64,000 nt of DNA from Daedaleopsis sinensis. Lineage: Eukaryota > Basidiomycota > Agaricomycetes > Polyporales > Polyporaceae. The notes under the pieces were generated by a model, which did no database searches, was not told where the DNA came from, and worked only from the letters and a program-made list of their open reading frames with translations. The stretch lies in assembly GCA_033807695.1 (NCBI GenBank), contig CM066301.1, positions 3,348,001-3,412,000 of the forward strand. Direction: 5' to 3'. Below are positions 1-64,000 of the stretch, piece after piece. Within the stretch, counting starts at the first letter, position 1. The number at the start of each line of letters is the position of its first letter. The position numbers were made by a program, and so were the translations under genes.

Positions 1-93
1 ACCGTGCTCACATTCTTGGAAAAAGGCAGGGAAAGGCGGCCCGGGATGCACAATTGTAGGCTTCATAATGCTATCGCTTGCCCCTAAGTAAGC

Positions 94-165
94 GCCCTTA
101 TAGCTCAGTGGTAGAGCGCGCCACTCGTAATGGTGAGGTCGGTTGTTCAATCCAGCCTGAGGGCA
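94..165 (+). tRNA. tRNA-Thr (anticodon CGT)
   Basis: A complete cloverleaf folds without an intron. The acceptor stem GCCCTTA pairs with TGAGGGC at 158-164 (one G-T pair) and A165 is the discriminator. The D arm is GCTC/GAGC, the anticodon stem CGCCA/TGGTG encloses the loop CTCGTAA with anticodon CGT at 126-128, and the T arm GGTTG/CAGCC encloses TTCAATC. It reads ACG threonine codons. CCA is not encoded, as usual in eukaryotes. Confidence 0.93.
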
Positions 166-171
166 CTGAGC

Positions 172-177
172 TTTTTT
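172..177 (+). terminator. RNA polymerase III terminator of tRNA-Thr
   Basis: A run of six T residues starts seven bases after the tRNA discriminator base, the usual position and length of a Pol III stop. Confidence 0.8.
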
Positions 178-984
178 ACCCTGCTTACAGAGTCATACGA
201 GATGATACTAGTTTCGATGCTACTCTTGAATTACATTGAGAGTCATGGGGATCGCCCCGTACACTGTACATTTGTCGTGAGGCGCAAGTTACCATGCAAT
301 ACTACTGAGGTTGCAAAAAAGTGATCGCTGAGCGCCTACATAACCTAAAGCGGGTCGACCGTGTCCTACCGTGTCACGCGGCCCGTTGCATCCAGTTCAA
401 GTTAACCCACCCCGTTCACGATGAAATCAATGCGGTCGACGAACAATGTATGGGGAAATTCTGCACGCGACTCCATCGACTGCCACTACTCGAAGTATCA
501 TAAAGTTCATTGCTCACTGCCAGTGAATAGCTGCAGCCGCATGGTGCAACCTCCTGCATCGACTCTTCTCTTTTCATTTGCGACGCTCATCCTGATGCAG
601 AACCATGACGAAGATATGCATTGGTACACACGTGAGGGCCTCGCCTCAGCCCCTCGTCGACAGGGTGAGAGAAAGGTCGTAAAAGTACGTACACTTCTGC
701 TCACGTGTAGAGTTCTCTGCTTCTCATCCTGCTATCTAGCATCCGCTCCGACACATACGGTCCGTTATACGCAACGAGCAGTGTCATCGAAACCGAGTAC
801 ACCAATCATCTCTCAGCATCGACGAACGTGTGCGATGACCACTCCGAGGACGATGTCGACGATCGAAGTGAAGGACAGCCGTCGGAGGGTCACGACCTTG
901 AGCAATTTCGCTGAGGCACTCTTAAGAGGTGCTCTGAGGACCTCTCGATAGAGACGTCTCGTCGCAGAGACGTCACTGTTCATC
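178..984. other. Intergenic, no gene seen
   Basis: Between the tRNA terminator and the phosphatase start I see only short open frames with no recognisable motif or splice-supported extension. The last part presumably holds the phosphatase promoter, but no clear TATA element was found. Confidence 0.5.
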
Positions 985-3900
985 ATGCTCTCTGCACTGC
1001 TGCTCGCTGTTGCGATAGGAACTGCCACAGGCGCGACCGAGCTGTTCGATCGCAACTTGGCGTACTCGTCTCCTTTCGTGAATACACCGCATGTCAGTAC
1101 TTCTCAGATGCTAGACTTATCCTTTTTTCAGTACTGTTCCTAAAATTCAAATTCTTCGGAGTTAGCTGTCACACGACACTCGGTCCCTTCAAGCTCGTCA
1201 TCTTCAGTTTGTGAAAAGACAGCAGCAGCTTGACGACACTCAAGATTCGAGAGGCTTCACTGATGGACACTACCCGACATTTTACGGAGGCGATTTCAGC
1301 AATGTAGGGAAACCACAGCTGAACTTCTTTTACTGAGCTGATACCATGTAATGTTGCAGAGCCAGTGGATCTACAACGGAGGCGTCAACTTCACGCATTC
1401 AGGCGCGTACTCCGTCTTATACCTTCATGTATTACTCACCTCTGTCCCTTACAGTTGCCAGTGTGAGTGATATCTGTAGCGAGTCCTACCATATCTTGAC
1501 ACAAGTGTCGTCAGGGAGATCCTCTCGATACTTCTGTACTCCTTTGGACCCGCGCCGTGCCTATTGGGTCGACTCTCCTGGACCAAAGTATTCCGGTCTG
1601 CATATCCTTCAAAATATTCGATAACGCCAGAATGTTTGGCCATCCAGTGGATTCTGGGGACGCGTTTACTAGCTACGATGTCGACTTCACTCTCAAGGTC
1701 GAGGCAAAGCACTTGAAGCCTGATACGCACTACTGGTTCCAATTCGCAGATTGCACGAACCCCAAAACAGTCAGCCCGGTCGGCACGACGAGAACGATTG
1801 CTAACTCGAACGGTAAGTGAAACCGCACTCAGAGTGTTTCTGTCTAACACGTAGTTTCAGCACCGGCTGCCTTGGTCAATGGAGGCAAGCCGCTGACGTT
1901 AGCAGTCTTTAGCTGCTCTCGTTATCAGGATGGTGAACTATCTTCAACTTCGAATTATACGATCCGGGCCGACACAGACTACCGTGACAGGATACTTCAA
2001 CGCGTATGGTGTTGCCGCGCACAACACTTCCGCAGACATCTTTGTCCATCTCGGTGACTACGTATGTGTTTTTGAACGTCTGGACCTCGCCGACTGAGCT
2101 GAACACTCTGAATGTATAGATTTACGAATCTCTTGGGCACGGGTATGCGACTTTGAAATCTCCTCCGGCTATGCGCGGTGCTACTGACGTCCAACTTGTA
2201 GCGCTGCTATTGGCAGGAAGACTCTGGGAAGGGAACTAGCCACGATTGCTGACTACCGCCTGCGTTTGAATCAATACAGGACCGATGTGAGCCTGGTCGC
2301 CGCGCACCAGAAGGCACCTTGGATCACAGTATGGTGAGTGCATGACCCTCCTTCGAATGACACCGCGTACTAACAAATGCTCCCTAGGGTAAGCAATCCA
2401 GTCATGTCTCATATTAATACGTCACTCAAGGCCGTGCATCTAGGACGACCATGAAGTTGCCGACCAGGCATGGAAGGCGGGCACCGCCGACAGCAACGAC
2501 ACCTCTGTAGGCTGCAAGTTCTCGCCCTCCGGCTCATGCTTTACGGACAGGAAGCTGGCCGCCGTGAGGGCTTATCACGAGTGGATGCCCATCCGTCAGG
2601 TCGACCCAGACGACAAACTTCGAATTTGGCGAAACTTCCAGATAGGCAAACTTTTGGTTTGTGTTCTCTTGTGTCACACAACGATGCCACGGACTCAGTG
2701 AAAATGCTCTTATTAGGACCTTACTATGCTTGATACGCGTGAGTGCCTGTACTAGCTGCAGGCCTTCTGGGATCTGATTGACTTGACATTGACTTAGGTC
2801 AATACGATCGTGATATCACGGATGTGGGTGCACTCATCTAGCACGAGTTCACTGAGCATTCATCTAACTCCTTATCCATCTGACTCCTTATCCCATAGCT
2901 TTACTACAATACTGGTGAGTCGCATATGACCCATTCCTCCCTTGTGTTACCTGAGCCTAATGTCTGCAAATCCAGAATGTACGTCTCAGCATAAGTACCT
3001 CTCCATACACATACATGAACCACACTTCAAGTCATCGAGTCCATCGCCGACGTGAAGAACCGGTCCCTCATGGGTTCTGCGCAAGAGTCATGTATGTATC
3101 GCCCTGCATCAACACGATTCATGTCATTGAAGACTTCTCAGGGTTCTTCAGCACTCTATCTGCATCTAAGGCCCGGGGTGCGATTTGGCGTGTGGTTGGG
3201 TAGGTTCCACTTAACATATTTCACGCATGTATCGCCCACTCATCAATGCATTCGCAGCCAACAGATCGTCTTCACAGAGTTAGACGAGGATGGCGTGTGT
3301 GAGTAATACGGACTGTCGTACGACGGCAGACAGACCTGATCTAACCGGACGATGGATATATCATATCTTAGTGGACGTTGTGAGTATGCACTCAGCCAGT
3401 GGGCGGATGGTCGCCATCCCCCGCCCGCCACAGATGCCCTAACGCTTGTCGTTCTAGGACGCATGGGACGGCTATCGCGCGAATCGCAACCGCATACTCG
3501 ACCACCTCTACGGCGAGAAGATCAGCAACACGCTCATCCTCTCCGGCGACTCGCACGCGAACTGGGTCAGCGACCTCGCCCGTGAGTGCCCAAGAGCTGC
3601 TGTCACCACCCGCGCTGACCCACGTCTACCCGCACCCGCCCGTACCCTGTGTCCGGGCAGACACGAACCAGACCGCGACGTACGACCCGGCGACCGGCGC
3701 GGGCGCGATCGGCGTCGAGTTCGCGGGCACGGCGGTCACCTCGACCTCAGCCTTCGGCGCGGGCATCTCCCCCGCGAACGCGGATGTGATCTCGCAGCGC
3801 TACGTGGGCGTAAACACGGACCTGCAGTGGAGCGAGGGCTCGTACCGCGGCTTCTTCACGCTCACGCTCGACCCGCACCAGGCGGAGGCGACGTACTACG

Positions 3901-4138
3901 CCATGCGGAACATTAGTGAGTTGCTGTCCCGTCCGCGGACTCGGTCCTCCGCGAACGGCCACCGGCAAGGATAGCGTGACGATGATGTTCACCCTCTTGC
4001 TACACAGGTAACCCGAACCTGGACGCGTTTGCGAGCGCAACATTCGTCGTCAAGGCCGGGGCGAACAAGCTCTCGCGCCCCGTGGCGGGAGGATCGGTAC
4101 GCGCAGGTGCGCTCAAGTCGCATGGGAGACAAACTTAG
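985..4138 (+). CDS. Secreted PhoD-like phosphatase/phosphodiesterase, 22 exons
   Basis: The model encodes 619 aa. It begins with a signal peptide (MLSALLLAVAIGTATG) and carries PhoD-family metallophosphatase motifs in order: NFTHSVASGDP, FSCSRYQDG, HLGDY, VWDDHE and LSGDSHANW. These supply the metal-binding and catalytic Cys, Asp and His residues. PhoD enzymes hydrolyse phosphate mono- or diesters outside the cell, so phosphate scavenging is the likely role. Exons are 985-1092, 1166-1303, 1360-1402, 1455-1462, 1515-1812, 1861-1932, 1991-2061, 2120-2142, 2202-2333, 2388, 2444-2656, 2717-2738, 2798-2823, 2899-2914, 2976-2978, 3032-3091, 3133-3199, 3258-3298, 3372-3379, 3458-3581, 3661-3915 and 4008-4138. 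The exon sum is 1860 nt. Exons of 1, 3 and 8 nt are needed to keep the conserved motifs in frame, and one intron (1403-1454) uses a GC donor. The family call is firm; the smallest exons are inferred. Confidence 0.88.
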
Positions 4139-4484
4139 TTCGTTGTACGCATACGTTGGGGTATTCCGAGAAACGAGTGGAACGTGAAGTCAAAAGATTG
4201 ATCATGTAGGCAATGGAAGTGAATGCACAAAAACTGTCGTTAAATGTTCGTTTCACCACCCGTCGGCCTCGCTAAGGCGATCGTCGGAAACTTCAAGTTC
4301 GTCTTCAGGTCATTTTCACACGGTCAAGCACACACAGGAAGTTGAGAGAGAAAGAAAAGAAGCGTGCAGATAGTTCTAAGAGATGCAACTAATGTACATG
4401 CCGATACTTTTGCTTTCATGGTCCGCGGAACATGTCATGATCGTAAAAAGCAAACAACCCAGCAATCCAAGGAGCGACGCCCGC
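4139..4484. other. Convergent 3' intergenic region
   Basis: This segment separates the convergent ends of the phosphatase and Hsp70 genes. It contains no coding sequence I can support and presumably holds both 3' untranslated regions. Confidence 0.6.
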
Positions 4485-5304
4485 TTAGTCGACCTCCTCG
4501 ACTGAAGGACCGTCCTCGCCACCTGAGGGCGCACCGCCGGGGAAGCCGCCGGGAGCACCACCCGCACCAGGGAAGCCGCCGTCGGGCGCGCCACCCGCGC
4601 TCGCGTAGAGCTTCTGCATGATGGGGTTTGCGACCGCCTCGAGCTCCTTCTGGTGCTCCTCGTACTCCTCCTTCGACGCCTCCTGTGACGAGTCGAGCCA
4701 TGAGATCGCAGCGTTGACCGCGTCCTCGAGCTTCTTCTTGTCGGCAGGGTCGAACTTGTCCGCGAGCTTCTCGTCGCTCAAGGAGTTGCGGAGGTTGTAC
4801 GAGTACGACTCGAGGCCGTTCTTCGCGGAGATGCGGGCAGTCGCCTCCTCGTCCTCGGCCTTGTACTTCTCGGCCTCCTGGACCATGCGCTCGATCTCCT
4901 CCTTCGACAGACGACCCTTGTCGTTGGTGATGGTGATGCGGTTCGACTTGCCGGTCGTCTTGTCGGCGGCGGAAACGTTGAGAATGCCGTTGGCGTCCAT
5001 GTCGAAGGTGACCTCGATCTGAGGAACACCACGGGGTGCGGGGGGGATGCCGGAGAGCTCGAACTTGCCGAGGAGGTTGTTGTCCTTCGTGCGCGCACGC
5101 TCACCCTCGTACACCTGGATGAGCACACCGGGCTGGTTGTCGGAGTAAGTCGAGAAGATCTCGGCCTTCTTCGTCGGGACGGTGGTGTTACGCTTGATGA
5201 GAGGCGTCATGACACCACCAGCGGTCTCGATACCGAGGGAGAGGGGAGCAACATCGAGGAGGAGGAGGTCCTGGGTCTTCTCGGAGGTGTCACCCGTAAG
5301 GATG

Positions 5305-5351
<47 letters not shown>

Positions 5352-6608
5352 CGACTTGTTGGGCTCCTTGCCGTTGAAGAAGTCGGAGACGAGCTTGACG
5401 ATACGGGGGATACGAGTCGAACCACCGACGAGGACGATCTCGTGCACCTGGGCCTTGTCGATCTTCGCATCACGGAGAACCTTCTCGACGGGCTCGAGAG
5501 TACTGCGGAAAAGGTCTTGGCAGAGCTCCTCGAAACGCGCACGGGTGAGGGAAGTGTAGAAGTCGATACCCTCGAAGAGGGAGTCAATCTCGATCGTGGT
5601 CTGAGCCGCGGAGGAGAGGGTGCGCTTGGCGCGCTCGCAAGCTGTGCGGAGACGACGGAGGGCACGAGGGTTTCCAGAGAGGTCTGCAGGCAGATAGTTA
5701 GATACATGCTTGTCCATGAGTATGATATTCAAGACTTACCCTTCTTATGCTTCCTCTTGAACTCCTGAGTGAAGTGGGTGACGAGACGGTTGTCGAAGTC
5801 CTCACCACCCAAGTGGGTGTCACCGGCGGTAGCCTTAACCTCGAAAATACCCTCCTCGATGGTCAAGAGAGACACATCGAACGTTCCTCCACCGAGATCG
5901 AAGATGAGCACGTTGCGCTCACCAACGGTCTTCTTGTCGAGACCGTAGGCAATGGCGGCAGCCGTGGGCTCGTTGATGATACGGAGGACGTTGAGGCCAG
6001 AAATCGTACCCGCATCCTTGGTTGCCTGACGTTGCGAGTCGTTGAAGTAGGCAGGGACGGTGACGACTGCGCTGGTGACGGTGCCACCGAGGTAGGACTC
6101 GGCGACCTCCTTCATCTTCGTGAGGACCATGGAGGAGATCTCCTCAGGCGACTGTGACGCAAGTGGTTAGCACGACATTCTGGAGCGTCGAAGATGCAAA
6201 CGCGACACTTACAAACTCCTTGTCCTCACCACGGTACTGTACACGGATGTAGGGCTTGGAACCCTTGTCGAAGACGGTGAAGGGGAAGTGCTTGATATCG
6301 GACTGAACTTCAGCATCGGAGAACTTGCGACCAATCAGACGCTTAGCGTCGAAGACGGTGTTGTAGGGGTTCATCGCGACCTGGTTCTTCGCGGCATCGC
6401 CGATCAACCGCTCGGAGTCGGTGAAGGCGACGTAGGATGGAGTCGTGCGGTTACCCTGGTCGTTGGCGATGATCTCAACACGATCATTTTGCCAGACACC
6501 GACGCAGCTGGACAGAAGTTTTAGCACGAGTGTCGCGTACACGACAACTGTCAAAAAAACTACTCACGAGTAGGTGGTACCCAAATCGATACCGATCGCC
6601 TTGGTCAT
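4485..6608 (-). CDS. HSP70: Cytosolic Hsp70 (SSA type)
   Basis: The four-exon model (6608-6568, 6507-6213, 6151-5740, 5683-4485) gives 648 aa, the normal length for cytosolic Hsp70. The N-terminus [14 protein letters not shown] is the ATPase phosphate-1 signature. [13 protein letters not shown] and [14 protein letters not shown] are the following ATPase motifs, and [20 protein letters not shown] is the third family signature. The end is a Gly-rich lid tail closing with SVEEVD; the EEVD motif binds TPR co-chaperones and marks the cytosolic/nuclear class rather than the ER or mitochondrial classes. The protein folds clients in an ATP cycle with J-proteins and nucleotide exchange factors. Three introns lie in the 5' third, and a step-type heat-shock element lies upstream. 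Confidence 0.98.
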
Positions 6609-6709
6609 TTTGTGGAAGAGCGGGAGGAGAGGGTATTAGATGCGAGAGGGTAGAGCGTACAGAGGATCGTAAAAGTTATCGTTGAGGGGCTCTGCGGGGG
6701 GGCCATGGC

Positions 6710-6716
6710 TTATATA
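6710..6716 (-). promoter_or_regulatory. TATA box of the Hsp70 gene
   Basis: The minus strand reads TATATAA about 100 bp upstream of the Hsp70 start codon, between the heat-shock element and the coding region. Position and sequence fit a core-promoter TATA element. Confidence 0.6.
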
Positions 6717-6764
6717 CCGAGTGAATGCTCGACGTTCGACCGAGTTCGGGGAGGTTCTGCGTTC

Positions 6765-6789
6765 TTTCTTGCCCTTTCCAGATCTTTCC
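6765..6789 (-). promoter_or_regulatory. Step-type heat-shock element
   Basis: On the minus strand three nGAAn units are each separated by exactly five bases (gGAAa, N5, gGAAa, N5, aGAAa). This is the step-type arrangement bound by fungal heat-shock factor. More GAA units follow in the next 35 bp, and the block lies just upstream of the TATA box of Hsp70. The sequence pattern is seen; HSF binding is inferred. Confidence 0.65.
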
Positions 6790-7618
6790 AACCCTCAGAA
6801 GTCACGTGCCATTCGCCCAATCCGGGAGAGCGCTCATCACCGCTCCTCGGCTAGTCCTCCTAGCTTTAACGAGAACATACGGCGAACATACTCGCACAAC
6901 CCACACACATGCCAGAACATACCGCATACAAAGGGCGTGCTTTCTTGTGCTTTGTTTCTGCCACAAAGAGCACTTGAAATGACGCGTGTAGATGCGTCAG
7001 AAAACGAGCGCTTCTGTACAAACGGTCTTCATCGTCTGTCGCGGTGGCCTCAGCTTGGGCCAGGCCAGTACGTATGTAGATCATCCTGACTATCTATGAG
7101 CACATAGCAACATTCAGTGCGATTGAATGAGTGTTGATCATGCTTGCTGTTCGATGACGTCCATCCGACAGTACAAGTCGACCTCAGCCCCGACCGGCGA
7201 CGAGCAATCGATAGACAAAGGTCAAAGTTGCATCGTATCTATACATCTCGAGCTCGCAGCGTGTCTTCAACGTGTTCCGTGAGGCTGCAAGATCTGCAGG
7301 CCGGTCATGCATCTATTTAGAACAACGAGCCTCAGGAAGCCATCTGGAACGGTCAAACATCGGACATCATACTTACGAGACTTTTCATGCATCCTAAAGT
7401 CTTGTTGTCTGTGCTCGTTCTTCTCTGAGTACAGAACTCAAACCTCTGTACGCGTTGAACGATCCGGCGGCGTTGAGTAGAATGGCTGTAAGCGCGCTGG
7501 GACAGGCCGGGTTGTCCGGAGGAGGGCGTGGGACCTGCCAAATGGAGCGCGTGCGCGGCCCTGCGCCGAATTTTCTGAGAGGACAGCAAGCGCGAGCAGG
7601 CCATCGTCCGCGGTCGTC
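6790..7618. other. Intergenic between Hsp70 and TOM40
   Basis: This divergent intergenic region must hold the upstream Hsp70 promoter and the TOM40 promoter. No coding sequence with family motifs or consistent splicing was found. Confidence 0.5.
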
Positions 7619-8957
7619 ATGTCTTCCTCCATCCCCGTCACCGCCGACGTTCCCTCCCCTCCTGCTCCGGGTCCTTCCTCTTCCTCCTCACGCTGGCCGT
7701 TTGGTTTCTACAACCGCTTCGCAGCATGGAGGAAGTCTCTTGACCTTCCCAACCCCGGGACCACCGAAAACCTCAACAAGGAGGCAAAGAGTGAGCTTCC
7801 ATCTCATGCGTGGCAAACTTAGCCGCCTCATTCTGTGCCCTAGACACGCTATTGAACAACTACTTGTTCGATGGCGCGCGTGCGGAGCTCTCCAAGAGCT
7901 TGTCGATGAACCCTATGTTCTCCGTCACGCACTCGTTCAACATGGGCTCGCAGACCATCCCTCCTTCATATGGTTTCGGCGCGATGTTTATCAACGAGCA
8001 GGTCAGTAATCTCCTGAGCACAGAACCCTGGACTGCAAACTCATGCGTTGCGTTTGTTGTAGTTGTTCCTGCACGGGAACGTGGACCACGAAGGGAACCT
8101 GTCAGCACGACTAAACCAGGGCTGGAGTCCAAGCAATATCTCCAAGGTCCAGACTCAGGTGTGTTTCTCTCACTAGCATGTGCACTCCACAGACGGGGCC
8201 AGTCGACTGACGGCCCGGTCCACAGCTCTCGTCAACGCCAGGACAAAGCGTTGTCCAGCTCGAGCACGACTACATGGGCTCGGATTACTCCATCAACGCC
8301 AAGGCAGTCAACCCCTCACCAGCGGACCTGACCGGCATCTACATGGGCTCCTATCTCCAGTCCGTGACGAAAAACATCGCGCTCGGCGTCGAGGGGATCT
8401 TCCAGCGCCCATCTCCAGACATGGCCGAGCTCGCGACGGCGTACATGGCTAAGTACACGAGCACGGACAAGAGCTGGATTGCCACCGCGCAGCTGCAGGG
8501 GATGGGAATTCTCCAGGCGTCGTACTGGCAGAAACTCAGCGACAAGGTCGACGTGGCGGCCGATCTCCAGGTCATGGCTGCTCCCGGGCGGAGAGACGCG
8601 CTTGCGACGCTAGCGGCTCGGTATGAGCTCCGTATGGCCTCTTTCCGCGCGCAGCTCGACTCGACGGGCAAGGTGTCTGCATTCCTCGAACAGAAGTTTG
8701 CCCCGACATTCTCGTTCTTGGTCTCTGGTGAAATCGACCACTTCAAGGTGCGCAGTCTTTCTCTTTCAAACCCTCGCAATCTTCGGGACTGCGGGTGGCT
8801 ATTTTTACACGAGTGACTGACTCGTCTGTGTCACGATTGGTAGAACTCGGCGAAGGTTGGTGTGGGTGTGATGATTGACAGCAACACCATGACACCCGAA
8901 GAGATGGGCCTTGTGCCCCCACCCGGACAACTCCCGACGCCTATGCCCCAGCCCTAA
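7619..8957 (+). CDS. TOM40: Mitochondrial import channel Tom40
   Basis: Five exons (7619-7790, 7844-8001, 8063-8158, 8226-8747, 8844-8957) encode 353 aa, close to fungal Tom40 length. The first 40 residues are Ser/Pro-rich and flexible, followed by the conserved entry region around PNPGTTENLNKEAK. Family-typical blocks include MFSVTHSFNMGS, FGAMFINEQ, FLHGNVDHEGNLSARLNQGW and LEHDYMGSDYSINAKAVNPS, then alternating beta strands of a VDAC-like barrel. The last strand (AKVGVGVMIDSN) resembles a beta-signal for SAM-dependent insertion. Tom40 forms the outer-membrane pore for nearly all imported mitochondrial proteins. Confidence 0.95.
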
Positions 8958-9400
8958 GATCTCGGAAGTACTATAGTAGCCTTAGAATATTAGGTGCATA
9001 TTTGCATCCCTACACCCTCCTCATTGCTCTGATAATACTGCAATCGCATCCGCATTGTCCGAGTCTCGCACCGATGTTTGTCCCTGTCGTCGTCGCCGCA
9101 AACACGATTTGTTGCTATCGGGCTCTGGCTATCCTCGCGAGTCGTAACTATGTGTGGACCGGCTGTATGAATGCACTTCCTGCACACTATAGGCCGATAC
9201 TGGACGGATGTTTCCCACTAAAATGTTATACATGGCATCGCCCAAAAACAACCTACAGCACTGTAATATACACTCGGGAGCTAGGTAGTCTCCGTAGCTG
9301 ACCAAGATAGAAAGATGACAGTCGATCTTTCTTGCTAGGCTCTCTTCAAGCTGGGGAGCATTCCTAAACCGTAAGGACTGTAACTGAAAATTTGAACACC
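8958..9400. other. Convergent 3' intergenic region
   Basis: This lies between the TOM40 stop codon and the stop codon of the oppositely oriented aldolase-family gene. No gene is visible in it. Confidence 0.55.
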
Positions 9401-10648
9401 CTATTCCTCGTAGTTGACTCCAAAGTCGAAAGATTTCCCTTCACGCGCCTCCAAAGCTTGGAAGTGAGGCAGGCCGCTGAACCACCCCGCGACCATACTG
9501 CCGACCACCCCATGCGTATATGCCGCCTCCTCCGCGCCGATCTTGATGGTCTTCCCTCCGGTTCCGGCGGCGGCAGCGTCGGCTAGGAGCTGCACCTGGC
9601 ACGACTTCTCGAGCGCGACGAAGAAGTGGACTGTAGCCTCGATCGAGTTGGTCGCGACGAGGAGACCGTGGTTCTGGCGGCCGGTCAGCACACATCGCCG
9701 ATGATCAGGGGGGACGAGAAAGGCCACGGACCTGCAGAATCACGGCCTGCAGTCGCGCGCGGACGAAACGAGAGTCAGCCTGCGATATCGGGAACACTAC
9801 CACCGCACTGTCGAGCCCGCACCTTCTTGGGGCCCAGCGCCTTCACGATGTGCGCGCCCTCCTCCTCGTCCAGCACGACGCCTCCGTACTGCGTGTAGAC
9901 ACCTAAGTCCTGCCGACCCCGAGCGCGTGAGCCTCCGTGCTACAGCAACACAGTACACGCTGCAAAACGCTCGGGCTCACGTTGTGGAACGCGCAGCTGT
10001 CCTGCGTGATCATGTCGAGCTCCTTGCCGAGCGTCGAGAACGCGCGGCCGTACACGCTGTGCGAGTGCGCGGCGCAGTGCGCGTCCGGCCGCGCGGTGTG
10101 GATCGCGGAGTGGATCATGAACGCCGCCTTGTTCAGCAGCTGGTTCGGGCCCGACTCCGCGGGCTGCACCGTGCCGTGGTGGTCGACGAGGATGAGGTCG
10201 CTCGGCTCGATGAGCGAGAAGTGCTTGCCCTGCAGCGGCGGGCGCGGGGGGTTTCAGCGTACATGCCTGCTATACTTTATGGCCTGAAGATGGACGTACG
10301 AATGGGTTGACCCAGAAGCAGTCGGGGCGGATGGGATCCTGCCAGGACGCGGTCATTTAGCAACCATCGTCGATGCACTTCGAGTTCTGCGCACTTACCC
10401 GGACGGTGATATGGCCCGCGACACCTTCATCGTATCCAAACTTGCCTGTAATTTACAGTGAGTTGCAGGAAGTCCACGGCCAACATAGGGGCTGAGAAGA
10501 ACAGCAGTAAGCGTGACCAACCGAACAATCTGAAGGCCTGTGCGAGACGGAACTTCAGATACTCGCGCTCTTGTTTCTTGGAGGTAAATTTAGGGGGCGT
10601 CGGGATAGAACCAACGGCTGCCGAAGTTGACGAAGGTGCAGAAGACAT
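9401..10648 (-). CDS. Class II aldolase/adducin family protein
   Basis: Seven exons (10648-10522, 10445-10399, 10338-10300, 10229-9981, 9909-9823, 9746-9732, 9673-9401) yield 278 aa with no frame breaks. Motifs of the class II aldolase/adducin fold are visible: GYDEGVAGHITVRDP near residue 50, the zinc-binding pair in CAAHSHSVYGRAFS, and QNHGLLVATNSIE with the third metal histidine. Prokaryotic relatives cleave sugar phosphates such as fuculose- or ribulose-phosphate. The fungal cytosolic members are poorly characterised, so the substrate is not assigned. The sixth exon is only 15 nt. Confidence 0.9.
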
Positions 10649-11148
10649 GATGCTGGGGTAGTGGTGAAAGGGAGGATGGAGAGGAGAGCGGCAGACACCA
10701 GTATTTCAAGTTAGACGGAGAGGTGGGGATGGTCACGGTGTCGTACCTCGTGAGCTAATCCGGGTCCACCGGCCATCTTGGATCCCATATACCCGGACAC
10801 CAGACGGGTATATGTGAATGGTTCTCAGAGTTCTAGATAGGTCAAGAATAGGAGGCAGCGCAGCCTGTTGGCTCCTGTTGGACACTCGACTCGGTTGGCG
10901 TCCGACAGATGGGAGTGGAGAGAAGGTCAAGATTTCAGCGCGCTCGGACAAGACCCTCCGGAATTGATAAGTCAGGTTGACAAACATGAATATAAGGCGA
11001 ATCATGTAACGTAGAACAAGGAGGTGGAGTATCATAGAACAAGATAATTCGTAGTGTTTTGTAACAAGTGCTCAATATGATAAGGATTACGCTCACTGTT
11101 AGGTATGGTGGAATAAAGCAAAATATAGGTAGAAACGGTCGGTTCCCT
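10649..11148. other. Intergenic, no gene seen
   Basis: This region covers the promoter of the aldolase-family gene and the 3' end of the SWIM-RING gene, which runs in the same direction. No supported coding sequence was found. Confidence 0.5.
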
Positions 11149-12563
11149 CTAGAAGTAGGGATCGCAACGATAGCCGTAGTAAGGGCGACCCCTGCCGGGC
11201 CCATGGTAGTCTGTGAAGCTGTTAGCGATCACTCATACGAGGTTGAAGATTCTTTCACGTACATGAGCTTGTGTCCCGCTCAGCACTCAAACCGGCTGCA
11301 GCACTGAGATTCAGATAGCCCTCGACTGACACAGATGCACCGGCACCGCGAGCCCCAGCTCCGGCCGCAACAGGAGCAACCCACTTGGCCCTGCAGAACA
11401 CGCAAGTGACTCCGTTTTTGCAGTTGTTGGCCCCTGAACGTGCCAGGCCCTATCAGCATTCCGTTCACCGGGGAGATCAGCGAATGACTCACATTGCTGG
11501 AAGCAGACGGTATGCAGCCCATTTCCGCACTCATCGCAGAACGTCAGGGACTTCTCATCAGCCTTGTGCATGTTATCGTAGCAGATAGGGCAATCATCGT
11601 CCTCGGCCGGCAGACGTTTCTTCGAAACACCCTGGGAGCTGGATGCAACCTTCTTGCCGGTTGCTTGCGCGTAGGCGTTCAGAATGCGTTCGTGCGCGAT
11701 CGCTGCCGGAGCGCGCGGCGCGTGAGCGAAGATATCTTCGAGTTCTGTGGTGATGAGTGCCCTGACAGATCATCAGCAATGTCAACGGCGACTGTTAGCG
11801 CAGCGAAGACTCACTTTTGATACCAGTAACCAGATCTCTGCGTGACCTGCAGAACTGTTATGCCAGACGTATGAGGAGGCGCTCTCAGAAAGAACGACCT
11901 TCCCATTACTCGCCTTTGAGGAATATGAACAACTGGATAAAATTCGGTGAGACTCGGGCCCAGATCATTCATATATCACCTACGATGTGTTTGCAGTGGT
12001 TACCTTTCGAGGCATCGGGGCCTGGGCGAGATTGAGGTGAGCCAGTACGTGTGTACGAGCTTCAATCATTCTTACAGTTACACGAAGGCGTCTTGTCAAT
12101 CACCACTGTGTACACCTGTCGAAATGAAAGTGGCCATGAGCCACCGACGAAGCCACACTGGCGAGATGCACTCACGTTGCCGGTCGAGCCGAGGACGCTG
12201 AACTCCTCCCTTAACGCGTTCCCTTCTCTGCGTCTGTCAATCATGAAGAACCTGATATGATGTCAAACTGAGTATCAGTGCTGTTCCGACGCGTCCATGT
12301 CCGGCGTACCTCTGGGACATAACGCGGTCGACGCGGTCGAGGATGTTCTTCGGACACGCCTTCTTGAACCTGGCACCGCGTTTTTCAGGGACCGGAGCAT
12401 TCGGGTCCTTACGCTGTCTCTTTGCCTTGGGTTGGGAGTCGAGAGGGACTGGATTGCGCGAAGAATCAGCTGCGGTAGCGTAACGCGCTGCCGCTACCGG
12501 CGGGGCGGGGCGCGAATAGCCAACAAGGCAGATGTCATCGGCCTTTCTCTTCCTCGGGGGCAT
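11149..12563 (-). CDS. SWIM and RING zinc-finger protein (putative E3 ubiquitin ligase)
   Basis: Nine exons (12563-12310, 12251-12176, 12115-12076, 12021-11984, 11932-11914, 11854-11815, 11761-11493, 11433-11259, 11218-11149) encode 326 aa. The N-terminus is basic (MPPRKRK) and nuclear-signal-like. A SWIM finger follows: SCNCPDASKGNHCKH (CxC...CxH). A RING-type finger comes after it, from DDDCPICYDN through CDECGNGLHTVC to TCVFCR. The tail is Gly/Ala-rich. SWIM plus RING proteins act as ubiquitin ligases or scaffold factors; the target is unknown here. Intron 11855-11913 has a GC donor (gcgagt). An in-frame upstream extension is possible but would run into the short shared promoter, so the MPPRKRK start is preferred. 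Confidence 0.87.
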
Positions 12564-12722
12564 GACAATGGCGGAGGTGGTGGTAGACGTAGAGATTGAG
12601 AGCCTACGCGTGTCGAGCTCGATATCTGGCAGGGGAAGGAGGGGGAAGGAGGAGGAGGAGGGGCAAGCGCGTCCGAAATTGAATTGTGATAAACGCCTTG
12701 CGACGCGTCGGATTCTCACGCT
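12564..12722. promoter_or_regulatory. Shared divergent promoter, 159 bp
   Basis: Only 159 bp separate the start codons of the SWIM-RING gene (minus) and the cis-prenyltransferase gene (plus), so both promoters and 5' leaders must lie here. No TATA box is evident; the stretch is rich in C/T and G/A tracts. Coupled regulation is an inference. Confidence 0.55.
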
Positions 12723-13805
12723 ATGCTACTCCACCTCATATCCTCCTCCCTCGGCTGGCTCGCGGACAGGGCCCACGCCAAGGCCCAGGACGCCCTCATC
12801 ACTGTCCTGAAAGCAGGACCGGTGCCCCAGCATGTTGCCTTCATCCTCGATGGAAACAGGCGGTATGCCCGGAGCAAGAACAAGCAGATAAAGCAGGGCC
12901 ACACCGACGGCTTCTATACCTTGCGGAAGGTACGTTGTGTAGCTCGCGCCGCCTTGCCAATCGAGTGCTCATGGAATACATTCCACAGATGCTCGAGATA
13001 TGTATCAACCTGAATGTCCGCTGTGTTAGCGCGTATGTCTTCTCCATCGAGAACTTCAAGCGGTCGCCGGAGGAGGTCGAAGCCCTCATGGACCTTGCGG
13101 AGGACAAGCTGCTGGAGCTTTGCCAGAAAGGGTACGTTCTGAACATCGTGCAACTCACTCCTGTTCCTTACACGCGCGCAGAGATATCCTCGACAAGTAT
13201 GGAATCAAGCTCGTCGTGGTCGGCCATCGAGATATGCTCCCCCCTCGCGTCATAGCGGCCGCAGAGAAAGCTGAGAACATGACAAAGAACAACAACAGGT
13301 CAACATACGTCCCGTCTCTCGACTACACACCCCCGCTCACCTCTCATTAGGGCCATATTCAACCTTTGCATGCCGTACACGTCCAGAGACGAGATTACCA
13401 CCGCCGTGCAGTCTACGATCGAGGAGCGCTTAGAGCAAGGCGCTGAAGACACGTATGCGATCCTTCCAGATTTGTTGTCATGTATGTGCTGACGGACTCC
13501 CGACTACAACAGGAGAATCACTGCGGACGACATCGATGCCCACTTGATGACATCTCTCGCGGGTAGTCCTCCGCTAGACATCCTCATCCGTACTAGCGGC
13601 GTGAAACGTCTCAGCGACTACTTGCTGTGGCAGGTATGTTACTGAACCCAGTCAGTAGTATGGATCACAAAACTCATCCTCCCTCTTACAGTGTTCTGAA
13701 GACACGCAGCTGCAATTCTCATCGACGTACTGGCCAGAGTTCGGGCTTTGGGATTTCATACCTATCATTTTGGACTATCAGCGGAAGGTCTGGTCGAAAG
13801 CCTGA
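12723..13805 (+). CDS. cis-Prenyltransferase (dehydrodolichyl diphosphate synthase, Rer2/Srt1 family)
   Basis: Six exons (12723-12929, 12989-13131, 13182-13298, 13351-13452, 13513-13633, 13692-13805) give 267 aa. Diagnostic motifs are [12 protein letters not shown] (catalytic Asp and isoprenyl diphosphate binding), [23 protein letters not shown], and [18 protein letters not shown] near the C-terminus. The family condenses isopentenyl diphosphate units in cis at the ER to make the dolichol precursor for N-glycosylation and GPI anchors. Length and motifs fit a catalytic subunit rather than the degenerate Nus1 type. Confidence 0.95.
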
Positions 13806-14139
13806 TGAGCTCCGCTTGCACCCCTGCCTCCGCTTTCATACATATATTATTACTTTCTTGTTCGCATTCCACACCTCGATTGAGGACGAGCTGATGAGCG
13901 CCCTCCGAGACGTATATACATGGACTCCGCATTAGATCTCGAGATATCTCAAGATGATGACATCTAAGGTGCAATGATCCTACACAAGACAACGGCAGCT
14001 GATAGCAATGCGACAGGAACAAGTACAACGAAGCACAACGTACAGAAGAGCAAGCTGGGAGATATACACACAACCGTATCCAGAACCAAGAAATTCGTCA
14101 CTCTAAATGAACCTGAGAGGATGGACGACAGGGATCGCG
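13806..14139. other. Convergent 3' intergenic region
   Basis: This is the non-coding stretch between the ends of the cis-prenyltransferase gene and the CCCH/coiled-coil gene, which converge here. Confidence 0.55.
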
Positions 14140-16905
14140 CTACACGCCCAGCGGCAGCGGCAGTGAAGGCTGGACGCTCTGCACCGCAGACAAGGCAAGC
14201 GGCGCAGGCAGAGGATTGGACGCGAACGCATCCGCGTGTCGGTCCGCATACTGCCACACCGTCTGCGCGATCCGCATGGTGGTATCGATCGTCGGGAGCA
14301 GCTTCTCGCAGTACTCGGCCTGCTGCCGCTCCCAGACGCGGTCGACGCCCTGCATGATCTTCGCGAGGCTGTCTTGGAGGCTGTTGCGCACCTCCGGGAG
14401 GACCGCGCCCATGACGTGCGTCTTGATCTCGTCCAGCGTGGGGGGAGGGGGAGGGGGCGGCGGCCGCTCGGCAACGAAGCGCTCGAGCATGGCGTGGATC
14501 TGCGCGACTTCTAGGTCCTGTTGCTGAGACAGCTTCTTGTGCTCTTCATGTGCCTGGGAGAGCTAAGCAGAAAGCGGAACTAATTCAGCACCTGGTCGGA
14601 GCTTGAGAGCGACAGTGTACTCAAGCACATACCTGAATGAGTTGCTCGCTTAACCTTTCACTGTCCAACCGCACTTCGTAGTGACTGCGGGACCGGGTGA
14701 GATTGCGCGTGCGCAACTCCTCCATCTGCGCCAACCCATGCGCGACCACATCGTTGAGCCTCGATAGCTCGGCCTCGAGCCGCTCGCACTCGTCCGTGAG
14801 CTCCTCGTTCGTCTTGGGCGGTTTGGGCGGCTCAAACGGCACCTCCCCGTCCTCTACCGACATACGCGAGAGCGCAACAGGCTCAATGGCTTTGCGGTAC
14901 CCGAGCTCTACGAGGCGCTGGTCGACCGCGTCCTTGATGGCAGGCGCGTCCTTGCGGAGGTCGTCGAACTCAAATTCCATGTTCGCGATGCGCTCATGGA
15001 GATCAGCTATCTGCGCGTCGATCTCTGTCATGGTCTTGCGGGTCGAGGAGATCGGCTGCCACTTGGCGTCGTGCGCATTCTTCTGCGTGAGCGCTTCCAC
15101 CTCCGCGGCAGCTTGCTTCCGCTCGTCCTCGATGCGTTTATTCTGCTCCTCCTCATGATGGCGCGCGTCCTCGGCCTTGCGAATGGTCTCCTTTACATCA
15201 TCGATGGAGGGTAGGACTGAGTCTATCCAGGACTTGATACCGTCGATATACTCGCGCACGCTGCGCAGCTCTTCTGCCCATGGGTCTTTGTCCGACAAAG
15301 CCGGTAGCCCTTCCAGTGGGTACCGCATGAGATTGTCGAGCAATCGGTTATGGTACCGCTTGACGTAGTTGATCTCCATGTCCGTTTCCTTCTCTAACTT
15401 CGCAAGCTTGGAATGGACAGCCTCGAGGGACGCGCTCTGGTAGAGCTTGGTGGACAAGTGGAGGTTTTTCTGCTTCTGCCGGTCGTCTTCCATCCTTTTC
15501 AGCCGGGTGGAGTAGGAGAGCAATTGCGACAAGGTGCTATGGGACCATATATGAGTATATCCTCAAGATGGGTGCAAGCGGTATGACTTACCGTATATAG
15601 TCCTTCCACTTGGACGACACATCCGGAGGGAGCTCGCCAAGTGGTCTTGCTAGAACATCAAGTTCTGACTCCATGTCAACGTCTTGCACCACACCCTCTT
15701 CCACCACAGGTTCCACCCCGTCCATCTTCTCTGCGGGTGTGTACGCGGGGAAAGCAAACGGGTTTCGCTTCAAGGTCGACGTAGACGCGTGTTCTGGTCC
15801 AGCGTGCGCTATCGAGATGGAGACGCCCCAGCTGCTCAATCGATGAGCATCCGTGTCTTTCCTCGTGTCCTTCGCGGCACTGAAGTAGTCGGTGGGCGAG
15901 TTTAACACGTCCACTGAGCCTGAAGATCTTCTTGCTGGATTCCGCTCAGGACTACGATTGGGGGAACGAGGCGTACGCGGAGTGAACCCATATTGTGGGG
16001 TATTCATACCAAACTGAGGGGTACGCCCACCGTCGCTCTCCTTCTCTTTGCCCTTGCTCGCCGGCCAGATAATGTCCTCGGGCCTCTCCTGTACGGGAGA
16101 CTGCTGGGCAGGGGCAGCGGGCTGGGACCGTGTAGGAGCGATGGTGGGAGCGGAAGGACGACGAGGAGGCGAACGAGGAGGAGGCGGATTGCTCGGCCCT
16201 GCAGTGCTAGTACCTGAATCATTCCATCCCCCTCCCGAAGACTCTTTCCAGCTATCTGCAGCGGGGTCAGGAACCCACCCTCCGCCCGTAGGTTCTCCCC
16301 AGCGTTCTGCCGCGGGGGAAGGATCCGACCCTCCGCCCGTAGGTGCGCCCCAGCTATCGGTGATGGGGGCCTCAGACCCCCAAGTGCCGTTTACTGCTGT
16401 CGATGAAGAGGTCCAGCTGGCCGACGAAGTAACTGCAGTCGCCTCCCTCTTGTTCGCGCTATCGTCGGTGTCGCCCCAAGCGGATCCACCGATGGGCCCA
16501 TTCCCCCAACCAGACGCGGACGCCGACTCGGAGTGCCGTCGGGGAGCAGCTGGAGGGGGCATCACGTTGGATCTTGAGGGACCTGCACGAGGCGGAGAGA
16601 CGTCCCTCCATGCGCCCGCGTTTGAACGGCCGCTCCAGCCAGAGTCTCCAGACGCCTTTCTGTCGCGGTGGCCTTCCGCCTGCGATTTTCCGCGAGCCAT
16701 ATAGGGAGTTCGAGGATTCGGGGCGTTGTCCCACTGTGGCTGGTCGGTGGGGTGGACGAAGTCGCACTGTCCACCTTTCCGACAACCGCCATTTATCGGC
16801 GCACCGGTGTCGGGCTCGTAGAACTGGCGCGGGCGGAGCGTGTAGGTGATGTATGGGGAGGTAGGAGGACGACAGAGAACTCACCCTACAGCGGATGAAC
16901 GGCAT
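14140..16905 (-). CDS. CCCH zinc-finger, coiled-coil protein of unknown function
   Basis: Four exons (16905-16885, 16823-15592, 15536-14633, 14562-14140) give 859 aa. The first exon has only seven codons (MPFIRCR). It supplies the first cysteine of a CCCH finger finished in exon 2 (FYEPDTGAPI, then CRKGGQCDFVHP): spacing C-x14-C-x5-C-x3-H at residues 6-31. Next come about 370 residues rich in Gly, Ser, Trp and Pro with repeated WG/GGGW motifs, a long charged coiled coil from about residue 420 to 700, a proline run, and a helical tail. CCCH fingers commonly bind RNA, so an RNA-related scaffold is plausible but unproven. Starting at the later in-frame Met at 16700 would lose the finger. I do not recognise a named orthologue. 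Confidence 0.78.
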
Positions 16906-17653
16906 CTGTGGAATTTGGGTAGAAGTCCGGACTGTGCAATGTGGTCGAGATCCAGGGGCGCGGTGTATACCTGAAACACGGAGCAGCACTGCGGGAGAAC
17001 ACGAACGGTCCTTCAATGTGAGATGATCATGAACGCAATCACTCGGCCCACGGAGCACTCACCACGGCCAACTTGACACGGAAGACACGTAAAATAGTTT
17101 AGGGCTCCTATCGATTGTGCACCACGCTTTGGCAGTGAAAGATGATGATGTTCAAGAGCACGAGTGGGGATGGAGGGTAGGGAGGGGGGGGGGGGGGAGC
17201 AGATTAGAGAAGGAAGGGAGAGTTGAGGACATACGAATTCACCCATCCCTGAGAACAGGAGATTTCGATCGCCTGGCCACAAACTTAATCATGAATCCCG
17301 CCCACAACCATATACAGCAAATCCCGTCTCCCACCCGCCGCCTTTCGCGAAGATCTTCATCCGAAGCTAGCGACTCCGAGGTTTGAACGGATCTACATGT
17401 ATCATGCACACGCACACGTACAGGCTTTTCAAGTCCGAGTCTAAGATTTCTGCAAATATCGCGACAGTAACTATCCTAGTCCTAATATTCTACATGTATC
17501 CCAGCACTCGTCAACATCATCACCAGTACACGGAGAATATCTAGGAGACCGTTATCATGCCGTGCTAGATGGATCTGTATCCATATAGGAGTTCGTAGTG
17601 AGGTGAGTACCAGTGGGAGCAGCGCAACACGCGCGCGTACGGAATAGATGCGG
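16906..17653. other. Intergenic 5' of the CCCH gene, up to the transposon
   Basis: No supported gene. The region holds the presumed CCCH gene promoter and a 14-base G homopolymer at 17184-17197, and ends at the left target-site duplication of the KDZ element. Confidence 0.5.
17184..17197 (+). repeat. Poly-G homopolymer, 14 bp
   Basis: An uninterrupted run of 14 G residues lies upstream of the CCCH gene. Such tracts are prone to length errors in sequencing and replication, so the exact count is uncertain. Confidence 0.8.
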
Positions 17654-17661
17654 AGAGATGG
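17654..17661 (+). repeat. Left target-site duplication (AGAGATGG)
   Basis: The 8-mer AGAGATGG directly precedes the left terminal inverted repeat and recurs in the same orientation immediately after the right terminal repeat at 27938-27945. This is the signature of transposase-mediated insertion. Confidence 0.9.
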
Positions 17662-18298
17662 CACCTGATCATCACAACAATCAGGCTTCCTTAGCCTGCC
17701 ATAATACCCCGGGTACGGCAGGCTAACGAAGCCTGAACATCAATTGGCCACACACTGCCAATATCAATGCCAATAGCTATCACTTTGCTTACCTGTTAGC
17801 CCCAATATCCTCCGAGCCTCCCGGTAGTGAACCCGATGGTCCCCGACGGCTCCCCTTGCCGACTGGCGTTGATGATCGCGCCCATCCGTCGGCTATCCTC
17901 CGCCCCCCCCGCCGCGCGCTCATCGTCCCGCCCGCGCGCCCGCTGTTCCCTCCCCTTCCCGCCGCTGTCCCCCACGGCGAGCACGCTATCTCCCGTGCCT
18001 CCGCACCGTTTCGCACCGTTTTTTTGGCAATCCTGTACTAGTTACGCGTGCGAATCCATTGCGAAGGGTGCCGACCGTGTCCGAGGACGAGAATGTGAGG
18101 GGACAGGGAGGGGCAGGCGGGGGCGGGGGGACCGCCAAGACGACGGGCGGCTGGGAGCAGCGGAGTTCGGAATGAATGATGGAATGATGTCATCAGTCTC
18201 GGGGAGGTCGGAGCGTTCCCGCCCGGTACCTGGTGGGAGCCTCCACGTGGCGCCTCGCCCCCTTGCCGCCTCCCGCCTCCCGCCTGCCTCCTGCCGCC
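17662..18298 (+). repeat. Left terminal inverted repeat, 637 bp
   Basis: This stretch is the inverted copy of 27301-27937 with no length difference and one observed mismatch (GGT versus GAT near 18234). Beyond 18298 the two arms diverge into different C-rich sequence. Open frames inside it occur identically in both arms and are not thought to be genes. Confidence 0.93.
17682..17735. repeat. Subterminal palindrome in left TIR
   Basis: Two 19-bp arms (CAGGCTTCCTTAGCCTGCC and its near-complement ending GAAGCCTG) with one mismatch surround a 16-bp spacer, 20 bp inside the transposon end. It could be a transposase-binding hairpin or paired site; this is inference. Confidence 0.7.
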
Positions 18299-18594
18299 CG
18301 CCGCCCGCCCGCCGCTCGCCCGCCATCTACCTCTACCCGCCCGCCGCCTGCCCAGGGTATTCACCATACACCTGTGTGCCTTCGCATTAGCTGGAGAGAG
18401 CGTATGGCCGTGGCTGCAGTACAATGGAAGTATAAATAGACTTCATTTCAAACTATCGTTTGAAATGAACTACTGTTAGTTACTCATACAATACTCGAGT
18501 AAGAAAGGCATAGATTTCTGGGCATAGGAGTTGTTATACGACATAGTAATTCATTATAAATGCCGACATCATACAAATAGATGTGAAGTACTTT

Positions 18595-21154
18595 CTAAGT
18601 CGCAGATGATGGCCCACCTAGTACATCTACACCATAAGAAGGGTCAGAGAATGCCGTGTAAGATAATGTGGCAGGGAATACGAATGGATCAGAGTTCGAA
18701 CCATAGAAGAGGGTAGGTGCAGGTGCCTGAGAGGAAGGGGTAGGTGAGATAACATGAGGTGGAGCAGGCATGGGGAAGGAGAACGGAACAGGTGTCATGG
18801 GGAAGTGAGCGGGCATAGCAGCAGATGGCGGCGGAGCAGATGGGGCAGTCGCCGGAGCGAGCACGGCTGCCGGAGTGGACTGAGAGGATTGAACGGGCCC
18901 AGGCGTGGCGGATTGAGCGGGCGCGGCGGTCGTAGCGGGCGCGGGTGCAGCGGAGTGAGTGGGCGCGGACGCAGCGGATTGAGCGGGCGTGGGCGTGGCG
19001 GATTGAGCGGGCGCGGCGGTCGTAGCGGGCGCGGGTGCAGCGGAGTGAGTGGGCGCGGACGCAGCGGATTGAGCGGGCGTGGGTGTGGCAGATTGAGCGG
19101 GCGCGGCGGTCGTAGCGGGCGCGGGTACAGCAGACTGAGCGGGCGCGGGCGCGGCTGTCGGAGTGGGCGCGGGGATCTGGGCGGGCAGTGTGGACGTGGC
19201 GGGGGGCTGACGAGGACGGCTGCGAGCCTTACGCTTTGGTGCGGGCTGGCTCGACGTGTCGGACGTGGGCTCGCTCGTCCCATTCATCGCCGGGTTCGCG
19301 GGATTGTTGTCGCCCTGCGCGTCCGGTTTCTTGCGCAGTCCACGAGGCTTCCCTTTATCAGAGCGCTGTTTGCGAGGTTTGCGCGTCGGAGGCTGGAATG
19401 ACCTGCCGTCGGCCGGCGCTGCAGCGTTGATGAAGCTGACAGAGGGCGGCGCTGGGCACACCTTCTTGGAGGGCTGCGGACTAGGGTCGTCGAGGCCTGC
19501 AGACCGCTTCTCACCGTGCGGGGCTTCGCGCGAGTTCTGAACGTTCGCGCCCGTGAACTCAGCCCCATTGGCGGCGACAGTCTCGGAAGTGTTGACAGCA
19601 GGCAGGGGGGGCGGATCGAGAGGGATGAGCGAGGAGTTCGAGGGGGCAGAGGGGGTTGTCGAGGCATTGTCCATGGGGGCATCGACATCAACGTCGACCC
19701 GGGCGGTGTCGTTGTTCTTCTCACGGACGTCACGGTCCACATCGTAGTGGCTGTCCAGCCACTGTTCGAACTCCTTGTCGTTTAAGGAGCGGAAGCGCGT
19801 TGTACCGGAGTCCAAAGCGCGGTAAAGCATCTCGGCCTCCATGTGCGTGAGCTCGCTCGGGCACTGGAACTTGCTGAGGGGCCAGTTTTCGATCACCACG
19901 CCGTGCTTCGCAGTGATCTTGTCGTCGAAGTTCTCGTAGAACATCCGTTTGACAGTGCCGCGCTTGCAGCTTGACGCTGTGAGTCTAGTTAGCGTGTGAC
20001 ACTACCGTGACGAGCAGTACTGCTCGAACGTACCAAGTTTGTTGAAGATGAGCTTGCTGACTTGAGCCTTCAGATACAACGTGCGCTGAATCTGGTTGTC
20101 GATCACAGCTGACGCGCGATGTCAGAAATTGAATTCTAATAGTTAAATAACGAAATTATAATGCTCACCTTCCATCCCACCTATGGCATGAGCCTCCATA
20201 CGGACGCCAAGATCCAACAGGCTGTGCCCTGTCAACTTCTCGACGTACTCGCGCATGCGCTCATCGGAGTAGTAGATGAGCGGCTTGTTGTACGCGGTGT
20301 GCTCACCGCGCACCGCGATTAGTATCATTTCGGTACCCGTGCGCTCGTGAAGATTCTCGAGCTGTCAAGAATATAGAATCAGTATCGGAAGTCAGCAGCG
20401 AGGAGCGGAGTCCGGATCTACATACCTCGCGATGAATCGAGGCCAGGGTGCGGCTATTGTCGTGGAAGCTTGCTAAAGGAAGGTTGCGCACGCCCACTGC
20501 GCGATTCTTGCGGCGCTCCTCAAGTTCCGCGACCCTGCCGGCGCAAAACATTTTGCGTTCTTCGAGAGACATTGCCGCCCAGCGCGCTTTGACCTCTGGG
20601 AGACTTGCGAGCGCGCGAACGGACTCGCGCTTGCCATCGCGGCCTGTGGCTGTAGAGAGTAGTCAATAAGGAGCTAATACTAGGGCGCATACAGGATACG
20701 TCGCGACACGCCGTGTTGCACGCATCACGTCCGAGCTGAATGCGTCGCGCGCGTCGCGTCGCGTCCGAATGGAACTACTGATGTGCTCACCTTCAGCATA
20801 CTCATCGGCTACCAGGCTCAAGAAGCCTTGATAGTCGTTGATCGACCTCTCCGTGCCGAGACCACGGTGCTTGCTCTTGTGCATGATCTGCCTATGGAAC
20901 CACTCGGCGGTGTGCTCCGGGATCTCCTCGTGCAGGCCATCCATGATGTCGGCCACCTGAGCTTCAGCCCTATCCAGGGCTGAATTTACCCTCTCTTTGA
21001 ATTCGGCGCGTTCCTTTTTCTTCTTTGCTGCATCTTCTTCCGAGAGCTTGATAGGCTTCTTGCGGGAGCGCGTCGGGTTCTCGACGCGTGCCGTACCAGG
21101 CTTGCGGTCCTTGTTGGGCAGCTTGAGCACACCAGATTCGTTGACTATCGGCAT
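18595..21154 (-). CDS. KDZ-element companion protein with Ala/Pro repeat tail, function unknown
   Basis: Five exons (21154-20791, 20649-20426, 20361-20169, 20108-20034, 19976-18595) encode 745 aa. The N-terminus is basic (RKKPIKLSEEDAAKKKKERA), then a charged helical region, then a conserved-looking core: LENLHERTGTEMILIAVRG, EYVEKLTGHSLLDLGVRMEA and NFDDKITAKHGVVIENWPLS, which continues CPSELTHMEAEMLYRALDSG. From memory, proteins with this core are widespread in agaricomycete genomes; no biochemical role is known to me. The C-terminal 400 residues are low complexity with 30-residue Ala/Pro/Thr/Gln/Ser repeats and basic patches. Upstream in-frame Mets (21253, 21283) are alternative starts. 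It lies inside the transposon in the same orientation as the transposase, so a DNA-binding or targeting accessory is possible. Confidence 0.75.
18911..19130 (-). repeat. 90-bp tandem repeat in the companion gene
   Basis: Copies at 18911-19000 and 19001-19090 are followed by a partial copy to about 19130. Each 90-bp unit encodes 30 residues, so the repeat keeps the reading frame and extends an Ala/Pro-rich tail. High similarity suggests recent expansion. Confidence 0.85.
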
Positions 21155-21389
21155 AGCGTGTTCCCAAGGTCTTCCGGAAGCACAATGTGAGGTAATAGGA
21201 TGATAGAGGTGAGAATGAGGCAGAGCAGCGTGGGTGGACGCGAGCGTGGGCATTTCAACAGGAACCTGACGAAACGGGGGCACGTGATCGTTCTATTAGA
21301 TCCATGGTAAACGGTACTAATAGTAATAACACGAAGGATAGGGTCGATTGGGTCGCATTTTACATGTATATTGAGCACGCGTACATGTA

Positions 21390-22766
21390 TCAATCATAGC
21401 AGTCCAGCCCAGGAATGAACATCAACTCAAACAGGTCCTCAGCAATCTCACGACTCCAGCCGAACTCCTGCTGCATCGTGAAGCTGAACGCACGGGCATT
21501 AACACTATACAGGCGCGCTTGAAGGATCGGGAGGTAAAGGGCTATGTCGATGTCGCGAGCGCGCAGCCACTGGTCTGCGAGCTCGCCGAAGAAGATCGGT
21601 ACACTCGGACCTTCTTCCTCTCGCCGATCATCGGGATCTTGGGAAGGAAGGGGCCGTATGACCATGCGCAGGCTCTCGGTCTCGACAGGCAACGCCTCAA
21701 TCATCATCCGTGCAACTGTACATGCGCTCATGTGCTCAGCATAGTACGGAGAAGAGAGCCAGGATGCACTTACGACGCTGGGCAACATCACCTGGAGATG
21801 GTGAGGTCGGGGCGGTGACCGTGATTGGCGGCGCCGCGCTGCTGGTGCCAGCGCCGACGTTTGCCACAACGGCGGGTTTGACGGCGTCGCGGACCTGTAT
21901 ATAGCAAGATGGTATGAACATCAATGCGTAGTTGACATAATGAACAGATATTACTTACCTTGGAGTGGCGGGTGGGTGTGCCCGGAGCCTGGACCTGCTT
22001 GCTCTTCCCCTTCCCCTTGATGACGCTGGTGAAGACCGTGGGCAGGGGGATTTGAACAGAGAGAAGGATGTACGCACTTTGAAGGCTCAGCTGGTGTCGA
22101 CTGCATGCCCTGGTTGGTGTTCGACTGCGAGTTCTCGGAGCTGCCAGGGGCAATGCGCTGAGAGGCGGCGGCGGCCTTGCTCACATATGGCTCCTTGTCG
22201 ATCATGTACAGAAGGGCCTCCCGGAAGGTCGTCTTCTGCTGGAATACAGATGATCGGTAGTTTGAAGTATACTTGAGGAGATCGGTCCTATTGAATGTTA
22301 CTTCAAATGAGAGGATACGATGGGGATGAGGACATACCATTGCCAATCGACCCATATGCCAGTCTGCTCCCCAAACCGGATGCAATAGAACGAGTGGTGA
22401 TCCATCAGAACGTTCTGCACATAATCGAACCCGGACTTCAAAGCAGCATAGTCCTCCGGATCGATATAGGGGAACAGCTCGGCGTTGAGCGTGTTCACGT
22501 CCTGCGCATCATGCCACTCGTGGCATACAACGACAATCGGAAGAAGTTTTGGATATGACTTCAGGGCCACGTTCGGCGGTCTGTGAAAGTATGAGTAGAC
22601 AGCCTGGGAGTTGGAGAAGCAAAGGGAGGGGGCACAATTGTGCTTCGCGAAGGGGAAGAGTGGTCCGAACATACCGTGACCCCGAGAAAATCCCATTCAA
22701 CTCCTTCTTGGGGTCCAAAACGACCCAGAACGGCCCCATGTGCGATTCTCTATCATCGGCGGCCAT
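21390..22766 (-). CDS. KDZ-element protein with possible viroplasmin/RNase H1-N-like segment
   Basis: Six exons (22766-22675, 22580-22338, 22287-22078, 22025-21959, 21894-21774, 21715-21390) encode 352 aa; an in-frame upstream Met at 22874 would add 36. The start holds FWVVLDPKKELNGIFSG. A second block, FYCIRFGEQTGIWVDWQW followed by a KTTFREALLYM stretch, has the pattern of viroplasmin/RNase H1 N-terminal domains (aromatic-x-V/I-R-x-G-x-x-x-G-I-W-x-x-W, then F-x-E-A). Those domains bind RNA-DNA hybrids or double-stranded RNA. Between them is VVVCHEWHDAQDVNTLNAEL. The middle is Ser/Pro/Ala-rich and basic; the C-terminus (QEFGWSREIAEDLFELMFIP) is helical. The domain match is by eye only. It sits between transposase and companion gene, same strand. 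Confidence 0.68.
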
Positions 22767-23395
22767 ATTGAGAGCAAAGGTGAGGTCGTGGATGGAGGAG
22801 GGTGAGGGAGCAGAGTCAAGATGAGTCTGGCGCTTGTCATCGATGGTAGCGTTCGAAATCCATGAACTGTGCACCGCTCATTTCATGCACATTTCTCGTC
22901 CTTCCCTGCAATATGTTTCGACTCTCCTGTGCGCGCCACCACTTGCCACTTTACCAAATTTTGCATACATACTAGTAAAGATGAACACAATAGATATATC
23001 GATTTCGGTGCATCATTATGCACTGCGTAGAAGGGAAACCACAATCAAACATATTAAGACGGCCGTCTCAAGATGTATGCATCGAAGGGCGTACGTGAAT
23101 ACGACTTCAACCGCTAGCTCCGGCACCGTAGTAGAGCATGCTTTCTATAGTACTGGTAGTCTACTCTTATTTCCGTCTAGTCCGAGAGTGATCGGCTGTA
23201 GGGGCAATGAAGTATATGGAAAATAGGATGCCCATGCCACACATAATGTGCCGACATGGCAGTTCGTGTTTTTGAAGCTTCTAGGTTCAAGTCATGCCTG
23301 TTACCCTTTCAGCGACATGCCTACATTAGATTATGACATGCTATCGTTATTCGGAGTCGGAGCAGGGATAGAATCACGAAGGGACTTGGGGCTAT
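22767..23395. other. Intergenic within the transposon
   Basis: A non-coding gap between the transposase stop and the next gene's start. It presumably holds the transposase 3' end and the promoter of the 352-aa gene; nothing else was recognised. Confidence 0.5.
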
Positions 23396-26300
23396 CTACA
23401 TAACTACAGCGATGTTGGAGAGGTGTTCTACCAAGTCCGTGACAGCACCGTCGTCATCCTCATCAACCCCCACAGCTTCCTCGGCTGCGTCCTTCTCGAC
23501 AGCACGGACCTCTGCTGTGGCCATCATCTCCATGTCCATTCTCGGAGAGGCAGTGACACGGACGCCAGGCTGATCTGCGTCTGTGTTCATGGGCGAGTCG
23601 GGAGAAGACTCGGTGATGTGCTCATCACTAGACGGAAGACTCGATTGATGCCCGACAGAGGAGTGGTCGACCTCGCGCGGAGTGCGCACCTCGCGCGGCG
23701 GCCCTGCGTGGACGCCGGGCGACGGAATACCAGAGTATCCTTCGAGCGCATAGAGTCGAAGGAGGTGCGCGAGGATGTGGGTGTTCACGGCACGGCGCCG
23801 TTGACAGTAGTCTTGAACTGCTCCGAACATAGGAACATTGTGTGCGACTAGATCGCCGAGAACGTCAGTGAATAGAACATCTTCATCGCGGATCGAAGTA
23901 TGGATGCGGCGCGCCTCGCGCTCGACGTGTTTAAGTTCTTCTTCGGCCCGTATGATCCTGCGCCCGGTGCGCATGGTCTCCTTGACCAACGGTTGCGCCC
24001 ACTTCTTGTCCCGGATGTCGTTGCGCGTATCTTGCAGCAGCGTGAACTCTTCCAGCACGCTGAAGTGCGACACCTTGTCCCAGTCTAACGCAGGACGGGG
24101 CGGAGTCAACGCTGCAGCGGCGCTGTTGTATTGGCTGACCGCGGTCCGGATCGCCTTGCATCGCTTTTGTAGGTTCTTCGCGATCTGTGTGCGCATGCGA
24201 TAAGCTACAATGTGAACAGGTCAGTAAGCACACAACAAAGCGACTCGAGCCCGGTACATTTCATACCTGTCTGCGAGAGGTTGAGTTTGTGCAATTCGAA
24301 CAGGCGTTGGATGACGAGCCGCTGCAGGCGCCCGAGCGCTTGCTGGTAGTTCCGGCTAGCTATATACTTCTTCGTCTCCTCGTACTCCCGGTCTCCGGGT
24401 TTCCATCGCCCGGGAATCTTCAGCTTCACCTCTAGCGCGATGATCTGGAGCTCGAGCCGTTGGACGTCGGCCTGTAATGCGCGACGTCTCGTCTCGAGTT
24501 TGACCGTGGCCGAGGCCTCGCTGTAGTAGTCTGTCGGCCCTGATGTCGGCGCGCGCCATTCATAGTCCTTCGGCACAGCTCCCAGGAACCGATCCTCGGC
24601 ATCTCCGAGCTGGGCTCTGCGATCTGCAGGTCAATAGTGGATCAAAAACAGTCCCGGGAACTTACCGAGCGCCGCGCCACTCGTCGAGCGCGTCCACATA
24701 CGCGACGGCATGTACATCCCACGGCGACTCGTCCCGGAGGTTCGCGAAGTATTCGGACTCCTCTTTCTCCAGAGCACTGAGTTCTTCGTGCGTCAGCTGC
24801 AACGCGGTCATTGCTTCATCGAATGCCGGCTTTTTCGTGCGTATTATCTCCTGTGCTTGAAGATAATTGTTGTACTGCATGAGCCCGAGGTTCGCATACT
24901 TCTCCTCGTCCCACCCGCGAAAGTAGGTGTGTATGAGGAGTTTCCGCCTATAAGCCGAGGCGTACCGTGTCACGTTAGCGAGCTGGTTCGAAGCGCTGAA
25001 TACGCGTTCCAAGGTCTCGAGGTCTTCGAGGCCCATTCCTGCGATAGCGTTGGGGTGGTTCTGGAGCTGACATGGGTATGAATGTGAGTACCCGTGAAAG
25101 GCGTTGACGCAGACACGGCCTCCCAGTGCCTCAAACGCCGGGCCGAGACTACTGTTCCTGAGGGTGACCTTGTAGGTACAGCCAATGTCGAAGCCGAGGA
25201 GAACGGCATCACCGATCTCCTTGATGATCTGATCCGTCATCGCCAAGGGGAGTTTCGCCCTAAACACAGAGTTAATACGGTGATCCGAGCGCGCCGCCGA
25301 GACGTCAGGCACTCACAGTTCACCACTCCGGATCATGTCGATCAGCCACAGCACGAAGCCGTGACGACACGCCGCGGCGAAGACACCGGTCTCTTCGAAA
25401 ATGGCCCACATGCGCTTTTTCTCGTCCGAGGCAGCCGCCTTCCAGTTGCTCGCGCAGGACGAGTCGGGGGCTCCATCCGTGGGGTCGCCTTCGCCGCCGG
25501 GTCCGTCTTCGTCTCCGCTGCCATCGTTCTCGGGAACTTGAACGTGCGGCTGCTTCTGTCGAGACTTCACCTCGTTCGCGAAGTTCTCGACAATGGAGGA
25601 TGGGATGTAGTAATCGCTGACGAAGGAACGAGCGTCGCCGACCTTGCGATTGCCGAACGGCGCCACGCGCTTCAGAGAATTGTTCCCGTCCATCACGATC
25701 ATGCGCTGGTATATCGGCTGCTCCTCGCCCTCGACCTGCATGACAAACATTAGAGGGCTTCAAGAGACAAATGAACGAGAACGAGAACCTTGTAGCTGCA
25801 AGCGGGACAGCCATAACGGACACGCCAATTCGCGCTGCCGCGTCCAAGGATCGTCTGCACGGAGTCCCGCACCCGGTCAATCAGAGTCAGGTACACATCA
25901 AACGTATCTGAGATTGCCTTCCGATATCGCCGGCGGTACGGGATCTGGGAGAGCGATCAAATCAGTAGACTAGATTAAGTATGCGCGATGTCATAGTAAG
26001 TACACCACCATGCTTAGTACTTACCACATATCTGTAGCAAAGCATCTTGGTGAAAGCTTCAATACTGAATGAAGGCTTGAATCTACGGATGTCTTCGAGG
26101 AGCTCGAGAGTCTTCAGGGATACAGCGAGGGTCGGTTGATCAGGAGTGGCGCCCAGGAAGCCATTCAGGATGAGCGCCTCGGCAGCACTATGCTGCGAGG
26201 TTCTCGGGACGTGGAGTACCTCTTGGCGGTCGAGATAGTCGATGCACTCGATGTTGAAGTCATAATCAGTGGGCTCGGCCTGGGTCGGTACCTCGTCCTG

Positions 26301-26909
26301 TGGCCTATACTTCCATTGAACATATGCAACAAGAAGTTTGGGCATGAGGTCCTGCCATCTTGCATCCATATTGTCGATTCGCTGTCTCCATGTTCGAGTG
26401 TCCTTGTATTTCCTATACCCGAGACTGTGGGACAAAATGCAGAATGTTAATCTCGCGAAGCTCCTTAATATCAAGATGCTTGCGTACCGCGAATCTAAGA
26501 GATCACGAAGGGCGATCTCGACCGACTCCTCGTTGGAGACCGTATGTGCGGCGCCCGTCTCAAGGTATGTCGGCTCGTCGACCCAACCGGAGCCCTCGCG
26601 GTCACCTTCGATGATCGTGACGACCTCATCACTACGGTCCTCGGGGATGGCATCGGGGTCCCGTCGCAGGTCGGCTAGGATGCGACGACTCCTCGCATTC
26701 ATGCCTAGATGATATAAGCATTAGTAAGAGAGAGTCATCGAGTTCATTAAGATTACGATCTTACCGCGTAGTAGGTTCTGGTATTCCTCTCGCACGCGCT
26801 TCTGCTCAGTGGACATAAGCTTGAGTCCTGCCGTCTTCCGCGACGCACGGCGCTTCCCGCTGGAGGGACCCAGAATGTGAACCTTGCGCGAGACTCCCGG
26901 GGTACTCAT
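23396..26909 (-). CDS. KDZ transposase
   Basis: Eight exons (26909-26765, 26704-26488, 26424-26025, 25944-25789, 25735-25317, 25259-24666, 24616-24267, 24204-23396) give 1029 aa. The 63-nt segment 26425-26487 is open in frame; if retained the protein is 1050 aa. KDZ hallmarks appear in order: the N-terminal block GFLGATPDQPTLAVSLKTLE, YGCPACSYK, MIVMDGNNSLKR, AACRHGFVLW, LLGFDIGCTYKVTL, and FHGYSHSYPCQLQ, leading to an NVTRYASAYRRKLLIHTYF stretch. These contain the RNase H-fold acidic and cysteine/histidine positions of the superfamily. The C-terminal third is coiled-coil and acidic. It would cut and integrate the element through its terminal repeats. No inactivating change is visible. Confidence 0.93.
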
Positions 26910-27300
26910 AGCCGGGTCGTGTGTTGAACAGCGAAGAGGTTGGAGGTACGGATGTGCATATGCATTGTTAAAATAGTGTACAATATGAGGCGAGCTTGAG
27001 GTGCTGCTAATATCTACAAACAGAGGTGATGCTGATGGATGAGTGAGAGATGGTGCCGATTGCAGGCCTAGGAGATCGAGCGGAGTGGAGAGGGGTATCA
27101 GATGAAGTAGTAGTGCAAGGGAGCACCAGTAGAGAGGGAGAATAGCGGCGGGTGACGGGGCTCCATGGTCTAGTCGCTTGCAGAGCATCGCGACCACGAA
27201 CACGAGGCTCACGAGCTGAGTAGGCCGGGTACTTAATCGAGGCGGGACGAGTAAGCGGGGGAGGTGGGAGGTACAGGAGGCGGGCGGCGGGTACGCGGCA
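26910..27300. other. Transposase upstream region
   Basis: Between the transposase start and the inner edge of the right terminal repeat. It likely contains the transposase promoter; no open frame with support was found. Confidence 0.5.
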
Positions 27301-27937
27301 GGCGGCAGGAGGCAGGCGGGAGGCGGGAGGCGGCAAGGGGGCGAGGCGCCACGTGGAGGCTCCCATCAGGTACCGGGCGGGAACGCTCCGACCTCCCCGA
27401 GACTGATGACATCATTCCATCATTCATTCCGAACTCCGCTGCTCCCAGCCGCCCGTCGTCTTGGCGGTCCCCCCGCCCCCGCCTGCCCCTCCCTGTCCCC
27501 TCACATTCTCGTCCTCGGACACGGTCGGCACCCTTCGCAATGGATTCGCACGCGTAACTAGTACAGGATTGCCAAAAAAACGGTGCGAAACGGTGCGGAG
27601 GCACGGGAGATAGCGTGCTCGCCGTGGGGGACAGCGGCGGGAAGGGGAGGGAACAGCGGGCGCGCGGGCGGGACGATGAGCGCGCGGCGGGGGGGGCGGA
27701 GGATAGCCGACGGATGGGCGCGATCATCAACGCCAGTCGGCAAGGGGAGCCGTCGGGGACCATCGGGTTCACTACCGGGAGGCTCGGAGGATATTGGGGC
27801 TAACAGGTAAGCAAAGTGATAGCTATTGGCATTGATATTGGCAGTGTGTGGCCAATTGATGTTCAGGCTTCGTTAGCCTGCCGTACCCGGGGTATTATGG
27901 CAGGCTAAGGAAGCCTGATTGTTGTGATGATCAGGTG
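27301..27937 (-). repeat. Right terminal inverted repeat, 637 bp
   Basis: Inverted partner of 17662-18298, identical in length and nearly identical in sequence. It ends at the outer CAGGTG, followed directly by the right target-site duplication. Confidence 0.93.
27864..27917. repeat. Subterminal palindrome in right TIR
   Basis: Mirror copy of the palindrome at 17682-17735, 20 bp inside the right end, with the same 19-bp arms and spacer. Confidence 0.7.
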
Positions 27938-27945
27938 AGAGATGG
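27938..27945 (+). repeat. Right target-site duplication (AGAGATGG)
   Basis: Same-orientation copy of the 8-mer at 17654-17661, abutting the right end of the KDZ element. Confidence 0.9.
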
Positions 27946-28189
27946 AGAGCAGGTGTCGCAGGAAAACCGAAATGAGATAGATGAGAGCAGGGGAGTCGGC
28001 GTTATGGAGTTTATGGAGGAGGGGAGCAGAAATACAGCAGTAGTCAGATCAAAATAGAGCGCCAACCGTCAAGGAAGGGGAATAGAAATGAAAGTCATAA
28101 AAGAGAGAGAGGACCTCGTACAAGCAAGACATTCGGGGCATGAATCGTTCATCGCACACTCGTCAACAGTCCAGTGCTGGCCGGCCACT

Positions 28190-28504
28190 TCACCAGCCGC
28201 CGAACCACCTCTTGGGCGGACGCTTCCGCGGGTTCCGCATCATCGTCACTGTCGTCTCCACCTCCTCAGGCTCATAAACTTCTTCCTCGACCACTACTTC
28301 CACGGACGTTGTCCGCGGAATGTGAGTCGTGGAGGATGAGCTCATAATGTTAGGAGTTGGTGAAGCGACACGGCGCGTGTTGGACGGCTGCTGGACGGTG
28401 ACAGCAGTCTGGACTGTGTGGTGTTGAGTGTGCGTGACTGTCCTGGTCTCGGTCGCAAACTCGATTGCAGTCTCCGTTAGAACAATTGCAGGAGGGTTAA
28501 GAGC
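28190..28504 (-). CDS. Candidate terminal exon or small separate gene, Thr/Val-rich with basic end
   Basis: This 105-codon stretch follows an acceptor (tttcctag) and is open to a stop at 28190. It reads ALNPPAIVLTETAIEF, then TRTVTHTQHHTVQTAVTVQ, an acidic EVVVEEEVYEPEEVETTV, and ends RNPRKRPPKRWFGGW. The biased but orderly composition looks coding. It could be the last exon of the membrane protein upstream: a donor at 28919 gives a phase-0 join, a 415-nt intron and 345 aa in total. It could instead belong to a small gene with a short first exon. The intron would be far longer than others here, so the join is unresolved. Confidence 0.45.
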   Translation of the reverse strand, partial: ALNPPAIVLTETAIEFATETRTVTHTQHHTVQTAVTVQQPSNTRRVASPTPNIMSSSSTTHIPRTTSVEVVVEEEVYEPEEVETTVTMMRNPRKRPPKRWFGGW

Positions 28505-28877
28505 CTAGGAAAGCAAAAGCAACTTGTCAGCACGATATTCGCAAGATAGGTAGCGTGGGACGTGGGCTGATAATCAGTCTGCACTCGTGGATCGAGATAT
28601 AAACTCATAGACACCGTCACGCTCAGTGACGGAGCGCGTATCCATATCACGTGGGCGCGATTCAAACACGCATCTTGCGCACCGATCGATCGAGAGCAAA
28701 CACGAAAGTGCAGACGGGCTATCAGCATCCACGAGGACGCGGGGGAACAAGACGAAAACAACACCGTGGTCCCCCGAGCCCGGGACGAAGGAGGGGAGGA
28801 GCGCGACGAATGATACGAACTGTACATGAATAAAGCAATGAAAGGTGAAACGTTGGCAAAGGAATTCCCCCTTCGTC

Positions 28878-29695
28878 TCAGAGCTCGGAGCGGCGCTGCT
28901 GGGGTGGAGGCGGGGGTACCTTGGGTTTCCGACGACCGCCAAGAGGTGCGGCGACGGGAGGTGGCTCGTTGTAGATGTACTCTTCTTCGACCGTCTCGGG
29001 TTGACCCTCATTGAGCATCCTGTCAAATCAAGTTAATCCTACACGTAACAGTTGAAATATTTTGGCACGTACACAAGTTGTTCCATGATCCAGCTCTCGC
29101 GTCTGGACGCGTCATGCTCGCGGCGGTTGACTGCCTCCTCACGGCGACTGATTTCGCGTTCACGCTCGGCGATTTTGAGCTCGCGGTCGAGGATATCCTC
29201 GGCGCGAATGCGGGCTTGGTCCCACCATCCGGGAGGTGTGAGCGACTCCTCCTTGACGACCTCCTTGATAACGGTCTGAACGGGGAGGGGGGCCTCGGTG
29301 ACTCTTTCGAAGACGGTAGGGCAAGGTGCGCAAGCTTGAGGGGATGCCACGACGCCTCCGGGGGCGCCAGCAAGGAGCTCCGCCTCGCGACGAGCGACTT
29401 CAGCCTCGCGAACAGCGATGTTGCTCTCGCGGGCGAGCAGGACCTGCGTGCGTTTGGGAGTGATGATGCCCCAGAAGCCCTCGTTTTTAACATCTTGTCC
29501 ATTGGACGCGGCTGCTGCCGCTGCGGTGCTGGCGCTCTGGTGGGATGGGAGCGAGAGCATAACGGCCAGGACAGCGAGGACGAGTGAGAGAACGAGGAGT
29601 AAGGTGGTGGAAGAGATTGTGCGGTGATGATGATGCCGGGAGGAAGAGCGTTCGCTCCGCTCCCTTTCGCGATGAGACGAAGAGGGTTGAGCCAT
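28878..29695 (-). CDS. Single-pass membrane protein with coiled coil, unknown function
   Basis: Two exons (29695-29073, 29019-28878) give 254 aa. A basic, Ser/Arg/His-rich N-terminus (SSSRHHHHRTISS) is followed by one hydrophobic segment (TLLLVLSLVLAVLAVMLSL) at about residues 31-50, typical of a type II anchor. Next comes WGIITPKRTQVLLARE, Arg/Glu heptad stretches such as ILDRELKIAEREREISRREE forming a coiled coil, and a Pro-rich tail ending QQRRSEL. A donor inside the second exon (28919) would bypass this stop and join the exon at 28190-28504. I do not recognise a named family. Confidence 0.65.
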
Positions 29696-30286
29696 CCTGA
29701 CGCTGACGGAATTCGAGGGCGACAAGGATGTAGAAGTTCGAGCTCTGAACGTGGACGTTATGTTGGAAAGCGGGGCGGGGGGACAGGGGGTAGCGCGTTG
29801 GTCGGTGTGCAGGGGAGGGGGGATGGTCGTTAGAGATTTAAGAGGGAGAACAAAAGGCGGTGGGAGGAAGAGACGGAGAGCAAGGAGCAGGCCCCCAGCG
29901 AATTCACTTTTCAACCTTGGTTCGTTTTTCCTAATCCGGAAGGTCATAGGCAAATATGTCACAACATCACCCTGACACGTGTGCATATTTTCCCATGTAC
30001 TGATAAATTGTCACACCATTCCTTTCTTCCGCCCCATATAATTCTCGTTTTGGTGGCGAGAACGCATGCTCCGCCCGCGCCAGCCAATGGGAAGGCTCAA
30101 TTGTATCACTCCGACGCGGAGAAGAAAGAGGGTGGCGGATGTGGCGTGAGGCAGTGGTGACACGTAACGTCACAGCGCGTTCTCGCCCATCACGCACGCG
30201 TGTTCCGTGCCACCAGCGCGTTCGCGGTTCTCTCCGTCTCCTTACTCACCCTCTGTCCTCCTGCTTGCTGCAGGCTTGCAACTCTC
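29696..30286. other. Divergent intergenic region
   Basis: This lies between the start codons of the membrane-protein gene and NUR1. An open frame runs upstream of the NUR1 start (Met at 30200), but the region is best read as promoters and 5' leaders. Confidence 0.5.
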
Positions 30287-31924
30287 ATGTCTACCCTCCG
30301 CCGTTTCGCACAAACAAATGCTGCAGTATCCGCGTCGCCAAGGACGGGTGGCACGACGAGCGCATCTAGCGCAGCATCCCCATCTACGCCCGTCCGCCCA
30401 ACCACCCCAAGAACGCGACTAGTATACCCAATCTCACCAGTGACCTCGCCATCGCTGTCTGCATCTCAGCCGTTTGACTGGGATGCTGCGAGATCGAGAC
30501 GTCCGCCACCATATGCCACTCCCAACGCGAAGCATAAAAATCGGTCGAGTGATATAGGAACACCTGGTAAAGCCACTTCAGGCAAGCGTGCCGTGCGGAA
30601 AAGGTCGCTGTATGATCGGTGAGTGCGTCTTTCTGGTGTGAGTGTGCCCCCAGCAAACTGGGCAACTGTACAAGCACGTATAAATGCGTCAGTTGCTCTG
30701 CAATGAATGCATGAATCTTCATTGATTGTGTTGCCAATCCCCTGCGTCGGACAAGTAGGGTGGTGTACGATGTCCCCCCGTGCCTGCTATGTCAGGAAGA
30801 CCGAAATTAAGTCAACGTGTGGACTCTTCCAATGCCCAGCTTGCTGGGAGTGCTCTTATCGCGTAAGGCTGAAATCCGGTTACTAACCACTCATCGCACA
30901 TACCCAGAATCACCTCCATCCCCTCTCAGATCTCCTTTGAGATATCGCAATTTCCTCATAATGTGCCGTTGCCGAGTCCGCAGAACTCAGCTAGAGTCAT
31001 CGGTGGGACGCTGCATTTCCTGCACCTCTGCGTCCGCATCTCGCAAATCCGCCGGGTGCCCGACACCGACCTCGGCTGGGAGGACATGTACCGGGAAGGC
31101 GAGGGCGAGCCGTGGTTCGATTGGGTGCGTCATCTCCCTATACACACCCTACCCGTACTCACGACCACACAGACAGTGCCCATGACGTTCGTCCTCGTCT
31201 CCGCCTCAGTCCTGAACACGCTCTTCCTCTTCACCCGCATGAAGACGTACTTCCTCAACCTCGCGCCAGACCCCGTCTCCTCCCCACACGCGTCCTTCGT
31301 CAAGCGGCCACATACGCCGCACCGCGCGTCCTCGGACGACCTCGTGCCGCGCCGTTCCTTCGTCACGCTCCTCACCGCACTCCTCGGCTCGTTCTTCTCC
31401 GCCCTCTGGCGCGGATTCATCCTGAGCGTCCGCTTCCTGCTGAATCTCAGCCCCCCGAAGATCCGCGCGCCGCAGCCGTGGGAGGACTACGAGCGCGTGC
31501 AGCAGCTCGAGGTGTGGACCCCGGGCGAGCTCGAGATGGCGCTCTTCTCGCTGTACTCGCCGGTCCACGCGCTCTTGTGGATCGCAACGAGCAGCGCAAA
31601 CTGGATGCTCATGTTCTTCATCATGTTCATCGTCGGCGTGCAGGTGCGTCTCTGCCCGGTAATCTGCGTGGAACAGACAAATGAATGCCGTGTGCTTGCA
31701 GACCCGCGCCCTCGCGCGTTCCTACGAGGCGCTGCTGAAGGACCGCGCCATCATCGCCGCCGAGGTTATGCACGAGTATGACGAGAAGGTACGAGTGATG
31801 CAGCTTGTCGCGTATGAACGGTGGTTAACTCTGATTACAGTTCGTGAACCCGCGCGTAAACCCCGTGCGCAAGGACGCTGCAGTGATGACGCACGAATCG
31901 GAGATGGTCAACATGTGGGAATGA
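30287..31924 (+). CDS. NUR1: Nuclear rim protein Nur1-like inner nuclear membrane protein
   Basis: Five exons (30287-30618, 30908-31124, 31173-31643, 31702-31788, 31841-31924) give 396 aa. The N-terminal 110 residues are Ser/Thr/Pro-rich and basic with a nuclear-signal-like KRAVRKRS. Two membrane segments are visible, around MTFVLVSASVLNTLFLF and WMLMFFIMFIVGV. The C-terminus FVNPRVNPVRKDAAVMTHES is the conserved Nur1/Mug154 family ending. In yeast, Nur1 with Heh1 tethers rDNA and heterochromatin to the nuclear rim. The first intron is 289 nt, unusually long for this window. An in-frame upstream Met at 30200 is a less likely start. Confidence 0.87.
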
Positions 31925-32203
31925 GGTTCCAAACCAAAGGTTTCCAAGTCGACGGTAACATGGCCACGTACTTGCATAGCATACCTACCTTCATCTTTCA
32001 GATTATCTGTTCATAGTTTTCTCCCCCCGATCGCATCGATACACACTCATGTCACATACCGCATACATACCACATGGTTTCCGACTACTCTTATCCGGTC
32101 TTCATAGCATGTCGTTATCAGCAGCTTGGTCAGAGCGATAGATTGCACGCATACAATACACTGGATATTACATCGTCGTGGCTCAGCTGATGCAGGTCCA
32201 CAA

Positions 32204-33665
32204 TTATGCCTGCGCATCCCCGTTCGTCTTGTCTCCCTCCTGGTAGAACTTCATCAAGTCCTGCACGTCCTCCTTGCTGCCAAGGAAGACGGAGCAACGC
32301 TCGTGGATACTAGTCGGGATAATATCCAAGATACGCTTCGTGCCCGTCGTTGCGACACCTCCGGCCTGCTCCGTCAGGAAGGCCATCGGGAACGCCTCGT
32401 ACAGGAGCCGCAGCTTTCCGCTTTTGCTCTTCTTGTCGTCTGGGTAGCCAAAGATACCGCCGTAGAGGAAGGTGCGGTGCACGTCTGCGACCATGGAGCC
32501 GATGTACCGCGCCGAGTACGGCGACTTGCCGTTCTTGGGGTACTTGATGCTGTTCAGGTAGTTTACGACCGGTTCGTGGAAGTACATGGCGTTGCCCTCG
32601 TTGAACGAGTAGATCTTCCCTCGTGGAGGGATCTTGATCTACCGGCCGTGCGCGGGTGTCAGAATACCAGCAGGGGGAAGAACTCGACGGTTACCACGTA
32701 CATCCGGGTGGGTCAGGATAAACTCTCCGAGCGAGGCGTCGAGAGTGTAACCGTTGACGCCGTGTCCCGTGGACAAGACCAAGTTCGCCGATGAACCGTA
32801 CCTGCGCAAATCATGAGGATCCACGGGATGCGCACCCATCACACGAACACTCACATCGTGTAACCGGCCGCGACCATCTCGCTCCCCGCTCTCAGCACAT
32901 CCGCAATCGTTCCCTTCGATCCTGGTGCCTTTCTCACAAGAGTCAGCCTGGCTCTCACAGCACACGCGCACCCGGGCGATAGCCGGCGCGCACGGGCGGA
33001 GCAGGGGACGGGACGGGGAGCGTGCACGCACAATGTGGTAGATCCCAAAGATGGTGCCGATGTTCACACCCGCGTCGATGTTGCTGCTGCCGTCGAGCGG
33101 GTCGAAGACGACGCAGTACTTGCCCTTGTACCGGTCCTCGATTATGACCGCCTCCTCCAGCTCCTCGGACACGAGCACGGCGCACTTGCCCGAGGCGCGC
33201 AGCGAGTTGACCATGATGTCATTCGAGAGCACGTCGAGCTTCTTCTGCTCCTCGCCCTGCACGTTTGTCTCGCCCGCGAGCCCGACACTGCGTTCATCCG
33301 ATGCGCGGCGCGTCCGTGCACGATCGTCGTCGCGATCCGGGTTCGGCGGGTGAGCGGGAGGGGAGGGCGCGAGGATGAGATCACTGGGTCGCGCGATGAA
33401 AATCACAAGGATCACTCACAGATTGATCAGACGCGCTTTCCGGACGTTGGTCGCGATAAACTTGGAGGTCGTCTGGATAGCAGTGAGCAGCAGTGTCAGG
33501 TCGCCCGTCGCAATAGCCCCGAGGCTGAACTGGTCGGCGAGGACATGGCTGTGACGTTCGAACGGGTGAGATGAACGCTCCTGTGGCTGATGAAGATCCG
33601 AAGCCGCAGACGACTTACCGGGTGAGGGTGATAATGTCGGTGTTGGGCTGCTCCTCTCCGGACAT
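32204..33665 (-). CDS. FBP1: Fructose-1,6-bisphosphatase
   Basis: Six exons (33665-33619, 33548-33420, 33287-33032, 32928-32855, 32801-32702, 32638-32204) give 346 aa, the normal FBPase length. Motifs include VLSNDIMVNSLRAS, the metal-binding and active-site block VVFDPLDGSSNIDAG, MYGSSANLVLS, KIYSFNEGNAMYF, YIGSMVADVHRTFLYGGIF and RLLYEAFPMAFLTEQAGG. It converts fructose-1,6-bisphosphate to fructose-6-phosphate, the committed step of gluconeogenesis in the cytosol. In other fungi the gene is glucose-repressed and the protein is degraded on glucose; nothing in this promoter was recognised to show that here. Confidence 0.98.
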
Positions 33666-33991
33666 GGCTGGTAGATGTATGGGATGCGTGGGCTGTGGTA
33701 TGGGAGGAGGTGGTGGTCGCGAAAGAGGTTTATAATGGCCGGAGGAGGACGGGAGGGGATAAAGGATGTCGGGAAACGCGGGGGCCCCTCTCTCCGTGAG
33801 CTCCTACCTATTCGGGCATGCCCCTCGACTTCACATGTCCTCAGGTCCGGACGAGAACGCAGGCCCGCTCCAATTCCGGTCGTCCGTGCACATTAGTTTC
33901 CTGGTCAATACAGTACCCATCCTCACCTCAGCCAGCAGCCAGCTTCGGCCATTAGAACTAGAGTAATGTAGGTAGGTGTGCGAGTCCACGC
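33666..33991. other. Intergenic, no gene seen
   Basis: Upstream region of FBP1 and 3' end of the zinc-finger gene. No additional coding sequence is supported. Confidence 0.5.
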
Positions 33992-36276
<2,285 letters not shown>

Positions 36277-37672
36277 AATTCACAAGACCAGGGCCCAGGT
36301 TGATTGAAGACAGTTTGGAAGTGTGCACGGTGTGCTTTCCTCTGGCCTGTTTCGTGTAGATGAGGTCAGTAGGGCTACAGACCTTGAATATGGGGTTGAC
36401 GCACGAAGTGAACGAGTCAATATCCAGCCTGTGCTCCCTTACGGCAACAGATGTGGATGTGTGAGTAAGTCGGCAGGAGAAGGAAGGAAAGCGGGGAACG
36501 GGGAACGGGGAACAGGGAAGGAAGCGAAGGCGGACAAGTCGCAGCGGCTGCGCGGCGTCGCGGACGATCGCCTGTCGAGGAGAGCTCCTGCTAATAACGG
36601 CGTGGTTCAACACATAATCGTTTCAAACTCCGCCATATACGCGCACCGCGTCGCGTTCTAGCGCCGCCTCCGCCTCTTTCACTCGCCTCCGTCTTGCCGA
36701 CTGTGAATCAAACTGTTTGCTCCGGTTTCGCGCCCTTTCGCTCAGAAGCGTGTGTTTACGCTCTGCTCAGCCGTCGCCTCTCCTAGAGTCCTCAAGTTCC
36801 ACACGTTGCTCAAGCCAAGCATTGCCCTCTCAGCCGCCAGCGAGGTTTTGCTTAGCAAAAGCAAACCTTCTCAAGTTACCTGCTTGATCCGAAGACCTAA
36901 TGCACACCCGACCCTCTGCGCTCCTTGTCCAACGCTTTAGGAGACTGAATGCGTATAGACTCCTTCATCGGCAGACTAGATCGGACCGATAAGTAGCGAG
37001 CTAGGATCCCTAGGCGAGTGACATCCTCACTCGAGTCTGCCTAAGTTCTTCGATGAATCATCCCTTTCATTACTGTGAAATGCTGCGCTCAACGTATCCG
37101 GACTACGAGGAGATTGGTGAACCTGTGTTCGCGCCCGGGATGACTGGCGACGAGGCTGCGATATCAGCTGCGTCCACTCCAGTCCACACACCCGCTCTCA
37201 AGATGTATTGGTAATGGACAACGCGTCGTCTACCGGCACTGCGCATGACTTCACGTCGTTCAAGGCTGTTCTGCAACAGTCTGGATTTGAACGCAGTACA
37301 TGTCACGAACGTTCAATCGCTGGTCCTGGTCCTACACATACAGCTCATCGCATCCGTGTACATTCCGATGCCCGCTTATAAACGCCATAAATGATATTCC
37401 TGGTATCCCCATTATTGTGTTGTTTCGTGCGAGATGCCTCCACGGAGAAAGGACAATATCTCGCTGCGTTTCAAACCACCGAGGTATAAGTACGTGATTA
37501 TGTGGCCATTCGTTTGACCTGCCCCCGCCAAGTTGACGCCCATCCCAACTGAGCTTAGCCGAAGCAGTTGCCGAAGCGCCGCGCAGTGACCTCGCTCCTC
37601 CCACTCCAGCCACACCTTCCCCATTCTTGCACTCACTCTTCGACGACACCTACTCCACACCCGCCGCTCACT
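36277..37672. other. 1.4-kb intergenic region with one small candidate ORF
   Basis: No gene with recognisable motifs apart from the small frame at 37053-37214. The region presumably holds the zinc-finger gene promoter on its left and the Pmp3-like gene promoter on its right. Confidence 0.45.
37053..37214 (+). CDS. Small ORF (53 aa), possibly a gene remnant
   Basis: An ATG-initiated frame reads MNHPFHYCEMLRSTYPDYEE, then EIGEPVFAPGMTGDE, and ends TPALKMYW. The acidic, threonine/alanine-rich composition resembles the cytoplasmic tail of a fungal membrane transporter. No preceding exon with membrane segments was found, so it may be the last piece of a decayed gene, a small gene, or chance. Confidence 0.25.
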   Translation: MNHPFHYCEMLRSTYPDYEEIGEPVFAPGMTGDEAAISAASTPVHTPALKMYW

Positions 37673-38702
37673 ATGACTGACCGTGCACGGTCATTCAAAG
37701 TCGACTTGACCCCGCGAAGACACCACGGCTATGCTGTAGTGTTATTCATATTCGGGACCCTGTTCCCCCCTCTAGGTGTGCATTCCGTTCCATCATGCTT
37801 GGCCATGGCAGGGGGTCACTGAAGGCATCGGTAGCGGTCGCAGCGCGGTTCGGGCTGGGATCCGATTTCTGGCTCAACTTGGTCCTCACTATCTGTGGAT
37901 ACATCCCAGGTGCGGTATTAGCTCACGAGGTCTCAGGCGGTGGGCTCATACCTATTCTCCAGGGCACGTACACAACTTCTACATCCAGGTACGCCTCACC
38001 GGGTCAGTAGCTCTCTAATGAAGCTCATACATGTCGGGGTAGAACATCCGAAACAACAAGACCCACAGTCGCACCCCGAAATGGGTGCAGAAATACGGCC
38101 TCGTAGACACCTCCGATCTCAAGCGCAAGGAGCGTCGCTCACAGTGGGCGAACCGCTACAACGACCGCCTGCCCCGTTCCACACTCGAAGCCCAGCCGTA
38201 CGAAGAAGGCCAAGAGGCAGGCTCGAGCGTCGATCTGTCGGAAGAGAATGCGCGCGCCAACGGTCGCACCGGGGAGTACTGGAACCCGGAGGAGGAGAGG
38301 TACTACGGCAAGAACGGCGACTCCTCGAGCGTGCTCACCGGCGGCTCCGGCCGCTGGCACTACCCCGCGAACTTCGAAGACACGGTGTCGGCGCCGAAGA
38401 AAGCGTCCAAGAAGAAGAAGGAGAAGAAGGACAGGTGGGCGCGCACGGAGGACGCGTATGCGCAGGAGGAGAGTGGGTCGCGGAGGAAGAAGTCGAAGAA
38501 GAGGCGGTCGACGGCGGTCGTGGACGACGTGGACACATATACGCGCAGGAGTGAGTCGACGTCGGAGTTCCCGGAGGACCCCGAGGGTGGGCTGTATGGC
38601 GACCGTCGCCCGGCAGCCGGAGGCGGCGTGGATGGCCGGGATCGCGAGGAGAACGCGCCACGCCGGACGAACGATGAAGATATCTTCAATCACGAACTCT
38701 AG
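37673..38702 (+). CDS. Pmp3/Sna3-family membrane protein with long hydrophilic tail
   Basis: Four exons (37673-37775, 37835-37909, 37963-37988, 38043-38702) give 287 aa. The first 80 residues form the Pmp3/RCI two-helix unit: VVLFIFGTLFPPLAVAARFG, GSDFWLNLVLTICGYIPG and HVHNFYI. The FPP..AV and GYIPGH.H signatures are typical. Pmp3 proteins sit in the plasma membrane and affect cation homeostasis; Sna3 relatives have tails and traffic through multivesicular bodies. Here about 200 charged residues follow, with a lysine-rich patch (KKASKKKKEKKDR) and acidic stretches. Pmp3 itself is only about 55 aa, so this is a tailed relative. The exact orthology is not settled. Confidence 0.88.
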
Positions 38703-39399
38703 GATACCCATAGCGATTTCGATAGGAGGGCGCTGCGGCGGGACCTCACATTACTATGGCAGGTGACGGTCAGTGGTGAAAGACCCGTATGACTGGCTCT
38801 CGTGGTATCGCGGTGCGCAGAAGACATTATTCCTGTACATGTACCCCTCCCTGCATCATCTCGGTATTTATTCAGTGTCGTGTACCTCGGTGTCCTTCGG
38901 TGGTATCATCTGGTGAGTCCGAAGTCTTCTTCAGGTACAATGTACAGCGTCCGCAGCCCAAGCTCCGCACCTCTGCAACGATAACCTCGGAACTCCCTCT
39001 CGTCGGCTTTGCGTTTGTATATGTGACGGCCGCACCAGCTGTGCGGTGATGGCCCGGGTCAGAGTGAACTGATGCTATAGCTATAAGATGCTATACAGCA
39101 GGCAACGCGCGCGACGGCAACGACACCTTGTCGCCTCTTGTCGCCGACCATGGTCTATGGGATGGGTCTCATCTCGGTTCTCCACACGCCCTCGCGGACG
39201 TCATCTCGCGGGTTTCCGCCGAGAAGGACCGGACGTTCGGAAGTAAAACTGCTTTCCCATCAGGATCGCGTGGCCCGAGTATATAAGGACGCAGGGTCTC
39301 GCGTGCACACCTTCGCTTCCCTGTCTGCTCGTCTGGGGTGGCCTCTCTCCTGCCTTACTCGTTATCGGTTGCCTGTCAGCCCTGCGAGTCTCAGCAGAC
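38703..39399. other. Intergenic upstream of the PNGase A-like gene
   Basis: No supported gene. The right end carries a TATA-like element at 39280-39286. Confidence 0.5.
39280..39286 (+). promoter_or_regulatory. TATA box of the PNGase A-like gene
   Basis: TATATAA lies 114 bp before the start codon at 39400, a fitting distance for a core promoter with a leader of about 80 nt. Confidence 0.5.
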
Positions 39400-41946
39400 A
39401 TGTTTCTCGGTTTCGCCAGAGGGGCACTTGCAGGAGTGTTCATCGCTGCGCTCGCGGTGCGCGCTGCGGTCCTGGTCGACTTCCAGGTCGCACAGCCGCC
39501 TCCACTCCCTCAAGATGCGAAGCAATGTACCGTTCAAATTTTGCAGTATGTATTGGAACTCGCGCACGAAGTCAGCGCAGCATGATTCTGAGAACGCTCC
39601 AATTCCATGCTATTGCAGGCGCACGTTCGGTAACTCTTTTGGGATGTAAGTGCATGTCACAACTCCGCGCTAGCGCATTTGTTCTGATCGTCATTGAATA
39701 CTGAAGGGCGGAGGTCGTGCAGTATCAGTGGGTCTTTCCGTTCAAGTAGTCCGCCTTGATCAAGCTGAGCATAGTTGCTAGACCGCCTACCGACTGTGGA
39801 CCCGTTGGGTCATGGGCAGGTATTAGCCTGAACTTCACTGTGACTTCGAACGGTACCCAATTCGATCGCTTGGGTGAGCACTTGGAACATTGCACCGAGC
39901 AGACATATGCAGTCTCATGACTCATCTAAACACCAGGCATCTTCACCTTCCAAAACGTCGAGAGTAGGTCGCACCGAAAAGCGATTGTGACCGAGAGCTG
40001 ACCACGTCTCACAAAGTCTGGCGCACTTCTACTCCGGAACCCACACGCGGGGATGGTATCATCTGGACGTACCTCAAAGACGTCACGCGCTTCACTCCGC
40101 TCTTCGCGAAGAACGGCACGTTCATCCTCCAGCTCGACAACCTGCTGGAAACAGGATTGGACGGCCAGTACGCTAGTACGTGCATATCAAAATGTGCTAT
40201 GTCGTCGGACTGACACGTCGGTCCGTAAGCTACGCTACACGCAACATTTTTCGCGTCTTCTCCCGAGAACCCTCCTGCGCCAAAGGCGGACCTTATCATC
40301 CCCGTCTCGACGCTGGCCAACGATACAGGAAACGACGCGTCCGTCCCGCCCGCGTTCTCGGTCCGCACCTCGCCGTATACCAGTCGTGATTGAAGCTGAT
40401 TGAATCGCTTGCAGCTCAACGTCACCGTCCCACAGAGCGCAGTTCAGATCTATGCCGAACTTTTTGCTTCGGGCAACGGCAATGAGGAATTCTGGGTGAG
40501 TGAGGGGTTTCGTTTCGAGTCGGCGTCATCTTCTTGCTTTGCTGATGTATCCATGTGCTGGCAGTACTTCAACGCAGCGAATCAGTTCTTGCCTTCACTT
40601 CCCAGCGGAACGACTTTCGGCGACGGCCCGTTCCGCGAGGTTCGCATGCTTGTTGACGGACAGCTGGCCGGCGTAGCATTCCCGTGAGTAGGCTCAAGAT
40701 CTGTTATAGCACAAATAATTCATTCGCGATATAGGTATGCTGTCATATTCACGGGAGGTATCGTGCCCACTGCATGGAGGTGCGCACAAGCCACCTTCAG
40801 ACCAGACTCCATCTCTTGATTCACCCTTCACTGCTCAGACCGATCACCTCCTACGGCGCGATCGACCTCCCGACGTACTTCATCGACCTGACCCCCTTCG
40901 TGCCCGTGCTCACCGACGGCCAGCCGCACAGCATCAGCCTCGACGTCGTCTCCGCCGAGGACGACCACACCATCAACCAGAACTGGTTCGTGTCCGGGAG
41001 CCTGCAGGTCGTCACGGACCCCTCGGGCAAGCCGACGACGGGCAAGATCACGCGCTACGACGCCGCGCCCTTCGCGCAGACGAGCACGACCGGGAGCGTA
41101 GGCGGCAACGGCGACGTGAACATCACCGTCGCCGCGACGCGCGCGATCCACATCGAGAGCGAGATCACCAGCGGGAGCGGGAAGACGACGCACGTCGTGT
41201 GGGAGCAGAACCTACAGTACTCGAACACCCAGAACTACCTCAACAATGCGTTTGTCCAGGTAGGCTGCTTTGAGCTCATAGATCGTTTACGCGTCTCGGA
41301 GGACTCGGAACTCACGCGCGTGCCCGTAGATCGTGAACCAGAGCGCAACGGGAAGCTTCCTGTCCACGCACAACGGCGTGCCCGCCCTGGTCGACACCTT
41401 CTCGTACCCGCTGATCATCAACTTCACCGTCCTCACCCCGAGCGGTTCCGACTGTAAGTGCCAGTGCCATCTACCTGAGACGAACCGCCCTTGCCCGCTG
41501 TGCTGACGTACCGCCCGGAATCGAAAGTCGTGGCGACGTTCGACCACTCATTCAACCGCGTCTCCGACCCGGCCCCGTTCATCCTCGGCTCGACCATCCG
41601 CAACCGTCAACAAGCCAGTGAGTCTAAGTTCAATCCGCCTTGCTACTGCGTATACGGGTCAGCGCACTCACCTGCCTCTATCATATCAGGTGGCTTCTTC
41701 CATATCGCTTCGACAGGGAACACCGGCAACGGGACGAACACGAACACGTTCTCGTACGCAGACCGCAAGGGCAACACTTTCGACCGCGAAGTCTCCGCCG
41801 TCAACACGAACATCACCGCCGACCACCAAGGCGGCACGCTCGCACCGCACGCTGCCGTCCACTTCCCGTCAATCAGCCCTGCCAGCCAGACCCCGCTCGG
41901 TGTCGCGAAGCCGAGGCTGCCAGGGGGGAGGAAGATCGGGGACTAG
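39400..41946 (+). CDS. Peptide N-glycosidase A-like secreted/anchored glycoprotein
   Basis: Fourteen exons (39400-39545, 39619-39645, 39707-39721, 39782-39873, 39937-39963, 40017-40175, 40230-40360, 40415-40495, 40565-40683, 40735-40779, 40839-41259, 41330-41453, 41528-41617, 41690-41946) give 577 aa. A hydrophobic N-terminus (GALAGVFIAALAVRAAVLV) is a signal peptide or anchor. PNGase A-family blocks follow: TDCGPVGSWAGISLNFTV, TQFDRLGIFTFQNVEIWRTS, TPEPTRGDGIIWTYLKDVTR, VQIYAELFASGN and SYGAIDLPTYFIDLTPF. The plant enzyme cleaves N-glycans from glycopeptides; most fungal members are uncharacterised, so activity is inferred. Several N-x-S/T sites suggest glycosylation. Confidence 0.87.
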
Positions 41947-42326
41947 GAGAACAGATGATACAAATCCGGCTCGTGCCGGTAGAGATGTATATTTTCGGTC
42001 AGATAGTTGCTGGGGAAGCAGACACAACGAAAAAATGCAGGACGGTACAAGATGAGTGTATCCAGGAACCGAGTCGGCGACCCTTTAGACGTCAAAATGC
42101 GCTCTGCTCTAAGCCCCTTGCCTCCGACCCGCCACACCTCGGCGCTGCCCTTCGACCCCCGGAGCCGGAGGAGGGTTCCTCAACACGTTACATACATCAC
42201 GTCGCAGGCCGTTGAGGCCCGCTTTATGCCGTGTTGAACGGTCCGCAGCGCATCGCTGGGTGACTAGGGCGCATCTGATGAAGATGTACCGCCCAGTGGG
42301 GTGCTCGCTTGCGCACTAGGAGTCAC
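41947..42326. other. Convergent 3' intergenic region
   Basis: Non-coding interval between the convergent PNGase A-like and C1-THF synthase genes. Confidence 0.55.
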
Positions 42327-45865
<3,539 letters not shown>

Positions 45866-46347
45866 GGTGCGGAGGTGGTGGAGGGGAGAGAAGAGGGGGC
45901 GATATGCGGCGGGATAGAGGAATCGTCGCATCTTGAATTCCCTTTAGAGGCAGGCAGGGCACGCGTAGCGCGTATTGGCTCGCGCTCGGCCGGGTCGCGT
46001 GCTTCTCGTGCGCGCGGGAGAGAATTCACAGCGCGAGGGTGCAGCTGGCAGCGTCGTGGGTGCGCGTCGTGGTGGTCGATGAGAAAGAGCCCATAGACGC
46101 AGACGAGGCCGACTTGGGGCCAGGTTGACTCAAACTGACGCGACCCTCGCGACTCGCGACCCCTTGGACCAGGATTTCCCCGACCGAGCGCGCTGCCAGC
46201 AAGCTCCACGTGACCGAGCCACCAAAATTTCCCGGAACTACGTAGAAGTCAGTACCGGCGCCTGCGGTGGCCAGCGTTTGGCTCACCTCCGTCACTCAGG
46301 CTTGTCCACCGTCCACACCCGACCTCCCCCTTCATCCTTTCGCCGCC
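45866..46347. promoter_or_regulatory. Divergent promoter of C1-THF synthase and MGE1
   Basis: The 482 bp between the two start codons must carry both promoters. No specific element was identified. Confidence 0.45.
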
Positions 46348-47188
46348 ATGTTCAACGCCCAGGCCGCCTCTGTCTTCCGCTCGTGCACCAGCGCGCTCTC
46401 CTCGCGCACCCTCGCGCGTTCTTCATTGAACGCTACCAGCCGGAGAGCTGCTCTCGCCATGCGGTCGCGCTATTACTCAGACAAGGCGCCGCCTTCGGAG
46501 GAGTCGAAGCCTGCGGAGGAGAGCGAGAAGGATGAGGTCGAGGTGTCGCCAGAGACAACGTTGCTCAAACAGCTCAAGACGGAGGAGGCGAAGGTTGCCG
46601 ACTGCATGGTCAGTGTCTTCGTCATACACTCAGCGCGTGCGCGAGCGCGTCCGAGTCTGTGTTCGCATCTTACTGACTCATCCGCAACAGAGCCGTCTAC
46701 GATATCTTCAGGCCGACTTCCTCAACCTCCAGCGAAACGCTGCGAGGGAAAAGGAGCAGGCGCGTGACTTCGCCATCTCGCGCTTTGCCGGCGACCTCCT
46801 GGAGACCGTCGACGTCCTCTCCCTCGCCCTCAAGTCGATTCCAAAATCCGCCGTCACCCCTCCAGAATCACCCGACGCCTCGTCATCATCATCCTCGCCT
46901 TCCGACGCCCCTGCGGAGAAGACACCAGACACACACCTCCGCGAGCTGTATGAGGGCGTCGAGGCGACCCAGCGGTTACTCCTACACACCCTCTTCAAGC
47001 ACCACGTCAAGCCATTTGATCCCACCGGCGAGAAGTTTGACCCCAACCGGCACGAGGCGCTCTACCAGGCCCCCATACCTGGGAAGGAGCCCGGGACCGT
47101 GTTGGAGTGCCAAAAGGTCGGCTACACGATCAAGGACCGCGTCCTGCGTGCTGCCCAAGTCGGCGTCGTCCAGGATACCTCTTCATGA
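46348..47188 (+). CDS. MGE1: Mitochondrial GrpE nucleotide exchange factor
   Basis: Two exons (46348-46608, 46691-47188) give 252 aa. The first 40 residues are Arg/Ser/Ala-rich with no acids, a mitochondrial presequence likely cleaved near RYYSDKAPP. GrpE features follow: a long helix with ADFLNLQRNAAREKEQARDF, FAISRFAGDLLETVDVLSLA, LYEGVEATQRLLLHTLFKHH, and the beta-wing EKFDPNRHEALYQAPIPGKE, ending in ECQKVGYTIKDRVLRAAQVG. It releases ADP from mitochondrial Hsp70 during protein import and folding. A Ser/Asp-rich insertion (SPDASSSSSSPSDAPAEK) after the long helix is longer than in yeast. Confidence 0.97.
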
Positions 47189-47299
47189 TCATGACCGGCA
47201 GGTGGAAGTTGGGTTCGGATGTCGCGTTTCGCGATGTGCGTCGACGGGTGTGTTGTATAGCGGAGTATTAGACCTCTAGTATAGTATTCATGCCGCTAA

Positions 47300-48284
47300 T
47301 TATCGAATCTCTACTCCAAACCTGTCCTTCAGATTACTTATGACCTGGGCGTGGACGGTGTTCGCTTCGTCATTGGACAGTGACCTGAAGGGCATGTTTA
47401 GCATACAGCTAGTCCGTTTGTACGCAGATGGATCACTTACCTGTCCATGGAACAGTAGTTGATGCGATAGCATTTGCTACTCTTATTCGATTTTGGATGC
47501 GTGAACGAGTCGATCTGTCAGGTTTTCAGTATTTGTTCCTAGCCAACTGCGACAATCCGCAATCCCTCACCAAGACCACGTCTTGAACCAAGTCGCCGAC
47601 TGTGTCGCGGACCAGGTCGCAGAAGTCGTTGTCGTGCAAGCCTGTGTCCGGTAGCCAGAAGCTGATGTCTTTGTAGCATGCAGGATATTTCGAGTACGGC
47701 TTGAAAGTGTTGATCTCCCCCGCCATGAACTGAGAGAGGAAGCGAGGATCTTGTGACCAGAAGAGCCGAATGTCCGGTATTGAGAACAAGATCATAGCAA
47801 TGCGCTCCAGCCCAAGACCGAAAGCCCAGCTGATGCTGTCAGGCACCCCTGCGTCCCGGGTGAGTACAAGCGCATACGCATACGAAACAAAAGTGTACAC
47901 ACCTGAGCGATCCAAGGTCCGCTGCTGCACGACTCCGCAACCTAGAATCTCTAGCCACTTTCCGCGGAAGAAGACCTCGACCTCATAGCTCGGCGTCGTG
48001 AACGGGAAGTACGCCTCGATCCACCTCACGCGCAGCGGCTCTCCCTCGTTCACGCCCGCCCTGTCTCCGAAGAGCGTCAGCATGAGGCTGTTCAGCGACT
48101 GCTTCAGGTTGAGCGCGACGAGCTCCGCCATGGCGGGGTCGTGCACGTCCTGCGGGGGGTTCGTCGGCGCGAGGTGCGGCACATCCTCGATGACGATGCG
48201 CGAGCGCGCGAGGAACTGCGCGAGCCGGGCGTTGTCGTCCTCGAGCTCCGCACGCCCCGCCGCGTCCGCGGAGAAGACGCGGGC

Positions 48285-48317
<33 letters not shown>

Positions 48318-48779
48318 CGCGTCGATCTCGTCGCGCCGGTAGACGTCCGCGGAGAGGAGCCACTTGCGCTCGCCGCGCGCGAAGGTCTCGACTTCGTGCG
48401 CGGAGGTGTGCGTGCGGAGCATGAGGTCCTTGTTGATGTAGTAGCTGTCCGTCGCGGCGCGCCCCGGGTGGTCTGAGGGGAACCCGAGGTCGTCGAAGTT
48501 CTGCGCAGGAGTCACGACTGGAGGCAGCCCAACCATGGAGTTGAAGTTGTGGAAGTGTGAGGATATGAGGGACTGTAGAATGCCTAGCGGGTGGGATGGG
48601 TTCATGTACAGGTTACGGCCGACCTTGTCTATGATTGCAGAGGTAATATTTGTGGTCGCATCTGCAGGATACTTCTGGCCCAGAAGACTGACCGGGGGAC
48701 GAGTTGAGTAGCATCGTCGACAGAGGACGGTGCGGAAGACATGGCGGGGCAAGCGCGTTCGAGAGAAACCTGCAGTCAT
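47300..48779 (-). CDS. MSF1: Mitochondrial phenylalanyl-tRNA synthetase
   Basis: Four exons (48779-47903, 47848-47571, 47514-47441, 47384-47300) encode 437 aa. A basic N-terminus (TRLPRHVFRTVLCRRCYST) is a mitochondrial presequence. Class II synthetase motifs include RTHTSAHEVE, YRRDEIDASHYPVFHQMEG and motif 3 in SWAFGLGLERIAMILFSIPD. The anticodon-binding ferredoxin-like domain starts at KYPACYKDISFWLP and continues through DSFTHPKS, CYRINYCSMDRSLSNDEAN and finally RFGVEIR. Without the last two splices the frame stops at 47526 inside an intron and loses about 50 residues, so the spliced form is clearly correct. Intron 47849-47902 is 54 nt and open in frame. The enzyme charges mitochondrial tRNA-Phe. 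Confidence 0.94.
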
Positions 48780-48975
48780 CGTGCACCGGACAGCAGGACA
48801 GTCTACCAAGCGCTCGTGCACACCTCTTCGGTATCTCGGGCCGGTCTAGAAAGTATCGGGCCGATGGTGGTCTATGCGCAGTGCGATGTAAGGTGTACAA
48901 CGGATTCAAGTCCGTGAGTGATTGAAAGCAAAGCAATGCGATGCGACAACATGGGGAAAGGAGCGATGTCTATGT

Positions 48976-50647
48976 CTACGTGTACTTGATGCGCAGAGAC
49001 AAGTTGAATGGTAGAGTCGTAGCAGTGACCGTAATCTCTCCACCATCTTGTACAAGCTCGGATACCTTCTTCTCGAGATTTGGACGTGTTGCTTGCTCTA
49101 GTTGCGGCGGTGCCTGGAAGTAGATCTGTTTCTCTGGCGTAGATAGCGACGGTTTCTTGACTTGGCTACAAAATGGAGTTAGCGTCGCCCAAGTGAGAAC
49201 CAGACAAATCTGCTCACATGTCTTGCCTCTCTACGAGCATCTCTATCAACCGCTCCACTGTCCACTCCTTGCTAATAGTAATGTCCAGCGACTCGCCGCC
49301 GCATACAGGACAGTCTTGGCGCTTCTCGTGTTCGAAGGTGTACGAATACACGCTGTCGGTACCGATGAGCATGAAGTAGTTGTTGAGGAACGCCGCAGAA
49401 CTCGTTGCAATCTTGAATGCTTCATTACAGCACGATGCTAAGGTTCCGTTTGTACGTTTGTTAGCTATGTAAAATCTCCTTTCTCCATACTCACCTGCGA
49501 TGATAGCGTTGGTCGACGCGATAGCTGGGATGATATTCTTGACCACGCCTTGAGTGAGGGAGTACGTGACACCTTCGATCTTGAACTCCTTAGCTCGAGC
49601 GAGCGCGACCTTGTACAGCCATGAGATATCATCTGGGTTATCGGTGTCCATCTTCTTGTCTAAGGCGCGACTTAGCTGATGCATCGCAGGAAATTAGGAC
49701 AGTAGATTCACCTCCGTGAACGCGAGGCCATTCTAGTACTGATGCCCACTCTATACAGTGTTCTGGAAGACGAGGGGTGTTTGCGATGGTACATATCGGG
49801 AACGCAGTCGGCTTGTTGAGCATATCGAGAGAGCACTCGTAGCAAGAGGTGACCGTCGGTAGGATCACCCGGGCCTGGCCCTTGAAACCTAGGTTCGATC
49901 AGTTATGAGTAAAGGAGTAGGGTCAGGGCGACGCCACCTTCCGTTCCACCGTCGATGAGTGGTTTCAGACTCTCAGGGTTCTCTGGGTCTACCATGTTGA
50001 CGAGGGTCGCGTTAATCCATCGCCGCGCCTCAACAGAGTCAAGACCACAAATGATGAGGTTGAACTGCAAGTAGTAATCCTCGTCCTTGTCCTGGATCTT
50101 CCCGAAATAACTTAACTTCTCCTCAGTGACGATGCTAAACGAGCCTGATAGAGAAGAACGTACGGTGTAACCTTCACTCCTGGTACCCGATTCATGATAA
50201 ACTCCGCCGCTGCAATGGCTTTCGAGTTGCCTACATCCTTCGGCCTAGCCTTGGGTTGGGACTACTTGCACACAACAAGTATGCGGACCACTCACCTGAA
50301 CAGGAATTGACGGTTGAGATTGCTAATATCAATCGTGTCCATGTCTATCACATGAATATCCTTGAATCCGGACAATGCAAGGTTGGCAAGGATCTCGCAT
50401 CCGAGTCCACCAGCACCTATCACCAGGATCTTGCACTTCTCCCTCAAGAATTCCTTCACCTACAGTACATTCACGTTATTAACGTTCATGAGTGTGATAG
50501 ACACAGCAAGAAACGCACCTCAGCTCCCGCAGAGAACGAAGGGTCTGTTCGTGGACCTGGTTGGTCGAGGATCTGATCGACATGGTAGTAGCGGCCTTCC
50601 CAGTCACTAGACGACGCGTTTCCATTGACTGCGATTGCAGCGGCCAT
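48976..50647 (-). CDS. UBA3: NEDD8-activating enzyme E1 catalytic subunit Uba3
   Basis: Eight exons (50647-50519, 50459-50296, 50244-50164, 50110-49938, 49888-49712, 49659-49495, 49437-49218, 49165-48976) give 432 aa, normal for Uba3. The ATP site is [20 protein letters not shown] with [16 protein letters not shown]. The zinc cysteines are in TSCYECSLD and DCPVCGG, and the adenylation-linked catalytic cysteine in [19 protein letters not shown]. The C-terminal ubiquitin-fold domain ([20 protein letters not shown]) recruits the Ubc12 E2. With Ula1/APP-BP1 it starts neddylation of cullins. Confidence 0.96.
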
Positions 50648-50914
50648 CTTGTGAGCACTACCGGAAGATGGGGGGCTAGGAAGATGGTGTGAACCTGAGA
50701 GTGCGGACGCGTTGTGGTAGATACTAAGAGACACTAGATACTCGACTCGGAGACGATCGCGAGCCGCTTACAGTAGACATCTAGGCGCTCAAGATCTAAA
50801 TATACGAGCGCTTCCCACATTTTGATCCTTTCGTGAACCCTGCGTGAACCTTTCTGCTAGTCTCCTTCAGCTTTCTACACCCTCTTTTGCCGCGTTCACT
50901 CCATTATTGCCAGC
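50648..50914. promoter_or_regulatory. Divergent promoter of UBA3 and RCL1, 267 bp
   Basis: The start codons of UBA3 and RCL1 face away from each other across 267 bp. No core element was recognised. Confidence 0.45.
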
Positions 50915-52385
50915 ATGACGCAGAATCCGGGATTATTGCAGTTCAGTGGTCATCAATACCTCAGACATAGGCTTGTTCTCTCCATCTTGAGCGGAAAACC
51001 CGTCCGCATAGACAAAATACGGTCGGACGACAAAAATCCCGGCTTACGAGGTGCGTTGCATTTAATCCGTACTGGTAACAATGCTCACATCAATTGTAAC
51101 TTGAAGACTATGAAGTGAGTCTGCTAAGGCTTTTGGAGCGGGTCACGAACGGCACAATCATTGAGATATCGGTAACTGGTGCGTAAATGGCATCTTAGCT
51201 TGAGGAAAGTTGCAATCTCATACTTTACCAGGTACCGCCGTTCTCCTGAAGCCCGGTATAATTGCTGGAGGATCAGTCACGCATGAATGCCCCTTGTCGC
51301 GCTCCGTGGGGTACTTCTTGGAACCTATTGTCATGCTTGCACCTTTCGCGAAGAGGCCACTTCAACTCACTCTGCGAGGAATCACAACCGATGACAATGA
51401 CCTTTCCGTGAGTTGCTATTTGCTCCGCTGCGCACAATCAAACATACCGAAGATTGCAGGTGGATATAATCCGTACCGTCACATTACCACACCTGCAACT
51501 GTTCGGTGTGTCTGATGGCTTGGAACTACGAGTATGTCTATTTAATACAAAGTCTCAATCGACCCGACTGAACTAGGATAATAGATTAGAAAGCGCGGTA
51601 GCCCTCCACAAGGAGGTGGTGAAGTGCAATTCTTATGTCCTGTGGTCAAGCAAGTCAAGACCCTCAACTTCGTGGACCCTGGAAAGATCAAGCGGATTCG
51701 AGGCATCTCGTGCGTGTAGCCCGCCCTCAGAGAAACTTGAACTGAACAAACTTACAACCAGGCACGCCGTTCGAGTGAGCCCCCAGTTCTCGAATCGTAT
51801 GATCGAGGCCTCTCGTTCTGTCCTGAATCGCTACATCCCGGATATATACCTATATTCGGATGTGTACAAAGGAGAGGACAGTGGGAAGTGCGTTACCTGC
51901 TTGTTTGTGTATGCATGCGGAAGATTGAGCGCAATGTGCAGATCACCAGGGTATGCACTGAGCCTTATGGCCGAGTCAACGACAGGCGCAATGCATTGCG
52001 CTGAAGCAACTTCAAAACCGGGGGTGTCTCCTGAGGACATTGCTATCCTCGCCACCAGATCGTTGTTAGCAGAAATCAGGAAGGGCGGTTGCGTCGACGA
52101 ACAACACCAAACCCTGGTTCTCCTCATGATGGTCCTGGGTAGTGAAGACGTGGGCCGCTGTAGAATGGGCGAACCAACAGCACGGACGTAAGGGGATATC
52201 AATTGTATCTAACCTCAATATCTAATCATTATCTTTGCAGCATCCAGTTTCTACGGGACGTCAAGGAGAGCTTTGGTACGGCATTTAAGATCGTTCCAGC
52301 GGACCCTTCAGACACGAGCGCACCGGACCTCGTATACTCTTGCTACGGCGTAGGCTATGTGAACGCCAACCGAAGCCTAGCGTAG
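50915..52385 (+). CDS. RCL1: RNA 3'-phosphate cyclase-like protein Rcl1
   Basis: Eight exons (50915-51050, 51107-51178, 51232-51407, 51460-51531, 51585-51709, 51762-51887, 51942-52187, 52241-52385) give 365 aa, matching Rcl1. Family blocks are FSGHQYLRHRLVLSILSGKP, TGTAVLLKPGIIAGG, ITTDDNDLSVDIIRTVTLP, KRGSPPQGGGEVQFLCP and SPGYALSLMAESTTGAMH. Rcl1 is the non-cyclising relative that binds Bms1 and is needed for 18S pre-rRNA cleavage in the nucleolar SSU processome. The carboxyl end DLVYSCYGVGYVNANRSLA is typical. Confidence 0.96.
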
Positions 52386-52400
52386 GCATACATCCACCTC

Positions 52401-54666
52401 TCATCTATATATGATCGATATATTACCATACTCTTCATCGCCCTCCTTTGCACCCCCAGCAGCAAACAGCCATTGCCTCAGCACTGGCCATCCAACCTCG
52501 AACCTTGTGCATATCTCGTCTGTATGGTGCTCCCCATCCAACAGCGGCAGCAGTTTGGGCGGGAACTGTGCTGGACCCTGCAGTAGTCCGTGTGAAGCAG
52601 AGGAGTCTCGCGTGATACGGGGCCGGATGTTGCCCAAGAAGTTGGACCTCCCTCCGCTCGAGTGCTCGCTTTCGAGCGAGTCGGACATCACCCCTCCCGC
52701 CCCCGCCGGGCCACGCATTTCGCCTGCGTCGGGAGAAGAGGAGGCGACGTGCATTGCTCCGGTTCTGCCAGTAGTTGGCGGCTCGCGTTGCTTCATCGGG
52801 CTCCTGTGTGCAGGTGCCTCCGCCTTGCCGTATAGACGCGACATGGTTTGGTACGCCCTGTCGTGCAGCGGTTTGCGGCCGTCGCGACTTCGGAGCAGCT
52901 CGAGGGAGTTCTCGGCTGCGCTCGCACGGCGTGCGGGAACGACACGGGGTCCAGCACCGGGCAAGGTTGATGTGGAGGATGCTGGGACGAGCTCTGCACC
53001 TGCGGAAGCGATGGTCGCTTGCGCCTCTGGGACGCGTCCGCGGGCACGCAGCGACTCTGCCTCCGGTCGCGCAGGGGGAGAAGGGCCAGTCGTGTAGATC
53101 GTCATCGTGGATGCGAAACTCTTCCCGCGCTTGCGACCAAGTGAGGACATACTCGCGCCAGGTTCTTGTGTTTGCTCCGGTGGACTTGGTAGGAGAATGG
53201 GCCACCTATGCACGCGGCGGAGGAAGCCCTTGCGATGCCGTGTTATCGAAATAAGTTACAGAATTCGGAGGGACATGCACACCTTGATGACACCGAAGCT
53301 TGTGAAGCGCCTCACGTCAATGCCGAGCTTATGTACCTCGTACTCTTCCATCCAATCTCTCACTGTCTTCCCTGCCCGGAAACGTGAGTAGAGGTGAAGG
53401 AGCGTTGGCCAGTCAGGAATGACACAACCTGAGAGCATTATGAATACGAAAGTGAGTCCCATTAGACAGTCTGCTCACTAGGCTTCGTCACGTATGGACC
53501 GCATTCTTCTTGAATGTGCGATTCATCTGCCAGCCATTGCATGCTCTTCCGCAACATGTACATGTTAGAGTATTGGAAAATATCGATCATCATGATGACC
53601 TGGTAATACCTGCGATCAATGGTGAGCGCAAGCCGAGGACGAACGTCAATCCTTACTCACAATAGATGCGACACTGCGAGACGGGTGAGGTTGAGGTCAC
53701 AGTTGGCTAAACGGGCGATCCTGCTGACATGATTGATGCCGTCAATGTACGGACATATCTATCGTTTTATTTAGCAATGTCTACTGGAGCGTATCGGGCG
53801 TATCTACCTTGACAATAGTCAGATCCCAGTTCGGTTCGATTCTATTGCTAAGGTTGATGAGGCCAAGAGGGACCATCCAATCTTTGACGGGAGGAGGATT
53901 GGGATAGAACGGGAAGATCTTCAACTCGATCGAGTTGAACTCGTCGATTGGAATTGATGTCTCGGAGTACGAGTTGAGATCCTCATATAATTGCTCGAGA
54001 ATAGCATGTATCGCTGGAGCACTTCGAGGTGAAGAGAGAAATCCTGACTCTTTCTGTGTTCTCGATAAGTAAGCATGCAAGGTAGAGAACAGAAGTACCC
54101 ACCTCGCAGGTCGTGAGTACTCGGCTGACTTTCCTGGCAACGGGCTCGTAGCAGCTGAGGTCCGCAGTGCGCTCGAACACAAAACACAAGTTGTACAAAA
54201 AGTAATTTCGAGGGTATGACTCCTCATCCAGCCGAACCGGGAAGCCGAGGACTCGGTGAGCTCGGGTCGCGCAGATCACCAGCCGACCACACAGCGACTT
54301 CGGAGGTATCACATACTTCGAGATGTCATCGAAGTGGAACAGGGAGCGGTTGGTAGAACCACTCCGCTTCTCGGGTGACAGCAAGGACTTAGCATCCAGT
54401 CGCTGGGATATTGGTGAGGACAATATCGAGCTGGATGGCGCACGAGAGGGGATATCAAGCTCTGATAGTGATGAGGTAGAAGCTGTGGCAGGCGAGGCGG
54501 TAAAGAGGACACTGCTAGAGTTTCCGGAGGCATGACCAGAGGAGGTGCCAGTGGCGATTAGAGCTTCGGGAACTTGAGAGATGATTTTGGGACCCTGTTC
54601 GACGTCGAAGACAGCATAGAAAACAGACTCAAGGCGAGGAAGAAAGGATGCGCCGTTGGAAGACAT
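52401..54666 (-). CDS. NPR2: Nitrogen permease regulator 2 (GATOR1/SEACIT subunit)
   Basis: Six exons (54666-54103, 54053-53808, 53758-53661, 53609-53479, 53428-53283, 53228-52401) give 670 aa. The N-terminal longin-type domain is clear: FLPRLESVFYAVFDVEQGPK, then YVIPPKSLCGRLVICATR, HRVLGFPVRLDEESYPRN and FNLCFVFE-like YFLYNLCFVFERTADL. C-terminal NPR2 blocks are RIARLANCDLNLTRLAVSHL, RFRAGKTVRDWMEEYEVH, IDVRRFTSFGVIKGFLRRVH and LLDGEHHTDEICTRFEVGWP, closing in NISIIYR. About 180 disordered Ser/Arg/Pro-rich residues split the last two blocks. Npr2 with Npr3 and Iml1 inhibits TORC1 on amino-acid starvation at the vacuole. An in-frame Met two codons upstream is possible. Confidence 0.95.
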
Positions 54667-55084
54667 TCTCAAGGATTATACCTGTAGTACATTTGGTTTC
54701 CTTCAGCCATTATTCAAGCTTGCACTAATGCATAGAGCTGAGACACGTACGGAACGCGTCTGATAGAGCGCGTATTCACGCGTTTTCTCTACGTAGAGCG
54801 GTTAGATAAGTTTTTTCTCGATACGGGCTGAGCGATGAAACATACAACTGTACATGTATGTGCTCCTTCAGGTTCACAGCGCTGTCAGGAGGGAGAAGGA
54901 CCAGGCTTCCGAACCAGGTTGTGCCACAGCCATGGGCGCCTAGCTGAGAGAACGCGCTGACTAATGCTGATCGAGATCTCAGTCGTAGGACCAGGCGGCT
55001 GTGGTTCTTGAGCTCCTCCGAGTCCAACCTCATACCTTCATCCCCCCTCTCGCAGCTTGCTCCTCCTGCATCTCCAGATATAAC
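54667..55084. promoter_or_regulatory. Divergent promoter of NPR2 and SLT11
   Basis: 418 bp separate the two start codons. No identifiable element or gene lies inside. Confidence 0.4.
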
Positions 55085-56372
55085 ATGCCGAAGGCGGACA
55101 TCAACAAGGCTGGCTGGGAGCAGAGCGAATTCCCGATTCTGTGTGAAACATGTGAGTAGAAGCCAGGGTATCATCCAGCTAGTCAAACCAACGAGTCCCT
55201 CCTTGCAGGTCTTGGGGACAATGCGTTCGTACGCATGGTGAGTAGTCCCACAGCTGTAGAGAGACTACTGCTCACATAATATACAGTCGAAGCAAGAGTT
55301 CGGCCGATCCTGTGGCACCTGCGCGCGCCCTTTCACCGTCTTTCGCTGGAACCCTGGCACAGGCATGCGATTCAAGACCACTGTGATCTGTCAGACATGT
55401 GCCAAGGTCAAGAACGTATGTCAGACGTGCTTGCTCGACCTCGAATATGGCCTGCCTACGCAAGTACGGGACACCGCGTTAGGGATCGAGAGCGAGGCTC
55501 CGACGAGCGAAGTCAACCGAGAGTACTATGCGCAGAACATGGAGAGCAAGGTGCGTCCAATTCGTCCAGGGACCACACGCAGCGCATCTGAGTACTGGTA
55601 GATGGAGGGTGGTGCCAAGTCGCTGCTGGATGTCAGTCGTGCATCCAGTGCAGGGAAGGATATGTTGAAGCAGCTTGCTCGGACCGACCCGTATTACAAG
55701 CGCAACAGGCCACATATCTGCTCGTTCTATGCCAAAGGTGAATGCAAACGTGGTGACGAGTGTCCTTATAGGTCAGTTCGTGAGTCTGTGCTATCTATCG
55801 AAACCACCCTGACACTGTCCAAGACATGAAATGCCTGTGCAAAACGAGCTTTCTAAACAAAACATTCAAGATCGTTATCACGGTCATAACGATCCAGTAG
55901 CGAAAAAGATAATGTCGACGCATGCAGCAAATATGGGTCTGCAGCCTCCAGAGGACCAGAGTATTGTGCGTCTTATCGTTCCCTGCATCGCGCCCTTCAC
56001 TGACGCAGTTGTAGACTTCCCTCTTCTTGACATCATTGTCCGCCACATCAACCGAGGAGAGCGTCCGTACTCGGGTGCTGAAGTCCTTACCTTCGGTGCC
56101 ACCTGCACAACTGAAGTCTGTCGTGTATGTTGCGAAGACAAGGTAAGCCCATACCTCTTGCTTCGGTGACTTCGATCAGCTCACGAAATCTTTACAGATG
56201 TGCTTTCGTCAACTGGAAGGACCGTGCAACTGCTGAGGTGGCAGCGCAGGCTTGGGCCAACGGCCTTGAAATCGACGGCGAGATGATCAACGTCAGATGG
56301 GGCCGAAGCAAGGGCGCATCTGGTTTTAAACCAGCGAAAGCCGGTCCGTCTTCTACCCCTGTAGCTGCGTAG
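55085..56372 (+). CDS. SLT11: Pre-mRNA splicing factor Slt11/Ecm2 (RBM22 family)
   Basis: Seven exons (55085-55151, 55210-55238, 55287-55550, 55602-55771, 55824-55965, 56015-56142, 56198-56372) give 324 aa. The N-terminal Cys pairs begin at [11 protein letters not shown] and continue through [34 protein letters not shown] and [16 protein letters not shown] finger follows ([20 protein letters not shown], then H), and the C-terminal RRM contains [20 protein letters not shown] and [14 protein letters not shown]. The protein contacts U6 snRNA and the intron in the activated spliceosome within the NineTeen-associated complex. The gene itself has six introns. Confidence 0.96.
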
Positions 56373-56493
56373 TATGGGCTTGCTTCGCCTGTTCTGTACG
56401 TTTCGCTCTATGTATCTTACTGTATCAATACGCCTATTACACGTTTACGAGGGTGGGGATGGATATATACGCGACTTGTGAGCCATCCCAAGC

Positions 56494-59345
56494 TCAGACG
56501 TGTCCCTTGATCATGTCCGCAGCCTGACAATACCGTTAGGTGATCAGAGGATGGACATGCAGATGAGTCTCTTACCCGCTCTGCGATCGCATAGATGGTT
56601 GAGACAGGATGGGTTGCAAGGATGAGTGGGATCACCGACGCGTCTACCACGCGCAGATTGGACGTTCCATACACCTTGAGCGACTTGGGATCAACGACGC
56701 CTAGAAGCGGTTCCGTTATGCTTGACCACACGTGTAACACGATTGTATAATGAGGGGGACGTACCTCCAATTTCTCGCGGCAACATCGCAGCGGTACCCA
56801 TAGGGTGGTATATGGTGCCTAGATACGTCTGGATGAACCTAGGTAACGATCAGCATCGTCCTTCCACACTTGAAAATACAGCAGCGTACTCGAACCAATC
56901 CGCGTCGGTGGTCATGTTGCCCGCAGGCTCGTGTGGTCCAACGACGAACGAGGCAAGCGGTTCGCTTTCCGTGATCTTGCGCACAAACTTGGTACTCGCA
57001 AGAGCGATCTGCAGGTCTGCACGAAGGTGAAGTCAACATTTCTCGCATGATTGAGTAGATGGAGAATAACGTACCAACATCGTTGTTGAGGTATCTCGGG
57101 TCAATAGTCGGCTGCTTCAAGGGGTCGCTCGAGTTGATATGCTACAAGCAAGCGTCAGTGACGATGCGCACGGGGAGATGAGTATGTACACGTACTACTG
57201 CTCCACGACTGAAGGGATGCTACGAATACTGTGAGTATTTACATAGGACTCGCATGGCATCACGTACCATGATTCCCACCCAGATTGTGATGTAGACGGA
57301 GTTCGGAGTGGGACTAACAGGTGTCCGCCCACCCGTCGGAAACATGATGTACTCCAGGTACGCGACGTCGTCGTGAGTCAGCCAGTCCGCCTGGAACTCG
57401 TACTGCGCCTTCGTCAACGCGGACAGTCCGAGCGACTTCAGGAGCTTCTCGGCGCTAGAGTGCATCGTGGCGAGGAGGTCCTTCGACACAATAGACTTCA
57501 ACGGCGGGAAGGTCAACGCGAACTGTGCCGAAGCGAATATCCCCGTGGAGTTGGTAGCGCTACCGTGTACAGGAACCGGTGAGTTGGAGGAGAAGAGATA
57601 AAGGAGAGGGACGCACTACTCCGCTTGCTGCTCCGCTAGATATGTCGCGTTGTTCCTCAGCTCATCTACTCGTCGGTTTAGAACGGGTTTGACAACAGGG
57701 TGTGCGAATGAAACTTGCCGTAGGTGAAAAATGTATCGAGAATCTCAAAATCTTGCGCGAGCAACGTATGATCCTGGTCGCTGACTTTACTACTCGTGCA
57801 ATGACTTTAGGTGTAATGTTAAGCTCACCTGGAGATTCTCACCGACACCCGGAAGGTCGACAAGAGTCTTAATGCCGACGGAATCGAGTATTGCCTTGTC
57901 TCCAATACCTATACGTAGCTCAGCGATATGACCCATTCTGAAAGGTGGATGTACTTGCCAGAAAGCTCGAGCAATTGTGGTGTCTGAATTGATCCTGTTG
58001 CTCGCGTCAGAGCATGACGAGCTAACAGCTACAAAAGAACTGACCTGCAGCAAGGATGACCTCTTTGTGTGCGGCGATTGTGCCCGTGATCCCCGTACTA
58101 TTGACGGCAACTACGCTGACACTGGCTGCTCGCAAATGGCCTTGTGAATACTCTACAAAGTTTATTCGAGTAGCCTTCAGAAAAAGTCAATACGGCTCAT
58201 AATAGTCAGCGTTAAGGTGACATTACCTGTGTACCCAAGAAGAGCGTGAGGTTCGGTTTCACGATGCTGCTGTTGTAGTAGGTAGTTGCAGCGTAAGAGC
58301 GTTTGCCGAGATCCTTAACACGGTCGATTGTCATCTGGCAATTGTACACGCCAGTTCCATCGCCCATATACTACCTTAGGATTAGACCAGATACTTGGGT
58401 ATACAAATTGATAGGAACATACCGGGTCACTGTTGGTGGGAATTCCGAGGCCATTGACCGTCTCAACATATGGATCGGTGATATTCGTATATATCACATT
58501 GTATGAGGACTAGTAGATCTCAAGTTGCTTGATAGAAATCTCCTGAGATGGGCACATCCATGCTTACCTGTATCGGCCCGGACCGTCCATGATATACGTC
58601 GAATGTAGACTCGGGCACTTCGCTGGATCCCGGGAACAGCTGCCAAGATGCCTGCGGAGACACAGCTTCGGTTTTCTTGAAGTAAGGAAGTAGAGTGTTC
58701 CAGTTCCATCCCGTGGCGCCCAGCTATGATAGTGTTCAGAGAGAAGTTGGGGCGGGAGGGAAGCACACTCACTGTCTCCCAGGCATCGTACTCCTTGACG
58801 GAACCTCTGTCCCAAGCCATGAAATTAAGCCCACTTGAGCCACCAAGCATCTTCCCGCGAGGATACAGCAAGGTAGCATTGTTAAGGCCTGTTTGAGGAA
58901 CGGTGAAGAAATTCCAGTCGAAGGAAGGATTGCCGATGGCTTGCCCAAAGAGCTCTATCAATCACCATCATCGGTATATCAGACATTATGCTTCAGTCAT
59001 TGTAGTTCCTACCTGGGGTGTCGACCAGCGGCTCTTCTGCGTAGTATACGCCTGCTTCAATGACAGCTACCGTGACATGAGGATCTTCAGTCAAACGCGC
59101 GGCGACCACGAGGCCTGCCGTTCCACCGCCTAATGATGCAAGATCAACCGTGGCAGGACGTAGCAGCTGTGACACAAATACCCACCAATTACAACGTAGT
59201 CGAATGCTCGACTGCCGTCTGGAAGAAGGAGTGACTTTGAGCGCAACCGTAATTGCCCAGAACCTTTATGTAAACCCGTACCTGTCGCTACAGAAAGGGT
59301 GAAGAAGAGTGTGGATACTAGCAGAAGCGCGAGAGGCTTGAGCAT
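56494..59345 (-). CDS. Secreted GMC oxidoreductase, 18 exons
   Basis: The 643-aa model has exons 59345-59186, 59129-59013, 58954-58773, 58723-58568, 58509-58423, 58370-58227, 58174-58045, 57994-57959, 57908-57829, 57773-57719, 57665-57620, 57559-57268, 57219-57196, 57141-57075, 57016-56880, 56828-56765, 56700-56576 and 56523-56494. A signal peptide (MLKPLALLLVSTLFFTLSVA) leads to the FAD-binding VIGGGTAGLVVAARL, GMC signature 1 YPRGKMLGGSSGLNFMAW and signature 2 GSIQTPQLLELSGIG. The C-terminal active-site region has TIYHPMGTAAMLPRE and VYGTSNLRVVDASVIPL. Aryl-alcohol, alcohol, glucose and pyranose oxidases belong here; substrate is not assignable, though the fold resembles the aryl-alcohol oxidase/glucose oxidase branch. 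Two introns (57909-57958, 57666-57718) use gcaagt donors. Confidence 0.9.
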
Positions 59346-61397
59346 GTCTGTAACGCGTTGGGCCGGTGCTGGTGGGGCGCGAGCACTGTCGACTGCACAA
59401 TCAAGCGGCCCTACATATATCAAAAGGTCCAGGGATCTCGTTCCCAAGGTCTACCGTGCGTCACGCCCCTGGCATCGTACGGGCTGGCATCGCGAGCTAA
59501 ACGCACAACCTAGACAAGAACACATGCCGTCATATTCTTGAGCGCCTGCTTCATATCCGGCCAATCATTCGATTGCAAGTTCCTCGGTTGAGAGCACGAT
59601 GGGTCCTTGTGACAAGTCGCAGTCAGCGAAGGCGCGCCCGGCGAAGTTCGGAGGTAAAACACACCTTGATGACACCCAGCTAGTGAGTATCAGATATTAA
59701 TGGCAAGCTAATGCTTTTCGTGTCTCTCCTTCTGTCCTCGTACTACCTTGCCTACCAGGATCCGCGAGCAGAGGGCGCAGAAAGGTTGGCCGTACGTTCA
59801 GAGATAATACATTCGATGAGCTCATGAAGTGAAGTTCTTCCGATGAGTGATTTGGTCCACGCACCCAATTTGCGAAACTTCAGCTAACTTTGGAATGATA
59901 AGCCTCCTCTCTGATCGGAGAAGCTCTGTCAGTCTCGGAAAATCTTATAACCAGGACGGACTGAGTCCGCCTGGCGGCTTAGAAGGGAGCAATAGGGTGG
60001 TGTCCAAGGAAGACCTGCCACCATACTGATGGCGAGGCAGTAAGTTGTGTGCAGAATAGCCATACGAGGACACTTCTACTCACACATGCTTTTGAAATCA
60101 TCCTCGGCGACTAAAGTAGACGAGTGTCTGCAACGATTGGTGTCCGCTGCCGATGTAGGCTCAATGGCCTACCTAACGCCAGTCCCTGATTTTTCCAGTA
60201 AGTGCGCTGCAGATGTGTTCCACCGAGGACAGTACCTTTATTTGTTGAGCCATTGGCGCACGCGTAGTGGAAATGTTTTCGAGAGGAGGTGATCGATGGA
60301 TGGGTGAGCTACGAGTGAGAAAAATTCATCCGTCATAGCGTCTCGCAAGCATGGACCTACAAACGCATCCCGGCGACCGCGCGAGCGGACTACTCGGAGC
60401 TGATGGAAACTTCCAACATCAGTGGCAGGCACGAGTCAAGCAGCAAGTCGTTGCATACCATTTGGGCTATTCATCTCTACTCACGCTCTAGCTCTAGATA
60501 TGAGCGATGTGAGAAGTCTGCAAGAGATAATTTGAAGGTTCGAAGCTGGTCGTGGCAGGCAAGCTGCAAGCTGCAGTCCCCCATAAGCGCGCCCCGAGCT
60601 TCCCGAGATCTGAGCGCCAACAAACTCGTCCTCGAACCACCTTCAGCTTGCCCTGCACGCCTTGGCTCGAGTCTCGTCGTCACGCGCACGTTGCATCACG
60701 ATGGTTTTATCACAGTACATTCACCGCTCCCTCACTAAGAGTGTATGTGTATACACCGCGACCCACAAATCGCAGACTCCACCTGCTGTCATCGGCGTGG
60801 AACTTACGCGTGTCCAACGACAGTCGTATTAGAGCTGCAAGGAGGGTGTGAGCTGTTAAATAATCATCCATGTAATCGTTGCTCACTCCCTATATTACAT
60901 AGAAAGCTATATGCAGGTCGACTGCGGTGTCGACACAGCGTTGCAGTAATAATACTACCAGTCTCAAATTCGCCAGGCCAGAGATACCAGATACCGGCAG
61001 AGTCTCTGATGAAGATTCTTTGTATAGCCCATCTCTGACCCGTTGATCAGGGGACCTGCTGTTTGAATACTACGGAATACTTCTACTCAAGCATCAGTGG
61101 GATAACCGTCAATTTCTCTACCCGGTCGCTGTGGGCGGCCTTGACAGGGACATCAGCGGTGAACATGCTCTCCCTAACCGACCGAGCGTTGCCCCGTTGC
61201 GCCTTCGATGCACCAATTTGTGAAGCTCCGTTAGGGCTCGCTCAGTGTCACCCCTAGTGCGCGCTCTGAAGTGTGATTTGCGACGGCACTCACGGCGCCC
61301 AACGGGATTCATGCAGGGTTAGGCTGGGTGCAAGCGATATATTCGCGACTGGAGAGGGAACAGTAAGAAGGGGTCGCAGCTTCCTCACTCTGCGACC
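59346..61397. other. 2-kb gene-poor region with possible remnants
   Basis: No complete gene could be built on either strand. Short coding-like pieces occur on the minus strand near 59565-59689 and around 60238-60432 (RDAMTDEFFSLVAHPSIDHL), but they do not join into a recognisable protein. The right end holds the promoter of the DUF6534-type gene. Confidence 0.45.
59565..59689 (-). pseudogene. Possible orphan terminal exon, unrecognised
   Basis: After a good acceptor (actcactag) the minus strand is open to a stop at 59565 and reads SSRCVLPPNFAGRAFADCDL, then SQGPIVLSTEELAIE. The composition and the clean ending look like a real protein terminus. Upstream pieces such as TYGQPFCALCSRILVGK (minus strand near 59780) may belong to it, but reading frames do not join convincingly. 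It may be a decayed gene, or a real gene I could not assemble. Confidence 0.25.
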
Positions 61398-62963
61398 ATG
61401 GCATGTGTCGAAGTCCCAGACAACATCACCCTACTGTGAGTACATTCTGCGCATGATCGTTAGTTAGACTGTACTCATGGCCTCATGGTTCCCTAAGTGC
61501 CGCTCCTCATGTGAGTCGAAATTATACTAGATGCTCAACAGTGATATGTATGAAATCGAGTCTTGCAGCTCTTCGGTCATCTTTTCAACTACGGCCTTTT
61601 TGGTGTGTTGTCAACGCAAGTCTGTGAGTCCAATGCTCCGTAGCCAATAGTCTTGATTGACGAGTCTACGTTGATAGACATCTATCACGTCTCCTTCCCT
61701 ATGGACCGTCTACGACTCAAAGTGTTCGGTGCGGCATTGGAGGACAATCATTTGAGAGCAGCATTTTACTGACCATGGTTGCAGTGTACGGTCTATACAC
61801 GATGGAATTGGTTCAATTGATCATGGCTACCCATGATGCCTTTGAGACCCTCGGCAGGGGTTGGGGAAACACATCCACGTTGAATAACCCTCAGTGGCTT
61901 TGGTTCGATGTGCCCTTGATGAGCGGTATAGGTATGTATTTAACCTATCAGGTATCTGCGGTGTAAGTAACTTATCGTTTCTTGGCTAGTGTCCGCAAGC
62001 GTTCAGATCTACTTCGCTTGGAGAATCTATGTGTTGAGCCAGTCAAAGATACTCAGTGGGTGCATAGTCCTGGTATGTTCACCCTTACTAGCCCCGCTAC
62101 TAGACCAGACGTGTTGGTTGCATCTATAGATCGCTCTTGCCCAAGGATCTGCGGGGATAGCAAGCGGAATCAAGGTATTTAACAGACGAACTGCGATAAT
62201 ACAGCTAACGGAGACTCGCCACACTCATAATTAGGCTCACCTCGTCAACAGTTTGGCAGATTTGCAGGCCGAAACCACTAAACCCTTGATTGTCTGGCTC
62301 GGGGGAAGCGTGGCCTGCGATATCGTCATTGCCATCTGTATGCTGTACTATGTGAGTATTGATGATCACTCTTGTCTACTCAACTGAGCCGGCGTTGGGA
62401 TAGCTGTCGAGAGGAAGACAAGGCCTTGCTTCAGACGCCCTATTGTCCAGACTTATCCGTCTCACAGTGGAGACTGGTACGCTTACAGCCTCTGTCGCCT
62501 GCCTCGACCTGGTGTTCTTCCTGGTGTTCAAGCACAACAACCTTCATCTCACACCGTAAGTCTTCGCTATATTTCTACTTGTCGATAGGGCTCTAACCGT
62601 GTCTAGAGCTCTCATCCTAACCAAGATTTACACGAATACTCTCATGATGCTCCTCAACAACCGTACACAGATGCGCTCAATGATAGGCGGTCAAGTGTGG
62701 ATGACAGAGGAAACAGGCGATGTCGAGCTCGCGTCGCGTTCACAGACCAGTCGGAGGAGGAGTGCCGTGCCTCAACAAGTAGCCTTGCGCAAATTCCCAA
62801 GCCAGGAACGGGATTCCGTCAGCGAGCCTCCAAAGAAGATAGGGACGGTGCAGGAGCGCAAAGTCGCTGGTGCGTGTCATGTCTGTTGTTTCGCGATGAG
62901 TGCACGGAGTCGTCTCCCCAGAAAATACTAATGCAAAGCTATGACTTCCTTACAGCAATCTAA
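61398..62963 (+). CDS. DUF6534-type multipass membrane protein
   Basis: Eleven exons (61398-61435, 61498-61510, 61569-61623, 61678-61728, 61785-61931, 61990-62072, 62130-62174, 62235-62351, 62404-62555, 62607-62869, 62956-62963) give 323 aa. About seven hydrophobic segments are visible, for example LFGHLFNYGLFGVLSTQVYI, LIVWLGGSVACDIVIAICML and ASVACLDLVFFLVF. The family pattern includes ATHDAF, WFDVPLMSGIVSASVQIYFA, and a NTLMMLLNNR motif followed by the cytoplasmic Ser/Arg-rich tail. These proteins are greatly expanded in mushrooms; function is unknown. The final exon is 8 nt; without that splice the frame reads on to 62931 with 20 extra residues, so the C-terminus is uncertain. Confidence 0.85.
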
Positions 62964-63221
62964 GGCATGCTCTAGGTCGTTCATTTGTCATACTACTGTA
63001 ACAAGTTAGCCGTCATGCATGCACAGCGGCTGTTTCGAGCCAGACTCGGATATTGAATATGAGGACTTTCGGAGATTTCCAATGAAATTTACGAGCACCG
63101 GGGGCGGTGGCTCGTAGACGGGACCGTTCTAACGGGTGCATTCTTCTGGACGTCTGGCTCAGGGTGCGCACATAAACCATGTAAGTATAATTAAACATAA
63201 GGAACCATAGCAAGAAATGTG

Positions 63222-64000
63222 TCAAACAAAAATCTTCGCGGTGCCTACGAAACGCGCGAGCCTTTCCTCCCAATGCTTCCTCAGCTCCGGGTCCGGGTCC
63301 AGTAGGTACATGGGCATGTCCGTGAAATACAGCTCCAAGTACTCGACGCTCACCGACCGACGCGACACCTCCGAATTCGCCTCTCCTGGCGCCGGCTGCG
63401 TGGCTGCGTCATGATTCCTCGAGAGCACACCCTCTATGTCCTGCAAAAGCTCCGGCGTGTACTGCACATTCTTCACAACCAGTTCCACCGGCAGCCTCCG
63501 CGCGTCACAGTAGAACGGCAGGAGCCTCTCCGTGTGCAGCGCCGTCAGGAAGCTGAGGACCGCCTGCGCGCGCGAGCCCGTTTGAGGCGAGAGCACGCAC
63601 CTGCGCATGCGCTTCAGTCCCGGGAGCGCGGTCACCCAGTTATACACTCTGAGGGAGTCGGGGGTCTCATGGCACGCGAAGGTGACGAGGGGTGCCGCCT
63701 CAATGAACCACGCCGCCGACTGGAGCGCGCTGCGCTGCGCGGTCTCTATCTGCGATGTGGAGAGCGCCGGGCTAGAGGCGGCGCGTTCCACGCGGATCAC
63801 GACCTCGACATCCTGGGGGCCTTGAACACAGAGGACGAAGGCGTTGGCTTCGAATGCGAGCACTGCGCGGTCCATGCGGTTGAGGAGGAAGTCCGGGGGG
63901 CGGGAGCCCACCTCGTTCGTGACCAGCCGAGAGAACATGTACATGCTCGCGTTCGGGTCGAGCAAGGCGTCGTCTCCGACGAAGCTCGTGATGTGGATCG
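63222..64000 (-). CDS. 3' part of an unrecognised gene cut by the window edge
   Basis: The frame is open from the right edge to a stop at 63222, giving 258 visible residues; a Met at 63965 is internal and the frame continues upstream. The sequence is a mixed alpha/beta pattern: SMYMFSRLVTNEVG, VLCVQGPQDVEVVIRVER, SAAWFIEAAPLVTFACHETP, SLRVYNWVTALPGLKRMRRC and LLPFYCDARRLPVELVVKNV. The alternating strand/helix layout and position resemble the C-terminal leucine-rich part of basidiomycete F-box-like proteins, but no F-box is inside the window. It is not assigned. Confidence 0.6.
   Translation of the reverse strand, partial: IHITSFVGDDALLDPNASMYMFSRLVTNEVGSRPPDFLLNRMDRAVLAFEANAFVLCVQGPQDVEVVIRVERAASSPALSTSQIETAQRSALQSAAWFIEAAPLVTFACHETPDSLRVYNWVTALPGLKRMRRCVLSPQTGSRAQAVLSFLTALHTERLLPFYCDARRLPVELVVKNVQYTPELLQDIEGVLSRNHDAATQPAPGEANSEVSRRSVSVEYLELYFTDMPMYLLDPDPELRKHWEERLARFVGTAKIFV

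Follow-up and report, generated by a model that had tools for sequence, protein, structure and literature searches.

KDZ transposons are known from many mushroom-forming fungi. To our knowledge, little has been established about how these elements move or what their passenger genes do. Published work already describes KDZ elements of ~10 kb with 8-bp duplications, demonstrated mobility, and accessory genes, the last in fungal elements (PMC12477816). Among the closest described systems, KDZ1, KDZ2, and KDZ3 of Cryptococcus neoformans, ~9 to 11 kb in size, have been observed moving (PMC12810828). The element presented below adds two features that are new: a conserved pair of non-transposase genes, B and C, and a subterminal palindrome. 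It lies in a 64,000-nt stretch of the Daedaleopsis sinensis genome (GCA_033807695.1, contig CM066301.1, 3,348,001 to 3,412,000), the whole of which is referred to as the window; positions are window positions.

RESULTS

A precisely bounded KDZ transposon in the window

The window contains a real KDZ transposon of ~10 kb that appears to be young and whose limits can be set to the base; its ends are marked by the following features:

17654..17661, no strand: left 8-bp target-site duplication, AGAGATGG, identical to the right copy
27938..27945, no strand: right 8-bp target-site duplication, AGAGATGG, identical to the left copy
17662..18298, plus strand: left terminal inverted repeat, 637 bp, begins CACCTGATCATCAC; 1/637 mismatch versus the right arm
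27301..27937, minus strand: right terminal inverted repeat, 637 bp; 1/637 mismatch versus the left arm
17681..17736, no strand: left subterminal palindrome, 23-nt arms, 10-nt spacer; arms 91% complementary
27863..27918, no strand: right subterminal palindrome; arms 91% complementary

An earlier note on this DNA had described 637-bp repeats differing by about one base and exact 8-bp duplications that fix both ends of the element; measurement gave the same repeat length with a single mismatch, and both AGAGATGG copies directly abut the element ends. The sole mismatch is at repeat position 572, and arm identity ends at position 638; a repeat finder reported longer arms, of 659 bp (99%). Arms of 637 bp with one mismatch are far beyond chance. 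The hairpin of the left palindrome scored z = −7.4 with DNA parameters. No Rfam family exceeded its threshold within 17000–29000.

Three genes are located between the repeats:

26909-23396, minus strand: gene A, KDZ transposase, 1029 aa in 8 exons or 1050 aa in 7 exons (splice model; PF18758)
21390..22766, minus strand: gene B, 352 aa, 6 exons, putative ribonuclease H1 N-terminal-like domain at about residues 95–141 (splice model; Cauli_VI; ribonuclease H1 in PDB)
18595..21154, minus strand: gene C, 766 aa, 5 exons, proline/alanine-rich repetitive tail, weak HMG-box-like region in relatives (splice model; sister homologues)

The common orientation claimed for the three genes was found, on the minus strand; their reading frames, also said to be open, are open only as spliced models. 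An automatic gene model that merged all genes into one was rejected and replaced, as were later automatic models that, in several elements, ran A and B or B and C together. All three genes of the window element are described from hand-checked models instead of automatic ones. In the case of gene C, one alternative splicing scored slightly above the 766-aa model.

The proposed KDZ identity is borne out by the match of protein A to the Pfam KDZ family PF18758 (E 9.5e-74), which covers 217/217 profile positions. Protein A carries DGNN, DIGC, and DLETLER, acidic motifs that we take to be catalytic in KDZ transposases. DIGC and DLETLER (or DLETMER) are present in 9/9 transposase models and DGNN in 8/9, being absent from the C8 model. 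Pfam includes a CxC1 model; no CxC1 domain was detected in protein A, where KDZ was the sole Pfam match with E up to 1. At the same threshold, none of the three proteins had a TET/JBP Pfam match, although a version that has diverged beyond the reach of Pfam could have been missed.

Sister elements have moved very recently

A search of the genome for the same repeat start, suggested in the earlier note, gave different results at the two stringencies used. When the 28-base end was searched with up to three mismatches, matches were found at the window element alone, and the 51.6-Mb assembly yielded no second copy of its family; in contrast, ten sister elements are marked by a relaxed end motif of 14 bases. 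The end motif CACCTSNWCATCAC yielded 52 matches compared to 7 for a reversed-pattern control, and 22 of the 52 form 11 inverted pairs with a spacing of 9.5 to 22.4 kb, where ~0.2 pairs are expected by chance. The ten sisters have the same end motif and the same A-B-C gene content as the window element. A decayed C3 copy, in whose retrieved part neither B nor C could be detected, and orphan C fragments at C8:2830k were excluded from the set of 11. Sisters C12a and C2b lack the palindrome, and C8 has a weak one.

Perfect abutting 8-bp duplications flank 9/11 elements. C12a and C12b, which are located at different sites and have different duplications, are 99.96% identical across 10,199 bp; C11b and C4 are 99.7 to 99.9% identical. 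The inverted-repeat arms are at least 99% alike in seven of the nine elements measured (the exceptions are C12a, 98.96%, and C1a, 89.4%). The near-identical repeats of the window element and the very recent movement of its sisters support the earlier view that the element is young. The high identity of arms in these seven elements could also reflect homogenization, so that gene conversion, not recent insertion, would keep the two arms alike. We consider this improbable, since the C1a arms are just 89% alike, duplications are perfect in 9/11 elements, and C12a and C12b are near-identical throughout, interiors included.

Activity of the window copy

Whether the window copy is active, we can only infer. 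The suggestion that it is possibly able to move was not borne out for its family: there is no second copy, the transposase gene has a weak splice donor, and, when each flank was searched separately for an empty site within the assembly, it matched itself alone. With no second copy in the assembly, the family’s own mobility is not established.

The weak donor, GTTCTC, belongs to transposase intron 25738-25790, which contains a stop that would be read if the intron were left unspliced. Of six sisters compared at this position, five carry an intron whose donor is GTA or GTG, and the sixth is intronless there. The description of the element as apparently intact has to be qualified for this donor. 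Together with the single copy in the assembly, the departure from the donors of the five intron-bearing sisters and the stop raise the possibility that the window copy has already stalled, i.e., that it is a recent, single-copy insertion whose poorly spliced transposase no longer makes it self-mobile. However, every exon is still open, and the consensus G at donor position 5 is missing in 3/5 sister introns too, which suggests that weak donors may be tolerated here. On balance, we lean against a stalled copy while taking the possibility seriously.

Genes B and C are conserved and constrained

B and C are recognizable in 11/11 elements, with B interrupted in one and just distantly similar in two. 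In the two least saturated pairs, NG86 dN/dS values were 0.068 and 0.063 for gene A, 0.153 and 0.259 for gene B, and 0.074 and 0.068 for gene C. B evolves faster than A, its dN/dS reaching 0.50 in the window element versus C11b, a comparison with dS >1. For the window element versus C11a, NG86 dS of gene A was not estimable, and YN00 gave no dN/dS estimate in 9/15 comparisons. As dN/dS is well under 1 in the unsaturated pairs, B and C evolve under constraint. Their presence in 11/11 elements and this constraint indicate that they matter to the element; a need for them in mobility does not follow. The question raised in the earlier note, whether KDZ mobility needs accessory proteins, thus has real evidence behind it.

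Judging from profile matches, B probably contains a domain resembling the nucleic acid–binding N-terminal domain of ribonuclease H1. Pfam Cauli_VI was matched by five of the eight B family members scanned at E up to 1; the window protein scored 16 bits (E 0.015) against a cut-off of 21, while relatives P0001 and P0002 exceeded the Pfam cut-off. A B profile matched ribonuclease H1 N-terminal domains in PDB with E of 1.1e-4 to 2.7e-3. The B proteins of C8 and C2c are distant and lack a clear tblastn match; a profile built from the remaining B proteins matches their models (7.4e-9 and 1.8e-14), while 0/100 shuffles and 0/18 A and C models scored better than 1.2. In the opposite direction, a profile of the C8 and C2c proteins gives weak matches to the remaining B proteins (1.8e-7 to 0.47), and an A model falls in the same range (0.021). 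No ribonuclease H1 domain was detected in the C8 and C2c B models at E up to 1. Some polypore proteins annotated with a ribonuclease H1 N domain may be accounted for by B.

C may act as an HMG-like protein that bends DNA. HMG matches of C proteins were sub-threshold wherever a score was given, the best being 17.9 bits (a C12a piece) versus the Pfam cut-off of 25.4, and none was found in the window’s own C at E up to 1. As a single query, window protein C retrieved 0 relatives among 7990 candidates scored, whereas a seven-member C alignment retrieved three among 7993, all from named polypores. Structure predictions for relatives of B and C were of too low a quality for use (mean pLDDT of 37.5 and 48.4).

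DISCUSSION

The window element is probably a full-length KDZ-superfamily DNA transposon, inserted fairly recently and belonging to an A-B-C lineage in which B and C act for the element. Protein A, a putative DDE-type transposase, would excise the element at its CACCT...AGGTG ends and insert it via staggered cuts, which would give rise to the 8-bp duplications. Gene content in this lineage follows one set arrangement, A-B-C. We infer that B and C would most likely help to assemble both palindromic ends into a transposition complex or would shield the element from silencing.

B and C may instead stand outside the transposition machinery, as anti-silencing or cargo genes that aid persistence. A similar role is thought to be played by TET/JBP, published passengers of fungal KDZ elements that are proposed to counter methylation (PMC12730594). 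This genome is rich in KDZ transposons, 150 of 175 KDZ matches falling into at least 113 loci, compared to at least 12 loci with C homologues; most KDZ elements here thus seem to manage without detectable C. The hybrid-binding-like domain of B would also suit RNA-DNA hybrids as a substrate. On the other hand, the pair is kept in 11/11 elements and, in the two unsaturated pairs, constraint on C is near that on the transposase, a tighter linkage than optional cargo predicts. We rate this explanation as a strong contender that falls somewhat short of an even chance. A more specific version of the preferred reading, in which B and C act for the element, is that a polypore KDZ lineage moves by a three-protein machine (the transposase, a ribonuclease H1–type hybrid-binding protein, and an HMG-like bender) acting on ends that bear a palindrome, one that differs in sequence from family to family yet stays symmetrical; in this detailed form, it is doubtful.

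The genome supplies a set of families whose ends are known exactly and whose target duplications match; the set includes recent copies that are nearly identical, and it has a pair of non-transposase genes in conserved form. With such a set, whether KDZ elements need helper proteins, to move or to persist, becomes directly testable on defined DNA fragments.

Comparison with known systems is limited to the available portions of their descriptions. C. neoformans KDZ1-3 resemble the window element in having a KDZ transposase, terminal inverted repeats, and similar size (PMC12810828). Duplications are 8 bp in KDZ1, as here, and 4 to 8 bp in KDZ2 and KDZ3; the repeats of KDZ1-3 are 139 to 241 bp, compared to 637 to 1028 bp here; and their transposases have a CxC1 domain, for which the window transposase has no match (PMC12810828). 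That portion of the description does not mention B or C genes (PMC12810828). Kyakuja shares with the window element the KDZ superfamily, CA...TG ends, and occurrence in Agaricomycotina (PMC12730594). However, the Kyakuja families described there have 7-bp duplications and no inverted repeats, in contrast to 8 bp and 637-bp repeats here, and these families carry TET/JBP, which was not found in A, B, or C of the window element (PMC12730594). Zisupton, compared by its description, is similar in its KDZ transposase, inverted repeats, and 8-bp duplications, and the portion describing it does not refer to a B/C pair (PMC12730594). The Zisupton-type combination of 8-bp duplications and terminal inverted repeats is present in the window element, and the duplications are perfect in 9/11 elements of its lineage.

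Bounds and insertion site of the KDZ element

The window, C2:3348001-3412000 (contig C2) of a 51.6-Mb genome in 24 contigs, carries the following features.

17662-27937, KDZ element, 10,276 bp
17681-17736 and 27863-27918, palindrome, at about nt 20-75 from each end
26909-23396, minus strand, gene A, KDZ transposase, matching PF18758 across the full profile (E 9.5e-74)
22766-21390, minus strand, gene B, 352 aa, putative ribonuclease H1 N-terminal-like domain
21154-18595, minus strand, gene C, 766 aa, first half conserved, tail repetitive and proline/alanine-rich

The 637-bp arms of the element differ at one base and a copy of AGAGATGG, the target duplication, abuts each end, which together with the PF18758 match bears out the earlier note's claim of a real KDZ transposon with exact bounds. 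The one-mismatch arms suggest youth, arm identity being no clock because arms may already differ at insertion; the element is probably a young KDZ transposon. Its flanks are single-copy DNA by genome search. On the minus strand, an ORF at 15588-16700, listed by the ORF search alone and thus no proof of a gene, has the insertion ~950 bp upstream of its start. Elsewhere in the window, ARAGORN with bacterial settings reported a tRNA-Thr (cgt) at 94-166.

All three genes require splicing. Even with E allowed up to 1, protein A matches no second Pfam family. In the window's transposase, the intron after the CPAC motif (25738-25790) has the donor GTTCTC. Among six sister elements of the same genome compared at this position, C2c has no intron and five do, with donors GTAAGT (C11a and C1a), GTAGCC (C11b), GTACTT (C12a), and GTGCTC (C2b). 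Position 3 is a purine in all five, leaving GTTCTC as the sole exception; the sisters, too, often have a weak donor here. If the intron is retained, the reading frame of gene A stops within it. Of the earlier description of the element as apparently intact, the exact ends, terminal inverted repeats, and duplication stand; given the donor and the stop in unspliced RNA, a full-length transposase is putative.

A lineage of 11 elements

Searching the genome with the entire element gave relatives at 65 to 83% DNA identity and nothing that would count as a close second copy. The end motif CACCTSNWCATCAC, derived from the ends of these relatives, has 25 + 27 matches genome-wide versus 3 + 4 for a reversed-pattern control. 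Twenty-two matches form 11 inverted pairs, compared to ~0.2 pairs expected by chance, and the remaining 30 fall outside such pairs. Seven elements (the window's, C11a, C11b, C12a, C12b, C8, and C2b) had been bounded before the motif was written; the motif itself set the bounds of the other four, C1a, C1b, C2c, and the complete copy in C4. Perfect abutting 8-bp duplications flank 9 of the 11: AGAGATGG in the window and CGCCCGCG, CCTCGCCT, CGCGAGGC, GTGCCTGA, GCTGCCTC, CGTGTTGC, GCAGGGGC, and AGCTCTCT in the others. The C8 duplication is an offset repeat, and no 8-bp duplication was found at the C2b ends.

C12a and C12b occupy different sites and are 99.96% identical across 10,199 bp, and C11b and C4 are 99.7 to 99.9% identical. 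Such near-identical sisters show that the lineage moved recently; the window's own family is seen at one insertion only.

In the C4 copy (C4:2919458-2941844), near-identical to the C11b element, gene B is split by a nested insertion of ~12.7 kb. A motif variant, CACCTCGTCATCAC, is repeated near several contig ends (among C1, C2, C6, C9, C10, and C11) and possibly belongs to an unrelated subtelomeric repeat. Another variant occurs at C9:902668-902975 in four copies ~97 bp apart.

Linkage and constraint of genes B and C

Genes A, B, and C were found in all 11 elements, including C12b, nearly identical to C12a, and C4, where gene B is interrupted. Order and orientation are constant across the nine elements in which models were built, some of them imperfect (the C1b sequence used was partial, and one motif is missing from the transposase model of C8). 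B had no clear counterpart by tblastn in C8 and C2c, where it was identified from position. Against a profile built from the remaining B proteins, the C8 model scores an E of 7.4e-9 and the C2c model 1.8e-14; the controls, 100 shuffled sequences and 18 models of A and C, reached 1.2 at best. The reverse profile, from the C8 and C2c models, was weak, with one A model ranked among B proteins.

NG86 dN/dS for A, B, and C by element pair (WIN, the window's element). Alignments are blastp blocks, biased toward conserved parts.
C1a-C1b: 0.068, 0.153, 0.074
C12a-C2b: 0.063, 0.259, 0.068
C8-C2c: 0.083, 0.244, 0.121 (rough, because dS > 1 where estimable)
WIN-C11a: not estimable, 0.279, 0.235 (rough, same reason)
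WIN-C11b: 0.113, 0.501, 0.269 (rough, same reason)

KDZ transposase domains are greatly expanded in this genome (at least 113 loci, from 150 listed of 175 matches). Homologs of C occupy at least 12 loci, 11 of them within the 11 elements; within reach of the search, the B-C pair therefore seems to be a trait of one KDZ lineage.

Predicted domains of proteins B and C

The ribonuclease H1 N-terminal-like domain is sub-threshold in the window's protein B (Pfam E 0.015) and passes the Pfam cut-off in both relatives of B found by protein search, which are in Earliella scabrosa. With E allowed up to 1, five of the eight family members scanned match it; the C8 and C2c models have no match. A B profile also matched ribonuclease H1 N-terminal structures in PDB (1qhk, 1.1e-4; 6vrd, 1.6e-3; 3bsu, 2.7e-3) in a region overlapping that of the Pfam domain. 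Two higher-scoring PDB rows, both designed repeat proteins, were given no weight; no stretch passes alone.

For C, a Pfam search found no HMG box in the window's own protein, and the matches in some relatives are weak (best 17.9 bits versus a cut-off of 25.4); the HMG-type PDB match is 2e6o (E 0.05). Accordingly, HMG-likeness of C counts as a lead and is not established. Protein search gave three relatives of C, in Epithele typhae, Cerioporus squamosus, and Polyporus arcularius, which, like E. scabrosa, are polypores. The proline/alanine-rich stretch of the tail is encoded by direct repeats at 24- and 18-bp spacing (18793-19210). A fragmented relative of gene C at C8:2830026-2830681, outside the elements delimited by the end motif, is probably a relic.

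A subterminal palindrome

The palindrome recurs at a comparable place in several sisters. Its stretch has an RNA fold z below −3 in six of nine elements (window, −7.77; C11a, −7.76; C11b, −4.76; C2c, −7.85; C1a, −3.35; C1b, −3.28), while C8 reaches −1.98 and C12a (0.79) and C2b (−0.27) give no signal; the independent count is smaller because C1a/C1b and C12a/C2b are close relatives. Among interior segments, none of 138 in the window's element, none of 136 in C11a, and none of 127 in C2c folded equally well; C11b had 7 of 129 and C1a 3 of 142. With DNA parameters, z for the window's stretch was −7.4. Arm sequence varies among families, and complementarity is kept in the same fraction, 6/9. The palindrome may bind a dimeric protein or may take up a cruciform structure.

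Comparison with known KDZ elements

Cryptococcus KDZ1 is described as ~11 kb with 241-bp repeats and 8-bp duplications, and KDZ1, KDZ2, and KDZ3 were observed in movement (PMC12810828); KDZ insertions of ~11 kb are reported at the Cryptococcus mating-type locus (PMC12510652). Zisupton makes 8-bp duplications, described Kyakuja families have 7-bp duplications without inverted repeats, and TET/JBP genes occur in several KDZ elements of fungi (PMC12730594). A 2025 paper states that accessory genes are frequent in fungal KDZ elements (PMC12477816). The window's element shares 8-bp duplications with KDZ1 and Zisupton and differs from KDZ1 in repeat length (637 versus 241 bp). A ribonuclease-H1-N-like or HMG-like partner gene was not found in the literature searched, a weak negative given its scarce coverage of subscription journals. 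For the superfamily, such a size, such duplications, movement, and the presence of accessory genes are already known. Judged from sequence, the window's element belongs to a lineage with two conserved, putatively accessory genes, and this particular A-B-C trio with symmetric ends adds a useful, testable variant.
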